64,000 nt of DNA from Sutcliffiella horikoshii (GTDB lineage Bacteria > Bacillota > Bacilli > Bacillales > Bacillaceae_I). The position numbers and the translations under genes were made by a program. The notes below the pieces were generated by a model. That model had not been told where the DNA came from and did not search any database. It was given only the letters and a program-made list of their open reading frames with translations. The stretch is from the NCBI RefSeq assembly GCF_002157855.1, contig NZ_CP020880.1, forward strand, positions 2,232,001 to 2,296,000, written 5' to 3'. Shown here in pieces: positions 1 to 64,000 of this stretch (the first letter of the stretch is position 1; every line of letters begins with the position of its first letter).

Positions 1-46
1 CATTCACCTTTGGGACAAAAAACTATTTTACCGAGAGGATATTGGT

Positions 47-445
47 GATGAGGACCTCTTTCCTTCTGATTTCTCGTCACAAAGGTCCTCATATGGGCGA
101 TGAGGACTTCTCATCTCCTAATTCCTTGTTACTGCGGTCTTCATACGGCCGATGAGGACCTTTCTCCTCCTAATTCCTTGTTACCGAAGTCTTCATACGG
201 TCGATGAGGACTTCTCATCTCCTAATTCCTTGTTACTGCGGTCTTCATACGGCCGATGAGGACTTCTCTCCTCTTAATTCCTTGTTACGGAAGTCTTCAT
301 ACGGATGATGAGAACCTTTCTCCTCCTGATTTCTTGTCACGGAGGTCTTCATAACAAAGATGATGCCAATTCTGCTTTTAATTTCTTGTCACTGAAGTCT
401 TCATCCCGACGATCAGATATTACTCTGAGACTATCCGCAATTCGA
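47..445 (+). repeat. 52-bp tandem repeat array 1 (7 units) with end sequence
   Basis: Seven head-to-tail units of 52 bp occupy 47-410. Each opens with GATGAGGAC, has a pyrimidine-rich centre (CTCCTAATTCCTTGTTAC type) and closes with GTCTTCAT plus a 6-nt linker. The unit ends are inverted repeats of each other (GATGAGGAC against GTCTTCATC), so a hairpin can form inside a unit or across a unit boundary. Units 2 and 4 are nearly identical, suggesting recent duplication or conversion; units 6 and 7 are degenerate. After the last unit comes an end sequence ending CAATTCGAT (about 411-447) that recurs after array 3. The unit length is not a multiple of three, so this is not coding. It lies just past the terminator of the minus-strand gene at 508-1494. 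I know no named family for it. Confidence 0.9.
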
Positions 446-467
446 TTATTAATAATTTCCTAAAACT

Positions 468-505
468 ATAAAAAAACCGGGCAGTTTAGCAATTTGCCCG
501 GCTTT
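468..505 (-). terminator. Rho-independent terminator of the DUF3231 gene
   Basis: On the minus strand a 7-bp stem (CCGGGCA/TGCCCGG, 477-483 and 495-501) is followed by a run of T. It sits just after the stop codon at 508. Confidence 0.85.
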
Positions 506-507
506 AC

Positions 508-1494
508 TTATTTCGTGCTTTTTAATGACTGTGGTGGCTCTTCCATCCAGCCGTTCTTAACCATCAACTTTCCGCCATCTTTGGCATAATCAAATATATC
601 TTTTGCAATTAATGTCATCTTCATTGGTAGATCCGATCGAAGGCTAAACGATGTGCCAAGAGCATTACTTGTTAGACCAAAACTGCTGAGCAGGTTTGTC
701 AAGTACATCATGAGCTTCTCTGAGTATGGTGATTCAGTTGACAGGGTAGGATTTCCCCAAGCAACTATCGGTGGCTGAATATCACTTTTTAGAAGTGTGT
801 CACTGAAAGTATCAATTATTTGTTTCGCCAGGTCTTTCCCTTTTTCAAAATACTTTTTCACTTCTTTGTCCTTGCTTACCTGCTCAAACCCTCTTAACAA
901 CTGAAAACCAAGTACATTAGTTTCAATACCTTGATACAAAAGGGAAACTTCAATAGCATTCAACGGCCTCTTTTCACTGAAAATATTAAAGCCTGCCATA
1001 TAGCCTTCTCCCTTTACAAACTCCACCTTTTCAGGCATAGGAATCATTGGCGGACGAGTGAGTACCCCATCTTTCAATAAGAACTGAGTCGTCTCGTTAT
1101 ATGTATTTTGAGCTACGTCAAAAAATCGTTTGTATAAATCAGTGATGTCTTGTCGGTATGACATACTAATATGCAAGGCATTGAGACCGATGGTTATTTT
1201 CATCATCACTCTTAGGAAAAGTGCATCGAAATACTGGTCATACAAAGGCTTGCTGGACGGTTTTACATCGCTTTCGACATACCCAACAGGCACTACAATC
1301 TTTTCTTGCTTAAAAAGTGCCGTTAATTCATTGATAAAATTTATTTCTTGATTGTAGTAGGTTTGAACCAAATTATGTACTTCTTCATTTTGTTTGTTCG
1401 CAAGAAAATGCTCTAAAAGCCTCGCAAGCATCGTTTTTTGTTGATATGTCATCCACAAATTACCTATTTCAGACGATGACAATTGCTTATCCAT
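508..1494 (-). CDS. DUF3231 family protein
   Basis: A 328-residue soluble, mostly helical protein of the DUF3231 family, common in spore-forming Bacillaceae; its biochemical role is not known to me. The protein is an internal duplication. The first half ends near residue 150 with DGVLTRPP and the second half ends near residue 322 with NGWMEEPP, each after about 140 residues of predicted helix bundle. This resembles the ferritin-like or CotF-like two-repeat layout described for the family, which is inference here. The ATG at 1494 has GGGAGGGG about 8 nt upstream. It is monocistronic: a terminator follows directly, and the next gene is divergent across a 164-nt gap that must hold both promoters. 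Confidence 0.85.
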   Translation of the reverse strand: MDKQLSSSEIGNLWMTYQQKTMLARLLEHFLANKQNEEVHNLVQTYYNQEINFINELTALFKQEKIVVPVGYVESDVKPSSKPLYDQYFDALFLRVMMKITIGLNALHISMSYRQDITDLYKRFFDVAQNTYNETTQFLLKDGVLTRPPMIPMPEKVEFVKGEGYMAGFNIFSEKRPLNAIEVSLLYQGIETNVLGFQLLRGFEQVSKDKEVKKYFEKGKDLAKQIIDTFSDTLLKSDIQPPIVAWGNPTLSTESPYSEKLMMYLTNLLSSFGLTSNALGTSFSLRSDLPMKMTLIAKDIFDYAKDGGKLMVKNGWMEEPPQSLKSTK

Positions 1495-1658
1495 TTAGAC
1501 TTGCCCCTCCCAGGATTAATTTTTTTTTAGTATGTCCCGTAAAAATGATTACTATAAAAAAAATCTTCTTTTTTTAAAAAATATAGACAACCCACTCTCT
1601 TCCCTTGCATACACATTTAAGTAGAAGAAGACAAGCTAAATGGGAGGGTGTTAAATAC

Positions 1659-2111
1659 ATGAGATTTTTTGTGATTAAGAAAAGCTTTCTTATTACCATT
1701 ATACTTTGTATAATCGCTGGAATAGGAGGATGGTATGTTGTTAACAAAGGGGTAGTCCCAACAACAGGTAAACCCTCTGAAGAAGAAATGCTGGTTTTTA
1801 ATATGATCACTTCTGAATTTAAGACGAAATTAGAAGACGGTACAGAAATAGAAGCATACCGTTTTGACCCTGGTACGATTACCGTACCAAAAGGTAAAGA
1901 AATTACATTAAGTATATTTGGGGTAAACGGCAGTGAACATCCATATTCCATTGAAGGAACAGATATAAATGGGGTTATTAAAAAGGGCGAGGAAACATTA
2001 ATTGATGTACGTTTTGACAAAGCTGGGGTATACAAACTAATCTGTTCTACCCATTCTCATCACAATGGACATCACAGCCCTCCAATGGTGGCCTATATTT
2101 ATGTTTATTAA
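1659..2111 (+). CDS. Membrane-anchored cupredoxin-like protein
   Basis: A 150-residue protein with an N-terminal hydrophobic segment (residues 5-27) that should leave the rest outside the membrane, followed by a plastocyanin-like domain (about 65-150). Candidate type-1 copper ligands are visible: H94 in SEHPYS, C129 in LICSTH, a histidine from the H132-H139 cluster and M143. The run of histidines after the cysteine (HSHHNGHH) is richer than usual and might bind extra metal. The family serves in electron transfer or copper handling; the partner is not evident from the neighbours. I chose the ATG at 1659 because GGGAGGGTG lies 8 nt upstream; an upstream in-frame start at 1605 lacks a site and would put a charged tail before the membrane segment. 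Confidence 0.82.
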   Translation: MRFFVIKKSFLITIILCIIAGIGGWYVVNKGVVPTTGKPSEEEMLVFNMITSEFKTKLEDGTEIEAYRFDPGTITVPKGKEITLSIFGVNGSEHPYSIEGTDINGVIKKGEETLIDVRFDKAGVYKLICSTHSHHNGHHSPPMVAYIYVY

Positions 2112-2127
2112 TTGCTACTAACTCAAA

Positions 2128-3878
<1,751 letters not shown>

Positions 3879-3884
3879 AGTTGT

Positions 3885-3914
3885 TAAAGGCCCTTTCTCT
3901 AAAGGGCTTTTTTC
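3885..3914 (+). terminator. Terminator of ykpA
   Basis: GGCCCTTT/AAAGGGC hairpin followed by six T residues, directly after the stop codon. Confidence 0.88.
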
Positions 3915-4015
3915 AAATTGTGAAACCTTCCTAACATAGTTTCGTATTAGTATTATTCACCATTTACCTATATAATTAATAGGTCGATTATATTTAGAAT
4001 GAATGAGGTGTAGGA

Positions 4016-5116
4016 ATGCCGCAAACGAAGTGGTTTAAAGTTGGCTATGGAATTATTGTCATACTGTTAATTATTTTCTTAGCATCACTGGTTGATTTTA
4101 TCTTCACCCCTCTCACCGTGATGATAAGCACGCTATTTGCACCAATTATTCTTGCAGGTGTTATGTATTATTTACTAAGACCACTTGTTAACCTTGCGGA
4201 TCGCTATGTACCAAGAGCGTTGGCAATCTTAAGTATTTACCTTATGTTTATTGGACTTATAACTTTACTTTTGTTCCTTATTGGTCCTACTCTACAACAA
4301 CAGGTTAATAGTCTTGTAAAGAATACACCGGAAATAATTAATGATATTAGAGATTACACAATTGAATTACAAGAAAATGAATATGTTGCAAGGTTTCAGC
4401 AGGATGAACGTTTCTCTTTGGAGGAAATTTCAGGGAAGATTGCTGATAACCTGAACGCATATGTTACAGCGTTCGGCTCTAATGTAGTAAATGTCATCAG
4501 CGCCATTACAGGATTCCTTATTCTGCTGGTAGTCATTCCTTTTGTTCTTTTTTATATGTTAAAAGATGGGGATCGATTACCTGATCAAGTCTTAAAGATT
4601 ATACCTCGTCAACATGAACGTGAAGGTAGAAATGTACTGAAAGACATGGATATTGCTTTGAGTTCCTATATTCAAGGACAAATCATCGTCAGTGTATTTG
4701 TTGGGGTATTAATCTATATTGGGTTTTTAATCATTGGATTGGAATATTCCCTCGTGTTAGCCTTGATCGCTATGTTTACTAACGTGATACCTTTTATCGG
4801 CCCTTTTATCGGTACGATTCCAAGTATTATCGTAGCCTTTTTCGATGAACCAATTATGGCATTATGGGTACTTGTAGTGGTGGTAATTGTCCAACAGATA
4901 GAGAGCAATTTTATCTCGCCTCAAGTAATGGGCAAGAAATTGGATGTTCACCCTTTGACAATTATTCTACTTTTATTAGTAGCTAGTAAGTTTGCTGGGC
5001 TGCTCGGCCTATTGCTAGCTGTACCAACCTATGCAGTTTCAAAAGTAATTGTCCTGCATACCATTCGGTTTATTAAACTGAGAAAAGTGAAAGTTACGGA
5101 AGATTCGCTTCTATAA
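4016..5116 (+). CDS. AI-2E family transporter (PerM/YueF type)
   Basis: A 366-residue polytopic membrane protein of the AI-2E exporter-like superfamily. Hydrophobic segments fall near residues 7-30, 33-52, 66-92, 150-180, 215-240, 243-275 and 305-345. A soluble helical stretch (about 93-148) lies between the N-terminal pair of helices and the rest, as is usual for the family, and the C-terminal half carries the family's TNVIPFIGPFIGTIP-type loop. Some members export autoinducer-2 and others act as sodium(lithium)/proton antiporters in Bacillaceae; the sequence does not tell which. The ATG follows GAGGTG by 6 nt. It stands alone between ykpA and a repeat-rich gap. Confidence 0.88.
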   Translation: MPQTKWFKVGYGIIVILLIIFLASLVDFIFTPLTVMISTLFAPIILAGVMYYLLRPLVNLADRYVPRALAILSIYLMFIGLITLLLFLIGPTLQQQVNSLVKNTPEIINDIRDYTIELQENEYVARFQQDERFSLEEISGKIADNLNAYVTAFGSNVVNVISAITGFLILLVVIPFVLFYMLKDGDRLPDQVLKIIPRQHEREGRNVLKDMDIALSSYIQGQIIVSVFVGVLIYIGFLIIGLEYSLVLALIAMFTNVIPFIGPFIGTIPSIIVAFFDEPIMALWVLVVVVIVQQIESNFISPQVMGKKLDVHPLTIILLLLVASKFAGLLGLLLAVPTYAVSKVIVLHTIRFIKLRKVKVTEDSLL

Positions 5117-5497
5117 AATGGGTAAGATTGTTGGATAACGAGGAGTCGACGTGGGGCAAGGGGACAGATGGACGGTGGTCAACGCGGCAATTGTCCGAAG
5201 TTTTTCGAAAGTTGACCAAAGTTTTTCCGATTTTGACCGAAGTTTTGGTAAAAAACCATGCCTCCAAATGACCGAAGGATTTGAGACTCCCATAAAAACG
5301 AGTCTTTTCCCACGTATTTTATATAAAATAGATAGCAATTACAACAACACCGGCACTTCCCTCCTAAATAGCATGGCATGCAAAGTGGATTTCACTTTCA
5401 TGACATGCTTTTTTATTGGAAAAATGTACTTATAGTTGTTATGATGGAAAAGAAGATTTAGTTTAGTTCATTAAACAACAAAAGTGAGATGATAAAA
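5117..5497 (+). repeat. Intergenic gap with degenerate CGAAGTTTT repeats
   Basis: No credible gene. From about 5196 to 5255 a short motif is repeated in tandem (TCCGAAGTTTTTCG, GACCAAAGTTTTTCCG, GACCGAAGTTTTGG), spaced about 20 nt. It looks like a decayed intergenic repeat cluster. The last 100 nt should contain the promoter of the hemolysin III gene, but I could not choose one with confidence. Confidence 0.6.
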
Positions 5498-6145
5498 ATG
5501 GCGCAAACACATACCTTTTCAAAAGGAGAAGAAATTGCAAATACAGTCACACACGGGATTGGAATTTTAACAAGTATTGCAGCACTTGTTTTATTGATTG
5601 TGTTCTCTGCAATCAACGGTACTCCCCTTCACCTGGCTACTTTCATTGTTTATGGTATAACCATGATTATGCTTTACACAGCCTCTACATTATTACATGC
5701 ATTGCCTAAGGGAAAGGCCAAGAACGTTTTTGAAATACTTGATCATTCCTCCATTTACTTTTTTATTGCGGGAAGCTACACTCCCATTACTCTTATTATT
5801 ATGGATGGTGCCCTAGGTTGGACACTTTTTGGAATAGTATGGGGACTGGCAATAGCGGGAACGGTCTTTAAAGTGTTTTTTGTAAAAAGGTTTATTTTGG
5901 CTTCTACCCTTCTGTATGTATTGATGGGCTGGCTGGCTGTATTTGGTTGGAATGATATTACTTCTACTGTCGGGACTGGAGGTATTGCCTTTCTTGTTGC
6001 TGGTGGGGTTGTTTATAGTTTAGGAGCTGTTTTTTATGTGTGGCGGGCTTTTCCGTATCATCATGCGGTTTGGCATGTTTTTGTGTTAGGCGGAACTGTA
6101 CTGCATTTCTTTTTTGTTTTGTTATATGTGTTACCTATACAATAA
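5498..6145 (+). CDS. yplQ: Hemolysin III family membrane protein
   Basis: A 215-residue seven-helix membrane protein of the hemolysin III/PAQR superfamily, similar to B. subtilis YplQ. Conserved family features are visible: NTVTHGIG near the N-terminus, the SxLLH motif in TASTLLHALP, DHSSIYFFIAGSYTP in the third helix and the C-terminal histidine pair in PYHHAVWHVFVLGG. In PAQR proteins these histidines, with an Asp and Ser, bind a metal, suggesting a hydrolase-like membrane enzyme rather than a true haemolysin. I chose the ATG at 5498 (AGTGAG 9 nt upstream) over the ATG at 5489, which is too close to that site. A strong terminator follows, so the gene is probably monocistronic. Confidence 0.9.
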   Translation: MAQTHTFSKGEEIANTVTHGIGILTSIAALVLLIVFSAINGTPLHLATFIVYGITMIMLYTASTLLHALPKGKAKNVFEILDHSSIYFFIAGSYTPITLIIMDGALGWTLFGIVWGLAIAGTVFKVFFVKRFILASTLLYVLMGWLAVFGWNDITSTVGTGGIAFLVAGGVVYSLGAVFYVWRAFPYHHAVWHVFVLGGTVLHFFFVLLYVLPIQ

Positions 6146-6175
6146 GCTGTCCAGCAATCTGGACAGCTTTTTTTA
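6144..6175 (+). terminator. Terminator of the hemolysin III gene
   Basis: AAGCTGTCCAG/CTGGACAGCTT hairpin with a 4-nt loop and seven T residues. Confidence 0.92.
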
Positions 6176-6199
6176 TATCAAATATTACATTTGACTGTT

Positions 6200-6295
6200 G
6201 ATTTTCGTTCCATGCGCTTCACTTTCCATGGGCGGTCCGGAAGCCTCCTCACCCTAGGCCTTGTGGGGTCTTCCCTGTCCCTTCCACCCCAATTA
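6200..6295. repeat. Degenerate copy of a GC-rich dispersed Bacillaceae repeat
   Basis: GC-rich against its surroundings, it contains CTTCACTTTCC, GGGCGGTCCGGAAGCCTCCTC and TTGTGGGGTCTTCCC. The phrasing parallels the better copy at 48521-48640 (CGCTTTCCGCGGG, GCCTCCTC). No reading frame runs through it. It separates two convergent genes. Confidence 0.55.
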
Positions 6296-6313
6296 ACTTG
6301 GCTACTGCATTAA

Positions 6314-7741
6314 TTAGTAAGTTGTAAATCTAAATATTTTCTGAAGGCGGTACATAGCTTTCTTTACAATAGGTATGTCCTCTTCATAGGTTTCATATGG
6401 GAGAGTGTACATCTCGTCCTTATTGCTCCATAACCTTAAAAAGTAATCGTCCATATCCTTCATTACCTGTTCGTTGTTATTGGCAGTTATCTTTATATCA
6501 GTTTCTAAGTTAAGATCATAAAGATTTCTTCTTGTGAAGTTTGCAGAACCACCGATAATGGTAGATTCTTCAGCCCGATTAAAATATATCATTTTAGGGT
6601 GGTATTGCTCACCCTGGGTATTGTACCACCTTAATTCAATATTCCCTTTTCCTTCTTCTACCATTTCTGCTGCAACTGGACGGTTTGGAAGACCAATTTT
6701 CTGTTGGCCAAATGCATGTTCATTAGGGTCAAGAATTAAATTTACCGTTACTCCTCGATCTGCAGCAGCAATTAGTTCCTCGATGATCTTTCTCTCCGCA
6801 AGATAGAACATCCCTACCCAAATTTCTTCCTTATCTTTGGATTTTTTTATTTCTTCTAGAACATGATCTAATATTTTTCTTTCCGTTAACAACTGAACTG
6901 CAATGTCACCTTTCTCCGCCTGTCCACTATACTTCGGTAAAGTGCCACCCCCGGAAAAATCAAGGATTGCCTGTTCCGTTTTTAAAACATCATTAATAAT
7001 GTTTCCAGACACTTCAAATGCTGTATTAGAATGGAGTCCGCTGGCATCATGTGGATTTGCTGATGAGATGATGGCGGTTTTATCTGTCGCAATTACCTTT
7101 CGGTGGTTTGCTTTAATATTTAAAAGTTTTAGATAGGAGCGTACGGTTGTCTCAGGTGCATCTTCGGCCATCGGGTTTTTAATCCAGCCTGAACCACCTT
7201 GACCGAACCATTGAAAAAATACTCGCCAGACACCCGAATAAAGCGGATTAGAATCCCGTAAAACCTTAACATTTGTCTCAATTACTCTAATACCATTATC
7301 TTTAAGGGTTGAGAGCTCTTCCGCTTCATGTGACCCGTAAGTCGTATTAATTTCATCTGTTATAAATACAATGTCCATATCTGGGTTTTCTTTCTTTTTG
7401 GAAATAATACTTTCCAATAAATTTGAACTTAACGGAGGGTAATCCATTTCTCCATCATGATATCCGTTGAATAAAAACATGTCTATTACGATAAATTCTT
7501 CTGCTTCATCTATCACTTCATATATACGGTCAAATATCGCATGTTCCTTCTGAAAGTCATCCTTATCACCGTAAGTAATATCATAGAGGAAATCAACTTC
7601 TGAAACGTAGTGAACGTCTCCTTCAAATGAAACCCCTTCCGGCAAAGGCTTATAACTGTGATAGACACTTGTGAGTATGACAATAAAAATGAGTACTAGA
7701 ATAAAAGTCAGCAATTTATTTTTCTTTATATAGTTTTTCAT
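6314..7741 (-). CDS. Phospholipase D-like domain protein, membrane-anchored
   Basis: A 475-residue protein of the phospholipase D/cardiolipin synthase superfamily with one N-terminal membrane helix (residues 9-27) and two catalytic HKD motifs: H213-R-K215 with D220 (HRKVIATD) and H381-P-K383 (HPKMIYF), each followed by a Ser/Gly-Asn patch (SSANPHDASG and GGSANFTRRN). Two such motifs make one active site in this family. It lacks the two-helix N-terminus of classical cardiolipin synthases, so its substrate (phospholipid or another phosphodiester) is open. The ATG has GGGGGAAG about 8 nt upstream. The next gene upstream is on the same strand 57 nt away and might be co-transcribed. Confidence 0.88.
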   Translation of the reverse strand: MKNYIKKNKLLTFILVLIFIVILTSVYHSYKPLPEGVSFEGDVHYVSEVDFLYDITYGDKDDFQKEHAIFDRIYEVIDEAEEFIVIDMFLFNGYHDGEMDYPPLSSNLLESIISKKKENPDMDIVFITDEINTTYGSHEAEELSTLKDNGIRVIETNVKVLRDSNPLYSGVWRVFFQWFGQGGSGWIKNPMAEDAPETTVRSYLKLLNIKANHRKVIATDKTAIISSANPHDASGLHSNTAFEVSGNIINDVLKTEQAILDFSGGGTLPKYSGQAEKGDIAVQLLTERKILDHVLEEIKKSKDKEEIWVGMFYLAERKIIEELIAAADRGVTVNLILDPNEHAFGQQKIGLPNRPVAAEMVEEGKGNIELRWYNTQGEQYHPKMIYFNRAEESTIIGGSANFTRRNLYDLNLETDIKITANNNEQVMKDMDDYFLRLWSNKDEMYTLPYETYEEDIPIVKKAMYRLQKIFRFTTY

Positions 7742-7798
7742 CTTGTTTTCTTCCCCCTACAATAGTGGCAAATGACCAACTAAAATTCTTTTTTTTAA

Positions 7799-8905
7799 CT
7801 AATCTAATGATAAATCTAGCCTAATCAGCTGGTCATCTTCTGGGACAGGGTTTCCCCTTCCATCTGTGTTATTGGTTATAAAATAAATGGAATCCCCCTC
7901 CTTCCACACATCCCTAATTCGTCCGTTTTCTTTCCATAGTACAGATTGTTGCTTCGAGCTAATGTCAAAAGCTCTCACCATTTCTCCTCTTAAGCTTGCT
8001 GCATACAGAATTCCGTTCTCTACGAAAATGCCAGATGGAGCCCAAGTATCTGTACCAGAGTGAAATAATGGCGCTTCAACTTCTTCCGCATGCTCTTCTC
8101 CTGTATAAGTTGGCCATCCATAGTTCTTCCCTTTTTTAATAAGATTGATCTCATCAAATGCAGAAGGCCCATGCTCTGATGCATACATCTCACCTGTATC
8201 TTTGTCCCATGCTAACCCTTGTGGATTTCGATGGCCGTAACTGTAAACATATGATCCTGGAATTGGATTATCCTCAGGTACCGTACCATCCAGATTCAGG
8301 CGGAGAATGCTGCCTGTTAGCAACTCTTGATTTTGTGCAGACTCAGGTTCATTGGCATCTCCAACTGTTACATATAACTTGTCATCTGGCCCAACTTTTA
8401 TCCGGCCGCCGTTGTGAAAAATTGCGCCATCGATGTTTTCCAAGAGAACTTCTGTTTCTTTCCAAGCTGTCCCGTCGTATTTTAACGTAACAATCCTATT
8501 GTTCACTGCTTCTTCCGTCCCATATGTATGATAAGCAAACGCGAGTCCATTCTCCTGAAAGTCAGGGTGAAGTTCCATGCCAAGCAATCCACCCTCCCCA
8601 TAAACTAATAACTGCTTATCAAGCTGAACATCTTCCCTCGTCATGCCGGCTTTATCTATCTTTAGAATCTTCCCAGTTCTTTCTGTTATGAAAAATACAT
8701 CTCCTGATTTGGTTATGGACCAAGGCACGTTTAAATTGGTCGCTATTACTTCTTTGTTATCAACGCTAAACTGTTGTGTTTTCACATCCTTGTCAGGTGT
8801 TGCGTTCGTTTCTAATACTTCATTGTTATTTTTCGGTTCCACAACAGAATTACAACCTGTTATAAAAACGCTCAACAAGGTAATAGTTAACATGAAATTT
8901 TTCAA
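7799..8905 (-). CDS. PQQ-dependent sugar dehydrogenase-type lipoprotein
   Basis: A 368-residue secreted lipoprotein with a lipobox (VFITGC near residues 13-18) followed by a six-bladed beta-propeller of the glucose/sorbosone dehydrogenase family. Visible family features are NLNVPWSI near the start, GLLGMELHPDF, FHNGGRIKVGPDDKLYVTVGD, YSYGHRNPQGLAWD and YASEHGPSAFDEINL. The HNG/R and HRNPQG elements hold PQQ-contacting residues in characterised relatives; whether this host makes PQQ is unknown and many Bacillus homologues are untested. A GTG at 8914 abuts GAGGGG with no spacing, so I prefer the TTG at 8905 (spacing 9), which also gives a normal signal peptide; an ATG at 8893 is a third option. 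Confidence 0.87.
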   Translation of the reverse strand: MKNFMLTITLLSVFITGCNSVVEPKNNNEVLETNATPDKDVKTQQFSVDNKEVIATNLNVPWSITKSGDVFFITERTGKILKIDKAGMTREDVQLDKQLLVYGEGGLLGMELHPDFQENGLAFAYHTYGTEEAVNNRIVTLKYDGTAWKETEVLLENIDGAIFHNGGRIKVGPDDKLYVTVGDANEPESAQNQELLTGSILRLNLDGTVPEDNPIPGSYVYSYGHRNPQGLAWDKDTGEMYASEHGPSAFDEINLIKKGKNYGWPTYTGEEHAEEVEAPLFHSGTDTWAPSGIFVENGILYAASLRGEMVRAFDISSKQQSVLWKENGRIRDVWKEGDSIYFITNNTDGRGNPVPEDDQLIRLDLSLD

Positions 8906-8970
8906 AAAAGTCACCCCTCTACTCTTTTCCCCTCATCTTTCAAGTCTAATCCAAATAACGAATGAAAATA

Positions 8971-9000
8971 CAAAAAAACAAGACGTGTGAGCGCCTTGTA
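8971..9000 (-). terminator. Terminator of the DUF6501 gene
   Basis: Minus-strand hairpin ACAAGGCG/CGTCTTGT (one G-U pair, 6-nt loop) followed by seven T residues. Confidence 0.78.
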
Positions 9001-9010
9001 TCATTAAATG

Positions 9011-9214
9011 TTATGCTTTTTCAAAATAAGTTTTATAATATCCGCCAATATGGCCGCTGTTGTCTTTTACGAAAATAAACTCTTCCGTTTCATTTTTCAC
9101 TTCGTACGTTTGTCCGACAGTCAGCATACTGCTCACTAGATATTTTTTTGCGTCTGTATGTACACACTTTACGTGCTGTACCGTTTCTTTTTTATCCCAA
9201 GAATTATGTATCAT
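9011..9214 (-). CDS. Small DUF6501-type protein
   Basis: A 67-residue protein matching small Bacillus proteins annotated DUF6501: a KCVHTDAKKYLV stretch, then LTVGQTYEVKNETEEF and a C-terminal GGYYKTYFE, resembling a small beta-barrel. Function is unknown. The ATG at 9214 lies 8 nt downstream of GGAGGTG; the longer frame back to 9244 would run through that site and is rejected. It has its own terminator and is divergent from the methyltransferase gene across about 100 nt. Confidence 0.78.
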   Translation of the reverse strand: MIHNSWDKKETVQHVKCVHTDAKKYLVSSMLTVGQTYEVKNETEEFIFVKDNSGHIGGYYKTYFEKA

Positions 9215-9316
9215 TTGTTTTGCACCTCCACAGTTATCTCTCAACTATTTTACCTCATCTTTTATTAATGAACAAACACAACTGTTTTCTCATATGATTA
9301 GGTGAGGTGAAAATGT

Positions 9317-10018
9317 ATGAGTAATAAAGCGTATACGGATCTACTGGCTTTACTTGGGATTGGTGGTGCTCATCCTGGAGGGTTGGAGCTTACAAAAACC
9401 ATCCTATTAAAAGAAAGTCTTGAAGATAAGAAACTACTCGAAATTGGTTGTGGCACGGGACAAACGTCTTTGTTCCTGGATGCAATGAACGTAGATATTA
9501 CACCCATCGACAATCATCCAATAATGATTGAAAAAGCCAACCATCGATTTACAGAACATCAAGCTGAGATAACTGCCCTACAAATGGATATTGAAAAAAC
9601 AGAGTTTAGAGATAGCACTTTTGATTTAATTCTTTCTGAATCTGTTTTATCCTTTACCGATACAGTCAAAACACTTCCTGAATTGCATCGATTGCTTAAA
9701 GAGGACGGTGTTCTGCTAGCATTTGAAATGACGAAGAAAGATACCATGCAGCATGAGTTGGAAGACAAAATGAAGCAATTTTATAATATGCCTAATATTT
9801 TCAGTGAAAAGGATTGGAAAGAAGCACTTGAACAATGTGGATTTAAGAAGGTGGAAATCACTCCACTAGAGATAGAAGAATTAGAACCATCTGAACCAGA
9901 TATCAACCCTTCTCAAATAATAGAAGAGAAGTATTTTGAAGTGATGCACCAGCATGAAGAACTAACGTATGAATCACAGAAACATATTGAATTAAGTGTA
10001 ATACGAGCACAACGTTAA
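9317..10018 (+). CDS. Class I SAM-dependent methyltransferase
   Basis: A 233-residue cytosolic methyltransferase with a class I Rossmann fold. Motif I is LLEIGCGTGQTS (residues 41-52), motif II contains the acidic VDITPIDNHP at the end of strand 2, and the DLILSESVLSFTD segment (about 107-119) matches strand 4 and the substrate loop. An extended acidic C-terminus (about 185-215) is not explained. Substrate cannot be deduced. The ATG follows GGTGAGGTG. Terminator at 10020-10056; no obvious operon partner. Confidence 0.88.
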   Translation: MSNKAYTDLLALLGIGGAHPGGLELTKTILLKESLEDKKLLEIGCGTGQTSLFLDAMNVDITPIDNHPIMIEKANHRFTEHQAEITALQMDIEKTEFRDSTFDLILSESVLSFTDTVKTLPELHRLLKEDGVLLAFEMTKKDTMQHELEDKMKQFYNMPNIFSEKDWKEALEQCGFKKVEITPLEIEELEPSEPDINPSQIIEEKYFEVMHQHEELTYESQKHIELSVIRAQR

Positions 10019-10019
10019 A

Positions 10020-10056
10020 AAGCTGGAGCTACTATTGTATGCTTCAGCTTTCTTTT
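10020..10056 (+). terminator. Terminator of the methyltransferase gene
   Basis: AGCTGGAGC/GCTTCAGCT hairpin (9 bp with one G-U pair, 11-nt loop) then TTCTTTT. Its right arm overlaps the last codons of the convergent gene ending at 10044. Confidence 0.78.
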
Positions 10057-10496
10057 GTGACATTTTGATTGTGCTCTATAAAGTCTTCCCGACATACTAT
10101 GGAAATTCCATTTTTCTTTCCAAACAGATGCAATTGATCATACATATTATCAGGTTTAAAATTTATTAATCGGATGGGTAAAAGTTTGTCTGTATAAATG
10201 AATGCCCCTCTTGCTGACCATCCTACTCGTTTAAAAACCATCTTCCTTATATCACTGGCAGCTAGATACTTTGAATAAAACGTATGACCTAAAAACAGTA
10301 TTTCGTATAAGACTTTAGTTTCATCCAACTTTATTTCATAGCGAATGAAATAAGAAAACAAGATAATCATGCCAATCGAAAGCTGTACTACTCCCCTTCC
10401 GTAATGAGCTTGCAACATTTGATAGGTTCCTTGAATCAACATCAAGGATAAAATAAAGCTGTGGACTGCTGTTGGATACTTTGCTATATAGCGCAA
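10044..10496 (-). CDS. Hypothetical membrane protein with a PH-like tail
   Basis: A 150-residue protein I do not recognise. Two hydrophobic segments (about residues 10-28 and 38-55) form a hairpin, followed by a roughly 90-residue soluble domain. Its pattern (RYEIKLDETKVLYEIL, then IRKMVFKRVG and GISIVCREDFIEH) resembles bacterial PH-like (DUF304-type) membrane proteins. That assignment is inference. I chose the TTG at 10496 because GGGAG lies 8 nt upstream; the frame extends to 10514 with a TTG that has no site. Downstream is convergent to the methyltransferase gene. Confidence 0.7.
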   Translation of the reverse strand: MRYIAKYPTAVHSFILSLMLIQGTYQMLQAHYGRGVVQLSIGMIILFSYFIRYEIKLDETKVLYEILFLGHTFYSKYLAASDIRKMVFKRVGWSARGAFIYTDKLLPIRLINFKPDNMYDQLHLFGKKNGISIVCREDFIEHNQNVTKES

Positions 10497-10725
10497 AACA
10501 ACATCTCCCATCAATTTGAATTAGGATATAATTGGCGTAATGAACTTATTTTCCCACCTTTGTTCCATAATTATCCTCTTAATTGTGAAAAACAGGTAAT
10601 ATCTACAATATATATCATCCCATGCCAACATTTATACAGTGCAATAGTTGTATATACTTGTTACGATATTTTCTAGAGTGTCCGAGAGTTGATGATTATA
10701 CACAACACAAGGAGGAATTCTTTAT

Positions 10726-11313
10726 ATGAAAAAACTTATTGCAATCTCTACTGCAGCTGTAGCATTATTAGCCGGAACAGGATTTGATGCACAAGCAGCT
10801 GGTTCACATAAAGTAAAATCTGGCGAATCGCTATGGAATATAGGTAAAACGTACGGTGTTTCCGTTAAGGAAATGCAAAAATTAAATGATAAAAACAACC
10901 ATCTTATTTTTCCTGGAGAAGCTTTACAACTACCAGAAAAAGTATCAAAAGACGATAAAGAATTGTTGGCACGTCTTGTACATGCGGAATCCAAAGGCGA
11001 GCCGTATGAAGGTAAAGTCGCTGTGGCAACAGTAGTTTTAAATCGAGTAGATAGTGAGCAATTCCCTGACTCTATCAAGGACGTCGTATATGAAACGTCT
11101 GCTGGTGGAATTTATCAGTTCTCACCTGTTGGCAATGGTCAAATTGATAAAGCAGCAGATGAAGAAGCATTAAAAGCTGTGGAAGAAGCGATTGCCTTCC
11201 GTGGAGATGGCAACAACTCCCTGTATTTCTTTAACCCTGACAAAACAAGTGATGAATGGATTCGTACAAGAAAAGTAACGAAGACAATTGGTAATCACGT
11301 ATTTGCACAATAA
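10726..11313 (+). CDS. ykvT: Secreted LysM plus SleB-type cell wall hydrolase
   Basis: A 195-residue secreted protein. A signal peptide ends near residue 24 (AQA-A); one LysM peptidoglycan-binding domain spans about 27-70 (HKVKSGESLWNIGKTYGVS); a hydrolase_2 (SleB/CwlJ) domain fills about 78-195 (LLARLVHAESKGEPYEGKVAVATVVLNR, with E87 as the likely catalytic acid). The family cleaves peptidoglycan, SleB during spore germination, while YkvT-like members with LysM are less defined. It lies convergent to a ykvS-like gene; ykvS and ykvT are also neighbours in B. subtilis, which supports the name. GGAGG precedes the ATG by 9 nt. Confidence 0.88.
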   Translation: MKKLIAISTAAVALLAGTGFDAQAAGSHKVKSGESLWNIGKTYGVSVKEMQKLNDKNNHLIFPGEALQLPEKVSKDDKELLARLVHAESKGEPYEGKVAVATVVLNRVDSEQFPDSIKDVVYETSAGGIYQFSPVGNGQIDKAADEEALKAVEEAIAFRGDGNNSLYFFNPDKTSDEWIRTRKVTKTIGNHVFAQ

Positions 11314-11318
11314 TATAA

Positions 11319-11356
11319 TCGAAAAAAGCACCGGATTGATGTCCGGTGCTTTTTTG
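11319..11356. terminator. Bidirectional terminator between ykvT and ykvS
   Basis: AAAAAAGCACCGGA/TCCGGTGCTTTTTT with a 6-nt loop works on both strands; it serves convergent genes ending at 11313 and 11358. Confidence 0.93.
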
Positions 11357-11357
11357 C

Positions 11358-11549
11358 TTATAGTGCTTTATAATTTTTATGGTTGATTACGGTACGTATC
11401 GGTTCCCCAGTATTGGGGTTTTTGCCTAGTTCAACAATTACCGAGCTGTCTCTCACAACGATTACTGTCCCTTTACTGCCTTTTTTAGTACCCTTATTAA
11501 TCTGAATTGTATCTCCTACTTGTACGTTTGTTGCTTTTGTTTCTTCCAT
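11358..11549 (-). CDS. ykvS: DUF2187 (KOW-like) small protein
   Basis: A 63-residue basic protein, YkvS/DUF2187 type: VGDTIQINKGTKKGSKGTV forms a KOW-like beta turn and the C-terminus RTVINHKNYK is the conserved family tail. KOW motifs often contact RNA or ribosomal components, but no function is established for this one. GGTGGAG precedes the ATG. It is 28 nt downstream of the hydrolase gene on the same strand and may be its second cistron. Confidence 0.87.
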   Translation of the reverse strand: MEETKATNVQVGDTIQINKGTKKGSKGTVIVVRDSSVIVELGKNPNTGEPIRTVINHKNYKAL

Positions 11550-11577
11550 GTTATAACTCCACCTTTTTTATGATTCT

Positions 11578-12471
11578 TTATTCTCTTTTATCCTTATTAT
11601 CCCCAATGGCTGATAAATATCTTTTAATATGTGTAAAAGTTATTTCCCTGATCATTGCCGTTTCATTAAAAAGTTGATGGTTAGCTCCATCGATAAGAAC
11701 ACATGTGGAGTTTGGGTATTTTTTAAAAATAAAATTTAAATTATACCTCCAATCAACTGTCGTATCTTTATTTCCCTGAATGATAAAAAGGGCTTTCTCA
11801 CTCCCTGAAAGTTGTTTCGACAGACTGCTGTTCCACCGCTCTAGAGATTGAAGCCATCTAATAGGTAACTTCGTGAATTGAAGAGGATCCTTCTTCACAC
11901 GTGCTAAATACTCTTGGTCTGAAGAGTTCTTTCTAAATGTCCTGTGAAGATGAAATTTTTTCTCCCCAATGAGTTTAACACCAAATTTTGAAAATGACCA
12001 CAAATATGGCTGAATCAAGGGGGCAATCAGAATTACCTTATCAAATGGGCATGCATACTCGTTCATGTAATTTAGAATGATGGCAGCACCTGTACTATGT
12101 CCCATTATTGACCATCTTTTATGAGTTATTCCTTTTTGTATGATGTGAGAATGGACGGCATGGAGGACTTGGACATATTCAGAGAAATCATTAATATCTC
12201 CCCGGTCTCCATTTGAATGGCCATGGCCAGGTAAATCAAACGTAATGACACCGTATCCCTCGGAAACTAAAGTTTGAATGATATTTGAAAGTGCTCCTGA
12301 ATGATCAAGATAACCATGGACAATGGTGACTAGTCCTTTATTCTTTTCAGGTAATAATGTCTGAATGAAAATATCGTGGTGTTCATGGGTAAGCATCTCA
12401 CCAGTATGTATAGAACTCAAAGTATGTAAATTATAGAAATGTAAATATTCTTGCGTGTCATATGTTATCAT
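11578..12471 (-). CDS. Alpha/beta hydrolase (lysophospholipase-like, Hydrolase_4)
   Basis: A 297-residue cytosolic alpha/beta hydrolase of the serine aminopeptidase S33/monoglyceride lipase-like group. The oxyanion-hole motif is VHGYLDHSG (about 51-59), the nucleophile elbow is GHSTGA (about 126-131, Ser as nucleophile), the acid is in GNKDTTVD (about 235) and the histidine in GANHQLFNE (about 262). All catalytic residues are present. Likely substrates are mono-acyl lipids or small esters. GAGAGG stands 6 nt before the ATG. Confidence 0.87.
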   Translation of the reverse strand: MITYDTQEYLHFYNLHTLSSIHTGEMLTHEHHDIFIQTLLPEKNKGLVTIVHGYLDHSGALSNIIQTLVSEGYGVITFDLPGHGHSNGDRGDINDFSEYVQVLHAVHSHIIQKGITHKRWSIMGHSTGAAIILNYMNEYACPFDKVILIAPLIQPYLWSFSKFGVKLIGEKKFHLHRTFRKNSSDQEYLARVKKDPLQFTKLPIRWLQSLERWNSSLSKQLSGSEKALFIIQGNKDTTVDWRYNLNFIFKKYPNSTCVLIDGANHQLFNETAMIREITFTHIKRYLSAIGDNKDKRE

Positions 12472-12603
12472 AGCTAACCTCTCTTCATCCCATAAACAAC
12501 TTTACTTATTCTTATCTTACCTTATTCTCAAACAAAAAAACCGAATAATTCCTTTCCTCTTGTTGAATCATAAAGGTAAATATGATGAAAGAGGTGTAGA
12601 GAA

Positions 12604-13140
12604 ATGAACATTAAAGGATTTTTAGTAACTGGCCTAGTCATGACGATGGTGATGAGTGGCTGTGGGAATGTAGATGACTATGGTACAGCAAGAAATGACA
12701 ATCCTGATGACGCTCTAAACGTAAATTATGATAACATGGGGCGTTACAATAGGAATGTAAGAAATGGTGACATCAACCCACGTAGAGTTAATGATACCAA
12801 CGAACCAAGACTTGAAGTGGCAGATGAAGCTACCAAACATATTACAGATTTAAAAGAGGTAGAATCCTGCAGTGTTCTCATAACTAACCGCAACGCCTAT
12901 GTGGCAGCTGTTTTGGAAGGGAAAGGCAAAAAGGAATTAACGAAAGATGTGGAAAAGAAGATAGCAGATCAGGTGCGTAAATCAGATAGCAACATCCGCA
13001 ATGTGTATGTATCTGTAAATCCAGAGTTTGTCGATCGTATGGAAGGTTATACGAATGATATTAGAGAAGGCAGACCTGTTGCTGGAATCTTTGATGAGTT
13101 TACAGAAGTAGTACAACGTTTATTCCCGACTTCTCGATAA
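12604..13140 (+). CDS. YhcN/YlaJ family sporulation lipoprotein
   Basis: A 178-residue lipoprotein: signal peptide with lipobox MVMSGC (residues 16-21), an Asn/Arg-rich low-complexity region (about 25-68) and a YhcN/YlaJ domain (about 70-170) with VESCSVLITNRNAYVAAVL and NIRNVYVSVNPEFVDRM. YhcN of B. subtilis is a spore inner-membrane lipoprotein affecting outgrowth, and the domain is restricted to spore formers. This supports a sporulating host. AGAGGTG precedes the ATG by 8 nt. It ends at a bidirectional terminator facing the cobalamin operon. Confidence 0.9.
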   Translation: MNIKGFLVTGLVMTMVMSGCGNVDDYGTARNDNPDDALNVNYDNMGRYNRNVRNGDINPRRVNDTNEPRLEVADEATKHITDLKEVESCSVLITNRNAYVAAVLEGKGKKELTKDVEKKIADQVRKSDSNIRNVYVSVNPEFVDRMEGYTNDIREGRPVAGIFDEFTEVVQRLFPTSR

Positions 13141-13161
13141 TGCAGCAGTGGTATGAAAAGT

Positions 13162-13192
13162 CAAAAACCCAGATTTAAAGTCTGGGTTTTTG
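13162..13192. terminator. Bidirectional terminator closing the yhcN-like gene and the cobalamin operon
   Basis: AAAAACCCAGA/TCTGGGTTTTT with a 7-nt loop; usable in both directions, between convergent stops at 13140 and 13212. Confidence 0.92.
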
Positions 13193-13211
13193 TTTCTTTC
13201 CTTTCAAACAT

Positions 13212-13652
13212 CTATACTCGCTCCTTCAGTTTTTCATTCATCCCATGCCAAACATAGTATACCTCATCGGCAAGCTTTGCGGCATCTTGCAAAATCCATC
13301 CTGCTATGTCACGGAGTCTTCTTTCCTGTTTATTGACGGGGACAATTCCGCGACCCATTTCCAACATGATTATAACTACTTGGTTACCCGTCTTACGTTC
13401 CTCCTCTTTCAACTCCAAAAGAAAGGAATAAAAAAATTGCCGAATGGAATCATCATTTTGGTCAGATAGTAGAGCCTTCGTTATCCATTTTTCCCAACCC
13501 TCTAAAACAATAAGGGTATCTCTCTCCCAATAAGATTTCCAGTCGGTAAAGTTATGACCATAATAGGAGGATACCCAGTTTAGTTCACCGGAATGAAGGG
13601 CTCTCACTATTTTTCTTTTTCCGCTATAGGCACCACCGATAAAGAGTTGCAC
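13212..13652 (-). CDS. CobU-like P-loop protein, degenerate, last gene of the cobalamin operon
   Basis: A 146-residue protein resembling adenosylcobinamide kinase/guanylyltransferase (CobU) but shorter than the real CobU encoded at 14949 (182 residues). The P-loop is FIGGAYSGKRKIV, where CobU has GGARSGKSHFAE: the GK is kept but the following Ser/Thr is Arg. A Walker-B-like TLIVLEGWEKW follows. The CobU guanylylation histidine segment (ITMHKAQRGGEW) has no counterpart. It may be a paralogue with a regulatory or altered kinase role; that is inference. The GTG at 13652 has AAGGAG 7 nt upstream and lies inside the end of cobC (46-nt overlap), so translation is probably coupled. Confidence 0.72.
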   Translation of the reverse strand: MQLFIGGAYSGKRKIVRALHSGELNWVSSYYGHNFTDWKSYWERDTLIVLEGWEKWITKALLSDQNDDSIRQFFYSFLLELKEEERKTGNQVVIIMLEMGRGIVPVNKQERRLRDIAGWILQDAAKLADEVYYVWHGMNEKLKERV

Positions 13653-14239
13653 ACCCAGTCTCCTTCCTTGTCTTCCAATTTTAAAAATAAGCCTTTTCCA
13701 TGTGCAACAGCAGGCGATTCCCAAAAAGATTCTGTTGCATTGAATTTACGAAGCATGTACCGAATCACTCCACCGTGGGTCATTATCAGAATGGTTGCTT
13801 TTTTCCCAGAGAACCTGTATTTATCCAGCATATCCGATACAAACGCATCCACCCTATCTTGGAACATTTGCCCGCTTTCACCAGATGGTGTGCTATGCAA
13901 TTCCCAATTATCAAGCCATTTCTGGTAACTAGAATCTTCCTTCAACTCTTCATATTTCTTACCTTCCCAATCTCCAAAATTCATTTCTCTTAATCTTAGA
14001 TCAAGGTTTGGAAAATGACATAGACGCAAGTATTCCAAAGTTCTTTGACATCTTATTAGATCGCTAGAATAGATAGCATCAAATGAAAGACCTTCAAGCT
14101 CTGTTTTAAGTAAATCCAATTCATCAAGCCCGTCCATCATGATATTCTCATCTGTATGTCCCAGATAACGTTTGTCTTTGTTCCAAGCTGTTATCCAATG
14201 ACGAATGAGATATAGATCCACATAACGATCAACCCCCAT
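13607..14239 (-). CDS. cobC: Histidine phosphatase, probable alpha-ribazole phosphatase (CobC-like)
   Basis: A 210-residue histidine phosphatase-superfamily protein. In this context it should remove the phosphate from alpha-ribazole-5'-phosphate (or adenosylcobalamin-5'-phosphate) in nucleotide loop assembly. The catalytic histidine lies in LIRHWITAWN near residue 14: the superfamily RHG motif here reads RHW, an unusual change at a highly conserved glycine. Other active-site parts are present: IYSSDLIRCQRT (Arg near 65), LREMNFGDWEG (Glu near 85) and THGGVIR (His near 155). The ATG has GGAGGAG 4 nt upstream and overlaps the end of cobS by 49 nt. Confidence 0.85.
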   Translation of the reverse strand: MGVDRYVDLYLIRHWITAWNKDKRYLGHTDENIMMDGLDELDLLKTELEGLSFDAIYSSDLIRCQRTLEYLRLCHFPNLDLRLREMNFGDWEGKKYEELKEDSSYQKWLDNWELHSTPSGESGQMFQDRVDAFVSDMLDKYRFSGKKATILIMTHGGVIRYMLRKFNATESFWESPAVAHGKGLFLKLEDKEGDWVCNSLSVVPIAEKEK

Positions 14240-14955
14240 AGTTCTCCTCCTTCAATGGCTGTCCCCATCAGGTCACCATTGCTTCCTTTAAAATGTTTCA
14301 TCATCCATTTGCCATAACACCATGTGAATAAGACGTACGCAGGCAGTAGCACAAAATACTCTGGAAGAAGTAATAACAGTGCAGCTATAGGCAGGAATGA
14401 GGCGAACAAATCTCCCCTGGTCATATTCTTCTTCCATTCAAACGCTAGTCCCTCTTGCTGAGCAGTTGGAAAAAGATACATCAAATAGACCGCAATGCCT
14501 CTTGAACAAGCAAGGATGACCAAAAAACACATAGTATTTAAATAAGATTCATGTAGTAGTAAGTAGATGAAAACTGTTTTCCATACTACCAGGAACAATA
14601 AACTTAAGATTCCAAAGCTTCCAACCCGTGGGTCTTTCATGATCTCCCATTTTTTCTCAAGTGTTGCATTGGAACCAACAGCATCCGCCACATCCATCCA
14701 GCCATCAAGATGCAGCCCTCCTGTAACCCAAATCCAGATGGTCAAAATAAGCAATGCCATCATCCAAGTTGGCACATTACCATTCAAAAGAGCTACAGTT
14801 ATAAATAGAATTCCTCCCAGCACCATACCTGTCAGGGGGTAACATCTTAGAGCCCACCTGCTAGTCTCCTTGTTCCAAGGGCACTCAACAGGTACAGGAA
14901 TCCTGGTTAAAAATTGGAGAGCTAAGCCTAAACCATACAAGCTGTTTTTCAACAT
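14191..14955 (-). CDS. cobS: Adenosylcobinamide-GDP ribazoletransferase
   Basis: A 254-residue polytopic membrane enzyme that joins adenosylcobinamide-GDP with alpha-ribazole (phosphate), the last condensation of cobalamin synthesis. Family motifs: LQFLTRIPVP near the N-terminus, TGGLHLDGWMDVADAVGS (about 79-96, Asp residues for metal/substrate), MKDPRVGSFG (about 106-115) and SRGIAVYLMY. The C-terminal GSNGDLMGTAIEGGEL is also typical. About six hydrophobic segments are seen. The ATG at 14955 follows AAGGGG by 4-5 nt; a TTG at 14976 lacks a site. It overlaps cobU by 7 nt. Confidence 0.95.
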   Translation of the reverse strand: MLKNSLYGLGLALQFLTRIPVPVECPWNKETSRWALRCYPLTGMVLGGILFITVALLNGNVPTWMMALLILTIWIWVTGGLHLDGWMDVADAVGSNATLEKKWEIMKDPRVGSFGILSLLFLVVWKTVFIYLLLHESYLNTMCFLVILACSRGIAVYLMYLFPTAQQEGLAFEWKKNMTRGDLFASFLPIAALLLLLPEYFVLLPAYVLFTWCYGKWMMKHFKGSNGDLMGTAIEGGELWGLIVMWIYISFVIG

Positions 14956-15497
14956 AACACCCCTTTTCCTTTCCAATACTTTGGAATACCAGCCCTGACC
15001 TGTACCGCCACATCAGATTGTTTAACAATATATTGATGAAGTAATCCCAATGCATATACATAGGAGCGGACCATTTTATACGGTGAGGAAGGTTCTTCGT
15101 TCAGATCATTTGAAACGATTAGCAGAGTCAACCTTTTTTCCCTTGCGATAGTCATCCACTCTTCAACCACTGGAACCAGCTCTGCTCCTTTGCATGGAAT
15201 TTCAGCAAATAGCATGTTACTAAGCCAGATGGTCAGGCAATCCAGCAGTACCACATCGCCCCTACGTGCTTGCATCATACTTCTGCCAACCTCTACCGGT
15301 ACCTCATCTACTTCCCACTCCCCACCACGCTGAGCCTTGTGCATCGTTATTCTTCTCTCCATTTCGTTATCGCTTTTTTTTGAAGTAGCTATATAAACGA
15401 GATGGGTAGAAGGATCTTTTTTATGAAGGGATAGAGCAAACTTTTCGGCAAAATGACTTTTTCCTGATCTAGCCCCTCCAGAGATAAAAATAATCAT
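14949..15497 (-). CDS. cobU: Bifunctional adenosylcobinamide kinase / guanylyltransferase
   Basis: A 182-residue cytosolic enzyme that phosphorylates adenosylcobinamide and then transfers GMP to it. The P-loop GGARSGKS is at 7-14, the guanylylation histidine probably H53 in ITMHKAQRGG, and the Walker-B segment is VVLLDCLTIWLSNML (about 87-101). VSNDLNEEPSSP and a C-terminal AGIPKYWK complete the family pattern. The ATG at 15497 follows GGAGGGAG by 6 nt and overlaps the cobD stop by 4 nt. A shorter CobU-like relative closes the operon. Confidence 0.95.
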   Translation of the reverse strand: MIIFISGGARSGKSHFAEKFALSLHKKDPSTHLVYIATSKKSDNEMERRITMHKAQRGGEWEVDEVPVEVGRSMMQARRGDVVLLDCLTIWLSNMLFAEIPCKGAELVPVVEEWMTIAREKRLTLLIVSNDLNEEPSSPYKMVRSYVYALGLLHQYIVKQSDVAVQVRAGIPKYWKGKGVLC

Positions 15498-16570
15498 TTT
15501 TGCTCCCTCCATTTTTTTAAAATGGCAATCAATTTATCATTCTCTTCCTCCGAACGTACGGCAAGCCTTAAATGGCTACCTTCCAATCCTTTGAAATTAT
15601 GTGTATGCCTTGCCAAAATACCGTGCTGGAACAAGAAAGTGAAAAGTGTCTCCGTTTTCTCCGGGTTTCTTTTATCCTGAAGGAGATAGAAGTTAACCGA
15701 ACTGTTAGATAGATAAAAGTCATTACTTTCAATAAAAGCACGTAACTTCCTTGTCTCTTCTTCCAGCCAACTGACGGTTTTGGCAACAAAGTTTTTATCC
15801 TTTAATAAAAGTGGAGCGATTGCACTTGCTAAACCATTCACACTCCAAGGTATCTGAAAATCCTTTATTTCATTTATGACTGCTTCACTGGCCATCATAT
15901 AACCTAACCGAAGGCCAGGAATCGTGTACATTTTTGTCAAAGAGCGTAGTAAAATCAGGTTAGGGTATTCCTTTAACAATGGAGTAAGTGCCTCATGTGG
16001 GACAAAATCTACGAACGCTTCATCTATAACCAGGAAAGTTTGATGATGAAGCCCTTGTTCCAGTAACATTTTTATTTCCGCCTTGGAAATGACCACCCCT
16101 GTTGGATTGTTGGGACGACAAAGGAAGAGTACATCCAAATCAGGTAATGATTCCAGGAGTTGATTCATTGGCAATCGAAAATCCTCTTCATGCGATGTTA
16201 AGATATCTGTCACCTGTAGATGATAATGCCTGCACGCCCGATCATATTCTGAAAAAGCTGGGTGCACAATTCCAGCCCTTTTTCCTTCAAAATACTTTGT
16301 TGCAAGGAAAATAGCTTCCGCTCCCCCATTCGTCAGAAGGATTTCTTTATCCCGGATTCTTTCCATCCAAGCCAATGCACTAGTGCTAAAAGAATAGTTC
16401 GGATCTGGATAATACAGCAGTTTTTTCCACTGTGCCTCCAACTCCCTCTGCAGCCATTGTGGTGGCCCCAAGGGGTTAAGATTCGCACTAAAGTCCAAGA
16501 CTTCCAGCTCTTCTGCTTTCAAGAGTTTCTTCATCATTTCTGGCTGACCTCCGTGTTCTGGCCACTTCAC
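15494..16570 (-). CDS. cobD: Threonine-phosphate decarboxylase
   Basis: A 358-residue class I/II PLP aminotransferase-fold enzyme. In a cobalamin operon beside cbiB it should decarboxylate L-threonine-O-3-phosphate to (R)-1-amino-2-propanol phosphate. Features: LDFSANLNPLGPP (about 25-37), TNGGAEAIFLATKYF, RPNNPTGVV near 152, DEAFVDF near 190 and the PLP lysine in RSLTKMYTIPGLRLGY near 213. It could be confused with histidinol-phosphate aminotransferase, but the FSANLNPLGPP start and neighbours favour CobD. The GTG at 16570 has GAGGG 6 nt upstream; a TTG at 16576 is too near that site. Confidence 0.92.
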   Translation of the reverse strand: MKWPEHGGQPEMMKKLLKAEELEVLDFSANLNPLGPPQWLQRELEAQWKKLLYYPDPNYSFSTSALAWMERIRDKEILLTNGGAEAIFLATKYFEGKRAGIVHPAFSEYDRACRHYHLQVTDILTSHEEDFRLPMNQLLESLPDLDVLFLCRPNNPTGVVISKAEIKMLLEQGLHHQTFLVIDEAFVDFVPHEALTPLLKEYPNLILLRSLTKMYTIPGLRLGYMMASEAVINEIKDFQIPWSVNGLASAIAPLLLKDKNFVAKTVSWLEEETRKLRAFIESNDFYLSNSSVNFYLLQDKRNPEKTETLFTFLFQHGILARHTHNFKGLEGSHLRLAVRSEEENDKLIAILKKWREQK

Positions 16571-16579
16571 TCTCAACCC

Positions 16580-17548
16580 TCATTTCTGTCCCAATAAAAA
16601 TAGTAATAGAATTTCTAAGCCTACAAACACGCTCCAACCACCATGCATATATAGGATGGATGTAGGGATATCCCCTGCTACTAGCTTTCTATGAAAATCA
16701 CCCATCGTTTTCCTATTAGATTCAATACCTTTATAATAATTTAAGCCACCCAACTGGATCCCCATCAAGCCTGCAGTCATCGCTTCCGGCCAACCGCTAT
16801 TGGGGCTGGGATGTTTCTTTGCATCACGCATGGTAATGAGCCATCCCGATTTTCTATTAGAGCCTTTAATAAAAACAGAAGATAACCAAATGGATAGAGC
16901 TGTCAGCCTTGCGGGAATAAAGTTAGCCATATCATCCAACCTTGCCGAGGCCCATCCAAAATCCAGAAATCTTTCATTCTTATACCCTACCATTGAATCT
17001 AAAGTATTAACGGCTCTATATGCCATGGCAAGAGGGGCACCACCAAGCATTGCCCAAAACAAAGGGGCAGTAATGCCGTCAACTGTATTCTCTGCTATGG
17101 TTTCTACCGTCCCTCTGACCACTTCACTGTCTGTCAAGTTTTCTGTATCCCTCCCGACAATCATACTAAGGGATAACCTAGCTTCTTCCAAATTACCTTT
17201 TATTAGTGGGATCCAGACACTTTTTCCTGCATCAGCTAATCCCTTAATGGCGATGGTTGTCCATATAAAGTAAATTTCCAACAAAACGCCTACGTAAAAA
17301 TGAATCTTATAGGATAGCGTTATCACAAGGAATACAATTCCATAAACAGCGAGGACCACGATGAATGCCAGAAGAACTCCCTTCCACCTTCGCTTCTGAC
17401 CGTTGTTCAAGGATCTCTCCAAGAAAGAAATGAGTTTTCCCATCTGTACCACCGGATGTGGCAGCCATCGCGGATCCCCCAAGATTAGTTCCAACACAAT
17501 CGCTGCTCCCAAAACAAACATATTTAAATAGAACACATTATCTACCAT
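16580..17548 (-). CDS. cbiB: Adenosylcobinamide-phosphate synthase
   Basis: A 322-residue integral membrane protein that attaches aminopropanol (phosphate) to adenosylcobyric acid. Conserved elements: ELILGDPRWLPHPVVQMGKLI (about 20-40, split here over strand and loop), VGRDTENLTDSEVVRGTVETIAENTVDG (family hallmark, about 130-157), APLFWAMLGGAPLAMAYRAVNTLDSMVGY and RDAKKHPSPNSGWPEA. About five hydrophobic segments. The start at 17548 overlaps the preceding stop by 7 nt but has no clear Shine-Dalgarno sequence, so translation is probably by coupling. It regenerates the bond that the CbiZ domain encoded immediately upstream breaks. Confidence 0.95.
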   Translation of the reverse strand: MVDNVFYLNMFVLGAAIVLELILGDPRWLPHPVVQMGKLISFLERSLNNGQKRRWKGVLLAFIVVLAVYGIVFLVITLSYKIHFYVGVLLEIYFIWTTIAIKGLADAGKSVWIPLIKGNLEEARLSLSMIVGRDTENLTDSEVVRGTVETIAENTVDGITAPLFWAMLGGAPLAMAYRAVNTLDSMVGYKNERFLDFGWASARLDDMANFIPARLTALSIWLSSVFIKGSNRKSGWLITMRDAKKHPSPNSGWPEAMTAGLMGIQLGGLNYYKGIESNRKTMGDFHRKLVAGDIPTSILYMHGGWSVFVGLEILLLFLLGQK

Positions 17549-19023
17549 GCATGTTGACCTATTCTTTTCCGGTATTTTTGAATGGCTTTTGTTACCCCTT
17601 CATAGACAAGGTGACCAATCCCCTTCCCAATAAGGGTTCCAGATCCAGCATAAGGTGTTTTTTCACCTTGTTGGGTGAAGGCGAGAACCATGGCATCAGT
17701 GGATGTCCCTGTTGCAATGGTACCCGAAATTGGATCCTGTACCTCCAAATCATGGAGCGCCTTTACTTTTGCCTCGGTGGCAGACATCATTCCATTGACA
17801 AGCCCGCCATCCGTTAAATGCGCATCGATAAAAAGCATGATGTTAATGGTCCCAATGGTCACCGGTGACTGACACAATTCGATGTTTGTGATATCCACCG
17901 CATTGCCTACCCCGGCTGTAATTACTGCCATGAACGCGATACCCTTGATTTCTTTTTTGTATATCACAACATCTGAAAGCTCTACTGCGGTCATCATTCC
18001 GACTGACTGCTCAGTCGGAATTTTCTTTTGATAAAGCCATTCCTCGATATCTTTTACAGGATTATCACAGTTATAATTTTTCTCCACATGAAAGTTGCAG
18101 AAATGTCTATGCCACTGGATTCCCTCTCCTATCACTCCATTGGAGATGCTTCTTAACGGCTTAAAGGATTGCACATGGATGCACTTATCATCCATGTCAA
18201 ATTTAAAATTATCATCAAAACTATAAATTTCCTTTTTATCCTCCAACTTTGGCGTCATTAAAAGCTGTGGCTTCGGGACAACCGGATGCGACCCTGCTTT
18301 AATCAGTACATCATATACTTTTTCGAGCTGCTCCTCTTTTCGGAGCGTGTCAGCATCCCCCACCTCCAGAAATCTCCCATTATGTAAAAGAGCCAAACGA
18401 TCAGCATACAAAGATGCCACATTCAAGTCATGCAGGATGGCAAATACAGTAAGCCCTTTTGTATGTTGCCATTCCTTGATAAGATCCAACATATGAAAGG
18501 TATGCTTTATATCAAGATGATTGGTTGGCTCATCCAACAGAAGTATCGCTGGTTCCTGCGCAAGAGACTTTGCAAGTAAGACCCGCTGCTTCTCTCCACC
18601 ACTCAATTTGCGGAATTGCTTATTCTTGTGTATGGTCACCCCTGTAACATCCATCACCTGTTGCATGATTTCTTTGTCTTTTTTGCTAAGGCTCTTAAGG
18701 AGACCTTTTTGATGTGGGTATCGTCCCAGACTGATGATTTCTTCAACAGTATAATCGAAAGAAACCTGTAATTCCTGTGTGAGCACCGCAATCTTTTTGG
18801 CTTTTTCCAACTTTGTAAAAGAAGATAGTGGTTTGCCTGATAACAACAGTTCCCCCTCTAATAAAGGAAGCTGACCTGTCACAAGTTTGAAGAGGGTTGT
18901 CTTTCCACTCCCGTTTGGTCCAAGAAGCGCAAAGAAATCGCCTCTCTTAATTGCCAGGTCCACACCGTTGATTATCGGTTTTTCTGGGCTATATCCACCA
19001 ACTAGCCTTTTTAGTTCAATCAT
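17542..19023 (-). CDS. btuD: Corrinoid ABC transporter ATPase fused to adenosylcobinamide amidohydrolase (BtuD-CbiZ)
   Basis: A 493-residue fusion. Residues 1-250 are a BtuD/FecE-type ATPase: Walker A GPNGSGKTT (35-43), SGGEKQ (141-146), [11 protein letters not shown] (161-171) and a switch His in ILHDLNVASLYAD. Residues about 270-493 match CbiZ, which hydrolyses the aminopropanol amide of (pseudo)cobinamides to adenosylcobyric acid; visible are GMMTAVELSDVV, TAGVGNAVD, IDAHLTDGGLVNGMMSATEAK and ATGTSTDAMVLA. Fusion couples import of incomplete corrinoids to remodelling, after which cbiB and cobD rebuild the chain. Similar fusions are reported in other Bacillaceae (from memory). The ATG at 19023 follows AAGGGG; the frame to 19083 lacks a site. 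Overlaps btuC by 8 nt. Confidence 0.93.
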   Translation of the reverse strand: MIELKRLVGGYSPEKPIINGVDLAIKRGDFFALLGPNGSGKTTLFKLVTGQLPLLEGELLLSGKPLSSFTKLEKAKKIAVLTQELQVSFDYTVEEIISLGRYPHQKGLLKSLSKKDKEIMQQVMDVTGVTIHKNKQFRKLSGGEKQRVLLAKSLAQEPAILLLDEPTNHLDIKHTFHMLDLIKEWQHTKGLTVFAILHDLNVASLYADRLALLHNGRFLEVGDADTLRKEEQLEKVYDVLIKAGSHPVVPKPQLLMTPKLEDKKEIYSFDDNFKFDMDDKCIHVQSFKPLRSISNGVIGEGIQWHRHFCNFHVEKNYNCDNPVKDIEEWLYQKKIPTEQSVGMMTAVELSDVVIYKKEIKGIAFMAVITAGVGNAVDITNIELCQSPVTIGTINIMLFIDAHLTDGGLVNGMMSATEAKVKALHDLEVQDPISGTIATGTSTDAMVLAFTQQGEKTPYAGSGTLIGKGIGHLVYEGVTKAIQKYRKRIGQHAW

Positions 19024-20089
19024 TCTTCTTCCCCTTTCCAATCCTTTCTCTAATAAGAAGACCAGCAAAGACTGGCGCACCAATCAACGCTGTTATCACA
19101 CCAATTGGCAGTTCTTTTGGCGCAATGATGGTTCTGGCGAATAGATCCGCCAATACCAGAAATCCCCCGCCAATCAGCATAGATAAAGGAAGTACGTGTC
19201 GGTGATTAGGCCCAATTAATAGCCTGACTAAATGAGGGATCACAAGTCCCACAAAACCGATGGATCCAGACACCGCAACAGCGGAACCTGTCAGAAGCGA
19301 AGCACCAAATAAGATGAGTATCTTCCCTCTTTTCACATTCACCCCGATATGATCTGCTGCCTCTTCCCCAAGGGCCATTGCATTCAATTCCCGATAATGC
19401 AGGAATAAAAGGATGGATCCGGCCATCATAAACGGAAAAATAAGCTGTACATGGCTCCAACTTCTCATCCCCACACTTCCGTATAGCCAATAAATGATTT
19501 GAGTCATAGACTCTTTATCACCAAGGGCAATGATCAATGAAATAATGGAGCTGATAAACGCGCTGATGATGATTCCCGCTAGGATGATGGTTTCGATTGC
19601 GAGTCCCCGGCTGCTCAACCTGACTAGCCCAAACACAAGGAGTAAACACAATAGTCCGCTGAGAATGGCCACAACAGGAAGGGTGAAGCCTCCCAGCCCA
19701 ATAATGGAGATGTTGAAGAAAAGTACGGCTACCGCCCCCAATGCAGCTCCAGAGGAAACCCCTATGGTGTAGGGATCAGCAAGGGGATTCCGCAACAATC
19801 CTTGAAAAGCTGCTCCGGCAAGGGCAAGGGATGCCCCGACAAACATGGCCAGCAACACTCGGGGAAAGCGGATGTGCCAAATGATCATTTCTTCATTCTT
19901 GGGAATGTCGGGCAGCCAGCCCTTCCCAAGTGTATTTTCCGATAAAATGTGCAAGATGGTCGGAATTGGAATGGCAACACTGCTGTTCAATAAACCAAGG
20001 AGGGCTGCACCAAGTACAAACCCTCCGCTACCAAGATATATCCAAAACAGCCTATTATTCAAAGATTTCCGGATAGATAAGTTTCGCAA
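19016..20089 (-). CDS. btuC: Corrinoid ABC transporter permease (FecCD family)
   Basis: A 357-residue FecCD/BtuC permease with about ten hydrophobic segments. Typical motifs: RFPRVLLAMFVGASLALAG (about 79-97), QGLLRNPLADPYTIGVSSGAALGA, LLTGSAVAVSGSIGFVGLVIPH (the coupling region to the ATPase) and PKELPIGVITALIGAPVFAGLL at the C-terminus. Corrinoid specificity rests on the operon, since siderophore permeases look the same. The TTG at 20089 has GGAG/GTGGAG upstream; a TTG at 20107 precedes that site. It overlaps the end of btuF by 35 nt. Confidence 0.9.
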   Translation of the reverse strand: MRNLSIRKSLNNRLFWIYLGSGGFVLGAALLGLLNSSVAIPIPTILHILSENTLGKGWLPDIPKNEEMIIWHIRFPRVLLAMFVGASLALAGAAFQGLLRNPLADPYTIGVSSGAALGAVAVLFFNISIIGLGGFTLPVVAILSGLLCLLLVFGLVRLSSRGLAIETIILAGIIISAFISSIISLIIALGDKESMTQIIYWLYGSVGMRSWSHVQLIFPFMMAGSILLFLHYRELNAMALGEEAADHIGVNVKRGKILILFGASLLTGSAVAVSGSIGFVGLVIPHLVRLLIGPNHRHVLPLSMLIGGGFLVLADLFARTIIAPKELPIGVITALIGAPVFAGLLIRERIGKGKKND

Positions 20090-21050
20090 GATGCTCCACT
20101 CCTTCAATCAAACGAGGTCCTGGCCTTGTTACCGTATCACTGTCCACATCATGGACATTTCCATTCTTAATGGCAGGTACCTCCTCCCAACCGGAGCGAG
20201 TCATGACCCCCTCTTTTGGGTTGTCCACATAATAGCCATAGGTAGTAATGATCACATCTGGATTTAACTGTACGATTTCTTCTTCCGTAAGTTTTACCCA
20301 GCCCTCCTGATTGCCGGCAGCATTTTCCGCTTGAATGGACTCCAGCATTTCATGCATGAAAGTCCCTTGACCTGTCGTAAAAATATCAGGAGCAGGAGAA
20401 ACCTCGACCCAAACTTTTTTCTCTTCCGTCACTTGCTTGGCTTTTTCTTGCACTGCGAGTAGTCGTTCTTTCATATCGGCAACCAGCTTATCCGCTTCTC
20501 CCGAAGTACCCGTTGCTTTTCCAATCAATTCGATTGTTTCATATACATCCGCAAACGAGGATTCGCTACCAATCACAATAACACTTATTCCAGCTTCCCT
20601 ATATTGTTTCAGGAGTGCCTCATGATTCTGGTGATGATAATCCGTCACAAAAATCACATCAGGCATCAACGTCAGAATCATTTCCGCATTCATGTCTTGG
20701 CCTCCCACTTTTTCCACATCGGCGGTTTGCGCTGGATAATTGCAATAATCGGAAACACCAATCATTCTATCTCCAAGACCTAGAGCATAAGCGATTTCCG
20801 TATTACTTGGTTGCATAGAAACTATGGTTTCTGGTTCTGTTTCAATGGTGATTTCCTGACCTGAATCGTCCGTTATAGTGATAGGAAAGGCGGAGTTCTG
20901 CGATTGCTCCTCACCGCTTGTATTTTCAACGACTGAATCATTTAAATTGCCATTCGTTTGCTCTGAGGTTGATCCACATCCTGTTACTATTCCGATGAAT
21001 AAAATGAAAACAAGACCTATGATTCCCCATTTTTGTTTGATATGTTTCAT
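20055..21050 (-). CDS. btuF: Corrinoid-binding lipoprotein
   Basis: A 331-residue solute-binding lipoprotein of the BtuF/FecB class. The lipobox is GIVTGC with C25 as the lipidated residue, then a Ser/Asn-rich tether and two lobes joined by a rigid helix. Family hallmarks: VSMQPSNTEIAYALGLGDRMIGVSDYCNYP (start of lobe 1, about 92-120), LMPDVIFVTDY and LNPDVIITTYGYYVD. The spot pattern fits cobalamin-type ligands, and the position between cobT and btuC supports corrinoid uptake. GAGGAG precedes the ATG at 21050 by 8 nt; the frame to 21104 has no site. There is a 22-nt gap to cobT. Confidence 0.92.
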   Translation of the reverse strand: MKHIKQKWGIIGLVFILFIGIVTGCGSTSEQTNGNLNDSVVENTSGEEQSQNSAFPITITDDSGQEITIETEPETIVSMQPSNTEIAYALGLGDRMIGVSDYCNYPAQTADVEKVGGQDMNAEMILTLMPDVIFVTDYHHQNHEALLKQYREAGISVIVIGSESSFADVYETIELIGKATGTSGEADKLVADMKERLLAVQEKAKQVTEEKKVWVEVSPAPDIFTTGQGTFMHEMLESIQAENAAGNQEGWVKLTEEEIVQLNPDVIITTYGYYVDNPKEGVMTRSGWEEVPAIKNGNVHDVDSDTVTRPGPRLIEGVEHLAKLIYPEIFE

Positions 21051-21072
21051 CTGTTTTTCTCCTCTGCTTTTA

Positions 21073-22113
21073 CTAGATTTTTTCTGCAATTCCTGCTGAT
21101 TCAAATGTCGCCATATCTTTTACGATATCTGTTGCTGCCTTTAGGATTGGAAAAGCGAGAGCAGCTCCCGTGCCTTCACCAAGTCGGAGACCAAGATCCA
21201 GGATCGGCTTTTTTTCCAGCTGCCTGATAGCATGTTTATGACCAGCTTCCATGGATTGATGACCGATGAAAAGGTATCCCTTTACTTCAGGGTAGAGTCT
21301 TTGGGCAAGAAGAGCCGCTACCGTACTGATGAACCCGTCAACAAGAACTGGTATTTTCCGCTCCGCTGCCGCCAAGATAGCGCCAACCATCCCGCCAATC
21401 TCTAGGCCGCCAACTTTAGATAATATATCGATTGGATCATTCGGGTCTGGGTTTCGTTCCTGAAGCGACTGACGGATAACTTGCTCTTTCCATTTTAATT
21501 GGTCGGGGGTAATCCCCGTCCCAGCACCAATAACATCCGCTACATCTAAACCACTTAAGACTGACAGGATCGCACTGCTGCTTGTGGTGTTGCCAATTCC
21601 CATTTCCCCGATGATCAGACATTTCGCCCCGTTCTCAATGACTCTTGTTGCCATGTCGCTTCCAACTTCGATCGCCTGCCATGCCTCGTCTCTAGTCATG
21701 GCGTTTTCCTTTAGGAAGTTTGCTGTCCCATGACGGATTTTTTTCATATGAAGTTCGGCCCGCTCCATATCTGCCGCTACCCCTATATCGACAATTTCGA
21801 CTTTTGCCCCGATCTGCTTCCCTAATACATTTATGGCCGCTCCCCCGTCAAGGAAATTGTGAACCATTTGTACAGTCACTTCCTGAGGATATGCGGACAC
21901 TCCCTCACTAGCCACTCCATGATCAGCAGCAAAAACAATGATCCCTGTTGGAGTTACCTCAGGAAAATCCTCTCCTGTAATCTGAGCAAGCTGGATGGCG
22001 ATTTCCTCCACAGCCCCTAAACTTCCAATGGGCTTAGTCAAGGAGTTTAAGTAGTCCGTCATTTTCTCCCCTTGTAATAAGTTAATGGGCTTTATGTTAT
22101 ACACTTTTCCCAT
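21073..22113 (-). CDS. cobT: Nicotinate-nucleotide-dimethylbenzimidazole phosphoribosyltransferase
   Basis: A 346-residue cytosolic enzyme that makes alpha-ribazole-5'-phosphate from nicotinate mononucleotide and 5,6-dimethylbenzimidazole. Features: LTKPIGSLGAVEEIA (about 25-39), FAADHGVASEGVSAYPQEVT (base-binding loop, about 74-93), GEMGIGNTTSSSA (about 171-183), the glycine-rich KVGGLEIGGMVGA and the catalytic glutamate, probably E313, in LRLGEGTGAAL. Full length for the family. The ATG at 22113 overlaps the cobQ end by 17 nt; GGAGG lies 12 nt upstream, wider than ideal. Confidence 0.96.
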   Translation of the reverse strand: MGKVYNIKPINLLQGEKMTDYLNSLTKPIGSLGAVEEIAIQLAQITGEDFPEVTPTGIIVFAADHGVASEGVSAYPQEVTVQMVHNFLDGGAAINVLGKQIGAKVEIVDIGVAADMERAELHMKKIRHGTANFLKENAMTRDEAWQAIEVGSDMATRVIENGAKCLIIGEMGIGNTTSSSAILSVLSGLDVADVIGAGTGITPDQLKWKEQVIRQSLQERNPDPNDPIDILSKVGGLEIGGMVGAILAAAERKIPVLVDGFISTVAALLAQRLYPEVKGYLFIGHQSMEAGHKHAIRQLEKKPILDLGLRLGEGTGAALAFPILKAATDIVKDMATFESAGIAEKI

Positions 22114-23638
22114 GCGTTTGCACTACCTCCTTTTTGTTCGTCCTTTCAAATTCAACCATCTTTTCCTTGATTTTATCCATAGAAAGATGCAGGCTCACAA
22201 CATCTGCCAATCTATCAAACGACTCTTCTCTTTTCCTATCAAAAGAGGTTCTGCCTATTAGGGGAGAGAGGCCTTTCTTCTGTCTTAAAGTGTTCAACAG
22301 TTCCTCTCTGAAACTGTCATTGTGGAAGATTCCGTGAAAGTATGTACCTATGATATTTTCAACTTGCACCCCATCCGTCCGGTCTGCCAATACTGCAAAC
22401 GGCATTACATTTTCTCTTCCATGCAATGTAGTTACTCCCATATGAATCTCATAACCTTTTATAAAAAATTGTTTACCCTTGAAATTTAGGATCCCTTCGG
22501 AAAGAACAGTTCTCTTCTCCTTTTCCAGATGTGTTGTCATGGGGATGAGACCAAGTCCGGAAATCACTTTCAGCGAAGATTCTATCTCATACTCATCTAC
22601 AACTTCCTCACCAAGCATTTGATAACCACCGCAGATCCCAAAAATTCTTGTCCCTTGTGCTGCCAATGTCTGTAACCGGTTCCCAAGGCCACTTTCATGC
22701 AAGAATTGCAAATCACCTAGTGTATTTTTGCTGCCTGGGAGGATGACCAAGTCCGGTTCTCCTAATTCTTCTGCCTTTTGCACATACTTCACATGACAAT
22801 CCTCCTCGGAAAAGAGGGGATCCATATCAGTGAAGTTTGAGATGTATGGGAAGCGGATCACTGCAATATCCAAGTCTTTCGTTTCATCTTTATCTTTAGA
22901 AAAACTATCAAGGACGACAGAATCCTCCGCCTCTATATGTAAACCAGTTACATAAGGGATCACCCCCAATACCGGAATGCCGGTATATGCTTCAAACCAT
23001 TCCAACCCAGGTTCGAGGAGGGATACATCTCCCCTGAATTTATTGATGACAACGCCTATGACTCTTTTGCGGTCCTCCTCTTCTAAGAGTTGCAATGTAC
23101 CGACAAGGCTTGCAAATACGCCACCCTTTTCTATATCACCTACCAGAATAACTGGAGCATTGGTCAACCTGGCAATCCGCATGTTCACAAGCTCTCGATC
23201 GTTTAGGTTGACTTCAGCCGGGCTGCCCGCCCCTTCTATCACAAGGATCTCATATTCTTTTTGAAGGCGAAGATAGCTCTCTGTTATAACTTGCAAACCT
23301 TTCTCGTAAAATTCTTGCCGATATTCACCTGCCTTCATATTTTGAAAAGGTTTCCCATGCACCACAATTTGCGATTGATATTCGCCTGTAGGCTTAATCA
23401 AAATGGGATTCATGTCAGTGGTTGCCACCACACCAGCCGCTTCCGCCTGAACGCCCTGTGCCCTGCCAATTTCCTTGCCATCTCTAGTAATATAGGAATT
23501 TAGCGCCATGTTTTGCGATTTGAACGGTGCGGTTTTATAGCCTTCTCTAGCAAATATTCTGCACAATGCCGTTACCAAAGCGCTCTTTCCTGCATCGGAA
23601 TGCGTTCCTTGGATCATCAGTGGCGTCCCTTTAAACAT
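22097..23638 (-). CDS. cobQ: Cobyric acid synthase
   Basis: A 513-residue glutamine-dependent amidotransferase that amidates side chains b, d, e and g of adenosylcobyrinic acid a,c-diamide. The N-terminal synthetase domain starts MIQGTHSDAGKSALVTALC with KSQNMALNSY and VIEGAGSPAEVNL. The C-terminal class I glutaminase domain has the nucleophile Cys in GICGGYQMLGE (about 326-336) and the catalytic His in YFHGIFHND (about 424). All key residues are present. GGAGG precedes the ATG by 10 nt; it overlaps cbiA by 8 nt. Confidence 0.96.
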   Translation of the reverse strand: MFKGTPLMIQGTHSDAGKSALVTALCRIFAREGYKTAPFKSQNMALNSYITRDGKEIGRAQGVQAEAAGVVATTDMNPILIKPTGEYQSQIVVHGKPFQNMKAGEYRQEFYEKGLQVITESYLRLQKEYEILVIEGAGSPAEVNLNDRELVNMRIARLTNAPVILVGDIEKGGVFASLVGTLQLLEEEDRKRVIGVVINKFRGDVSLLEPGLEWFEAYTGIPVLGVIPYVTGLHIEAEDSVVLDSFSKDKDETKDLDIAVIRFPYISNFTDMDPLFSEEDCHVKYVQKAEELGEPDLVILPGSKNTLGDLQFLHESGLGNRLQTLAAQGTRIFGICGGYQMLGEEVVDEYEIESSLKVISGLGLIPMTTHLEKEKRTVLSEGILNFKGKQFFIKGYEIHMGVTTLHGRENVMPFAVLADRTDGVQVENIIGTYFHGIFHNDSFREELLNTLRQKKGLSPLIGRTSFDRKREESFDRLADVVSLHLSMDKIKEKMVEFERTNKKEVVQTHGKSV

Positions 23639-25013
23639 GCAATTTTACCTCCAAACATCTTTGAATCCAGTTTTCTACAACACTTGGATTGGAGCCAAAA
23701 TGAATATGCGTATAACCAGCGACTAAGTTTTTAGTAACATACCCGTCTGTGCCTCTTCCTCTCATTCCTTTTGTTTCAAAGGCGGCGGGTAGCTCTGTTT
23801 CGTGATGGAAGGTGGAATAGTGGAACTCATGCCCCCTTGCCACCTCTCCCTCCTTCAAGAGAAAATTCCCGTTCAACCCTTTGACTTCCCTGTACCCAAG
23901 GGCAGCTAACCTGGTTTGCATATGCACAATACCAGGAATTACCCCTACCATTGGATAAGTCTCCCCTCCTGCAGTCACAATTTCCTCGCATAAATACATA
24001 TAGCCTCCACATTCCGCAAAGGTTGGGATTTCCCTTTTCACTACTGCCTGATAGATGCTATCCATGGTTTTGGTATTTGATGAAAGCCTAGCTGCAAATT
24101 CCTCCGGGAAGCCTCCGCCAAGATAGACACCATCCACATCACTTGGGACCACTTCATTTTCCAAGGGAGAGAAATAGATTAATTCCGCTCCTCTGCTTTG
24201 CAAAAGTTCCAAGTTCTCTTCGTAATAAAAATGGAAAGCAGCATCATAGGCAACAGCTATTCGAACCTTTTTATTTGGATATGAAGTGAAAATGGAAAGC
24301 TTGTTTTTGGTTGGAAGCTCGGAAGCTACTTCCGCCAGCTTATATAAGCGCTCCACGTCCACCGTTTTTGCAACACGCTCACCCAATGCATGAAAAAAAC
24401 CTTCAAGTTCTCCTCGTTCAATAGATGGAACAAGGCCTAAATGACGCTCAGGCATCTCAATTTCTGACTCTCTTGTCAGATAGCCTATTACGGGAATCTG
24501 ACACTCAGATTCAACTGCAGCCTTAACTAAGTGAAAGTGTCCTTCGCTTCCCACTTTATTCGCCATCACACCAACAATGTTCACTTGGTCAGATAGTGTC
24601 TGATACCCTTTGACCATTGCACCCGCACTCCTAGCCATTCCGGAGCAATCCACCACAAGCACCACAGGACTTCCGGTGAGGATACTAATTTCTGCACTGC
24701 TTCCCTCATTTGAAAGGGGATCCTTCCCGTCATAAAAGCCCATCACCCCTTCTATGATGGAAATATCAGCACCCTCACTTCCCCGCACCAATACTTCTTT
24801 CACACAATCAGATGAAAGCATCCAACTATCCAGATTCCGCGATTTCCTGCCTGTCACCGCCGTATGGTATGAGGTATCGATAAAATCTGGACCACATTTA
24901 AACCCTTGTACAAGAAGACCCTTATTCCGCATGGCAGCCATCAAGCCGATAGTGATGGTTGTTTTTCCTACTCCACTGCCAGTTCCTGCTATGAGAATTC
25001 TTCTTCTCCCCAT
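23631..25013 (-). CDS. cbiA: Cobyrinate a,c-diamide synthase
   Basis: A 460-residue glutamine-dependent amidotransferase that forms the a,c-diamide of cobyrinate. The P-loop is GTGSGVGKTT (10-19); QGFKCGPDFIDTSYH and NLDSWML are family motifs; EGVMGFYDG lies near 90. The C-terminal glutaminase has its Cys in FAECGGYMYL (about residue 335) and a His in YTHIHFGSNP. Its presence implies that corrin-ring assembly genes may exist elsewhere in the genome, since none are in this window. The ATG follows GGAAGGTGGGA; 18 nt separate it from cobO. Confidence 0.95.
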   Translation of the reverse strand: MGRRRILIAGTGSGVGKTTITIGLMAAMRNKGLLVQGFKCGPDFIDTSYHTAVTGRKSRNLDSWMLSSDCVKEVLVRGSEGADISIIEGVMGFYDGKDPLSNEGSSAEISILTGSPVVLVVDCSGMARSAGAMVKGYQTLSDQVNIVGVMANKVGSEGHFHLVKAAVESECQIPVIGYLTRESEIEMPERHLGLVPSIERGELEGFFHALGERVAKTVDVERLYKLAEVASELPTKNKLSIFTSYPNKKVRIAVAYDAAFHFYYEENLELLQSRGAELIYFSPLENEVVPSDVDGVYLGGGFPEEFAARLSSNTKTMDSIYQAVVKREIPTFAECGGYMYLCEEIVTAGGETYPMVGVIPGIVHMQTRLAALGYREVKGLNGNFLLKEGEVARGHEFHYSTFHHETELPAAFETKGMRGRGTDGYVTKNLVAGYTHIHFGSNPSVVENWIQRCLEVKLHV

Positions 25014-25031
25014 TTTCTTCCCACCTTCCTC

Positions 25032-25580
25032 TTAAAATTCCACCCCTTTGACTGCCGGGATCCCCTTATCGTAATAATGCTTCTCGGCATGGACAACTGA
25101 GACCAAATCTGCTGCAACTTGGACTTGTTCAGGTGCATTTCTTCCAGTTATGACAAGATGAACGTGCTCAGGCTTGTTCCTGATAAGTTCTAAGACCTCT
25201 CTTAATGGTAAAACATCATCTACCGGAAAACCCTGAATAGATAAAGCGTTATTCAATTCATCCAAGACGACTATGTCATACTTTCCACTCATGACAGCTT
25301 CTTTCGCTTTTGGCCAACCGATGCGAAGTGCTTCTCGATGCTCTTCAGGAGTCTTGGTCCACGTAAAGCCAATCCCCAGTTGCTCCATCTCCACTCCTAA
25401 TTTACTCAAGGCAATCTGTTCCCCGTATGTACGCTCAGGTGATTTGATGAACTGATAGATCTTCACCTTCATCCCCCTCCCTACTGCGCGAACTGCCAGT
25501 CCAATTGCTGAAGTTGTTTTACCTTTTCCATCTCCGGTGTACACCAGTGTCAAGCCTTTTTGCTTTGATTTCCCACTCAT
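25032..25580 (-). CDS. cobO: Corrinoid adenosyltransferase (CobA/CobO/BtuR type)
   Basis: A 182-residue ATP:cob(I)alamin adenosyltransferase of the CobA/BtuR fold, adding the 5'-deoxyadenosyl ligand to corrinoids. The P-loop GDGKGKTT (16-23) is in the reversed-P-loop style of the family; VYQFIK-like KIYQFIKSPERTYGE, DIVVLDELNNALS (about 103-115) and ITGRNAPEQVQVAADLVS complete the pattern. It is the first gene of the operon; the riboswitch leader begins about 30 nt upstream. The ATG at 25580 follows GGGAGG by 8 nt; the frame upstream to 25607 runs into the leader terminator and is rejected. Confidence 0.95.
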   Translation of the reverse strand: MSGKSKQKGLTLVYTGDGKGKTTSAIGLAVRAVGRGMKVKIYQFIKSPERTYGEQIALSKLGVEMEQLGIGFTWTKTPEEHREALRIGWPKAKEAVMSGKYDIVVLDELNNALSIQGFPVDDVLPLREVLELIRNKPEHVHLVITGRNAPEQVQVAADLVSVVHAEKHYYDKGIPAVKGVEF

Positions 25581-25606
25581 AAAACATACCTCCCTGTATT
25601 TCTCCA

Positions 25607-25645
25607 TTAAAAAAACGCCTTTCTGCTGATAGCAAAAAGACGTTT
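25607..25645 (-). terminator. Leader terminator of the cobalamin riboswitch
   Basis: On the minus strand AACGTCTTT/AAAGGCGTT form a 9-bp stem (25614-25622 and 25636-25644, one G-U pair), with inner TGCT/AGCA pairing, followed by seven T residues. It lies between the aptamer and cobO, so it is probably the expression platform that stops transcription when cobalamin is bound. Confidence 0.88.
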
Positions 25646-25764
25646 AAAGGGCCATCCAATCCAGTCCTTTTAAAAGCTCTTACGAAGAATCGCTTATAAA
25701 TATGAAAACTGAATAAAAATAAATGAATGTCACTTTAAGCATTCTTTCCTCGCAGAATCCTTAA

Positions 25765-25945
25765 AAACAATTAGGCAGGTCTCCTGACTTGCGTTTCAAG
25801 CACATTGCCGACCCTTCCCATGCTTTTGCACAGTGGATATACTCGGCAATATTCAACGCTTACAGTGGCGGGGTCCGTGCTGGATTTTCACCAGCTTCCC
25901 TTTTAACCTTTCTTCACAAAGGCACCTAAATGTTGTATCGTATCA
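25765..25945 (-). promoter_or_regulatory. Cobalamin riboswitch aptamer
   Basis: The minus strand carries the B12-box AGTCAGGAGACCTGCC at 25773-25788, the hallmark of adenosylcobalamin riboswitches. Upstream are the conserved core elements (AAAGGGAAGCTGGTGAAAATCC-type segment near 25882-25904, GACCCCGCCACTGTAAGC-type segment near 25855-25874, and GGTGCC near 25921). The order and spacing fit the class. Some 120 nt separate it from the leader terminator. It should control the whole 13-gene operon, including uptake genes. Confidence 0.95.
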
Positions 25946-26146
25946 ATTAAAATATGAAATTGTAATTTATTGTTTTAACCTTAAAAGCTTATATTAACAA
26001 CGAATTCATTGTAGCCTATTTTCTTTCAAATGTCTTTAATAAATTTTTCGGCTTTTGAAAAAAGTTTAATAACTCAATAAAATAAGACTCTAACTTCAAC
26101 TAGGGGCTTAAACAATTAGGAAGTTTCTTCTACAACTTCCAAGTTC

Positions 26147-26720
26147 TTGACAAAGGCACTCTGACCCCTGTTATCGATTTATTAGGGGCAGGTATAATTA
26201 TGTTACAAGTTTAAAGATTCATCCGACAGATAATGTAACTAACTATCGTGTTCATTTATATAAATCTAAAGGACAACCATTAAATAAATATTGGCGAGTA
26301 GTTGATTATAGAATTAGAGTAGATCATATTTCATATCTAAGGTGACTAAATGGAAATTCAATTATTGGGACTCTAAGGTCTTAGCATTTGAAATGAAGTA
26401 TTTTTGCAGATGAATTAACTTTAAAATGTGAACCAGGGATTTATATTTTTTAAGGGTGTTATAATTTAGAAATTAAACATACTTCTAAATATGAAAAAGG
26501 TATCCCACCTTAAAAATGGACATGTGCTCAAATACCCTATACAATTCATGACATATCAGTTAATGAAAATAATCTAGATTCAACCAGTAAATATAAAGTT
26601 AATATTATTATGCCTCCTATGTCATTAATCAATTAAATGGGAGTCCTGTTCAAATAACCCGAATAGGGCCACCTTTTTTTCTAATCACTCCGTCATCTTA
26701 TTCTTATTACCAGTGATTTT
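26147..26720 (+). pseudogene. Decayed gene of unknown family, several frameshifts
   Basis: No open frame longer than 60 codons starts with ATG, but consecutive stretches in shifting frames read as plausible protein. First (to about 26343) is a stop-free stretch of about 65 codons containing RGRYNYVTSLKIHP and LYKSKGQPLNKYWRVVDY; next TKWKFNYWDSKVLAFEMK; then ADELTLKCEPGIYIF; then EIKHTSKYEKGIPP and, after a stop, PYTIHDISVNENNLD; finally NGSPVQITRIGPPFFLITP. Together they suggest a beta-rich, perhaps extracellular domain of at least 170 residues broken by frameshifts and stops. I do not recognise the family. It opens the AT-rich decay zone. Confidence 0.5.
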
Positions 26721-26910
26721 CTCATTTTTGAAAAGCCAAACAACTTCTATTACTTAATTAGAGACACTCCACAATCAAGGCCCTAGAATAAAATTTTGTT
26801 TATTATCAGCTGACATTATATAAAGAAGCGTAGAGCATTAAGATTACAACTTTGCTCCTATATTTTTCGAAAACATACTAATAAAAATTATTTGTATAAG
26901 GAGGATATAA

Positions 26911-27192
26911 ATGGAAGTGTTGAGTATTTTGTTGTTTATAAGCTTCTTAATTGGAGTTAATTGGTACATTACGAAGAATTACGCAAATGACAGGGGAAAA
27001 CTTATTAAAGCGAGTTTAATAGTTATTCTAGTCGCTACTCCATTGATTTATATTATTACTATGATTACTTTGGGTGTGTATTCTGGTGATGGAATTGCTG
27101 GAGCAGTCGGAGGATTGGGTTTTGGCTTTATTACTTTTATAAACGGACTGATCTACTTCATTAAAGGTTTTTTTTCACAAAAAAAAGTTTAG
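26911..27192 (+). CDS. Small hydrophobic membrane protein
   Basis: A 93-residue protein with three predicted membrane helices (about 3-19, 30-54 and 62-86) and a basic C-terminal SQKKV. A glycine-rich third helix (GIAGAVGGLGFGF) is its most distinctive part. It resembles YesK-like small membrane proteins of Bacillus, but I would not assign it. AAGGAGG stands 8 nt before the ATG, so it is probably translated although it sits among pseudogenes. Confidence 0.65.
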   Translation: MEVLSILLFISFLIGVNWYITKNYANDRGKLIKASLIVILVATPLIYIITMITLGVYSGDGIAGAVGGLGFGFITFINGLIYFIKGFFSQKKV

Positions 27193-27230
27193 GCAATTAA
27201 ATGAAATAAGAAAACACCTTTGTTAGACAA

Positions 27231-27294
27231 TTCTGCCCAATTCTAAAAGGAGGAGCGATCCCACTTTGCTGCAATCGCTCATAGTTTGTTGTTA
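27231..27294. repeat. GAGCGAT hairpin element, copy A
   Basis: GAGCGAT/ATCGCTC around CCCACTTTGCTGCA. The flanking CTGCCC..ATT..TAA and the loop TTTGCTGCAA recur in copy B at 29530-29593. It lies just after the 3' end of the minus-strand small gene at 27302 and could terminate it (stem followed by CTCCTTTT). Confidence 0.6.
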
Positions 27295-27301
27295 AACATA
27301 T

Positions 27302-27469
27302 TTATTCAAATTTTTTTGTAATCTTTATTCCAATCCAAATTAATACTCCAATAATAAGTCCATAATTCAACTGAATCACAGTATCTTGACCCGCCATTTC
27401 ACCTAAATTGAGTGTAATTAACATATAAATAATTGCAAATACAATAGAAAAAACAAATGGTTGAAGCAT
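27302..27469 (-). CDS. Very small two-helix membrane protein
   Basis: A 55-residue frame with an excellent ribosome site (GGGGAGGAG 6 nt before the ATG at 27469). The product begins MLQPFVFSIVFAIIYML and has two hydrophobic helices (about 4-20 and 34-50) joined by a short polar loop with GEMAGQDT, ending in ITKKFE. It fits the many two-pass small membrane proteins of Bacillus with no assigned role. Evidence for a real gene is the ribosome site, the membrane pattern and a hairpin just after the stop. Confidence 0.6.
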   Translation of the reverse strand: MLQPFVFSIVFAIIYMLITLNLGEMAGQDTVIQLNYGLIIGVLIWIGIKITKKFE

Positions 27470-27866
27470 AATTATCTTCTCCTCCCCTTAAAACTTCTTA
27501 ACTTTTTAAATTTAACCATAAAAATATAAAACCCTTATTCAAGTATCCTGCCCGATTGCTTAATTCCAATTATTTCATAATCTATAAATTCCAACAATTG
27601 ATATTCTACACCCTGATTAATAAAAAATGAGCGCTGATCCTTGTAACAGGTTAGCGCACTTTAATGGTATAACTTTGAATTTACTATGCAATGAAAGACG
27701 GAAGCAAGTTTATCTTACGTTACACAATTCGATCTAAGCAAAAAATGCATACCATTGGAGACACTAAATAATATAAGGAAATAGGTATGACTACGGAGGG
27801 ATTTGAATAAATTGTCATTTATTTGTTAGGCTAATTAGTAAGAAGTTACATTAGGAGGCACTTGTC
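27470..27866. other. Intergenic gap with a hairpin and a short coding-like remnant
   Basis: It contains a stem (GCGCTGATCC and GGTTAGCGC, about 27628-27660) with a T-rich minus-strand tail. A stop-free + strand stretch (27675-27760) includes AMKDGSKFILRYTIRSK then MHTIGDTK and a stop. That stretch faintly recalls the N-terminal arm domain of tyrosine recombinases; too short to assign. The promoter of the next gene must lie near 27780-27850. Confidence 0.4.
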
Positions 27867-28478
27867 TTGGATTTAGATTGGATTTGGAAAGCGGTACTTA
27901 TTGTGATTGTTGGGTTTCTTATTTTGCGATTAGCTGGAAGAAAATCCATTTCTCAGCTGACAGTTGCACAAACAGTCCTCATGATATCTATAGGGAATTT
28001 AATCATTCAGCCAGTAACCGAAAAAAACATTTGGATAACCTTTTTAATCGCATTATTACTAGTATTAGTCTTAATAACAATAGAACGGTTGCAGATCAAA
28101 TTTGATAGGTTCGAAACCTTCTTAACAGGAAAAGGAATAGATGTTATAGAGAATGGAGAAATCATTGAAAAGAATCTAAAAAAATTGCGAATCACCGTTG
28201 ACCAATTAGAAATGCGGTTACGCTAAGATAGCATCTCTAGGATTAGTGATGTGAAAACAGCAACCATCGAACCTAGTGGACAATTAGGGTATGTGCTAAA
28301 AGAATATGCCCAATATGCCACTAAAAAAGATATTAAGGTTATATTAGATTATATTCATAATAAATTTCCTACGGGTCAACAGCCCCCAGATATCACTAAA
28401 GAAATAGATATTCATTCTATTTTTTCAGAGGTAAATAGGCATGAGCATGTCATACCTCCCCCTAAGCATTTAGAGTAA
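27867..28478 (+). pseudogene. DUF421 (YetF-type) membrane protein interrupted by one nonsense codon
   Basis: Two open stretches in the same frame form one DUF421 protein of about 203 residues. Part 1 (27867-28223) has the N-terminal helices with RLAGRKSISQLTVAQTV and the start of the cytosolic YetF domain. A TAA at 28224-28226 interrupts it, probably from CAA. Part 2 resumes without frameshift as DSISRISDVKTATIEP and GQLGYVLKEYAQ, the most conserved family segment, and ends at 28478. DUF421 proteins (B. subtilis YetF, YkjA, YrbG) are membrane proteins of unclear role. Part 1 has AGGAGG upstream, so a truncated protein may still be made. A sequencing error is possible. Confidence 0.8.
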
Positions 28479-28546
28479 CCAACTACTTTGCCAGAAGACC
28501 TTTTAACAACAACCAAGGTTATAACAGGGGTTCAGAGTTCGAAAAA

Positions 28547-29059
28547 ATGCAGATTATTCGTCCGACTAAGTACGGATTTACCAAATTATGGTTGAAAAGC
28601 ACCTATCTAATTTTACTATTAAATGAATGGAGGCACAGGGATGCTGAAGTCATTTTTATTAAGCATATTTCAAAGAATCGCAACTCCGGTTTCCACCCAA
28701 CCCATAAAGGATCAGCTATCAAAGAAATTGTGAAACCTCTCGAAAAGGAAATAGTGATATCTAAAGAGGTTAACAGTGCTTTTATCGGCACCTCACTTGA
28801 AAAATATTTACATGACAGAGAGATTGAAGAAGTGGTGATTACAGGCTTAACTACTCCCCACTGTATCTCAACAACCACCAGGATGAGCGGAAATCTAGGA
28901 TTTAACACTTACCTTATAGAAGATGCTACGGCCGCATTTGGCATTAATTATAAGGGTACCTACATAGATGCCCAAACCATCCATAACATTTCTCTTGCTA
29001 CCCTTCACAATGAATTTGCCATAGTCTTGACAACGAAAGAGCTTCTTGAACGATTGTGA
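28547..29059 (+). pseudogene. Isochorismatase-family hydrolase missing its N-terminus
   Basis: From about residue 25 onward (LLNEWRHRDAEVIFIKHIS) the product is a normal cysteine hydrolase of the isochorismatase family, with the active-site Lys in FIKHIS and the nucleophile Cys in GLTTPHCISTTTRMSG (Cys near 106). The first about 30 residues, which should bring the catalytic Asp in an IDVQ-type motif, are replaced by unrelated MQIIRPTKYGFTKLW. In another frame just upstream VEKHLSNFTIK resembles the missing linker, so a frameshift or small deletion separates the parts. No good ribosome site is visible. Without the Asp the triad is incomplete. Confidence 0.75.
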
Positions 29060-29319
29060 AAGATCCCCTTAAGAAGACTGTTGCATTTTTTCAAAGGTTT
29101 ATATATCTGATTTCACTTTCAGTTTTAAACCAGCACATAAAAGTAAAGCAAGTACCAAGTATGTGAAAATCTTATTACTGCCGTATGGAATGAATATGTT
29201 GAATTGACCATTTAAATAGGAAAACTGTTAGATCTCTATAAATATCGAGAAAAGGCATTGGTACCAGTGTTTTTCTTCAAAATTCAGTTTAAAAATCAGT
29301 TTAGAAGTTAGAAAAATTT

Positions 29320-29353
29320 GAAGACCATGTATAAAATGCAGGTCTTCTTTTTA
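29320..29353 (+). terminator. Isolated rho-independent terminator
   Basis: GAAGACC/GGTCTTC, 14-nt loop, then CTTTTTATT. It is 260 nt after the isochorismatase remnant. Confidence 0.7.
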
Positions 29354-29529
29354 TTCTTTAAAACTTATGAATAAAGTCTTTAGAATACTATGTTTTCTAT
29401 AAAAAAACTAATCCCTTTCAACATTTCGGGGCACTACCACCAAAAAGGGAACATTTCTTAATTAAGATCATTCCCCGTTATAAAAAATTACTGCAAAATC
29501 CTTTTCTTTTGTTATATCTTATTTCTCTA

Positions 29530-29593
29530 TCCTGCCCTATTTTTAAGTAAGGAGCGACTACGCTTTGCTGCAACCACTCCTATATTCTTTAAA
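29530..29593. repeat. GAGCGAC hairpin element, copy B
   Basis: Shares CCTGCCC.ATTTTTAAG.AGGAGCGA and TTTGCTGCAA with copy A at 27231-27294; arms GGAGCGACT and AACCACTCC pair imperfectly. Like copy A it lies at the 3' side of a minus-strand gene remnant. Confidence 0.6.
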
Positions 29594-29635
29594 AACCTCA
29601 GGTCTTTCCCTGTAGTTAAATTGATAAAAATATGG

Positions 29636-29835
29636 CTAATTATTCGCTGTTAAGTATTTAATTAGAAATTTTTTATCTTCTGAATAAGAAAGCTCCAATT
29701 CTTTAATTTCATCAATAGACTTCCAATCAATATCGAAAACCAAATGATCAGGATCTTTAATTTCTGGAACACCGTCCAGAAGTTTTGCTTCAAAGTATTG
29801 TACTTCTACATCAAAACCATATCTGCAAATTGTTC
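29636..29835 (-). pseudogene. C-terminal remnant of a Nudix hydrolase
   Basis: On the minus strand a frame ending at TAG (29636-29638) reads YGFDVEVQYFEAKLLDG, then PEIKDPDHLVFDIDWKSIDE and a short tail KFLIKYLTANN. This matches the last about 60 residues of MutT-type Nudix proteins of Firmicutes. The Nudix box is absent and the frame overlaps the 3' end of the DUF523 gene without a start codon, so the front has been lost. Confidence 0.6.
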
Positions 29836-30267
29836 TTCTGACATTACTTGTAAACCGTTTCTTTTTAATAAAGCAGTTGTAACTCCATTCCCAGTAATTC
29901 TCTCCCCTATAAATTCACCATTATAAATCATTGAACTTCCACAGGATGGACTATACTCCTTAAGAACAACTACTGTTGCATTAACATCTCTAGCTTTTTT
30001 TAAAGTAGTGTAAGCTCCTTTTATGTATAGTTCCGTAACGTCTCTACCTGACTTCTCGACAACTTTAGCTTTTCCATTTAATACATCATCCCCGTTACCA
30101 CCTATTATTTCAGCAGGTTCTCTGGGGGTTGAAAATCCACCAAGCAATTCCGGACATACAGGTATCGCCTTATTCTCTTCTATTAGTTTACTGATCTTAA
30201 GATCTAAACAATGTGTACTGTTATATCTTACCTGTAACCCTGCTAAACAAGAACTTACCAATATCAT
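29806..30267 (-). CDS. DUF523 family protein
   Basis: A 153-residue protein of the DUF523 (YbbK-like) family. Conserved cysteines are visible: SSCLAG near the N-terminus, CPELLGGFSTPR (about 38-49) and LKEYSPSCGS (about 103-112). The family has been suggested to be metal- or nucleotide-related, but its role is not established as far as I know. The ATG at 30267 follows GAGGTG by 6 nt; ATG 30276 lies too close to that site. Its last codons overlap the Nudix remnant, whose front was probably deleted on joining to this gene. Confidence 0.85.
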   Translation of the reverse strand: MILVSSCLAGLQVRYNSTHCLDLKISKLIEENKAIPVCPELLGGFSTPREPAEIIGGNGDDVLNGKAKVVEKSGRDVTELYIKGAYTTLKKARDVNATVVVLKEYSPSCGSSMIYNGEFIGERITGNGVTTALLKRNGLQVMSEEQFADMVLM

Positions 30268-30483
30268 TGAGAACACCTCATTTTAATAGCACCTTATGAA
30301 CTTATACAGCTAACTCCACGTAATATGAATCACTTAAAGCTTCGATTTCCTCCTAAATTATGCCCTATTCACAGAAATATGCACCTTTTCTTATTCCAGT
30401 ATAGCGCTCCTATTGAAGAAGTCCTTAAACAAAAGAAACTACCAGTCAGAAGTATCAACCCTCTTTCATTAGTTATTGGAAAG

Positions 30484-31077
30484 TTACAACTTAATTTCAT
30501 ACTCCATTCGTTTTGCTGTATCTTCAGCTACATCTTTTCCATGTAGTCGAGATATCAGATGAAACGACATATTAATTCCAGCTGATATTCCTCCAGAGGT
30601 TATAATTGATCCTTCATCGACAAACTTAACATCACGCTGGACTGAAACTTTAGGAAATTCATGTTTTAATCTATCAACATCCATCCAATGCGTTGTTGCT
30701 TTTCTTCCATCAAGAATTCCTGCTTTTGCAAGAAGCAGCGCACCAGTACAGACTGAAGTCAGAAACTCTGTTCTTGATTGCTGGGTTTTAATCCATTCAA
30801 TTATAGTAGGATTGTTTATTTCAATCTGTTCTGCACCATAACCCCCAGGAATAATCACTATATCTAATGAAGGATGGTTATCAAAACTATAATCAGGAAA
30901 AACTTTCAAACCATTCCTTGCAGTAACTAAGTCTCCATTTTCAGATATTGTTTTGACAATAAACGGCTTTTCATTAGAAATAGGTAAGGTCGCTACAGAA
31001 AAAACTTCAAATGGTCCTGCAAAATCTAATACTTCTACATCGTTAAATAGTAAAATACCAACTGTACGCTGTTGCAT
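30484..31077 (-). CDS. DJ-1/PfpI family protein
   Basis: A 197-residue class I glutamine-amidotransferase-like protein of the DJ-1/PfpI superfamily. The nucleophile elbow is TSVCTGALLLAKAG (Cys near 110), followed by the family motif KATTHW (His near 130). A conserved Glu near the N-terminus (VEVLDFAGPFEVF, about 15-27) completes the usual Cys-His-Glu site. This subgroup includes isonitrile hydratases and regulator-like domains; there is no C-terminal AraC HTH. GGAGG precedes the ATG by 9 nt. Confidence 0.88.
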   Translation of the reverse strand: MQQRTVGILLFNDVEVLDFAGPFEVFSVATLPISNEKPFIVKTISENGDLVTARNGLKVFPDYSFDNHPSLDIVIIPGGYGAEQIEINNPTIIEWIKTQQSRTEFLTSVCTGALLLAKAGILDGRKATTHWMDVDRLKHEFPKVSVQRDVKFVDEGSIITSGGISAGINMSFHLISRLHGKDVAEDTAKRMEYEIKL

Positions 31078-31323
31078 GTTTTTAAACCTCCTGAAAAACC
31101 CTTTTAATTGAATATCTTAGAGCTTCCATTCACTTTCTAATATTTCCTTCTATCTATATAAGAATTAGGCCCGATAAACGAAAAGACGCGTCTTTCGATA
31201 AACGCGCCTGATTGTTGAAGGTCAAAGGATGTTGAAGCTGAATCTTACTTATTTAGCTCTCTTCACTCGTTGTTGGATAAGACAAGGTTTTTGTTAATCA
31301 ACACAATTCTAGGTATTTATAAA

Positions 31324-31736
31324 TCAACTATTCACAAAGTTTTCTTTTCTCCTTTTATCCAATCCAAAAGAAATAGATGCAGTTAATAACGCTAGTAATA
31401 CTGTTAATCCCGCAATCCACCCTAAATTCAAAACAGATGTATATTCAATTACCACTCCTCCTAAGCCAGCTCCTAACGTCATACCAATATTCATTAAAGC
31501 AGTATTGAAACTCAAGACAATTTCTGATGACTGCGGTTTCAAAGAAATTAAGTAAAATTGATTTGCAAGAGTGGTTAACCACGCAGATGTTCCCCAGATC
31601 ATAATGGCAAGAAGAATACCTATTTTTTCTATAGAGAAGCCAGCTAAACTACTTAAAAGGGGTGCAATGTAAGTAAATCTGCGGTTCCAACTCCAAAGGC
31701 TCCTAAAGCTAGCAAATATATTGCAAAACGATTCAT
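31324..31736 (-). pseudogene. MFS transporter with a large internal deletion and frameshift
   Basis: A proper start exists: GGAAAAAGAA before ATG 31736, giving MNRFAIYLLALGAFGVGTAD, the classic first helix of an arabinose-efflux-type (DHA1) MFS pump. After about 20 residues the frame runs into a stop (TLHPF). From 31680 on another frame carries TYIAPLLSSLAGFSIEKIG through to LDKRRKENF, the last five helices of the same pump type. The middle (roughly 190-220 residues) is gone and the junction near 31672-31680 is out of frame. Multidrug or sugar efflux activity is lost. Confidence 0.82.
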
Positions 31737-31909
31737 TTCTTTTTCCTTTTAACAATGTTATTAGAACTACTTTTCATCATATCGATAATGTTCATTAGCA
31801 TGAAGTCCAAGGAAATGAATTTTCAATATACAATCTTAGAAAGAACAAAATAGTGAGCTAACAACTAAGGAAATACATAGACTAAAACAACCTTTAAAAG
31901 GTTTTGATG

Positions 31910-32812
31910 TCATTCAAACTCTTCTTCTGTTAAATCCATATTAACGGTCATAGCAATACGGCTCCCATCAGCTGCTGCAAAAACCACTTGAGATGGTTTT
32001 ACATAGGAAGCATCACCAGCAGAATACAAACCAGGTATTGATGTTTTGCCTGATTCATCTGTTTTGATCCCACCCGACTTTGTCAATTCATACCCCAACT
32101 GGTCTCTGAACGGTGCACTTTGAACAAATTGTGGCATGACAAAGCCTCCAGCTCTCGAAGTGTGAGTTCCATCTGTAAAGCGAATATGTTCCAATCTACC
32201 GTTTTGGCCAATAAAGGCTAGAATGGGTTTCTCTATCACAGTAATCCCTTTTGATTGCAGTTGCTTTTTTTGCACTTCCGATAAAAGTGTAAGACCATTT
32301 GTACAAACAACCAAATCTTTACTCCAATTGAAGAGCAGTTTCGCCGTATGGAAGATAGATGGATTTTCGGAAACAACGAAAATTGGCTGATCTTGCAGTT
32401 CCCATCCATCACAATAAGGACAATTAAATAAACTTTTTCCATAGAACGAATAAAAGCCCTCGATGAGAGGAAAATTTTCTTTTACCCCTGTTGCCACAAT
32501 TAATTTTTTTGTCCGAATAAGAATTCCTGATATATCAACTACTTCATATCCCATAGCTGTTTTGTTGACTGAAACTATCTCAGTTTGTAGATGATTGACA
32601 GAAGGGTAATTCAACAATTCTTTATAAGCAATACGACGGAATTCGGACGGTGTTATACCGTCTCTTGTAATGAAACCGTGAGAGGCATGTGTCACAGCAT
32701 TTCTAGGCTGATTATTATCAATCAATGCTACACTTCGTCTTGCTCTTCCCAGTACAAGGGCTGCATTCAACCCTGCAGGACCGCCTCCAATAATCGCACA
32801 TTCATAAATCAT
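31910..32812 (-). CDS. NAD(P)/FAD-dependent oxidoreductase, thioredoxin reductase-like
   Basis: A 300-residue flavoprotein of the low-molecular-weight thioredoxin reductase family. The FAD-binding GGGPAGLNAALVLGRARRS is at 9-27 (GxGxxG as GGGPAG), the redox CxxC is C131-P-Y-C134 in FNCPYCDGWE, the second FAD motif is SIPGLYSAGDA near 265. The NADPH-binding glycine motif of TrxB is changed to VVSENPSIFHTA near 155, so pyridine nucleotide binding is doubtful and it may be a TrxB-like or ferredoxin/flavodoxin NADP reductase-like enzyme. An inverted repeat upstream (32838-32856) resembles that before the divergently spaced Rrf2 gene, suggesting joint control. Confidence 0.85.
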   Translation of the reverse strand: MIYECAIIGGGPAGLNAALVLGRARRSVALIDNNQPRNAVTHASHGFITRDGITPSEFRRIAYKELLNYPSVNHLQTEIVSVNKTAMGYEVVDISGILIRTKKLIVATGVKENFPLIEGFYSFYGKSLFNCPYCDGWELQDQPIFVVSENPSIFHTAKLLFNWSKDLVVCTNGLTLLSEVQKKQLQSKGITVIEKPILAFIGQNGRLEHIRFTDGTHTSRAGGFVMPQFVQSAPFRDQLGYELTKSGGIKTDESGKTSIPGLYSAGDASYVKPSQVVFAAADGSRIAMTVNMDLTEEEFE

Positions 32813-32837
32813 AAATTACACCACCTAAATAGATAAT

Positions 32838-32856
32838 ATAGATATATTATATCTGT
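32838..32856. promoter_or_regulatory. Putative Rrf2-type operator upstream of the flavoprotein gene
   Basis: ATAGATAT-ATT-ATATCTGT, 7 of 8 positions symmetric, 26 nt upstream of the flavoprotein start. The core AGATATAAT also occurs in the palindrome before the Rrf2 gene. Confidence 0.45.
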
Positions 32857-33013
32857 AATTAACCATAATAAAAGGTAAATAGATTCGTGGAGCTCTTACG
32901 AGTGTAGAAAAATTCATCGTTTTCGCCCCCCTGAAATATATTAGAGACCCATTATATCTTTTATTAATTGAAAGATTCATGTTTAAAGTAAAAATCTAAA
33001 AAATTTACTTGTG

Positions 33014-33412
33014 TTAAACTCCCATTTGCTTTTGAGCTATGTCCACTAAGTTAATTTCTTTTAAATGTTGCTTCATCTTCTCTTCTGCTTCTTTCATTTC
33101 AGCTTGAATTAAGCATTCATCTCCATGAACAAAATCACATTCAAATAAGGAAGCTGTACCTTCTATGGCGTGAATGATATCTAAAAATGTAATCTCATCT
33201 TTTAGACGAGATAATCGATAACCTCCATGAGCTCCGGAAATTGATTCAATCATTCCTGCTTTTACGAGCTTGGTTAAAATTTTGGACAGATAAGTTGTTG
33301 AAACACCTTGTGATTCTGCCAGTTTCTGGACACCTATTGGCTCAGCCGAAGCAGAAGTAACGAGAGAAAGCATGGTGTGTAAAGCATAATTAGTCGCTTT
33401 TGAAAATTTCAT
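33014..33412 (-). CDS. Rrf2 family transcriptional regulator
   Basis: A 132-residue winged-helix Rrf2 repressor. The DNA-binding part spans about 1-65 (KFSKATNYALHTML, then QGVSTTYLSKILTKLVKAG and SGAHGGYRLSR), the dimerisation helix follows. Two cysteines (C92 and C100 in FECDFVHGDEC) lie where iron-sulphur members carry three, so it could sense thiol or redox state, or be a CymR/YwnA-like member without a cluster; undecided. AGAGGTG precedes the ATG. A perfect inverted repeat lies 12-37 nt upstream of the start, suggesting autoregulation. The next gene downstream is the thioredoxin reductase-like flavoprotein, with 201 nt between. Confidence 0.9.
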   Translation of the reverse strand: MKFSKATNYALHTMLSLVTSASAEPIGVQKLAESQGVSTTYLSKILTKLVKAGMIESISGAHGGYRLSRLKDEITFLDIIHAIEGTASLFECDFVHGDECLIQAEMKEAEEKMKQHLKEINLVDIAQKQMGV

Positions 33413-33424
33413 TTTAACACCTCT

Positions 33425-33449
33425 ATTGTAGACTTATTATATCTACAAT
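33425..33449. promoter_or_regulatory. Putative autoregulatory operator of the Rrf2 gene
   Basis: ATTGTAGA (33425-33432) and TCTACAAT (33442-33449) are perfect 8-bp inverted arms separated by 9 nt of A/T, just upstream of the rrf2 ribosome site. Size and AT-richness fit Rrf2 operators. Confidence 0.55.
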
Positions 33450-33618
33450 ATCCTTAAATATATTTATATGTCAAGACTAATGCTTCCTAAATAAAATGTA
33501 GACGAACAAATCTTCACAATTTGTTGCGCCACAATCTAGCCCTTTTGTTGAATAAGCCCTTTTGTTTAGCTGGAATACACAAACTAATGAAATGAATGAG
33601 GTTAAGCTATGGTATCCA

Positions 33619-33664
33619 TAAAAAAACAGGTGTAATCCTTAAAAGAATCAAACCTGTTTTTATT
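33619..33664 (-). terminator. Terminator of the xpaC-telA operon
   Basis: AAAACAGGT/ACCTGTTTT with a 20-nt loop followed by TTTT on the minus strand, just after the telA stop. Confidence 0.8.
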
Positions 33665-33675
33665 ATATGTTTCAA

Positions 33676-34878
33676 TCATTCCCGTTTCGCTTTGGAACGG
33701 ACTTCTAGTAGTTTGTTTTTGAGGTCGTTCTCCATTTGGACGAGTTCTAGTTCTACTTGATGGCGTTTTTCTCGGCCTTCTTGTTGGATTTGTAAGGTTT
33801 CTTCTAGTGTTTCGATTAGGTTTTCTTGCGTTTTCTTCAGTGTTTCGATGTCGACAAGACCTCGTTCGTTTTCACGTGCTGCCGAAATCGTGTTTTGTTT
33901 GAGCATTTCGGAATTTCGCAATAACAGTTCATTGGTAGTCTCAGAAACATTTTTCTGAGTATCTACTGCCTTTTGCTGATTATATAAGGAAACCGCAATA
34001 ACCAGTTGATTCTTCCATAGAGGTATTGCTGTTAGAATGGAAGATTGAATTCGCTCCACCAGGGTCTGATTTGTATGCTGGATCATTCTGATTTGCGGTG
34101 CCATTTGCAGGGTGATTTGGCGGCTGATTTTTAGGTCATGTGTGCGCTTTTGAAGGCGGTCTGCAAATTGCATCATATCACTAACGGCCTGTACATCCAT
34201 TTGATTATTCGTTTGCCTTGCTTTCTGTTCTAGCTCCGGAATGATGGTCCCTTGAATTTCATCAAATTTATGCTCCGCTGCAGCGATATAAATGTTTAAT
34301 GCCTGGAAATAATCTTTGTTTTTGTCGTATAAAGATTCAAGCATAATATTGTCACGCTGTAACACCTTTTTAAAGCTTTCGAGTTGATCTGAAATTTTAT
34401 CGATTTCAAAACCAATTTTACGGTATTTCGCAAAAAGTTGTTGTACTGAATTATTGACACTTCCAAAAAATTTACCAAAGAAGCCTTTTTTCTGAGGTTC
34501 CAGTTCTCCAGGTTTTACTTCTTTGATCTTTTTCATTAATTCAGAAACCACTTCTCCTACCGGGCCTGCGTCCTTTGCCTGAACATGAGACAATATGGAA
34601 TTAGAAAAAGTGGACAATTCGTTTTGTGCAGTGACACCGTAGGAAGATATAGCGTGTTGATCATTTGGATCAATTTGTTTTGCAATATCAATGGCTTTCG
34701 CTTTGTACTCTTCAGAAAGAGTATCCATTACCTTTTCTTTTTTTGGTTCTGATTGAACCTCATTTAGATCTTGCGTCATCATTTCGTTTTCCATTTTCGG
34801 TGTCTCGAATGGATTACTTAATAAGTCATTCAGTGTATCTTCTTTTACTTGGTTTTTTACTTGATCATTGTTTTTCAT
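33676..34878 (-). CDS. yaaN: TelA-family (toxic anion resistance) protein
   Basis: A 400-residue cytosolic, largely helical coiled-coil protein of the TelA/YaaN family. The N-terminal 70 residues are polar and disordered; the TelA domain covers about 75-390, with GFFGKFFGSVNNSV (about 132-145), RKIGFEIDKISDQLE and LVERIQSSILTAIPLWKNQLVIAVSLYNQQ (about 275-305) as recognisable parts. Members are linked to tellurite or cell-envelope stress tolerance, but mechanism is unknown. The ATG at 34878 follows GGGGTGA by 6 nt; a GTG at 34884 is inside that region. It is 18 nt after xpaC, the same pair order as in B. subtilis. Confidence 0.9.
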   Translation of the reverse strand: MKNNDQVKNQVKEDTLNDLLSNPFETPKMENEMMTQDLNEVQSEPKKEKVMDTLSEEYKAKAIDIAKQIDPNDQHAISSYGVTAQNELSTFSNSILSHVQAKDAGPVGEVVSELMKKIKEVKPGELEPQKKGFFGKFFGSVNNSVQQLFAKYRKIGFEIDKISDQLESFKKVLQRDNIMLESLYDKNKDYFQALNIYIAAAEHKFDEIQGTIIPELEQKARQTNNQMDVQAVSDMMQFADRLQKRTHDLKISRQITLQMAPQIRMIQHTNQTLVERIQSSILTAIPLWKNQLVIAVSLYNQQKAVDTQKNVSETTNELLLRNSEMLKQNTISAARENERGLVDIETLKKTQENLIETLEETLQIQQEGREKRHQVELELVQMENDLKNKLLEVRSKAKRE

Positions 34879-34896
34879 TGTCACTCACCCCATAAG

Positions 34897-35535
34897 CTAC
34901 TTCTTCTCAATTATTCTCTTATCTGTATCAAGCTGTTGATAATTCATCAGTTTAATTTCTGTCGTAAGATTATTCATATCCCCTGAAAGCACTGCCATCA
35001 ACTCTTTTTCCATACTGCGTTCTAATTGTTTTAAAGCACTTTCTGTTTCTCGAAGCGCTTGAGAAACTTCATGAGTTCGCACTGGTTGATTTAATAGGTG
35101 CACATATTTTTCAGTGATGATAGCAGAGGAATCCAGATGATGGTGAAAGAAGCTTTGTGCTGTACGATACCGAACCGGTTCCTTTTCCACCATTTTAATG
35201 ATTTTAGTCGAGATTTTAGATAATTTTGTTATCGTTTGATAAACAAAAATAGAGCGTACTCTAAACCTTGAACTATTAATCTTCTTTGCTTTTTCTTTCG
35301 CTTCTCTTAATTGAGCAGTAACATATTTTTTCTCTTTTCGTTCAATCTTTTCCAGGTCATTATTAGGTAGCAATTTTCTCTTCAACGCCAAATAGCTTCC
35401 AAGAAAGCCACCAAAAGCGCCAAGAATACCAAGTTGAATTTGATTACCTGTTAAAAGAAATACTATTAAAAAACCGATGGCCGCTAAATTAAACGATAGG
35501 ATAATAATAAAACTTTGCAGTAAGAACCGTTTCAT
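34897..35535 (-). CDS. xpaC: XpaC family membrane protein
   Basis: A 212-residue protein with two N-terminal membrane helices (about 6-28 and 32-52) and a basic, helical cytosolic domain. XpaC was named for hydrolysis of 5-bromo-4-chloroindolyl phosphate when expressed from B. subtilis, but the enzymatic nature is doubtful. RYRTAQSFFHHHLDSS near 125-140 is a family segment. Two-gene unit with telA, which suggests that the membrane anchor and the coiled-coil protein work together. GGAG precedes the ATG at 35535 by 7 nt; a GTG at 35550 has no site. Confidence 0.88.
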   Translation of the reverse strand: MKRFLLQSFIIILSFNLAAIGFLIVFLLTGNQIQLGILGAFGGFLGSYLALKRKLLPNNDLEKIERKEKKYVTAQLREAKEKAKKINSSRFRVRSIFVYQTITKLSKISTKIIKMVEKEPVRYRTAQSFFHHHLDSSAIITEKYVHLLNQPVRTHEVSQALRETESALKQLERSMEKELMAVLSGDMNNLTTEIKLMNYQQLDTDKRIIEKK

Positions 35536-35687
35536 ATTTTCACTCCTCACCTTTTTTAAAGGCTTAAGATAAACTATACCTTTCTTACGTATTTAACAAG
35601 GGAAAGGTTTCAATTATTTATAGTTTTATTATATAGGAAAGAAGTAGGAATACGAAATATTTTATGTATCAGCAACTAGAAAAGATG

Positions 35688-35722
35688 AAAAAGACCCTTG
35701 ATTATGTAAAAATCAAGGGCTT
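35688..35722 (-). terminator. Terminator of gabD
   Basis: CCCTTGATT/AATCAAGGG with a 7-nt loop and TCTTTTT tail on the minus strand. Confidence 0.88.
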
Positions 35723-35731
35723 TAAAGTTTA

Positions 35732-37147
35732 TTAAATTCCTATGGAAACATATTTCACTTCCAAATATTCTTCCATCCCGTGATGTCCGCCTTCTCTGCC
35801 GATACCACTTTCTTTTAACCCGCCAAATGGGGCCTGTGCAACAGAAGGTGCCCCATCATTGACACCAATAATGCCATAATCAAGCCCTTCCGTAACTCGA
35901 TAAATTCTGGACATTTTCTCGGTAAATACATACGCAGCCAATCCATAAGGAGAATTGTTAGCTCTCTTGATTGCCTCTTCTTCCTCTTTAAAGGTTGTAA
36001 TTGGTGCAAGAGGACCAAATGTTTCCTCGTTCATGCAAAGCATTTCGTCTGTTACGCCAGTTATGACTGTCGGTTCCATAAACGTTTTTTCTTTCACTTC
36101 GCCACCAAAAGCAACGGCTGCACCTTTTTCTTTGGCATCGCTTAAATGCTCTCTCACTTTTTCCAATGCATCTTCATCAATCAGTGGGCCAAGATCAATT
36201 CCACGTTCCATCCCGTTTCCAACTTTTAGTTTAGAAACCTCTTTGACGAAAAGTGAAGTAAATTCTTCCTCTACACTCTCCTGTACATATATTCTATTGG
36301 CACAAATACAAGTTTGACCGGCATTTCTGAATTTTGACTGAACAAGTCCTTTTGCTGCTTTTTCCAGGTCCGCATCCTCAAATATGATAAACGGGGCATG
36401 TCCGCCAAGCTCCAATGATAGTTTCTTGACTGTATGAGATGCTTGTTCCATTAATTTCTTACCAATCTCCGTAGAGCCTGTAAAGGTAAGCTTTTTTACA
36501 TCTTTATGTTTCATTAATGACTCGCCAATAACGGAAGATTTTCCGGTGATGACTTGAAGAACACCTTTAGGTACTCCTGCTTCGTCTGCATATTTTGCCA
36601 AGAGTAGGGCAGTCAATGGAGTCTGTCCGGCTGGTTTCACGATTACCGTACATCCAGCAGCTAGGGCAGGAGCAACTTTCCTTGTAATCATTGCGGCTGG
36701 GAAATTCCATGGCGTAATGGCGGCAACAACACCAACCGGCTGCTTTTGAATCAGTACTCTTTTGTCCTTGGAGGAAGATGGAAGGGTCTCACCATAGATT
36801 CTTTTCCCTTCCTCTTTATACCAATCTACAAAACTATTCGCATAACCAACCTCTCCCAATGCTTCCCGGAACGGTTTGCCTTGCTCCTTTGTAAGAGTTT
36901 CTGCAATATGCTTTTTATTTTCCTCCAATAAAAGGAACCATTTATTTAAAATATCTGCACGCTCATATGCCGTATAATTCCTCCAAGTTTGAAAGGCTTC
37001 TTCGGCATGTTGCACCACATTTTCCAGTTGATCCTCTGAGATGCTAGGTACCGTACCAATCACTTCGCCAGTAGCTGGGTTCGTCACCTCAATTACTTCC
37101 TCGGTATTAACCCATTCTCCGTTTATGTACATCGAATATTTTTCCAT
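35732..37147 (-). CDS. gabD: NAD(P)-dependent succinate-semialdehyde dehydrogenase
   Basis: A 471-residue aldehyde dehydrogenase. The best match is the GabD group, which oxidises succinate semialdehyde to succinate. Signature residues: ITPWNFPAAMITRKVAPALAAG (cofactor and fold, split by strands, about 145-165), the FTGSTEIGKKL phosphate loop (about 218-228), general base Glu in LSLELGGHAPF (about 244) and nucleophile Cys in NAGQTCICANR (about 278). GREGGHHGMEEYLEVKY at the end is typical of GabD. Related semialdehydes remain possible substrates. GGAGG precedes the ATG by 7 nt; own terminator. Confidence 0.88.
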   Translation of the reverse strand: MEKYSMYINGEWVNTEEVIEVTNPATGEVIGTVPSISEDQLENVVQHAEEAFQTWRNYTAYERADILNKWFLLLEENKKHIAETLTKEQGKPFREALGEVGYANSFVDWYKEEGKRIYGETLPSSSKDKRVLIQKQPVGVVAAITPWNFPAAMITRKVAPALAAGCTVIVKPAGQTPLTALLLAKYADEAGVPKGVLQVITGKSSVIGESLMKHKDVKKLTFTGSTEIGKKLMEQASHTVKKLSLELGGHAPFIIFEDADLEKAAKGLVQSKFRNAGQTCICANRIYVQESVEEEFTSLFVKEVSKLKVGNGMERGIDLGPLIDEDALEKVREHLSDAKEKGAAVAFGGEVKEKTFMEPTVITGVTDEMLCMNEETFGPLAPITTFKEEEEAIKRANNSPYGLAAYVFTEKMSRIYRVTEGLDYGIIGVNDGAPSVAQAPFGGLKESGIGREGGHHGMEEYLEVKYVSIGI

Positions 37148-37227
37148 TGTGTTCCCTCCAATAAAAAGTTTTCAGGACATTCTCTCTAATATATTCACTC
37201 TTTATGGGCCATTCCCTTTATTGAACA

Positions 37228-37256
37228 CAAAAAAACACCATTTAAGGTGTTTTCTG
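37228..37256 (-). terminator. Terminator overlapping the stop codon of the MFS gene
   Basis: AAAACACC/GGTGTTTT with a 6-nt loop and a run of T. The TAA stop (37242-37244) lies in the loop, so the upstream arm is coding sequence. Confidence 0.85.
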
Positions 37257-38447
37257 TTCGGCAACTGCAACCGGTTGGCGAAATAGTCTTAAACCATATA
37301 TCAAAATCAATGTTAAGGATAGCATCCCAAAAACGATAGCCATCATTTGAAGTCCTATAGTATCGAGGAAAAGCCCGGTTCCAAGAAGTACTACCTGGAA
37401 CAACACGCGGTCCAGCATATTCCGGAATGAGAAAAAGCGTCCATGGTACTCTTTCGGTATTTTTGTTTGAAAGATAGTTGCTGCAATTGGAAAGAAACAT
37501 CCAACTGCCAAGCCGAATAACCCAAAAGAGAATAGTGTCATCCATTTAATGTCTGCAAAATACAAACTCAGGTGAGAAATGGCGATTAGCGTAACAAAGA
37601 AAAACATTAACGGTACCATATTGTTATCATTGGAAATGCGTTTTACGGCAAATGCACCAATCATAAAGCAGACACCCTCGATCGTGTAAATCCAGCTTTT
37701 AATCGTTTGATCATCCTGGATTTCACTGATGTTGATGACCATCAGGTTGAAACCGCCGATGAATAAGAACGGGATAAACGTTAGAATCAATACGGTAAGA
37801 GCTATCGGCGTTTCCTTTAAAACAGGCAGTACTTCTTTGAAGTCTCCGGATTTTTTGTTCTTGCCTTCTAGTGAATCGTTTTGGTTTGGTTCTTCAAAGT
37901 TCAATAAAAAGGTAAGTAAGAATAATATTCCATAAGCAACCATGGAAGCCATATACAAGGAAGATAAACTCATAATGACTAGCATCGCTCCAGCAAGTGC
38001 TGTCCCTGCAATCCTAGAAACAGTGGATACATTCATATGCACCCCGTTCATTTCTAATAAATCTTTGTCTTTCACAATCAACGGAATAGATGATTGCAAC
38101 GCAGGAAAATAAAATGCGGCAGACAACTGAATAGCAATCATAAAAATGATCATAAAGAGAATAGATTGATATTCAATCGCTAAAAACATAAATACTACAC
38201 TAATCATCCGGCCAAATCCTGATATTAGCATTACTCGCTTTTTACTTGTTGAGTCAATAATCTTACCAGCTAAAGGGCCTACCATCACTCCTGCAAGTAA
38301 TCCCGCAAACAAAATAAGAGACTTGGCAAAGTCTGAAGGAACCAATGCCTGCATAAACTCCAAGTTCCCAATAATACCCGTCCATAAGCCTAATCCAGCA
38401 ATAAATTCACCTATTAAAATAATCCATACATTCCGGTTTTTCCACAT
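37242..38447 (-). CDS. MFS transporter (12 helices)
   Basis: A 401-residue major facilitator with 12 predicted helices. Family marks: GLWTGIIGNLEFMQAL in helix 1, the loop 2-3 motif GPLAGKIIDSTSKKRVM (about 57-73, motif A variant), and a long central loop rich in charged residues (about 185-205). The last loop carries KIPKEYHGRFFSFRNML (about 335-351), as in macrolide/enterobactin-type (MFS_3/DHA3) exporters. Substrate unknown. I chose the ATG at 38447 (GGAG 8 nt upstream); the frame to 38516 has no site. Array 2 of the 52-bp repeat lies about 105 nt upstream. Confidence 0.87.
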   Translation of the reverse strand: MWKNRNVWIILIGEFIAGLGLWTGIIGNLEFMQALVPSDFAKSLILFAGLLAGVMVGPLAGKIIDSTSKKRVMLISGFGRMISVVFMFLAIEYQSILFMIIFMIAIQLSAAFYFPALQSSIPLIVKDKDLLEMNGVHMNVSTVSRIAGTALAGAMLVIMSLSSLYMASMVAYGILFLLTFLLNFEEPNQNDSLEGKNKKSGDFKEVLPVLKETPIALTVLILTFIPFLFIGGFNLMVINISEIQDDQTIKSWIYTIEGVCFMIGAFAVKRISNDNNMVPLMFFFVTLIAISHLSLYFADIKWMTLFSFGLFGLAVGCFFPIAATIFQTKIPKEYHGRFFSFRNMLDRVLFQVVLLGTGLFLDTIGLQMMAIVFGMLSLTLILIYGLRLFRQPVAVAEQKTP

Positions 38448-38552
38448 GATAGTTTCTCCGATCACTTGTGTTGTTGTAAGTAAAACTATACCATGGAATG
38501 AATTAATTCGCCACACGAAATTTCTGTTTGTAAGTATATACTCAAGTAGCCT

Positions 38553-38735
38553 CGGGATTGAGGTCTTTATACGGGTGATGAGGACATCTCTTGAACTTTC
38601 TCTTCATCACTGAGGTCTTCATCACGGCAGGACATCTCTTGACCTTTTTCCTCGTCACTGAGGTCTTCATCACGGCGATGAGGACATCTCTCCTTCTTTT
38701 TCATCGTTACTGAGGTCTTCATCACGACCATGAGG
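38553..38735 (+). repeat. 52-bp-type repeat array 2 (3 units)
   Basis: Three units begin at about 38577, 38639 and 38676, each GATGAGGACATCTCTTG.. to GAGGTCTTCATCACGGC; the second has lost its leading GATGAG. A half unit (GATTGAGGTCTTTATACGGGT) precedes them. The closing arm here is GAGGTCTTCATC, which pairs over 12 nt with GATGAGGACCTC-type openings. Orientation is the same as arrays 1 and 3, and the right end lies about 45 nt past the terminator of the minus-strand yusW gene. An 81-codon minus-strand frame through it is just repeat read as protein. Confidence 0.85.
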
Positions 38736-38780
38736 TCCCCCGCCCTTCGGTTAAAGGAAGAGTCTGGAAAGGAAAGCAAT

Positions 38781-38816
38781 AAAAAATTGGCATAGGGAAG
38801 ACCCTTTGCCAATTCT
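38781..38816 (-). terminator. Terminator of yusW
   Basis: AATTGGCAAAGGG/CCCTATGCCAATT hairpin followed by TTTTTTATT on the minus strand. Confidence 0.9.
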
Positions 38817-38822
38817 CACGGG

Positions 38823-39293
38823 TTATTTCTTCTCTTCATATTTCTTAATGGTACCGTCCTCAAATGTTACTTCAAGCTCAAATTCTTTATAGTCATCTTT
38901 TAAACCGAATACTTCCAACACCTGTGTCATTACTTCTTGTTGATCTTCACTGCTATCAAATTTCAATTGTTCCAATCGAGGTGACAATTCCGTATATGCC
39001 TCGTCCCCTTTTAATGACACTTCATTAATATCATCCTCAATTTCTGCTTCTCCATTTCCTTCTGCTTCGAACTCTGCTTCATACTTTACTCTGTTTTCGT
39101 ACTCCACTTCCAGGTCGAACTTGGTAAACTTATGTCCAGTTGTACTCTGTTCGTTTTCTACATCTGTTGCTGTACCCTCATTTTGAGGAGCATTTTCAGG
39201 AGGGGCAGATAAATTATCATTATCAGTTCCACAACCTGCTGCTAATCCAATAGTTAAGGTCATTACAAAAGCTGTAATAATCCATTTATTCAT
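38823..39293 (-). CDS. yusW: YusW-like lipoprotein
   Basis: A 156-residue lipoprotein: lipobox GLAAGC (residues 16-21), an Asn/Pro/Glu-rich tether to about 52 and a highly acidic YusW-type domain (FTKFDLEVEYEN near 56 and FELEVTFEDGTIKKYEEK at the end are the paired strands typical of the family). Function unknown. GGAG precedes the ATG by 8 nt. Monocistronic with its own terminator. Confidence 0.83.
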   Translation of the reverse strand: MNKWIITAFVMTLTIGLAAGCGTDNDNLSAPPENAPQNEGTATDVENEQSTTGHKFTKFDLEVEYENRVKYEAEFEAEGNGEAEIEDDINEVSLKGDEAYTELSPRLEQLKFDSSEDQQEVMTQVLEVFGLKDDYKEFELEVTFEDGTIKKYEEKK

Positions 39294-39351
39294 CTAGTCA
39301 TCTCCTTTAGTATTTGTAAGAGTATTTTTTCCTATTGGAAATTTTTCACCC

Positions 39352-39999
39352 TCAATTATGGAAAGAATTTATTTTCTTGTTATGTACAACTTTCGAATAA
39401 ATCCCACTCATTAACAATAACCATGAAGCCCCCATTGCAAACCCGCCAAATACATCCAGGGGGTAGTGTACGCCTAAATAAACTCTGCTAAATCCAATTA
39501 GTCCAATTAATACGAAACAAAAAATCATCAATGTATTCCTTAGCCAACTTTTCTTAATCATCCAATAACACAAATATGCGATAGCCCCGTAGAATGCCAT
39601 GGAATTCATGGAGTGTCCACTAGGGTAACTATAATACCCTGCCTCTACTACATGATCTAAGCTTGGTCTGTCTCTTGAAAAAATCGTCTTTAATAATGTG
39701 TTTAGCAATCGAACCCCTACTAGATTACCCCAAAGAAATAAGGCTAAATACCAGTTTCGTTTAAATAGAATGAAGAGGGTCAAGACAATAAGTGCTGGGT
39801 AGAAAAACAGCTTCGACCCTATATAAGATAAAAAGATAAAGAATCCATCCATTTCACCTATTCTATAAAGGCTTTCACCAATCATCCTGTCCCATGATTC
39901 CGTAGCTTCTAAACTGATCAATAATGCTACAAAGAGAAAAATGGTAAAAAGAATACCGCTTGCCATAAACATAGCGTTTGATTTTATGTAACTATTCAT
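39352..39999 (-). CDS. PAP2 family phosphatase
   Basis: A 215-residue membrane phosphatase of the PAP2 superfamily with six helices. The three catalytic motifs are complete: KTIFSRDRP (about 108-116), YPSGHS (about 128-133) and SRVYLGVHYPLDV (about 170-182). Likely substrates are undecaprenyl pyrophosphate, phosphatidate or phosphatidylglycerophosphate; the sequence does not decide. GGGAGTGA precedes the ATG. Downstream is yusW (59 nt), on the same strand. Confidence 0.9.
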   Translation of the reverse strand: MNSYIKSNAMFMASGILFTIFLFVALLISLEATESWDRMIGESLYRIGEMDGFFIFLSYIGSKLFFYPALIVLTLFILFKRNWYLALFLWGNLVGVRLLNTLLKTIFSRDRPSLDHVVEAGYYSYPSGHSMNSMAFYGAIAYLCYWMIKKSWLRNTLMIFCFVLIGLIGFSRVYLGVHYPLDVFGGFAMGASWLLLMSGIYSKVVHNKKINSFHN

Positions 40000-40013
40000 G
40001 ATGTCACTCCCGA

Positions 40014-40052
40014 CAAAAAAGGCTAACTCCTTGTTTCTTAGAGTTAGCCTAA
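40014..40052 (-). terminator. Terminator of yojN-yojO
   Basis: AGGCTAACTC/GAGTTAGCCT with an 11-nt loop followed by TTTTTT on the minus strand. Confidence 0.93.
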
Positions 40053-40061
40053 TTGCTTTTT

Positions 40062-42005
40062 TTATAAACTTTTTAACAATAATTTTTTCAAAAGTGGAAA
40101 GAGCACATCTGGTAACTCTTCAATATCGGGAACTAAAATACTATACTTGCCATACATATTTTGTATGGTTTTTACTTGTCCCTCATCAATTTCACCGTTA
40201 GCCAAGAATACGTTGATGACTTCAAGTCCGTTTTTCCTAGCTTCCATCACAGCTTGATGTGTATCGACTATGCCGTTCTTTTCGTAGTCCATCGCTGCAG
40301 GTTCCCCGTCGGAGAATACAAGTAGAAATTTTTGTTTTTCACTCCGTTGTACAAGTCTTTTGGTCATATGTCTGATTGCATAACCATCTCTGTTATCTTC
40401 TTCAGGTTCCAGCTGGAGGATTTCTGGCCCTGACGCACGTCTAAGACTTGAGTTGAAGTCTATCACTGTTTTAAAGTAGTTTGGTTGGCTTGTCTTTGTT
40501 GCATCATTAGTATCTTCCCAGAATCCTACCACTTCATGCGGGACAAAGACGGATTTTAAGGCTTCATGAAAAAGCGTGATTCCATATTTGGTCTGTTCCA
40601 TTTTATCGAACATGGAAGCTGAGCAATCAACCAAAAGGGAGAACACAGCATCAATTTCAATGGAGGGATTATCTTTTTTATAAAAAACTCTTGTATTTTC
40701 TTCTGTAAACCAAGGTAAGAGCTTTTTGCTTAATCTGCCGAATGGAAGATCACTTCTTGGCATGATTTTTTTGTGTTCCAACGTTTTCTGTATCAGTTGT
40801 TTTAATTTCTTTTGGTAGGTGGAGACAAACAGTTTGTATTCATCATACCTATCATAATGTTCCGATGATATATTCTCTGGCTTTAAGAAGACAGGATAGG
40901 CGAACTTGTTCTCTTTCCCAAACTCCGCACCGCTTCCTCCTTCTTTTTTTGTATCATTTAGAACGTCCAGCGCTTCTAACTTTGAATAATCATTTTTATT
41001 CGTCTGCTGACTCTCGCCTTGAACAAAGCCCATTGCCTGGTCTCCGTCTTCCCCTTCGCGCACGCCTTCCCCCATTAGATCGGTTTTCGTTCCTTGTTCC
41101 ATATCAAACTGGAGGAAGCTTTTATTGTTGCTTTCTGATTCACGATGCCAAGTTGGTAGCTTGTCTTCATGTACATCTTCTTCGTCGTCTTCGTTATCCT
41201 TTTGTTTTATGTCGTCATTTTTCAGTTCGCTTTTTCTTTTCATTTCATCAAAGGTTGGGGACTTGTCTACTTCAGGCATCTCTGAAAAGTCCGGAAGGAA
41301 AAAATACGTATTAAGCATATCTTTCTCCAAGAGGTCTTCCAATACTTCAACGATAATTTCGACACTCCGAAGGATATCTTTCGTGTTTCTTGCTTCATAA
41401 GATTTAGCAATCTCTACTCGGAGAAATGGGATAGCAAGGTCTAACTCCTCATTTAATGGAGGTACTTCCTCCAAAGGATTGTCTGTAGTCAATAAGAGAT
41501 ACAACAAATTGTACAGCGCATCAGTCATAATATTTCTTTCCATATTAACTGTAAGTTGGCTTCTGAAATATTTATGATACTCCACTCTTCTCACCATGAA
41601 GGTTTTAGTGGTGCCTGGCCGCTCTCGTTTGCAAAGTTCCTCAAGCCTTATGTCTTCCATCAGAATAAACAATTGTCTGCTAAAGCTTGATAGATGTGTT
41701 TTTTTCATAAAGGCAAAAAGCTGTTTAATCACTTTATAATCAGTATGTACAACAGATCCCACACTTCGTAAATACACATCGCTTTTCATGCCGTGCAGTT
41801 TTTCGAAAGTCGGATGGTTATCCCAAAATAAACTGATAAACATTTTATTCATATATGGGTCATAGTAGGACTTGAACGCATATTCCACTTCAAGATCTTT
41901 CTTCTTAGAAAGGGAAGTCGCTAAGTCCGATAATTCCATAAATAGAAAGGAATCAATTTTTTTATCATTAAAAACGATAGGTCTCAAGTTAATCTCCTCA
42001 TTCAA
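40062..42005 (-). CDS. yojO: VWA-domain protein, NorD/CobT-like partner of the AAA ATPase
   Basis: A 647-residue cytosolic protein. The N-terminal 250 residues are helical, residues about 255-345 are a long acidic, low-complexity linker ([15 protein letters not shown]), and the C-terminal VWA domain (about 450-640) has the MIDAS motif DCSASMFD and [11 protein letters not shown] for metal binding. It resembles B. subtilis YojO (about 640 residues), annotated as a NorD-like activator. MoxR-type AAA/VWA pairs insert metals or remodel protein complexes; the client here is unknown. Translation overlaps that of yojN by 8 nt. Confidence 0.88.
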
Positions 42006-42870
42006 ACAAAGTTTGTGCGATGTTTAAGATAGCGGCTTTTTCTCTATCATCTTCCAACTTTTCGACAATACCACGCTTAATCGCTCTAAGTGGTGGTAAG
42101 TATACACTAAGATCACAAGTGTCTAATAGTGCGCGCACAGACGCAGCTTCTTCGGATAGATTTCCGTTTTCAACAAGCGCGATAAGGTCAGCTGATAATG
42201 TTACATATTTCTTAAGCAATTTTTCATCTTCCAGTTTGGATTGACTTTTCAATACTTGAAGTAACACTTCTCCCTGTACATAAGGTACATCAATAACTAC
42301 AAAACGATTTTTCAATGCTTCATTTAATGGTACCGTTCCCACATATCCTTCATTGATGGCAGCAATCACGCCAAAGTTCTGATTTGCTTTCACAACTTCC
42401 CCTGTAAAAGGATTCGTAATCGTTTTACGGTAATCCAACACTCCGTTTAAAATTGGCAAAGTTTCTGGTTTCGCCATATTTATCTCATCTATATAAAGAA
42501 GGTTTCCTTGCTTCATTGCATTGATTACTGGACCTGGCACAAACTCTATCGTCGCTTTTCCATCATTATTGTGGATGGTCTTAAAGCCAAGTAGTGCCTC
42601 AGCATCTAAATCTACAGAGCAGTTGATACTATGCATCGGCTGATAAAAAATGGAAGATAACGTTTCTGCCAACTTCGTTTTCCCCGATCCTGTTGGCCCT
42701 TTTAACAGGACGTTCTTCCCCATAGATAAAGCAATGATACAATCAAACAATACATCATCATCAGCTGATGTATACCCTGCTGATCCTATAAGGGAGCTTG
42801 TACCATCGTTTTCTTTATTTTTTTTAATCTTATCTTGAATAGCTGTAGGTAATTGATCTATAGCAAACAT
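41998..42870 (-). CDS. yojN: MoxR-type AAA ATPase
   Basis: A 290-residue AAA+ ATPase of the MoxR/NorQ class. Walker A is GPTGSGKT (58-65), Walker [11 protein letters not shown] (Asp128, Glu129), sensor 1 lies in [12 protein letters not shown] near 170 and the arginine-finger region in [16 protein letters not shown] (about 180-195). It pairs with the VWA protein encoded 8 nt inside its own 3' end. Such pairs act as chaperones for metalloenzymes (for example nitric oxide reductase activation), but no client gene is adjacent. Confidence 0.92.
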
Positions 42871-42936
42871 CTTTCAGTCTCCTTTTAACTTATTCCATTT
42901 AGTATCCCACATTTTGAGCGTAGATATCGTATTATT

Positions 42937-42973
42937 GAAAAAGGCTGCTGACATTAGATTGTCAACAGCCTAG
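42937..42973 (-). terminator. Terminator of terC-like gene
   Basis: AGGCTGTTGACA/ATGTCAGCAGCCT with a short loop and TTTTTC on the minus strand. Confidence 0.85.
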
Positions 42974-43020
42974 TACATTATATCAATTATTGCTTGTTAC
43001 TTGAAGTAAAAAGAGTTAGC

Positions 43021-43803
43021 TTACTTGATGCTATCCACTTCTTGCACTACTTTGTTCTTTCCGGAAACAATCCAGCCACCAACAGCGATACCGATCAAGA
43101 CAATCCAGAACATCGCTTTAAATAACGGACTGTGCGGGAAGTGGTATGGAAGCACGCCAACACTTGGGTGTGCCAATGTGTACATAGCAAGTTTGAAACC
43201 TACCCAACCTACAATTAAAAATGCGGCAGTTTCCAAACTTGGTCTTTCTTTTAGCAACTTAACGAACAAGGTAGCAGCAAAACGCATGATAACTACGCCG
43301 ATAAATCCACCAAGGAAGATAATGATGAATTGACCTCCATCAATACCCCCGATTTGAGGAAGGTTTGTTTTTGGCAATGTCATCGCTAATGCAAAAGCTG
43401 CTAAAATAGAGTCAACTGCAAATGCAATGTCTGCAACTTCTACTTTGAAAACTGTCATCCAAAAACCAGACTGTTTTTTTGGCGTATCAACGGTAGCAGC
43501 ATGCTCCACTTTTGCCACTGCAAACCGTCGCCATATATGGTTTAGTGCGATAAACAGCAAGTATGCGGCACCAATCGCCTGCACCTGCCAAATGGTTACT
43601 AAGAATGAGATAGCGAATAAAGACCCGAGCCTAAAGACGAGTGCTCCTGCCAGGCCATAAAATAAAGCCTTTTTCCGTGCTTCTTCCGGGAGGTGCTTAA
43701 CCATAATTGCTAGTACTAGTGCGTTGTCAGCCGCTAAAATACCTTCAAGTGCAATCAAGACAAGAAGAACCCAGCCGTATTCCAATAATAATGATAATTC
43801 CAT
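43021..43803 (-). CDS. TerC family membrane protein, probable manganese exporter
   Basis: A 260-residue seven-helix TerC-family protein. Acidic intramembrane motifs ILAADNALV (about 22-30) and VADIAFAVDSILAAF (about 122-136) match metal-binding positions of the family. B. subtilis relatives YceF and YkoY (MeeF, MeeY) export Mn2+ to metalate secreted enzymes and YkoY is controlled by a manganese riboswitch. Here a yybP-ykoY riboswitch also stands upstream, so Mn-induced export is a strong inference. By sequence the N-terminus (MELSLLLEYGWVLLVLIALE) looks closer to YceF. AGGAGAGG precedes the ATG. Confidence 0.92.
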   Translation of the reverse strand: MELSLLLEYGWVLLVLIALEGILAADNALVLAIMVKHLPEEARKKALFYGLAGALVFRLGSLFAISFLVTIWQVQAIGAAYLLFIALNHIWRRFAVAKVEHAATVDTPKKQSGFWMTVFKVEVADIAFAVDSILAAFALAMTLPKTNLPQIGGIDGGQFIIIFLGGFIGVVIMRFAATLFVKLLKERPSLETAAFLIVGWVGFKLAMYTLAHPSVGVLPYHFPHSPLFKAMFWIVLIGIAVGGWIVSGKNKVVQEVDSIK

Positions 43804-43824
43804 GGTTTCCTCTCCTTTTTACAT

Positions 43825-43863
43825 AATAAAAGCCTTTCCTAAGAAACAGGTTAAGGCTTTTAT
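43825..43863 (-). terminator. Second leader terminator before the terC-like gene
   Basis: AAAAGCCTTAACCTG..AGGAAAGGCTTTT on the minus strand, T-rich tail; stem AAAAGCCTT/AAGGCTTTT. It lies between the riboswitch terminator and the ribosome site. Confidence 0.75.
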
Positions 43864-43867
43864 GAAC

Positions 43868-43923
43868 ACATAAAAGACCTTTACCTAGAACTGTCCAATT
43901 TCCAGTTTAGGCAAAGGTCTTGC
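43868..43923 (-). terminator. Riboswitch-proximal terminator/antiterminator hairpin
   Basis: AAGACCTTTGCCTA/TAGGTAAAGGTCTT with a loop of about 20 nt and TTTATG after it. It follows the Mn riboswitch directly. Confidence 0.8.
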
Positions 43924-43924
43924 T

Positions 43925-44025
43925 AACAACATCAAGGTTGCCGATAAAGCCGGTGCTGATTCAGTCAGTCACGTCATGACGGCAATATCGTTCTCATAGC
44001 TACTCCCCTTTGATTGGGCTTGTGC
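43925..44025 (-). promoter_or_regulatory. yybP-ykoY manganese riboswitch
   Basis: On the minus strand the conserved AAAGGGGAGTAGC (44000-44012) begins the aptamer, and the second conserved internal loop (GCCGTCATGACG, then ACCGGC near 43950) follows. This is the yybP-ykoY class, which senses Mn2+ and turns on expression of exporters such as TerC proteins. Confidence 0.9.
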
Positions 44026-44225
44026 ATATGTAGTTTTAATATAAACCTATTCTAGTAGGTTTATAGAAATGTGTCAACAAAATAATTTTTCCTGATTAAG
44101 AACGTTTTGTCTGGTCATTGTCTTAAATTTCAAATATTTTATTTCTACACTCTAAATAAATGTTTTATGATATAATCCATACCATTATTACATAATTACT
44201 TCATATAAAAGGTCGTGGCTTTGTT

Positions 44226-45590
44226 ATGCATCAAGTATTCTCCTATAAAGAACGTCTTCATCTTTTCATTAAAATTGTCGTTCCAATTCTCATTACTCAG
44301 CTTGGCTTATTTTCCATGAACCTTTTCGATATTATGATGACTGGAAACGTCGGTGCAAGTGACTTAGCCGGTGTGGCAATTGGTTCTGGACTTTGGGTTC
44401 CAGTTTACACAGGTCTTAGTGGAATATTACTCTCCATCACTCCGATCGTGGCGCAATTGGTTGGCGCCAAAAAAACAGAAGGTGTCCCTTTTTCAATCAC
44501 GCAAGGTGTGTACGTTGCATTTGCCATGAGTTTACTTATTATATTAATGGGCGCTTTGTTGATTAATCCGATACTTTCTGGAATGAACTTGGAAATAGGA
44601 GTAAGACATGTAGCTAAATATTACTTAATTGCACTTGGCTTTGGGATCATTCCATTGTTTGTCTACACAGTAATTCGATGTTTCATTGACGCCCTAGGAC
44701 ACACGAGAACATCTATGATCATCACACTGCTGTCCTTACCTATTAATGTCTTACTGAACTACTTATTGATCTTCGGGAAACTTGGACTCCCTGCCCTTGG
44801 CGGAATTGGCGCAGGAGTGGCATCTGCACTTACTTACTGGCTTATCATGATTATTTCTTTATACATTGTCCTAAAGAAAAAGCCTTTTACGAAGTTTCCA
44901 CTTTTCAAGAAACTATATCCTATTTCTTTTTCAAAGTGGAAAGAGATCTTATTAATCGGGGTTCCGATAGGACTTTCCATCTTTTTTGAAACCAGTATAT
45001 TCTCAGCTGTTACACTTTTGATGAGTTCTTTTGATACAGTAACGATCGCTTCTCACCAAGTGGCATTAAATTTCGCTTCCCTGCTTTATATGATTCCGCT
45101 AAGCATTTCTATGGCGTTAACCATATTGGTTGGTTTTGAAGTTGGGGCAGGACGCATTCATGATGCCAAACAGTACACCATCATGGGCGTAGTTTCGGCA
45201 GTTCTTCTTTCCTCCATTTGTGCTGTCTTCCTATATTTCTTTAGAGCAGAAGTGGCTTTTCTTTATACAAAGGATCCAAAAGTGATTGCACTTACAACCG
45301 CTTTCCTTTTATACGCCATTTTCTTTCAACTATCAGATGCGATTGCCGCACCAATCCAAGGGGCATTAAGAGGATATAAAGATGTCAATGTTACGTTTAT
45401 GCTAGCTTTTGTCTCTTATTGGATCATCGGTTTGCCAATTGGATATTTACTAGCAAACTTTACTGACTATGGAGCATTTGGCTATTGGATTGGCTTAATT
45501 TGTGGATTAGCAGCTGGAGCTGTCGGGCTTTCATGGCGTTTAAATGTCCTTCAAAAAAGATATATGGCAACAACAGTACCTGTAAAATAA
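44226..45590 (+). CDS. MATE family efflux transporter
   Basis: A 454-residue MATE transporter with 12 helices in two homologous halves. Recognisable parts are LPILITQ-like VVPILITQLG in helix 1, FDIMMTGNVGASDLAGVAIGSGLW (about 34-57, split here), the second-half counterpart ASHQVALNFASLLYMIP (about 278-294) and the APIQGALRGYKDVN segment near 385. Likely a Na+- or H+-driven multidrug exporter; B. subtilis YojI is similar in kind and sits near yojN/yojO there (from memory). The ATG at 44226 has only a weak GGTCGTGG upstream. Confidence 0.92.
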   Translation: MHQVFSYKERLHLFIKIVVPILITQLGLFSMNLFDIMMTGNVGASDLAGVAIGSGLWVPVYTGLSGILLSITPIVAQLVGAKKTEGVPFSITQGVYVAFAMSLLIILMGALLINPILSGMNLEIGVRHVAKYYLIALGFGIIPLFVYTVIRCFIDALGHTRTSMIITLLSLPINVLLNYLLIFGKLGLPALGGIGAGVASALTYWLIMIISLYIVLKKKPFTKFPLFKKLYPISFSKWKEILLIGVPIGLSIFFETSIFSAVTLLMSSFDTVTIASHQVALNFASLLYMIPLSISMALTILVGFEVGAGRIHDAKQYTIMGVVSAVLLSSICAVFLYFFRAEVAFLYTKDPKVIALTTAFLLYAIFFQLSDAIAAPIQGALRGYKDVNVTFMLAFVSYWIIGLPIGYLLANFTDYGAFGYWIGLICGLAAGAVGLSWRLNVLQKRYMATTVPVK

Positions 45591-45680
45591 ATATAACTAT
45601 TCTTATAGGAATAAAAAAAGGACTTATGTAGTAAATTGTCGAAAAAAGTCATATTATAATTTTTAAGTGAGGTAATACCT

Positions 45681-46058
45681 ATGAATGATTATGATATGGA
45701 AAAAGTCCGTGCTTCTTTACACTATTTTCGCCGTGAGCTAAAAGTCCTTCTTGATTTACTTGAAAGCTATGAACTATCAAATTATGAACAGAAAGCAAAA
45801 TTGCAAAAAGAGCTGGTTATACAGTTCAAAAATTATAAAGTTAAATTAAAAAGAGAAATAAAAATCTTGATCGAATATGATGCCAATCTTTTGAGTTCAG
45901 ACTATCTATTACCTTCTTTGGCCGTTGCATTTGCATATCTTCAAGATATTGGAGTCAACCGAATAAACCCTAATAGCGTCCAAAAGGTTGCTCAGCAAAT
46001 AAAGAAAGCATACTTCTTTATGGAGCGTTGTGACCAAAGCATTAATTCAAAGACATAG
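45681..46058 (+). CDS. Hypothetical helical protein
   Basis: A 125-residue cytosolic protein I do not recognise. It is almost wholly predicted helix, highly charged at the N-terminus (two amphipathic helices about 5-30 and 38-68 with many Lys/Glu/Leu), and has a less charged C-terminal helix pair (about 72-115). No cysteine apart from C117. GTGAGG lies 9 nt before the ATG, and a strong terminator follows, so it is a real single-gene unit. Possible relation to small regulatory four-helix proteins (YppE/YlbF type) is only a guess. Confidence 0.7.
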   Translation: MNDYDMEKVRASLHYFRRELKVLLDLLESYELSNYEQKAKLQKELVIQFKNYKVKLKREIKILIEYDANLLSSDYLLPSLAVAFAYLQDIGVNRINPNSVQKVAQQIKKAYFFMERCDQSINSKT

Positions 46059-46059
46059 A

Positions 46060-46088
46060 GAAAGGCAGCCGAGTGGCTGCCTTTTAAT
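46060..46088 (+). terminator. Terminator after the helical protein gene
   Basis: AAAGGCAGCC/GGCTGCCTTTT with a 4-nt loop; the reverse reading is also T-rich enough to help the convergent CAP-domain gene. Confidence 0.92.
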
Positions 46089-46099
46089 TTGTGCCTATA

Positions 46100-46936
46100 T
46101 TATTTTCCGATGAACATTTGAGTCCAGTAGTTACCTTCTTCCACATGACCTACACCAATGTGAGTGAAGTTTTCATTCATGATATTAGCACGGTGACCTT
46201 CAGAATTCATCCAAGCATTTACCACTTCTTCAGGGCTTTGTTGACCTTGTGCAATGTTTTCCCCAGCAGTGTTGTACTGAATTCCGTATTTCTTCATCAT
46301 ATCAAACGGAGATCCGTGAGTCGGGCTGTTATGAGAGAAATAATTGTTTTGCTGCATGTCTTTAGACTTATCTTTCGCTACTTTGCTTAATTCTACGTCC
46401 AATTCTAATGGAGCTAAACCTTGTTTTTCACGCTCTGCGTTTGTTAATTCTACTACTTTCTTTTCAAACTCACTTACAGCACCTGCAGTTTGTTCAGTTG
46501 CTGGTTTTTCAGCATTTTGCTGTGGAGCTTGTTGTTGTGGAGCTTGAGCTTCTTGTTTTGGCTCTTCTTGTTTCGGTGCTTCAGCAGGAGCTTCCGCTTT
46601 TTCTTCTTTTGGAGCTTCTACTTTTTCAGCAGGTTTCTGCTCAGCTTGTTTTGGTGCTTCTTTTTCCGCTGCTTCAGCAGATGGTGCGCCATTTAAGTTT
46701 ACTTTAACACCATATTTTTCTTCAAGATCTTTTACGTAACCATCTAAGAATGCTTTTGCGTCTTCTTGGTTAGTAAATGCTTTGTTACTATTAAATGAAG
46801 TGACTTTGTTTGTTAAGTCACATGTTGGTTTTGTTGGTGCGTTTGATTCTGCTTTTGCATTCATTCCGAATGGTGCTGCTGTTAATACAGCTGCAGTAGT
46901 TACAGCAGTGATGATTGACTTTTTGTTGATTTTCAT
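46100..46936 (-). CDS. Secreted CAP-domain (SCP/YkwD-type) protein
   Basis: A 278-residue secreted protein. A signal peptide ends at AKA (about residue 29); residues about 35-85 form a small conserved domain with a single Cys pair absent (only C39); about 86-150 is a Pro/Glu/Gln/Ala-rich linker (APKQEEPKQEAQAPQQ) as in wall-spanning proteins; the CAP domain fills 155-278. CAP landmarks: LTNAEREKQGLAPLEL, NNYFSHNSPTHGSPF, AGENIAQG and NSEGHRANIMN with its histidines. YkwD-like CAP proteins are common in spore formers and their biochemical role is unsettled. GGGGGA precedes the ATG. Confidence 0.9.
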   Translation of the reverse strand: MKINKKSIITAVTTAAVLTAAPFGMNAKAESNAPTKPTCDLTNKVTSFNSNKAFTNQEDAKAFLDGYVKDLEEKYGVKVNLNGAPSAEAAEKEAPKQAEQKPAEKVEAPKEEKAEAPAEAPKQEEPKQEAQAPQQQAPQQNAEKPATEQTAGAVSEFEKKVVELTNAEREKQGLAPLELDVELSKVAKDKSKDMQQNNYFSHNSPTHGSPFDMMKKYGIQYNTAGENIAQGQQSPEEVVNAWMNSEGHRANIMNENFTHIGVGHVEEGNYWTQMFIGK

Positions 46937-47315
46937 AGGTGTGTTTCCCCCTTGAAAGTTTTTTGTGTTGCTTTCTTGCTACACGAAAATCATATCATGG
47001 GTTTTGTGTAATATTAGAGGAATAATGTGGATATTAAATATACGGGTTTTCTATAATTATCCATATACTCCGAAAATCTTTATGTATCAACGGATTTTAA
47101 GAAAGGTTAAAAGAATCGTATTTCAAGCATTTTTCCAGTAAAATGAAACACATTAAAATTATACTAAAAAAATGGTGTTGACAAGTTTTAAAACCGTCTT
47201 TTTTATTACAGGATAGTACTGTTATGTTACATTCTTTACAGGAAATCTTACTTTTATGGATAAAAAAACCATGAAAACACTAAGCTTTTTTGGAAAGCCT
47301 GGTGGTTCGCAAAAA
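46937..47315. other. Intergenic gap between CAP gene and hmgA
   Basis: Low GC. It must hold the CAP-gene promoter on the minus strand, which I could not pinpoint. On the plus strand TTGACA (47178-47183) with a weak TTTTAT 17 nt later is promoter-like but points into the 3' end of hmgA with no credible gene. No clear terminator for hmgA was found; the region 47262-47300 has only a weak stem. Confidence 0.4.
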
Positions 47316-48467
47316 TTATTTTTCTATCCAAGTGAACATATACTTTTTATCTTCAATACTGTGAGCTTTTTTAACAACCTTCAAAGGCTTGAATGTATCT
47401 ATCATCACTGCCAGCTCCAAGGTCTCCTTCTTTCCGATACTAGCTTCAGTGGTACCAGGATGAGGACCATGCGGAATTCCAGATGGGTGTAAGGTAATGG
47501 ACCCTTCCACAATCCCTTTGCGGCTCATGAAGTTTCCTGCCACATAATAAAGCAGTTCATCACTGTTTACATTGCTATGATAATACGGAGCCGGTATCGC
47601 TTCTGGGTGGTAGTCGTATAATCTAGGCACGAAGGAACAAACAACAAAGTTATGTCCTTCAAAAGTCTGATGGACTGGAGGTGGCTGATGAACCCTGCCT
47701 GTTATCGGTTCAAAATCTTCTATATTAAATACCCATGGGTAGAGATAACCGTCCCACCCCACAACATCAAGTGGGTGATGACCAAGTACATGTGAATGCA
47801 AATGTCCCCTTGTTTTGGTGATTACTTCATACTCGCCTTTGTCTGTATATGTTTCTAATGTTTCCGGACCCCTGAAGTCACGTTCGCAAAATGGACTGTG
47901 TTCTAACATCTGTCCATATTCATTGCGATACCTTCTAGGTGTGGTTAGTTGACTAAATGATTCAATGAAGAGTATTTTAGTTTCTTCATTAGGTACGACG
48001 CGGTAGATGGTACCGATTGGGATGGTCACATAATCTCCTGGACGGTATGTTATCGTCCCAAACATGGTTTCTACTTTTCCTGAACCGTAATGGATGAATA
48101 ACAGTTCGTCTCCGTCACCATTTCGGTAATAATTATCCATCTTTTCTGTGACCAGCGCTGTTCCTATTAATAGATCACTGTTTCCTAATAGATACTCTCT
48201 GGAATTTAGTGCATTTCCTTTGGTCTCTAATGAAGTGGTTAGTAGGTGGCGATGATTCAGGGCATCTTGTTCTTCATATTCCGGCATATAGCTGCCAAGT
48301 ACCGTGGATTTCACCACTTCTGTTGGCAGGTAGTGATGATAGAGGATGGATTGTGTACCTGAGAATCCTTTGGTACCCATTACTTGTTCTCTATATAATG
48401 TCCCGTCTTCCTTTTTGAACATCGTGTGGCGTTTATGTGGTATTTCTCCCATTTTACGATAATACAT
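47316..48467 (-). CDS. hmgA: Homogentisate 1,2-dioxygenase
   Basis: A 383-residue cupin-fold iron dioxygenase that opens homogentisate to maleylacetoacetate. The Bacillus-type enzyme is shorter than the animal form of about 440 residues. Visible parts: DELLFIHYGSGKVETMFG (first cupin, about 120-137), HPLDVVGWDGYLYPWVFN (about 230-247), HQTFEGHNFVVCSFVPR (about 266-282), and SDELLYYVAGNFMSRKGIVEGSITLHPSGIPHGPHPG (iron site with Glu and two His, about 303-339, split over strands). It is the last gene of the tyrosine unit; the 202-nt gap from the fumarylacetoacetase gene holds a dispersed repeat. GAGGTGAG precedes the ATG. Confidence 0.93.
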   Translation of the reverse strand: MYYRKMGEIPHKRHTMFKKEDGTLYREQVMGTKGFSGTQSILYHHYLPTEVVKSTVLGSYMPEYEEQDALNHRHLLTTSLETKGNALNSREYLLGNSDLLIGTALVTEKMDNYYRNGDGDELLFIHYGSGKVETMFGTITYRPGDYVTIPIGTIYRVVPNEETKILFIESFSQLTTPRRYRNEYGQMLEHSPFCERDFRGPETLETYTDKGEYEVITKTRGHLHSHVLGHHPLDVVGWDGYLYPWVFNIEDFEPITGRVHQPPPVHQTFEGHNFVVCSFVPRLYDYHPEAIPAPYYHSNVNSDELLYYVAGNFMSRKGIVEGSITLHPSGIPHGPHPGTTEASIGKKETLELAVMIDTFKPLKVVKKAHSIEDKKYMFTWIEK

Positions 48468-48514
48468 GAGCTCACCTCATTATATTGTTTAGTTGTTACT
48501 TAAAGTTTGAACGT

Positions 48515-48645
48515 TCCTTTTCGCTGCAGGCACTCGCTTTCCGCGGGGCGGTGCTTGAGCCTCCTCACTTCGTTGCGGGGACTCAAGTCTACCGCTACCT
48601 CCCGCCGGAGTCGAGTGCCTTCCGCTCCAATCCACTTATTGCTGG
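48515..48645. repeat. GC-rich dispersed palindromic repeat inside the tyrosine operon
   Basis: About 120 bp bounded by AGGCACTCG (48529-48537) and CGAGTGCCT, with inner arms CTTGAGCC and GGACTCAAG. The core CGCTTTCCGCGGGGCGG recurs, truncated, at 59110-59140 and in decayed form at 6205-6260. From memory this type is scattered in intergenic regions of many Bacillaceae. It lies between two co-directional genes and would form a large hairpin in the mRNA. Confidence 0.8.
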
Positions 48646-48669
48646 ATATTACTTTCTGCAACAACACAC

Positions 48670-49581
48670 TTATTTTATTGTGTTTTTCAATGTTCCTAGA
48701 CCTGTAATGGTAAGTTCTACTTCATCCCCTGGTTCTAGCCAGCGGTGTACTTCTGTACCAAGTTCCAGGATGCAGCCGGTACCAACCGTCCCTGATCCTA
48801 TCACTTCTCCAGGGTATAAGGTAACATCGGCTGAAGCTCTTTCAATCATTTGAGCAAAGCTATAGTGGATCTGCTTGAAATCCCCTTTAGAAAGCAGCCT
48901 ACCATTTACAGAAGCGGTCATTTCCAGGTTATATCCTTTACTTGTCTTATACGATTCAAGTTCGTCAGGTGTCACAATGACAGGCCCTAGGGATGTCGCA
49001 AAATCCTTCCCCTTTGCCGGTCCCAAACCAACCTTCATTTCTTTTGCCTGAAGGTCTCTCGCACTCCAATCATTCATGATGCAATAGCCAAAAATGTACT
49101 CTTTGGCATCCTGCGCTTTTATATTTCTGCCTTCTTTTCCAATGATGCAGGCGATTTCCAACTCATAATCGAGCCAATTACACCCTGATGGTTTATCAAT
49201 CTCATCCTCAGGTCCTTTAATGGCCAAGTGATTGGTAAAATAAAAAACAGGAATCTCATACCACTCCGGAATAACATCCAGTCCCCTTCTTGCACGCGCC
49301 GTTTTAACATGTTCCTCAAACGCATAGAAATCACGAACGCTTACAGGTCTAGGTAAAGGTGCTAGTAGGGTGACTTCCTCTATTTTGTATCTACCTTTTG
49401 TACGATCACTTTCTAAATGAAGTGTTACGATATCTCTATATTTCTCATACTGGGTTATCAATGTAAGAAGGTCACTTGGTAATAAACCATCTGATGCTTC
49501 GTTCATGTCGACAACAATGTCATGATTGATCCAGCCGGCTTTTATCTCACCATAGCTATTTTTAAAAGTAATATACTTCAT
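48670..49581 (-). CDS. Fumarylacetoacetate hydrolase family protein
   Basis: A 303-residue FAH-superfamily enzyme. In this operon it should cleave fumarylacetoacetate (or maleylacetoacetate directly) to acetoacetate and fumarate. The metal-binding set is visible: LDYELEIACIIGKEGRN (Glu residues near 138-142) and CIMNDWSARDLQ (Asp near 170); FYAFEEHVKTARARRG carries the catalytic His of the family near 90. KGKDFATSLGPVIVTPDEL is typical. No maleylacetoacetate isomerase gene is in the operon. The ATG follows GTGAGGG by 6 nt. Confidence 0.9.
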   Translation of the reverse strand: MKYITFKNSYGEIKAGWINHDIVVDMNEASDGLLPSDLLTLITQYEKYRDIVTLHLESDRTKGRYKIEEVTLLAPLPRPVSVRDFYAFEEHVKTARARRGLDVIPEWYEIPVFYFTNHLAIKGPEDEIDKPSGCNWLDYELEIACIIGKEGRNIKAQDAKEYIFGYCIMNDWSARDLQAKEMKVGLGPAKGKDFATSLGPVIVTPDELESYKTSKGYNLEMTASVNGRLLSKGDFKQIHYSFAQMIERASADVTLYPGEVIGSGTVGTGCILELGTEVHRWLEPGDEVELTITGLGTLKNTIK

Positions 49582-49600
49582 GACAAACCCTCACATTTCC

Positions 49601-50209
49601 TTATTTGCGTTGAAGCTCGAACATATCACTAATGGCCTTGGTATACATGCTTCCTGCCATTCTTCCTACAGGGTTCAATTTCTTTGTATCAATCTTACCT
49701 TCAAAATACAGGTCATCTGATATGTGAAAACTCTCTACTTTGCCTATAATCAGGCTGCCTGAACCCGGTAGATCACCGAAATGCAACACTTCATGCAGAG
49801 AGCACTCCATTTGGACAAGGCTTTCCTTAACCCGTGGCGGTGCAACGACCGAACTAGGCTCCTTCGTAAAACCTGACTCTTCAAATTCATCGACATCGCT
49901 TGGGAACTCTGTTGCTGTGATATTCATTTGATCCACTATTTCTTCGCTGACAATGTTAATCACAAATTCCTTTGTGCTTTCGATGTTAAGTAAAGTGTCC
50001 TTTTTCGACCCATCTGTGCCTCTTCGCATTGGAGAAAAGCAGACCAACATCGGCTCTGCACTGATCGCAGTAAAAAAACTGAAAGGAGCGATGTTCGCAA
50101 CTCCTTCCTTATTAATAGAAGAAACTAGCGCGATGGGTCTTGGCAAGATAGACCCTACCATCAGCTTGTATGCATCTTTCCAGGCAAGATTGCTTGGTTG
50201 AATATCCAT
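49601..50209 (-). CDS. Flavin reductase-like FMN-binding protein
   Basis: A 202-residue split-barrel FMN-binding protein of the flavin reductase-like (DIM6/NTAB) family. LMVGSILPRPIALVSSINKEG (FMN loop, about 17-37, split here), NIAPFSFFTAISAEP and GDLPGSGSLIIGKVESFHI are typical. Homologues recur in homogentisate operons of Bacillaceae, but I know of no proven role; it might repair a side reaction or reduce flavin for another enzyme. The ATG at 50209 follows CAGGTGA by 5 nt. Confidence 0.82.
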   Translation of the reverse strand: MDIQPSNLAWKDAYKLMVGSILPRPIALVSSINKEGVANIAPFSFFTAISAEPMLVCFSPMRRGTDGSKKDTLLNIESTKEFVINIVSEEIVDQMNITATEFPSDVDEFEESGFTKEPSSVVAPPRVKESLVQMECSLHEVLHFGDLPGSGSLIIGKVESFHISDDLYFEGKIDTKKLNPVGRMAGSMYTKAISDMFELQRK

Positions 50210-50228
50210 GTTTGTCACCTGCACTTTG

Positions 50229-51317
50229 CTACAAATTTTTTAATGTCTCGATAAAATAACGGTTATCTTCCATCGAGCAGATGGTGACCCTTATACTGTT
50301 TGGATACCCCAAGACTGCTCCTGACTTAACCATTATCCCTTTTGCAAGAAGTTGTTGTGTGATTTCATTTCCGTCTTTGCCGATATGTATCATCATGAAA
50401 TTTGCATTTGTAGGGAAATAGGTATAACCTAATTTCTCTAGTTCAGCCTCTAAGTACGCTCTACCTCGTTCATTGCGAAGGATACAATCTTTTCTAAATT
50501 CCTGGTCCATAATGGCTTCCATTGCAGCTGCTTGACCAAGCTGATTTACATTGAAAACCTCTTTCACCTTGTTTAATTCTGCTAATATGGAAGAATCCAT
50601 GATGCCATACCCAATTCGTAACCCAGCCAGGCCATATACTTTTGAAAAAGTTCTTAATATAACAAGGTTAGCATGCTTCTCTAGCAAAGGGATGGATTGA
50701 AGATATTCCTCACTTGTTGCATATTCATAATACGCCTCATCCAACACAATCAAGATATGTTCTGGTACTTCTTCAATGAAGGAAATAAGATCATCCTTAT
50801 TTACAATTGTCCCTGTTGGATTGTTAGGATTGCAAACAAAAATCATTTTTGTCTTTTCTGTAATAGTAGCGAGCATAGCTGTCAGATCATGCACGCCACC
50901 TTTTAATGGAACGATTACCGGGGTGCCACCTTCAATGGAGACATTGGTTTTGTATCTCGGGAATGTAATATCAGCCATGATGGCTTCTTCTGTTGTATTC
51001 AGAAAAGCGCGGATCAGCAGCCTGATAATTTCATCTGAACCATTTCCAATGAACAACTGATTTTGGGCTACCCCTAAAAAATCCGCCAATTTGCTTGAAA
51101 GAGCTCTTGCGGAACCGTCCGGGTATGTAAATAAATGATCTAATCTTTGCATTAATTGTTTCTTCACGGATGGAGAACAACCAAACACATTTTCAATTTC
51201 AGACATGTTTCTTATATTCACGATTCCTAATTCTGACTGTATATCCTGCAAGCTTTTCCCTAAAGGGTAGGCAGCAATATGTTGGAGTATTTCTCGGCTT
51301 TTTACTTTTACCGCCAT
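50229..51317 (-). CDS. Aromatic/histidinol-phosphate-type aminotransferase
   Basis: A 362-residue class I/II PLP aminotransferase, HisC-like in sequence. The PLP lysine is in RTFSKVYGLAGLRIGYG (about 216-232); others are GNGSDEIIRLLIRAF (about 92), NPNNPTGTI (about 166) and VLDEAYYEYA (about 193). Between 4-hydroxyphenylpyruvate dioxygenase and later homogentisate genes it is likely the tyrosine/phenylalanine aminotransferase feeding the pathway, since HisC-type enzymes often accept aromatic amino acids. Specificity is inferred. GGAGG precedes the ATG by 10 nt and lies just after a terminator-like hairpin. Confidence 0.87.
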   Translation of the reverse strand: MAVKVKSREILQHIAAYPLGKSLQDIQSELGIVNIRNMSEIENVFGCSPSVKKQLMQRLDHLFTYPDGSARALSSKLADFLGVAQNQLFIGNGSDEIIRLLIRAFLNTTEEAIMADITFPRYKTNVSIEGGTPVIVPLKGGVHDLTAMLATITEKTKMIFVCNPNNPTGTIVNKDDLISFIEEVPEHILIVLDEAYYEYATSEEYLQSIPLLEKHANLVILRTFSKVYGLAGLRIGYGIMDSSILAELNKVKEVFNVNQLGQAAAMEAIMDQEFRKDCILRNERGRAYLEAELEKLGYTYFPTNANFMMIHIGKDGNEITQQLLAKGIMVKSGAVLGYPNSIRVTICSMEDNRYFIETLKNL

Positions 51318-51335
51318 TTGTTAATCTACCTCCTA

Positions 51336-51364
51336 TAAAAAAGGGAGGAAACTGGTCCTCCCCA
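51336..51364 (-). terminator. Intra-operon terminator between hppD and the aminotransferase gene
   Basis: GGGAGGA/TCCTCCC with a 6-nt loop and TTTTTT on the minus strand, 12 nt after the hppD stop. Same-strand genes follow, so it probably reduces rather than ends transcription. Confidence 0.82.
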
Positions 51365-51375
51365 TAGTAACTTGC

Positions 51376-52494
51376 TTACAGATTTCCTCTTAATTCTTGC
51401 TCTCTTTCAATGGATTCAAATAATGCTTTAAAGTTTCCTTCACCAAAGCCTTTTGCACCTTTACGTTGGATCACTTCAATGAAAAGAGTTGGTCTGTCAA
51501 CAATAGGTTTTGTAAAGATCTGAAGTAGATAACCTTCATCGTCTCGGTCAACGAGAATGCTCAGCTCGCGAAGCTTTGCGATTTCCTCATCAATTTCCCC
51601 TACTCTTTCTGACAACATTTCATAGTAAGTATCAGGAGTATTAAGGAACTCAACACCATTTTCTTTTAGTTTGCTTACTGTCTGAACGATATCTTCCGTT
51701 AAAATTGCAATATGTTGAACACCGGCACCATTATAGAACTCCAAGTATTCTTCGATTTGGGATTTTCTTTTTCCTTCTGCAGGTTCGTTGATTGGGAATT
51801 TAATTCTGCCACCATTGTGCATTACTTTAGACATTAGCGCGGAATATTCTGTGTTAATATCTTTATCTGTGAAATGAGTCATTTCTTTAAAGCCCATCAC
51901 TTTTTCGTAATAAGCAACCCATTCTTCCATTTGCTCTACGTTCCCTACCACATGATCGATTCCGATAATTCCTGCATCTTTAACTGGTGTGGAGTTCGTA
52001 TATGCTTTAAATCCAGGCATGAATACTCCAGTATAATTTTTACGTTCAACCAATGTGTGAATGGTATCTCCGTATGTACCAATTACTGCTTTCTTCAATG
52101 TTCCGTACTCGTCTGTCAGCTCTTGTGGAGGCTGGATCGCAATTGCTCCTCTTTCCACCGCTCCGTTGTAAGCACTTTCAACATCTTCCACGACAAGCGC
52201 GATATCCTTAACTCCGTCTCCATGCTTTTTAACAAACTCAGAAATTTTTGTATCCTGTTTAAGAGAACCTGTAATGACAAGTCGTACATTACGTTGCTTT
52301 AACACATAGGAAACCGTCTCCCTGTTGCCTGTTTCTAATCCAGAATAGGCTATAGGTTGAAAACCGAATGTGGTAGCGAAAAAGTGGGATGCTTGTTTAG
52401 CGTTGCCTGTGTAGATCTCCAAATAATCCACATCTTTTACTGGAAAAACTTCTTCTGCTTGATCTTTTTCTTGCATCGTTTTTTCTACGTTCAT
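51376..52494 (-). CDS. hppD: 4-hydroxyphenylpyruvate dioxygenase
   Basis: A 372-residue Fe(II) dioxygenase converting 4-hydroxyphenylpyruvate to homogentisate. It has two vicinal-oxygen-chelate domains; the iron ligands are H181 (GIDHVV), H261 (GVQHIAI) and E340 (FIEVIQRKG), all in place. RDDEGYLLQIFTKP is the usual substrate-pocket strand. Length fits the bacterial family. GGAGGGG precedes the ATG by 7 nt. A promoter-like sequence in the 119-nt gap upstream suggests that this gene starts its own transcription unit. Confidence 0.96.
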   Translation of the reverse strand: MNVEKTMQEKDQAEEVFPVKDVDYLEIYTGNAKQASHFFATTFGFQPIAYSGLETGNRETVSYVLKQRNVRLVITGSLKQDTKISEFVKKHGDGVKDIALVVEDVESAYNGAVERGAIAIQPPQELTDEYGTLKKAVIGTYGDTIHTLVERKNYTGVFMPGFKAYTNSTPVKDAGIIGIDHVVGNVEQMEEWVAYYEKVMGFKEMTHFTDKDINTEYSALMSKVMHNGGRIKFPINEPAEGKRKSQIEEYLEFYNGAGVQHIAILTEDIVQTVSKLKENGVEFLNTPDTYYEMLSERVGEIDEEIAKLRELSILVDRDDEGYLLQIFTKPIVDRPTLFIEVIQRKGAKGFGEGNFKALFESIEREQELRGNL

Positions 52495-52543
52495 AAATAC
52501 CCCTCCTGATTTTTATCTAAAAAATATTATTATTCTGAATATA

Positions 52544-52572
52544 ATATAATCTATAATTTTCATAGTCTGCAA
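52544..52572 (-). promoter_or_regulatory. Putative sigma-A promoter of hppD
   Basis: TTGCAG (52567-52572) and TTATAT (52544-52549), 17-nt spacing, on the minus strand 50 nt before the hppD start. Confidence 0.5.
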
Positions 52573-52613
52573 GAGTCTCGTTTAAAGCTAGAATGCTTTG
52601 ACGCGACAACGTG

Positions 52614-54050
52614 TCATGAGGATGTTACTTTTTGTTTTGTCACTCTCGGGGCCTTATGAATGGCTTTCCCCTCAAGATCTTCCACCGACTCCCACATGCT
52701 TTCATTTACACTAGGATGAGGGTAAGAAGGAAACAGCATATCCTCTTGTCTTGCAACCATTTCTAAAGCAAGTGTTCCGGTACTGATCATTTCTACCGCT
52801 TGGGCTCCCATCATATGAATACCTAGTACTAAATCTGTTTTCGCATCTGTAATCGTCTTACTGAAGCCTTCTTTTTGTCCAAGAATGCTTGCATACCCAT
52901 TTGTTTGGAGAGTGCTTTCCCCTATCTTCACTTCAAATCCATTTTCAACCGCATCTGTTTCCGTCATTCCGACTGTTGCAATTGGAGGAATGGTCTGAAC
53001 GATTCTAGGAAGAAATGTAAAATCGCACTCGGAATGTTGCCCGGCAATATTTTCTGCCGCGACTTTTCCTTGTTTAATCGCTTTAACGGCCAAGGCAGGG
53101 CCTTCTGTAATATCTCCGATGGCATAAATAGATGGTACATTTGTACAACATGATTCATTTATTTTTATAAAACCTTCGTCGCTCAAATGAATGCCTGCGC
53201 GCTGAACACCAAGTGTTTCCGTTGAAGGTTTTCTTTCTTCCATACAGTAAAGGTGCGAACTTTCCAGCATGACTGATTCATTCTTAGCCTGCTCAAACCT
53301 CACTTCCCACTGAACCTCATTGAACCTGAACTGAGGGATTTTATGAGCCTTATAGAGCTTTATTTTTTGCTTTTTTAACTGCCTCTGCAGTTCTTTGTTT
53401 ATGGCAGGATCAAATGTAAATTCATGCTGACCTGTTGGAATAATCAAAGTCACCTTCGACCCTAAACTGTTAAAGGTTGTCGCTGCTTCAAGGGTGAAAT
53501 CATCGTTACCATATAAAATAAGCTCACTTGGCAAATCTTCCAGGTTCCATATTGAAGTAGGTGTTAGAGCTTGAGGGTTTATTTCAGCAATTGGCTGCTT
53601 ATGGCACCCTGTTGCAATAATTACATCATTAAAAGTGAAAGTATCATATTGATGCCCGTTCTCCACCCCGATTTTAGTAGAGGATATAAAAGAGGCTTCC
53701 CCCTCTATGATCTCGATTTTATTTGCTTTACATAATGCCACAACACCTTGAAGTAGTTGCTCGACTACCTTTTGTTTGTGTTCCTGTAACCTTGGCAGGT
53801 CGAATATAACCCCGCTAGTATCCAGCCCAAGTTGCTGAAAAGGTTTCATCCGTTGGAAAGACTGTGCAGCTGCAGTATGTACTTTAGACGGGATACATCC
53901 TTCATTTAAGCAGACCCCGCCAAGCTTATTTTTCTCAATGATGGTAACCTGTCTACCTAACTGAGCCGCTCGGATTGCAGCGTGATAACCTCCAGGGCCT
54001 CCGCCAAGCACCATTACATCACGTTCTTGAGTAAGTTCACCTACGACCAT
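52614..54050 (-). CDS. lpdA: Dihydrolipoyl dehydrogenase (E3)
   Basis: A 478-residue FAD-dependent disulphide oxidoreductase, E3 of the 2-oxoacid dehydrogenase complex. FAD motif GGGPGG (16-21), redox pair C47-x4-C52 in GGVCLNEGCIPSK, NAD domain around 170-270, and the C-terminal base in YPHPSVNESMWE (His about 445). The NAD-domain glycine motif reads LILYGNDDFTLEAATTFNSLG instead of GxGxxG with its usual spacing, which is odd for E3 and could lower NAD binding. It follows E2 with no gap. Confidence 0.88.
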   Translation of the reverse strand: MVVGELTQERDVMVLGGGPGGYHAAIRAAQLGRQVTIIEKNKLGGVCLNEGCIPSKVHTAAAQSFQRMKPFQQLGLDTSGVIFDLPRLQEHKQKVVEQLLQGVVALCKANKIEIIEGEASFISSTKIGVENGHQYDTFTFNDVIIATGCHKQPIAEINPQALTPTSIWNLEDLPSELILYGNDDFTLEAATTFNSLGSKVTLIIPTGQHEFTFDPAINKELQRQLKKQKIKLYKAHKIPQFRFNEVQWEVRFEQAKNESVMLESSHLYCMEERKPSTETLGVQRAGIHLSDEGFIKINESCCTNVPSIYAIGDITEGPALAVKAIKQGKVAAENIAGQHSECDFTFLPRIVQTIPPIATVGMTETDAVENGFEVKIGESTLQTNGYASILGQKEGFSKTITDAKTDLVLGIHMMGAQAVEMISTGTLALEMVARQEDMLFPSYPHPSVNESMWESVEDLEGKAIHKAPRVTKQKVTSS

Positions 54051-55304
54051 TTAAACCAGCTCCAGCATTAATAATTTTGGTTCTTCTAAAAGTTGAGTCA
54101 GCCTGTTGGTAAAGGCTACTGCTGTCGCTCCATCTGCCACACGATGATCAAATGACATGGAAATGTTCATGATAGACCGAATAACAATCTCTTCCTGCTC
54201 ATTTACAACCGGACGCTTTTTGGTTTTATGGAAGGAGATCAAGCCCACTTCAGGCTGATTGATGATTGGTGTGGCGCCGATACTTCCACCAAGAGGACCA
54301 ACATTACTGATAGTAAAACTGCCTCCAGTCAATTCTTTCATGGAAAGCTTATTCTCCTGGGCCTTTTTGGTTAATTCTTTTAAATTGGCATGGATTTCTT
54401 TTAGTGACTTTTTCTCTACATTACGGATCACAGGGACAATCAGTCCATCTTCAGTATCAGTGGCTATCCCAATATGATGTTCTTTGATCAATTCGATTGT
54501 CTCTTCTTCTTCATTCAATCTTGCATTAAAGATTGGATAATCTTTAAGGGCGATGGAAATGGCTTTTAAGAATAAAGCAGTCGCTGATATGCTTTGATTG
54601 CTTGTTTTCCAAATTTCTCTTAGTTCTAATATGTTTGTCACATCTACTTCCTCAAAATGGGTGCAATGCGGAATTGTAAGGAGGGACTGTGACATTTTTT
54701 TGCCTATTTGTTTTCTTCGTCCTCTGTATGGAATGATCGTTGGAGATTCTTGCTGATCATTAGATTCTGTTTTTGTTTGAACTTGCTGAACTTGCTGTTC
54801 TTTCACTTTCACTTTAGGTGCAGGCTGCTCTTTACTTTCTATGAATCTATATACATCTTCATCTGTGATTCTACCAGCAGGGCCGGTTCCTTCAATTTGT
54901 TCAATATCAACCCCGGCGTCTCTTGCGATCTTTCTAGTATATGGGGCAGCCATGATTCTAAATGAATGGAGCTTTGTTGGCGGTTGTTGCTCTCTTGTTG
55001 TTTCGGTAACCTTAGTGGAAGTGTTTGTATGTGTATCTTTGATAGAAGTTATTGTCTCTTTTCCAGCTGATTCAGCTTCTAATAGAAATAAGGTGGTCCC
55101 AACTGGAATGGTTTCCCCTTCTTTTACCAAAATCTCTTTGATTACTCCAGCAAGTGGTGCTGGTATTTCAGCAGTCATTTTATCTGTTTGCACCTCAACC
55201 AGAGGCTCATCTGGCTTAACCTTATCTCCTTCTTTAACTAAAAAAGATAAAATATCAGCCTGTGTCATGCCTTCGCCAATATCATGAAGTTTGACCTCGA
55301 TCAT
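54051..55304 (-). CDS. Dihydrolipoamide acyltransferase (E2)
   Basis: A 417-residue E2 core of a 2-oxoacid dehydrogenase complex of branched-chain type. One lipoyl domain (1-78) carries the lipoyl lysine K42 in TDKMTAEIPAP; a peripheral-subunit-binding domain lies at about 119-155 (YTRKIARDAGVD and GPAGRITDEDV) after a Thr-rich linker; the catalytic domain (about 190-417) has DHRVADG with H387. PheDH next door suggests phenylpyruvate or other aryl/branched 2-oxoacids as substrate. GGGGG precedes the ATG. 18 nt after E1-beta. Confidence 0.93.
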   Translation of the reverse strand: MIEVKLHDIGEGMTQADILSFLVKEGDKVKPDEPLVEVQTDKMTAEIPAPLAGVIKEILVKEGETIPVGTTLFLLEAESAGKETITSIKDTHTNTSTKVTETTREQQPPTKLHSFRIMAAPYTRKIARDAGVDIEQIEGTGPAGRITDEDVYRFIESKEQPAPKVKVKEQQVQQVQTKTESNDQQESPTIIPYRGRRKQIGKKMSQSLLTIPHCTHFEEVDVTNILELREIWKTSNQSISATALFLKAISIALKDYPIFNARLNEEEETIELIKEHHIGIATDTEDGLIVPVIRNVEKKSLKEIHANLKELTKKAQENKLSMKELTGGSFTISNVGPLGGSIGATPIINQPEVGLISFHKTKKRPVVNEQEEIVIRSIMNISMSFDHRVADGATAVAFTNRLTQLLEEPKLLMLELV

Positions 55305-55322
55305 CCGTTGAACCCCCTTTTA

Positions 55323-56318
55323 CTAAAACTTCATCACTTTATTTACTGCTGCAACCACCCTGTCAGCAGTTGGCAGATAGTAGTCTTCAAAGCCGAAATA
55401 AGGAACAGGAACATCAAACCCTGTCACTCGCTCCACCGGCGCCTTTTGATAGAGGAACGATGTTTCATTGATAATGGCAAGTACATCTCCACTTACACTT
55501 GTCGCCGCATGCGCTTCGTGCACAATAACCGTTCTACCCGTTTTCTGTACAGATTCTGCAATAATATCTTTGTCAATCGGATAGAGGCTTCTAAGATCTA
55601 TCACTTCGCAACTTACACCCTCAGATTCTAGTTTTTTTGCAGATTGAAGGGCAACGGGAACCATCGCTCCCCACGCAATAATAGTGACATCCTCGCCTTC
55701 CCTGCAAATCTTTCCTTTTCCGATTTCAACTGTATATTTTCCTTCTGGCACTTCTTCCCTTACAGAACGATAGCAGCGCATCGGCTCCAAAAATAGTACA
55801 GGATCTGGGTCCTCGATGGCGGCAATCAATAAACCTTTCGCGTCATACGGGTTTGACGGGCAAACCACTTTAATTCCAGGCATATGGGTGAAAATCGCCT
55901 CAGTACTGTCAGAATGAATTTCAGGCGCCCTTACTCCTGCTCCATATGGTGCACGTATGACCATAGGGACGGTATAATGCCCCATTGTTCTTGCCCTGAT
56001 TCTTGATGCATGGGTCATGATTTGCTCATAGGCAGGATAAATAAAACCCAGGAACTGTATCTCTGTAACCGGACGGAAACCATTTATCGCCATTCCGATT
56101 GCAGCTCCGATGAAACCTGCTTCACTTAACGGGGTATCGATAACACGGTCTTCGCCATATTTTTGTTGCAATCCTTCTGTAGCACGAAAAACACCGCCAT
56201 TTACCCCAATGTCTTCCCCCATAAGAAGCACGTTTTCATTTTCTTCAAGCATAGTATCCAGTCCATCCGTAATCGCTTGAACCATTGTCATTGTTTTCGT
56301 TTTCAATGCCGTTTCCAC
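55323..56318 (-). CDS. 2-oxoacid dehydrogenase E1 subunit beta
   Basis: A 331-residue transketolase-like E1-beta. Typical motifs: MGEDIGVNGGVFRATEGL (about 33-50), TPLSEAGFIGAAIGMAINGFRP (about 61-82, split by a turn), APYGAGVRAPEIHSDS (about 122-137) and the HEAHAATSVSGDVLAII tail (about 267-283). It forms the alpha2beta2 E1 with the product of the preceding gene, which its GTG start overlaps by one nucleotide (TAGTG). GAGGTGA lies 6 nt before the GTG. Branched-chain-type rather than pyruvate-type by overall pattern. Confidence 0.93.
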   Translation of the reverse strand: METALKTKTMTMVQAITDGLDTMLEENENVLLMGEDIGVNGGVFRATEGLQQKYGEDRVIDTPLSEAGFIGAAIGMAINGFRPVTEIQFLGFIYPAYEQIMTHASRIRARTMGHYTVPMVIRAPYGAGVRAPEIHSDSTEAIFTHMPGIKVVCPSNPYDAKGLLIAAIEDPDPVLFLEPMRCYRSVREEVPEGKYTVEIGKGKICREGEDVTIIAWGAMVPVALQSAKKLESEGVSCEVIDLRSLYPIDKDIIAESVQKTGRTVIVHEAHAATSVSGDVLAIINETSFLYQKAPVERVTGFDVPVPYFGFEDYYLPTADRVVAAVNKVMKF

Positions 56319-57382
56319 TATTCTTCACCTCTCATCAGTTGAAGAAGTTCCTTTTTCTGCTGCTCAATTCCCCACGTCGGTTTTTCAAAAACGTAGTCGA
56401 ACATGTCAGCAGGGTCTGCCTTTGGAAAATTCTCCATTTCTTCAATTGCACTATCGACTTCCTGAGATAGCTCCACTAACATTGATTCTTTCCAGTCTTC
56501 TGTAAACCAACCTTGATTTTTCAAAAAGCGTTCCAACCGAAGAATCGGGTCATTATCTCGTCTTTTTTCATTTTCAGATTGATCCCGATACTTGGTCGGG
56601 TCATCAGCTGTCGTATGTGCACCGTATCTCCATGTTACCGCTTCAATTAAGGTTGGTCCCTCCCCGTTTCTTGCTTGTTCTAATGAATCCAACGTATGAA
56701 AATAAACGGCGAAAACATCATTACCATCAATTCGGACGCTTCTCATATCATAAGCAAGGGCTTTCTGCGCAATGGTTTCGGTATTCATTTGTTTGGATAG
56801 GGGTACCGAAATGGCAAAGTGATTGTTCTGATTAAAAAACACAACCGGTGCCTTAAGAACGCTTGCAAAGTTTAATCCTTCATGAAAATCCCCTTCAGAA
56901 GTTGCTCCATCCCCGAAATAAACGATACTTGCATTTTTCGTTCCTTTTCTTTTCTCTGCATAGGCTGCGCCTACCGCATGCGGCAGTTGCGTCGCGATTG
57001 GAATTCCCGGCGGAAAGACTTTCTTCCCATTTGCCGGAATGCACCCTTCATTTCTGCCGTTCCAAAATAGAAGGATATTACGAAGGGAGTGGCCGAACGT
57101 CATAGTTGCCCCATGGTCCCTGTAGGAAGGAAATAACCAGTCATCTTCATTCAATGCCATCGCACTTCCAACCTGGGAAGCCTCTTGCCCCTCATAAGGT
57201 GCATAGGTTCCGATACGGCCTTGGCGTTGTAGACTCATACACTTTTTATCAAAGGTACGAATTCTGAGTAAATGTCTATACATGGACTTCGTCAGATCTT
57301 CCGTGATTCTTTCTTCATACGTTTTATCAAGGAAATTCCCCTGATTATCGATAATCTGAATGATAGGAAATTGATCGTTCAA
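56318..57382 (-). CDS. 2-oxoacid dehydrogenase E1 subunit alpha
   Basis: A 354-residue ThDP-binding E1-alpha. The ThDP motif runs GDGATSEGDFHEGLNFA (about 157-173) to the NN of FFNQNNHFAIS. LRIRTFDKKCMSLQRQGRIG near 39-58, PSYRDHGATMTFG near 85-97 and YRYGAHTTADDPTKYR-like RYGAHTTADDPTKYR near 251 are E1-alpha landmarks, the last being the phosphorylation-loop region in mitochondrial enzymes. TTG start, with AGAGGGGGA 7 nt upstream. 16 nt after the phenylalanine dehydrogenase gene, in one operon. Confidence 0.93.
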   Translation of the reverse strand: MNDQFPIIQIIDNQGNFLDKTYEERITEDLTKSMYRHLLRIRTFDKKCMSLQRQGRIGTYAPYEGQEASQVGSAMALNEDDWLFPSYRDHGATMTFGHSLRNILLFWNGRNEGCIPANGKKVFPPGIPIATQLPHAVGAAYAEKRKGTKNASIVYFGDGATSEGDFHEGLNFASVLKAPVVFFNQNNHFAISVPLSKQMNTETIAQKALAYDMRSVRIDGNDVFAVYFHTLDSLEQARNGEGPTLIEAVTWRYGAHTTADDPTKYRDQSENEKRRDNDPILRLERFLKNQGWFTEDWKESMLVELSQEVDSAIEEMENFPKADPADMFDYVFEKPTWGIEQQKKELLQLMRGEE

Positions 57383-57398
57383 CTTATTTCCCCCTCTA

Positions 57399-58544
57399 TT
57401 AAACTCGTACTGACCATTTCGGTCGCTTGGAATGAGTAAAGAAGCTGTTTCTTCTGCTTCTGTCTACTAGCCTCTGTTCGCAGAAATTATTTGCTGCTTC
57501 CACTGTCGTAATATTCATTTTCTCTGCTTCTTTATAAACATCCATCAAAGAGTTGTAGATAGCCTTTGTTTTGCGGAGTACACGTTCTTTATTTGGTTCA
57601 TATAATTCATCTGCCACTTGAATCAGTCCACCGGCATTTACGATGTAGTCAGGAGCATAGAGGATCCCTTTTTCCTGCAGCATGGCACAGTGATGATTTT
57701 CGATTAATTGGTTATTGGCAGAACCTACTACCGCTTTTACCTTCAACTGTTCTATCGTCTGATCGTTAATGATTCCACCAAGGGCGCACGGTACAAACAC
57801 ATCTGCATCAACAGAATAGATTTCATCTCCGCCAACCACTTTAATACCTGCTCCAATTTCTTTCGCTTTGGCCACGAGTTGGGTAATGGCAAATTCATTG
57901 ATGTCAGATACATAAATGTCCGCTCCAGCATGCATCAACTGCTCTGCCACTTTAGCTCCAACCTTTCCAAGGCCTTGGATTGCATAACTTTTTCCGTAAA
58001 GGTTTTTGGATCCCCATATTGTCAGGTTTGTCGCTTCTATTCCATAGATAACCCCTTGAGCTGTTGGAACGGAGGAATCCCCACTTCCGCCATACACCTC
58101 ATCCACCCCGACTATACAATTTGTTTCTTTTAAAGCATGCACAAAATCCTCCGGTGATGTTCCCATATCGGTTCCAGTGTAAAAACGACCATTTAACGAT
58201 TCGACAAATTGACCGAACGCCCTAAATAGTTCAGGCGTTTTGTCTTTATTCGGGTCACCAATGATGACCGCTTTCCCCCCGCCAAAATCAACGTCAGCTG
58301 CTGCACATTTATACGTCATTCCTTTTGAAAGACGAAGAACATCATATAAAGCCGCATCCACAGATTGATATGGCTGCATCCGGCATCCACCTAACGCAGG
58401 CCCTAATGTTGTGTTATGTATAGCAATAATGGCTTTTAGTCCTGTATCTGGATCATTACAGAATACTACCTGTTGGTGTTGTTGAATTTTATCAAACATT
58501 TCCATTCCCCCAACTTCAGAAGTAAGCGTTTTCATATTTGTCAA
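57399..58544 (-). CDS. Phenylalanine dehydrogenase
   Basis: About 381 residues of the Glu/Leu/Phe/Val dehydrogenase family. It resembles phenylalanine dehydrogenases of Lysinibacillus/Bacillus more than leucine dehydrogenases: it has [25 protein letters not shown] (LeuDH has a different sequence here) and the C-terminal [15 protein letters not shown] of PheDH. The catalytic lysines lie in [18 protein letters not shown] and the NAD motif is GLGKVG. Reaction: oxidative deamination of L-Phe to phenylpyruvate. Start is uncertain: TTG 58544 has AAGGGTGG 5 nt upstream; GTG 58553, ATG 58535 and an internal ATG near 58499 are alternatives. Confidence 0.88.
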
Positions 58545-58571
58545 AGCAACCACCCTTTTTCTAATATTCTT

Positions 58572-58955
58572 TTAGTCTATCATTGCATTAATTTTACTTT
58601 TTGGTAATATCACTTGCGTAACTTCCCCTTCACCAATCACGCGGTCTTTAGAAAATATTTGTACTTTTGTGATGATGAAGTTTTTCTTAAGACCCACTAC
58701 CGTTGCTTCTATTGTTAAAACGGTCCCTTCTGTTGCCGGTGCAAGATGCTTTACTTTAACTTCTGCACCCATTCCTTCTTCTGTTTCTTCCAAAACCTCT
58801 AAAATTATTTGTCTTGAAGCCCATTCCATGTGATAGACCATCATTGCGGTGGAATACACTGGATGTACTAATTCCCCTTCAAACTGGGCAAACATTTTGT
58901 TGGTAACAGTGATTTGAATGGAATGTTTCGTACCTATCGTTAGTTCCGGCTTCAT
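58572..58955 (-). CDS. Hot-dog fold thioesterase (FlK-like)
   Basis: A 127-residue single hot-dog domain similar to fluoroacetyl-CoA-type thioesterases. YSTAMMVYHMEWASRQIILE carries the helix with candidate Thr/Ser and the acidic residues, and GMGAEVKVKHLAPATEGTVL contains the family histidine (about 73). It is the first gene of the phenylalanine unit, so an acyl- or arylacyl-CoA made by the downstream dehydrogenase complex is the obvious candidate substrate; inference only. The ATG at 58955 follows GGGGTGA by 4 nt; the frame to 58988 has no site. Confidence 0.82.
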   Translation of the reverse strand: MKPELTIGTKHSIQITVTNKMFAQFEGELVHPVYSTAMMVYHMEWASRQIILEVLEETEEGMGAEVKVKHLAPATEGTVLTIEATVVGLKKNFIITKVQIFSKDRVIGEGEVTQVILPKSKINAMID

Positions 58956-58992
58956 GTATTCACCCCAAAACGTATAACGTTTATTCAACGCT

Positions 58993-59022
58993 ATAATAAC
59001 ATTTCGTTAAATGAACCGTCAA
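58993..59022 (-). promoter_or_regulatory. Putative promoter of the phenylalanine unit with internal palindrome
   Basis: TTGACG (59017-59022) and TATTAT (58993-58998), 18-nt spacing, on the minus strand, 38 nt before the thioesterase start. The spacer contains CATTT-AACG-AAATG (59000-59013), a symmetric site placed where a repressor would block RNA polymerase. Confidence 0.6.
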
Positions 59023-59090
59023 TAAATTGTAGAAATTTTATAAATAGTCAATCATAAATGGTAAGTAGTTAAGTAGATTGGTTTATCACC

Positions 59091-59145
59091 GCTGTTCCTT
59101 TCCGCAAATGGCTTCGCTTTCCGCGGGACGGTGCTTGAGCCTTGA
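59091..59145. repeat. Truncated copy of the GC-rich dispersed repeat
   Basis: CTTCGCTTTCCGCGGGACGGTGCTTGAGCC matches the left half of the element at 48515-48645 (20-nt excerpts CGCTTTCCGCGGG and CGGTGCTTGAGCC), then similarity stops at 59141. Confidence 0.75.
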
Positions 59146-59206
59146 AATATTGGACTTGGCTAGATCTTCCCTTTGCGCACATCTTTGACTATTTCAATAA
59201 AATCCC

Positions 59207-59632
59207 TAGTCACCAAGGGCTTCATATTGGCGATGAGGACCTCTCTTCTCCTGATTTCTCGTCACTGAGGTCTTCATAACGCCGATGAGGACATCTCTCT
59301 TCCTGATTTCTCGCCACTGATGTCTTCATAACGCCGATGAGGACATCTCTCCTCCTGATTTCTCGCCACTGATGTCTTCATAACTCCGATGAGGACATCT
59401 CTCCTCCTGATTTCTCGTCACTGAGGTCTTCATAACTCCGATGAGGACATCTCTCTTCCTGATTTCTCGTCACTGATGTCTTCATAACGCCGATGAGGAC
59501 ATCTCTCTTCCTGATTTCTCGTCACTGATGTCTTCATAACGCCGATGAGGACATCTCCCCTCCTGATTTCTTCGCACTGAGGTCTTCATCCAAACAATCA
59601 AGAATTACATTGAAGACTAACCACAATTCGAT
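59207..59632 (+). repeat. 52-bp tandem repeat array 3 (7 units) with end sequence
   Basis: Seven full units of exactly 52 bp start at 59232, preceded by a half unit (AGTCACCAAGGGCTTCAT). The consensus is GATGAGGACATCTC, a CTTCCTGATTTCTCGTCACTGA centre part and TGTCTTCATAACGCC. Units 5 and 6 are identical. This is the most regular of the three arrays. After the last unit comes an end sequence ending CACAATTCGAT (to about 59632) that matches the end of array 1. The array lies just past the terminator of the minus-strand ABC ATPase gene, in the same orientation as arrays 1 and 2. Between units GTCTTCAT..ATGAGGAC can form 8-bp hairpins with a 7-nt loop. Confidence 0.93.
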
Positions 59633-59645
59633 CTTCTTAAACAAT

Positions 59646-59681
59646 AAAAAAGAGGAAAATGACCTGGTCATTTTCCCCTCT
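59646..59681 (-). terminator. Terminator of the ABC importer operon
   Basis: AGAGGGGAAAATGACC/GGTCATTTTCCTCT with TTTTTT on the minus strand, directly after the ATPase stop. Confidence 0.92.
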
Positions 59682-59687
59682 ACGTAT

Positions 59688-60482
59688 TCAACTTAGCAAT
59701 GCTCTGTCGTTGGTCATTGCTTGTCCGCGTATTCGCTGGAATTCAGCAAGCAATCTTTCAATGGTAAGAGTTTTCTTTTCCTCTTCTCCCACTTCCAGAA
59801 TGATTTGCCCCTTATCCATCATAATTAAGCGATTACCAAGATCCAGTGCCTGCTGCATGTTGTGAGTTACCATCAATGTCGTCAATTCTTTATCTGCAAC
59901 AATTTCTTTCGTGATATTGGTAATCAGTTCTGCACGAGATGGATCAAGAGCAGCGGTATGCTCATCCAAAAGGAGGATATCAGGCTCAGTGAACGTTGCC
60001 ATCAAAAGGGACAGTGCTTGCCTTTCCCCACCTGAAAGCAATCCAACTTTAGCACTTAATCTATTTTCCAAACCAAGGTGCAGGGTTTCCAGCACCTCTT
60101 TGAAATACGTTTTTCTCTTTTTAGTCACGCCCATCTTTAATGTGCGATTTTTATTCCGTGAATAAGCCATAGCCAGATTCTCTTCAATTGTCATTGTAGG
60201 AGCCGTTCCAGCCATTGGGTCCTGGAACACCCTTCCAATATATCTGGCTCTTTTGTGCTCTGCCATATAGGTGACATCACGGCCATCAATCTCTACTTTT
60301 CCGGTATCAGGCGTCAGTACCCCTGAAATCATGTTCATCAAGGTGGACTTACCGGCACCATTACTACCGATGATGGTGACAAAATCTCCTTTTTTCAAGG
60401 AAAGGTTGATGGTATCAAGCGCATTTTTTTCATCTAATGTTCCTTCATTGAAGATTTTGTTAATCTGTGTTAAATGTAGCAC
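59688..60482 (-). CDS. ABC transporter ATP-binding protein (TrpX/DUF534-type system)
   Basis: A 264-residue ABC ATPase. Walker A GSNGAGKST (about 38-46), Q-loop in VFQDPMAGT, signature LLSGGERQALSLL (about 147-159), Walker B DILLLDEHTAALDP (about 168-181; the usual EP is EH) and switch His in VTHNMQQALDLG. This EHTAALDP form is typical of the group that works with a pfam04392 binding protein. The GTG at 60482 follows AAGGGGG by 6 nt; translation overlaps the permease gene by 23 nt. Confidence 0.9.
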   Translation of the reverse strand: MLHLTQINKIFNEGTLDEKNALDTINLSLKKGDFVTIIGSNGAGKSTLMNMISGVLTPDTGKVEIDGRDVTYMAEHKRARYIGRVFQDPMAGTAPTMTIEENLAMAYSRNKNRTLKMGVTKKRKTYFKEVLETLHLGLENRLSAKVGLLSGGERQALSLLMATFTEPDILLLDEHTAALDPSRAELITNITKEIVADKELTTLMVTHNMQQALDLGNRLIMMDKGQIILEVGEEEKKTLTIERLLAEFQRIRGQAMTNDRALLS

Positions 60483-61482
60483 GTTGATCCCCCTTTTCAT
60501 TGGCAGATTGTAAAGATCCCAGTTTTAGCATCTTCTGTTTTTTTCTCTTTCGATCTTTGTAGCTATCAATGAATTTAGGGGTGATAAGGGCCAAGATAAC
60601 AATCGTTGCCGTAATGGCTTTCAGGTCACCGGTTTCTAAGAATTCTACCCTTAATGCAAGCGTCACAACAATACGATAGATGATGGCCCCACCTATTACA
60701 GCAAAAGTCGTCCATGCAATCGTTTTTGTACCAAAAATAGCCTCTCCAATAATGACAGATGCCAATCCGATTATAATCATCCCGATTCCCATCCCAACGT
60801 CTGCATATCCGCCATGCTGGGCAATCAATGCACCAGAAAATGCAACCATGGCATTGGAAATCCCGAGACCAAGAATAACCAGTCCGCTTGTGTTGGCAGA
60901 AAGGCTACGAATCATCCGCTTATTATCACCGGTCGCTCTAATTGCCAAACCGATTTCCGTTTTCAAAAATAAATCAGTTATGATTTTAATTGCAAACGTG
61001 ACAATCAACATGATGAAAATAATTCCCCACGTTCTAGGAACAAAAGCTCCTAATCCGATAGTGGAAAAGATATTGTTTAAAAATTCATCTATTCCGGTAT
61101 TCCCCCACCAGGAACGGATGTTGGTGAAAAAAGTATCACTGTTTAATAACGGCACATTTGATCTTCCCATTATTCGCAAATTGATGGAATAAAGGGCAAT
61201 CATCATTAAAATACCTGATAATAGTGGATTAATCTTTCCAAACGTATGTAAGGAACCGGTGATGCATCCTGCGATAAATCCTGCAAACATCGCCACCACT
61301 GTAGCTGTGATAGGACTATATCCGCTGACAATCATTGTCGCAGCAACCGCAGCGCCAGTTACAAAGCTACCATCTACCGTCAAATCGGGAAAATCAAGGA
61401 CCCTAAAGGAAAGATATACCCCTAGGGCCATGATTGCGTAGATGATTCCCAATTCGACTGAACCAAAAATTGCTGTTATCAT
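60460..61482 (-). CDS. ABC transporter permease (branched-chain/TrpY-type)
   Basis: A 340-residue permease of the BPD_transp_2 family with about nine helices. GIIYAIMALGVYLSFRVLDFPDLTVDGSF near the N-terminus (about 12-40, in two helices) is the usual pattern in systems paired with pfam04392 lipoproteins; GLAIRATGDNKRMIRSLSANTSG (about 186-208) is the ATPase-coupling loop. The C-terminal about 35 residues are strongly basic (YKDRKRKKQK). GAGGAGATGA precedes the ATG. 33 nt after the binding-protein gene. Confidence 0.9.
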   Translation of the reverse strand: MITAIFGSVELGIIYAIMALGVYLSFRVLDFPDLTVDGSFVTGAAVAATMIVSGYSPITATVVAMFAGFIAGCITGSLHTFGKINPLLSGILMMIALYSINLRIMGRSNVPLLNSDTFFTNIRSWWGNTGIDEFLNNIFSTIGLGAFVPRTWGIIFIMLIVTFAIKIITDLFLKTEIGLAIRATGDNKRMIRSLSANTSGLVILGLGISNAMVAFSGALIAQHGGYADVGMGIGMIIIGLASVIIGEAIFGTKTIAWTTFAVIGGAIIYRIVVTLALRVEFLETGDLKAITATIVILALITPKFIDSYKDRKRKKQKMLKLGSLQSANEKGDQRATFNTD

Positions 61483-61515
61483 GTCAGAATCATCTCCTCG
61501 TTGTCTTAAAAATGC

Positions 61516-62514
61516 TTATTTTTCATCATAGAATTCTGCAAACTCAGTCCAAGCATCTTGCACTTCCAAGCCCTGAGCTTCCGCAGCTTCTGTGTTGATT
61601 GTTAACTTCAAGCTTTGTGGGTAGGATACTGGAATTTCTGAAGGATCTTTTTCCCCTTTAAGAACTTGAACTGCCATTAAGCCAGTTTCATAACCTAAGT
61701 CGTAATAGTTAAATCCACTTGCCGCAACTGCTCCAGCTTCCATGGAATCAAGGTCTCCTGCAAACAAAGGAATCTTTTCATTCGTTGCAATTGTAATGAG
61801 TGATTGTATAGCTGAAACAACAGTGTTATCTGTAGGCATATAGATAGCATCTACTCTTCCAATTAATGATTCTGCAGCCTGTTGAACTTCTGCTGAAGTA
61901 GAAACCGATGCTTCTACTAAAGTTCCGCCTTTTTCTTCAACAAGACTTTTCACTGTTTCGACCTGTACAACGGAGTTTTGTTCTCCAGTATTATAGATAA
62001 CTCCGATATTTTTCGCGCCAAGCTCGTCTACCATGAAATTGATCGTAGTGGCAATGGCATCAGGATGTGTATCTGAAGTACCTGTGATGTTTTCACCTGG
62101 CTTATCAAAAGATTCTACAAGTTCTGCACCAACAGGGTCGGTTACAGATGTAAAAATGATAGGAATATCTTTTGTCGCCTGCAAAGCACTTTGCGCACTT
62201 GGAGTGGAGTTAGCAAAGATCATGTCCACTTCATCTGCTACAAACTTGTCTGCAATCGGTTTATTGTTATTTGGATCTCCTTGAGCATTTTGAACATCAA
62301 ATTTGACATTCTCGCCTTCTTTGTAGCCATTGTCTTCTAGTGCCTTCTTGAACCCTTCAAATGCAGCATCCAATGAAGGGTGCTCAGCGATTTGAGTCAC
62401 ACCAACAACCACTGTATCCTCTGCATCCCCACCTGTTGAATCGGAACTACAGCCCACTAGCAAGGCTGCACATGCCATACTTGCCAAAATAGATTTCATC
62501 TTGAACTTTTTCAT
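61516..62514 (-). CDS. ABC substrate-binding lipoprotein (TrpX-like, pfam04392)
   Basis: A 332-residue lipoprotein. Lipobox ALLVGC (residues about 17-22), then a periplasmic-binding-protein fold: VVGVTQIAEHPSLDAAFEGF (about 35-54, split by a strand end), FANSTPSAQSALQAT, IIFTSVTDPVGAELV, GVIYNTGEQNSV and IYMPTDNTVVSAI. The family includes streptococcal TrpX, which binds aromatic amino acids, and that fits the neighbouring Phe/Tyr catabolic locus; other members bind different ligands. First gene of the importer operon; a promoter and a cre-like site lie upstream. AAGGGGG precedes the ATG by 7 nt. Confidence 0.9.
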   Translation of the reverse strand: MKKFKMKSILASMACAALLVGCSSDSTGGDAEDTVVVGVTQIAEHPSLDAAFEGFKKALEDNGYKEGENVKFDVQNAQGDPNNNKPIADKFVADEVDMIFANSTPSAQSALQATKDIPIIFTSVTDPVGAELVESFDKPGENITGTSDTHPDAIATTINFMVDELGAKNIGVIYNTGEQNSVVQVETVKSLVEEKGGTLVEASVSTSAEVQQAAESLIGRVDAIYMPTDNTVVSAIQSLITIATNEKIPLFAGDLDSMEAGAVAASGFNYYDLGYETGLMAVQVLKGEKDPSEIPVSYPQSLKLTINTEAAEAQGLEVQDAWTEFAEFYDEK

Positions 62515-62565
62515 CCTTATCCCCCTTATATATGTTTATAAGCTACATAAAAATATGTAAGCTTT

Positions 62566-62579
62566 TGAAACCGTTTACA
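62566..62579 (-). promoter_or_regulatory. cre-like catabolite-response site
   Basis: TGTAAACGGTTTCA on the minus strand fits the CcpA consensus (TGWAANCGNTNNCA pattern). It lies about 45 nt downstream of the likely transcription start of the importer operon, a roadblock position. Confidence 0.6.
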
Positions 62580-62628
62580 TTATGTTGTTGTCTATGATGG
62601 ACAAAACGTTATTCGTTTTTTCAACGTT

Positions 62629-62658
62629 ATATTAACACCAATAAACAAATAGTGTCAA
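62629..62658 (-). promoter_or_regulatory. Sigma-A-type promoter of the ABC importer operon
   Basis: TTGACA (62653-62658) and TAATAT (62629-62634), 18-nt spacing, on the minus strand. Just downstream AACGTT occurs twice (ATAACGTTG and TAACGTTTTG). Confidence 0.65.
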
Positions 62659-62739
62659 TATATTCGAAAAATTTAAATAAATTTACTATTTTACAATAAA
62701 TACGCCATTTTCCCCTAAAATCCTTTTTCTTTTTGTAAA

Positions 62740-62776
62740 TAAAAAAGAAACCTCTAAAAGGATAAGAGGTTTCCTG
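62740..62776 (-). terminator. Terminator of the FabK/nitronate monooxygenase-like gene
   Basis: GAAACCTCT/AGAGGTTTC with a 9-nt loop and TTTTTT on the minus strand. Confidence 0.92.
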
Positions 62777-62780
62777 TTAC

Positions 62781-63728
62781 TTAGAATTGTGCCATCGCTT
62801 TATGAAGTTGCTCTTTTGCTTCTGTAACCATTTGCTCAAGTAGTTCCCTTACACTCGGGATCGTTTTGATGATACTTGATATTTGACCGCCGTTAATAAA
62901 ACCTTGCTCCAACTCACCCTTTACTGCCCCTTTGATATGATGTTCCTCCGTAGTCAATAAATTAAACTCCTCAAGCGTTATCCCTTCTTGTTCTTTTTTT
63001 AGAAGTAGGTCAGCATATGGAGTTCGGATGACCCTTCTTACTCTCCCAACAGTTCTACCAACAATGACAGTTCCTTGATCATCAGCCTCCAAGATAGAGT
63101 TCTTGTAATGACTGTGAAAAGGTGCTTCTTTTGTTGCAATTAATCTTGTTCCCATCTGCACTCCAGAGGCACCAAGGGCGATCGCTGCGGCGAGACCTTT
63201 TCCATTCCCGATTCCCCCAGCTGCGACAACAGGAATGGACACCGCCTCAACCACTTGTGGAATCAATGTCATAGTCGTTGTTTCAAGATTTGAATTGATG
63301 CCGGCAGCTTCATATCCTTCTGCCACAATAATATCAGCTCCGGCATTTTCTGCTTTTATTGCCTGCTTAGGTGAAGCCACCACACAAATGACCGTAATTC
63401 CGTGTTCTTTTAGCTTAGGAATAAATGGAGCGGGGTTCCCTGCTGAAAGGGACACCACCTGGACCTGATGCTTAATAATGAGCTTCAGAACTTCTTTTGT
63501 ATAAGGAGAAACCGACAACGCGACATTCACTGCAAAAGGTTTATCTGTAAGGTTTTTCGTTTGTTTAATGATTTCTTCCACTTCTTCTGGCTTCATCGTT
63601 CCTGCCCCTATAGTACCAAGTCCTCCTGCATTAGAGACCGCTGCAGTTAATGGCGCATTACTGATATTTCCCATTCCGCCTTGAATGATAGGAAAGTTTA
63701 TTTTTAGAATTTCTCGTAGTTTATTCAT
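62781..63728 (-). CDS. Nitronate monooxygenase / FabK-like flavoprotein
   Basis: A 315-residue TIM-barrel FMN protein of the 2-nitropropane dioxygenase/FabK family. PIIQGGMGNIS (about 13-23), NVALSVSPYT, VVAAGGIGNGKGLAAAIALGASGVQMGTRL (about 168-197, FMN phosphate loop) and FHSHYKNSILEA are typical. The usual catalytic His segment (EAGGHxG) reads EGYEAAGINSNLETTT, with no histidine, so neither nitronate oxidation nor enoyl-ACP reduction by the standard mechanism is assured. I chose the ATG at 63728 (GGGGTG 9 nt upstream); a TTG directly before it is the alternative. Confidence 0.85.
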   Translation of the reverse strand: MNKLREILKINFPIIQGGMGNISNAPLTAAVSNAGGLGTIGAGTMKPEEVEEIIKQTKNLTDKPFAVNVALSVSPYTKEVLKLIIKHQVQVVSLSAGNPAPFIPKLKEHGITVICVVASPKQAIKAENAGADIIVAEGYEAAGINSNLETTTMTLIPQVVEAVSIPVVAAGGIGNGKGLAAAIALGASGVQMGTRLIATKEAPFHSHYKNSILEADDQGTVIVGRTVGRVRRVIRTPYADLLLKKEQEGITLEEFNLLTTEEHHIKGAVKGELEQGFINGGQISSIIKTIPSVRELLEQMVTEAKEQLHKAMAQF

Positions 63729-63807
63729 CAATTATTTCACCCCTCGTAAAAATAATGTTATACTAATTTTAATATTTAGACAATAACATTTGGGGAGTGA
63801 GTGATGA

Positions 63808-64000
63808 ATGATTTATCCTTTTGGTGGGAAGAAACCGCAGCTTCATGATTCAGTATTTGTAGCACCGGGCGCGCGAATTATCGGTGACGTTACAATTGGG
63901 GAAGAATCAACTGTTTGGTTCAACGCCGTTCTTCGGGGTGATGAAGGACCAATAACCATTGGAAAAAGATGCAGCATCCAAGATAACGTAACTGCTCATT
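63808..64000 (+). CDS. Gamma-carbonic anhydrase-like protein, N-terminal part
   Basis: The first 64 residues of a left-handed beta-helix hexapeptide-repeat protein; the gene runs off the window. MIYPFGGKKPQLHDSVFVAP, then GARIIGDVTIGEESTVWFNAVLRGDE and SIQDNVTAH match the gamma-carbonic anhydrase family (YtoA/YrdA type), with the conserved WFNAVLRGD. The first zinc-ligand histidine would be the TAH at the very edge. GGGGAG lies 10 nt before the ATG. Divergent from the FabK-like gene. Confidence 0.9.
   Translation, partial: MIYPFGGKKPQLHDSVFVAPGARIIGDVTIGEESTVWFNAVLRGDEGPITIGKRCSIQDNVTAH

Follow-up and report, generated by a model that had tools for sequence, protein, structure and literature searches.

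Intergenic 52-bp tandem arrays of interrupted palindromes in Sutcliffiella horikoshii and their orientation along the replichores

The window analysed here, a stretch of 64,000 nucleotides of the Sutcliffiella horikoshii chromosome (positions 2,232,001-2,296,000 of 4,277,585 bp), holds three tandem arrays of a 52-bp unit that recurs between genes far beyond it and is oriented with replication. We tentatively interpret them, with a probability of roughly 40%, as helically phased double-stranded DNA arrays past gene 3′ ends with a putative architectural or protein-binding role. A previous sequence-only reading of the window was supported in part: the arrays form one non-coding family, as it had proposed, which is far wider than the window, and it had seen neither the replication orientation nor the targeting by insertion sequences nor the other array families.

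Anatomy of the arrays

TRF and direct reading confirmed that the three arrays share one consensus, the period of 52 bp following from TRF and from the positions of the palindromes (Table 1). The unit consists of an interrupted palindrome, GTCYTCAT-N7-ATGARGAC, and a 29-bp spacer, and is referred to below as the GTCYTCAT family; in the S. horikoshii genome the spacer is pyrimidine-rich on one strand, and the strand sign of an array denotes the strand of this pyrimidine-rich spacer, which is the lagging strand in the window. TRF placed the arrays at 47-413, 38559-38735 and 59209-59589. Palindrome starts are spaced 52 bp throughout arrays 1 and 3, in line with the unit length claimed before, and in array 2 one step is 4 bp short, with 100 bp across two units from 38563 to 38663. 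Units 5 (59440-59491) and 6 (59492-59543) of array 3, read directly in the phase of the sequence-only reading, are identical as it had stated, and units 2 and 4 of array 1, called near-identical, agree at 94% in a phase shifted against the earlier one.

Table 1. Coordinates of arrays, neighbouring genes and related elements (window positions unless a chromosome position or another locus is named)
Feature	Position	Strand	Details
Array 1	47..413	+	palindromes at 33 (degenerate), 85, 137, 189, 241, 293, 345, 397 (degenerate)
Array 1 tail	414..505	+	conserved with other loci; runs into terminator-like hairpin of minus-strand gene 508-1494
Array 2	38553..38735	+	palindromes at 38563, 38663, 38715; shortened unit between first and second
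Array 3 leader	59150..59217	+	resembles leaders at several other loci of the genome
Array 3	59209..59595	+	palindromes at 59218, 59270, 59322, 59374, 59426, 59478, 59530, 59582 (degenerate)
Array 3 tail and terminator-like hairpin	59596..59683	+	hairpin of minus-strand gene 59688-60500
ABC transporter ATPase gene	59688..60500	-	PF00005; array 3 comes after its 3′ end
FlK-type thioesterase gene	58572..58988	-	downstream of array 3; served as anchor for comparing this site across relatives
IS256-like element	L089:5326-6573	-	PF00872
IS3-like element	L096:3428-4980	+	PF01527 and PF00665
CTTCGGGC/TTACCGTTTT 52-bp arrays	L391:10103-10380, L362, L363, L376, L389, L121, L096		
GGTNACC half-site 53-bp arrays	L344:2876-4847, L075:6800-8691		intergenic; both split by IS256-like element
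42-43-bp arrays	L114:14919-15130 region, L349, L406, L419		non-coding; about four helical turns
20-21-bp arrays	e.g. chromosome 1771929-1772040 and 3158161-3158272		some share a TTTCTTGATATAT-like unit

A two-unit pattern with at most 3 mismatches gave 174 forward matches in the genome and 0 when read backwards, and block-shuffled sequence gave 13 TRF arrays at periods 13-23 and none with a period above 23, a comparison that controls for chance detection only, as block shuffling destroys tandem repeats. Because of these two results the arrays are not products of chance. The many copies in the genome and in relatives settle one point on which the sequence-only reading had made its case depend, and the other, a match to a named family, did not materialise in Rfam, whose one match in the window is a cobalamin riboswitch elsewhere (25757-25944, minus strand, 131.8 bits); two sub-threshold matches over array 3 scored 19.5 and 18.7 bits where 58.8 and 47 were required. 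A coding repeat is ruled out by a unit length of 52, which is not divisible by 3, as had been argued, and by the intergenic position of the arrays. Likewise, a CRISPR array is ruled out by spacers that are alike within one array and not unique, and a viral origin was rejected with 0 stretches in viral_contigs.

Whole elements with similar leader and tail were found at several loci. Several leaders (chromosome 1240015, 1644169, 3480471 and others) carry a terminator-like hairpin, ACGTCCCAAGA..TCTTGGGACGTTTT, and TAAAGAACAAAA-like strings occur at both element ends. Beside array 3, at 59080-59140, a TTCCGCAAATGGCTTCGCTTTCCGCGGGACGG string was seen, and two relatives (L278 and L282) have a similar string close to the same gene.

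Replication orientation, gene context and insertion sequences

GC skew drops from +0.087 in the 20 kb before 2.10 Mb to -0.071 in the 20 kb that follow, and the terminus was positioned by this skew in 20-kb steps. The switch at 2.10 Mb puts the window on the replichore with minus as its leading strand, in agreement with most of its genes (45 of 56 called ORFs of at least 300 bp on minus; genes are longest-ORF calls rather than the output of a trained gene finder). BLAST of array 3 against the genome returned 48 matches; 17 lie below 2.1 Mb, all on minus, and 31 above it, all on plus, so that 48 of 48 follow the replichore. A list from the pattern held 54 pieces, corresponding to about 47 arrays after joining of pieces parted by insertion sequences; it was incomplete, as an additional split array at 2.169 Mb turned up later, giving about 48 arrays in the examined part.

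Array statistics cover 2.18 of 4.28 Mb, enriched for the GTCYTCAT family except in a spaced sample, and are based on TRF, which misses divergent arrays, with arrays split by an insertion sequence counted as separate pieces. The purine-rich strand was the leading strand in 70 of 74 pieces with a period of 50-54, of which 3 lie at an edge of the sequence examined, 21 adjoin an insertion sequence and 50 are of neither kind. All of these 50 have the purines on the leading strand, be they between leading-strand genes (31), convergent genes (17) or lagging-strand genes (2), and so do 17 of the 21 pieces adjoining an insertion sequence, with 4 exceptions. An orientation set only by the neighbouring gene, a reading first prompted by two arrays near the terminus, was rejected, as the 17/17 convergent and 2/2 lagging-gene contexts without insertion sequence follow replication. 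The leading-strand purine fraction was 0.621 in arrays compared to 0.527 in array-free intergenic DNA (1035 segments). An excess of A on the leading strand of low-GC Firmicutes has been put down to selection (PMC3174206), and part of the purine bias of the arrays may be general to such leading strands. Exceptions to the replichore rule are the split array at 2.169 Mb, a 53-bp array of another family at 495,876-497,847 and a weak case at 2,187,813, and an array at 2,214,605 is mixed, with spacers that obey the rule and profile matches that oppose it. Three of these four lie at most 0.12 Mb from the skew switch, a region in which forks may not run the same way in every cell.

The arrays tend to follow genes rather than to precede them. 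When located between two leading-strand genes (32 arrays), they lay a median of 80.5 bp from the 3′ end upstream and 218.5 bp from the gene that follows, 24 of the 32 being nearer the upstream 3′ end. Direct reading, by which the terminator-like hairpins beside arrays 1 and 3 were identified, placed the array beyond the gene's terminator-like hairpin at all three window loci. In other genomes, mostly of the same genus, the neighbours of 102 arrays (some loci overlap) were oriented ++ (39), -- (29), convergently (21) or divergently (4), with 9 undetermined.

Two kinds of insertion sequence are concentrated in the arrays. All 8 copies of an IS256-like element lie in arrays, six in or at the edge of GTCYTCAT-family arrays and two in 53-bp arrays, with target duplications of 8-9 bp. 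An IS3-like element has 5 copies, four of them in arrays at one exact base, after the 16th palindrome base, with 3-bp duplications CGA, CTA, TTA and TTA, and the fifth elsewhere. As arrays of period 50-54 make up 0.9% of the examined sequence, the chance of finding at least 6 of 8 IS256-like copies in arrays is 1.5e-11 (8e-7 if intergenic DNA alone is considered), and that of at least 4 of 5 IS3-like copies is 3e-8 (5e-5). Insertion sequences that target REP are known from five families, IS3 and IS256 included (PMC1525189), and those described here are their array-targeting counterpart in Bacillales.

Spread in the Bacillales and a common unit length

The two-unit pattern was found in 13 of 16 genomes of the genus and in 1 of 45 others, and an order survey, for which relatives were a draw and not all species, gave 25 positives among 397 genomes, spread over 8 of 135 genera and 7 families, with 0 for the control. 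Among the matches listed, carriers were S. horikoshii, S. rhizosphaerae, Neobacillus mesonae, N. bataviensis, N. rhizophilus, N. citreus, Mesobacillus foraminis, Ureibacillus manganicus, Lysinibacillus composti, Bacillus tianshenii, Halalkalibacter akibai and Terrihalobacillus insolitus. As 3 of the 16 genus genomes and most of the order have no array, the arrays are dispensable. At 146 loci, distant genera included, 761 of 817 spacings of up to 130 bp equal 52 and 788 fall at 51-53, a count in which the search itself fixed one 52-bp step per locus; the GTCYTCAT family thus keeps its length in other families of the order.

Orthologous sites were compared via anchor genes. Of 15 genomes with the anchor of array 3, seven carry 4 to 15 palindromes at the site, isolated palindromes are present in two, and the 1.5-kb flanks of the remaining six contain none; at the array 2 site (nine genomes) three palindromes are present only in this genome and its nearest match, and two others have a single weak match. 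Arrays are inherited, expand and shrink, and are missing from some sites, and the earlier suggestion that copy number is still changing holds, since one orthologous site shows anywhere from 1 to 15 recognisable palindromes. Single palindromes (GTCNTCAT-N7-ATGANGAC, at most 1 mismatch) gave 75 forward and 24 reversed-control matches in 50 array-free genomes, a threefold excess at about 1.5 per genome in 36 of the 50. From this excess no regulon was inferred, and a widespread single-site regulator was rejected.

The unit length extends to arrays of other sequence. In the spaced sample (81 stretches, 1,617,585 bp) TRF found 76 non-coding arrays, 40 of them with a period of at least 28 bp, distributed over 52 bp (32), 53 (4), 51 (1), 42 (2) and 43 (1), that is 37 of 40 at 51-53; coding arrays of the sample showed one at 52 and no peak. 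Merging all 2.18 Mb led to 74 of 81 arrays at 51-53, and outside the GTCYTCAT family to 22 of 29, the others having periods of 29, 41, 42 (three), 43 and 61. A CTTCGGGC/TTACCGTTTT group, a mostly 53-bp GGTNACC group and some singletons share little sequence with one another. Some units counted within the GTCYTCAT family are variants, such as GTCCTCGT..ACGAGGAC, so that some of these groups could be related by distant descent. All 14 matches of the CTTCGGGC family follow the replichore; the family was detected in 7 of 61 genomes, each of them belonging to the genus. A class of non-coding arrays with 20-21 bp comprises 33 arrays in the genome. With 10.4 bp per turn, two, four and five turns correspond to 20.8, 41.6 and 52.0 bp, and three-turn arrays were missing among the arrays found in the merged 2.18 Mb. 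The proposal of a five-turn spacing was strengthened by the sequence-unrelated families at 51-53 bp in the same genome. As by-catch from other genomes, array-bearing loci totalling 676,789 bp contained six further non-coding arrays with periods of at least 28, at 34, 37, 41 and 52 (three); two at 52 came from another 50,957 bp, and none from 104,130 bp of array-free genomes.

Competing explanations and meaning

The phased-array reading takes up the observed placement of the arrays, which come after the 3′ ends of mostly leading-strand genes and have their purine-rich strand as the leading strand, and proposes that interrupted palindromes five helical turns apart each present their site on the same helix face. 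These phased sites may be bound by one or more nucleoid or DNA-topology proteins, and bound arrays might mark or organise the borders of transcription units in step with fork direction, while unequal recombination or slippage would change the unit number and also homogenise each array. The period would then be selected for helical phase. Observations in favour are the exact period in distant genera, the length common to sequence-unrelated families of one genome, conserved half-sites with position 4 free, the placement past 3′ ends and the replication orientation of two unrelated families. Against it stand the sporadic distribution, the excess of single palindromes in array-free genomes, the by-catch periods of 34 and 37 and five complementary double changes in the palindromes where about one was expected. 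Helical phasing alone would allow 42 or 62 bp equally well, yet the GTCYTCAT family is almost only at 52, and no three-turn class appeared. No candidate binding protein was found for the arrays. A known parallel is the sopC centromere of plasmid F, with 43-bp tandem repeats whose palindromes are each bound by a ParB-type protein; sopC is one plasmid locus, whereas the arrays here number dozens on a chromosome and have no known binder. AIMS (architecture imparting sequences) resemble the arrays in their strand-wise layout along replichores but are 8-bp motifs and not arrays (PMC5993296).

The main and closest rival, a real possibility in our view, is a selfish or neutral minisatellite, in which few ancestral tandem repeats would have spread by copying of whole elements, with the period kept by homogenisation, the arrays tolerated past terminators and the purine bias due to strand-specific mutation or to the way copies spread. 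Non-coding tandem units of changing number, as found here, are what defines intergenic minisatellites of the MIRU kind; mycobacterial MIRU and staphylococcal STAR are likewise interspersed intergenic tandem arrays with variable unit number, which to our knowledge are unrelated in sequence to the 52-bp unit and have no fixed-phase palindrome. Whole elements with similar leader and tail at several loci, orthologous arrays of 4 to 15 palindromes beside array-free alleles, sporadic spread and sequence divergence from array to array all fit such an origin, as does the purine lean of average intergenic DNA (0.527), which the arrays nevertheless exceed well (0.621). A single length among unrelated sequences is harder to reconcile with it, as a unit losing most of its sequence identity should often change length too. 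BrickBuilt, a minisatellite within a MITE of Porphyromonas gingivalis, is similar in that a tandem unit lies between leader and tail, always intergenic and at many loci, and differs by its 23-bp unit and by the fact that the portion of its description at hand mentions no replichore orientation (PMC4596501).

Read-through or antisense transcripts that fold into hairpin arrays, and thereby stop or stabilise transcripts, are an improbable explanation, although the position past gene 3′ ends would suit it. A comparison of 1159 palindromes from 193 arrays showed that the two arms change independently of each other at position 4, with no co-variation. Among 755 distinct palindromes (14 scored positions), 40 have exactly two changes, 34 of them in different pairs, 5 complementary in one pair and 1 G-T; the 5 of 40 speak for a hairpin, and symmetric arm changes occur in five loci, one with four units. 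This pattern appears to favour half-sites that are read independently, with a hairpin as the less favoured possibility, and the structured RNA of the sequence-only reading is accordingly disfavoured by arms that mostly change singly, despite the symmetric changes. Units of the GTCYTCAT family fold better than mononucleotide shuffles (mean z -2.33, 52 arrays; other families -0.86, 27 arrays), and canonical-strand spacers are G-poor and pyrimidine-rich, a bias that is weaker in other genera. An excess of G-T over A-C mispairs on the canonical strand (24 versus 12 arrays) is another point for the RNA reading, but stems from position 4 alone (105 T-G versus 9 C-A), A-C exceeding G-T elsewhere. Further counterpoints are the location of the three window arrays beyond the terminator-like hairpin, the lack of an Rfam match and the fact that RNA hairpins need no fixed length.

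Still less probable is a replication-coupled mobility of hairpins as single-strand DNA, in the manner of REP moved by Y1 (RAYT) transposases on the lagging strand, to which replication orientation, palindromes and intergenic placement would conform. REP/BIME are also high-copy short intergenic interrupted palindromes (PMC3733652, PMC1525189) and are targeted by insertion sequences from families such as IS3 and IS256 (PMC1525189), whereas GTCYTCAT arrays consist of same-direction tandem units of fixed 52 bp in Bacillales. Neighbouring palindromes stand head-to-tail, not alternating as in REP/BIME, and per-array consensus sequences have no GTAG or CGTC tag as a fixed part of the unit, CGTC being present in some spacers only. 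An association with Y1/RAYT was rejected, as Y1_Tnp (PF01797) was found in 24 of 25 genomes with arrays and in 21 of 25 without, and one bearer, G259, has none. Of the earlier idea of a mobile repeat, the sites with and without array in relatives remain in support, while Y1 transposases do not track the presence of arrays.

Searches of the open-access PMC literature brought up no description of the 52-bp repeat. Bacterial intergenic repeats are classed by sequence, and here families with little common sequence share unit length and fork orientation. Such same-way intergenic blocks of about 52 bases hint at an undescribed chromosome landmark. That replication-polar five-turn arrays of several unrelated families might amount to an undescribed architectural or segregation system of some Bacillales, which conserves spacing and not sequence, is a bolder and rather doubtful proposition. 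With these arrays, the old question whether intergenic arrays do anything becomes directly testable.
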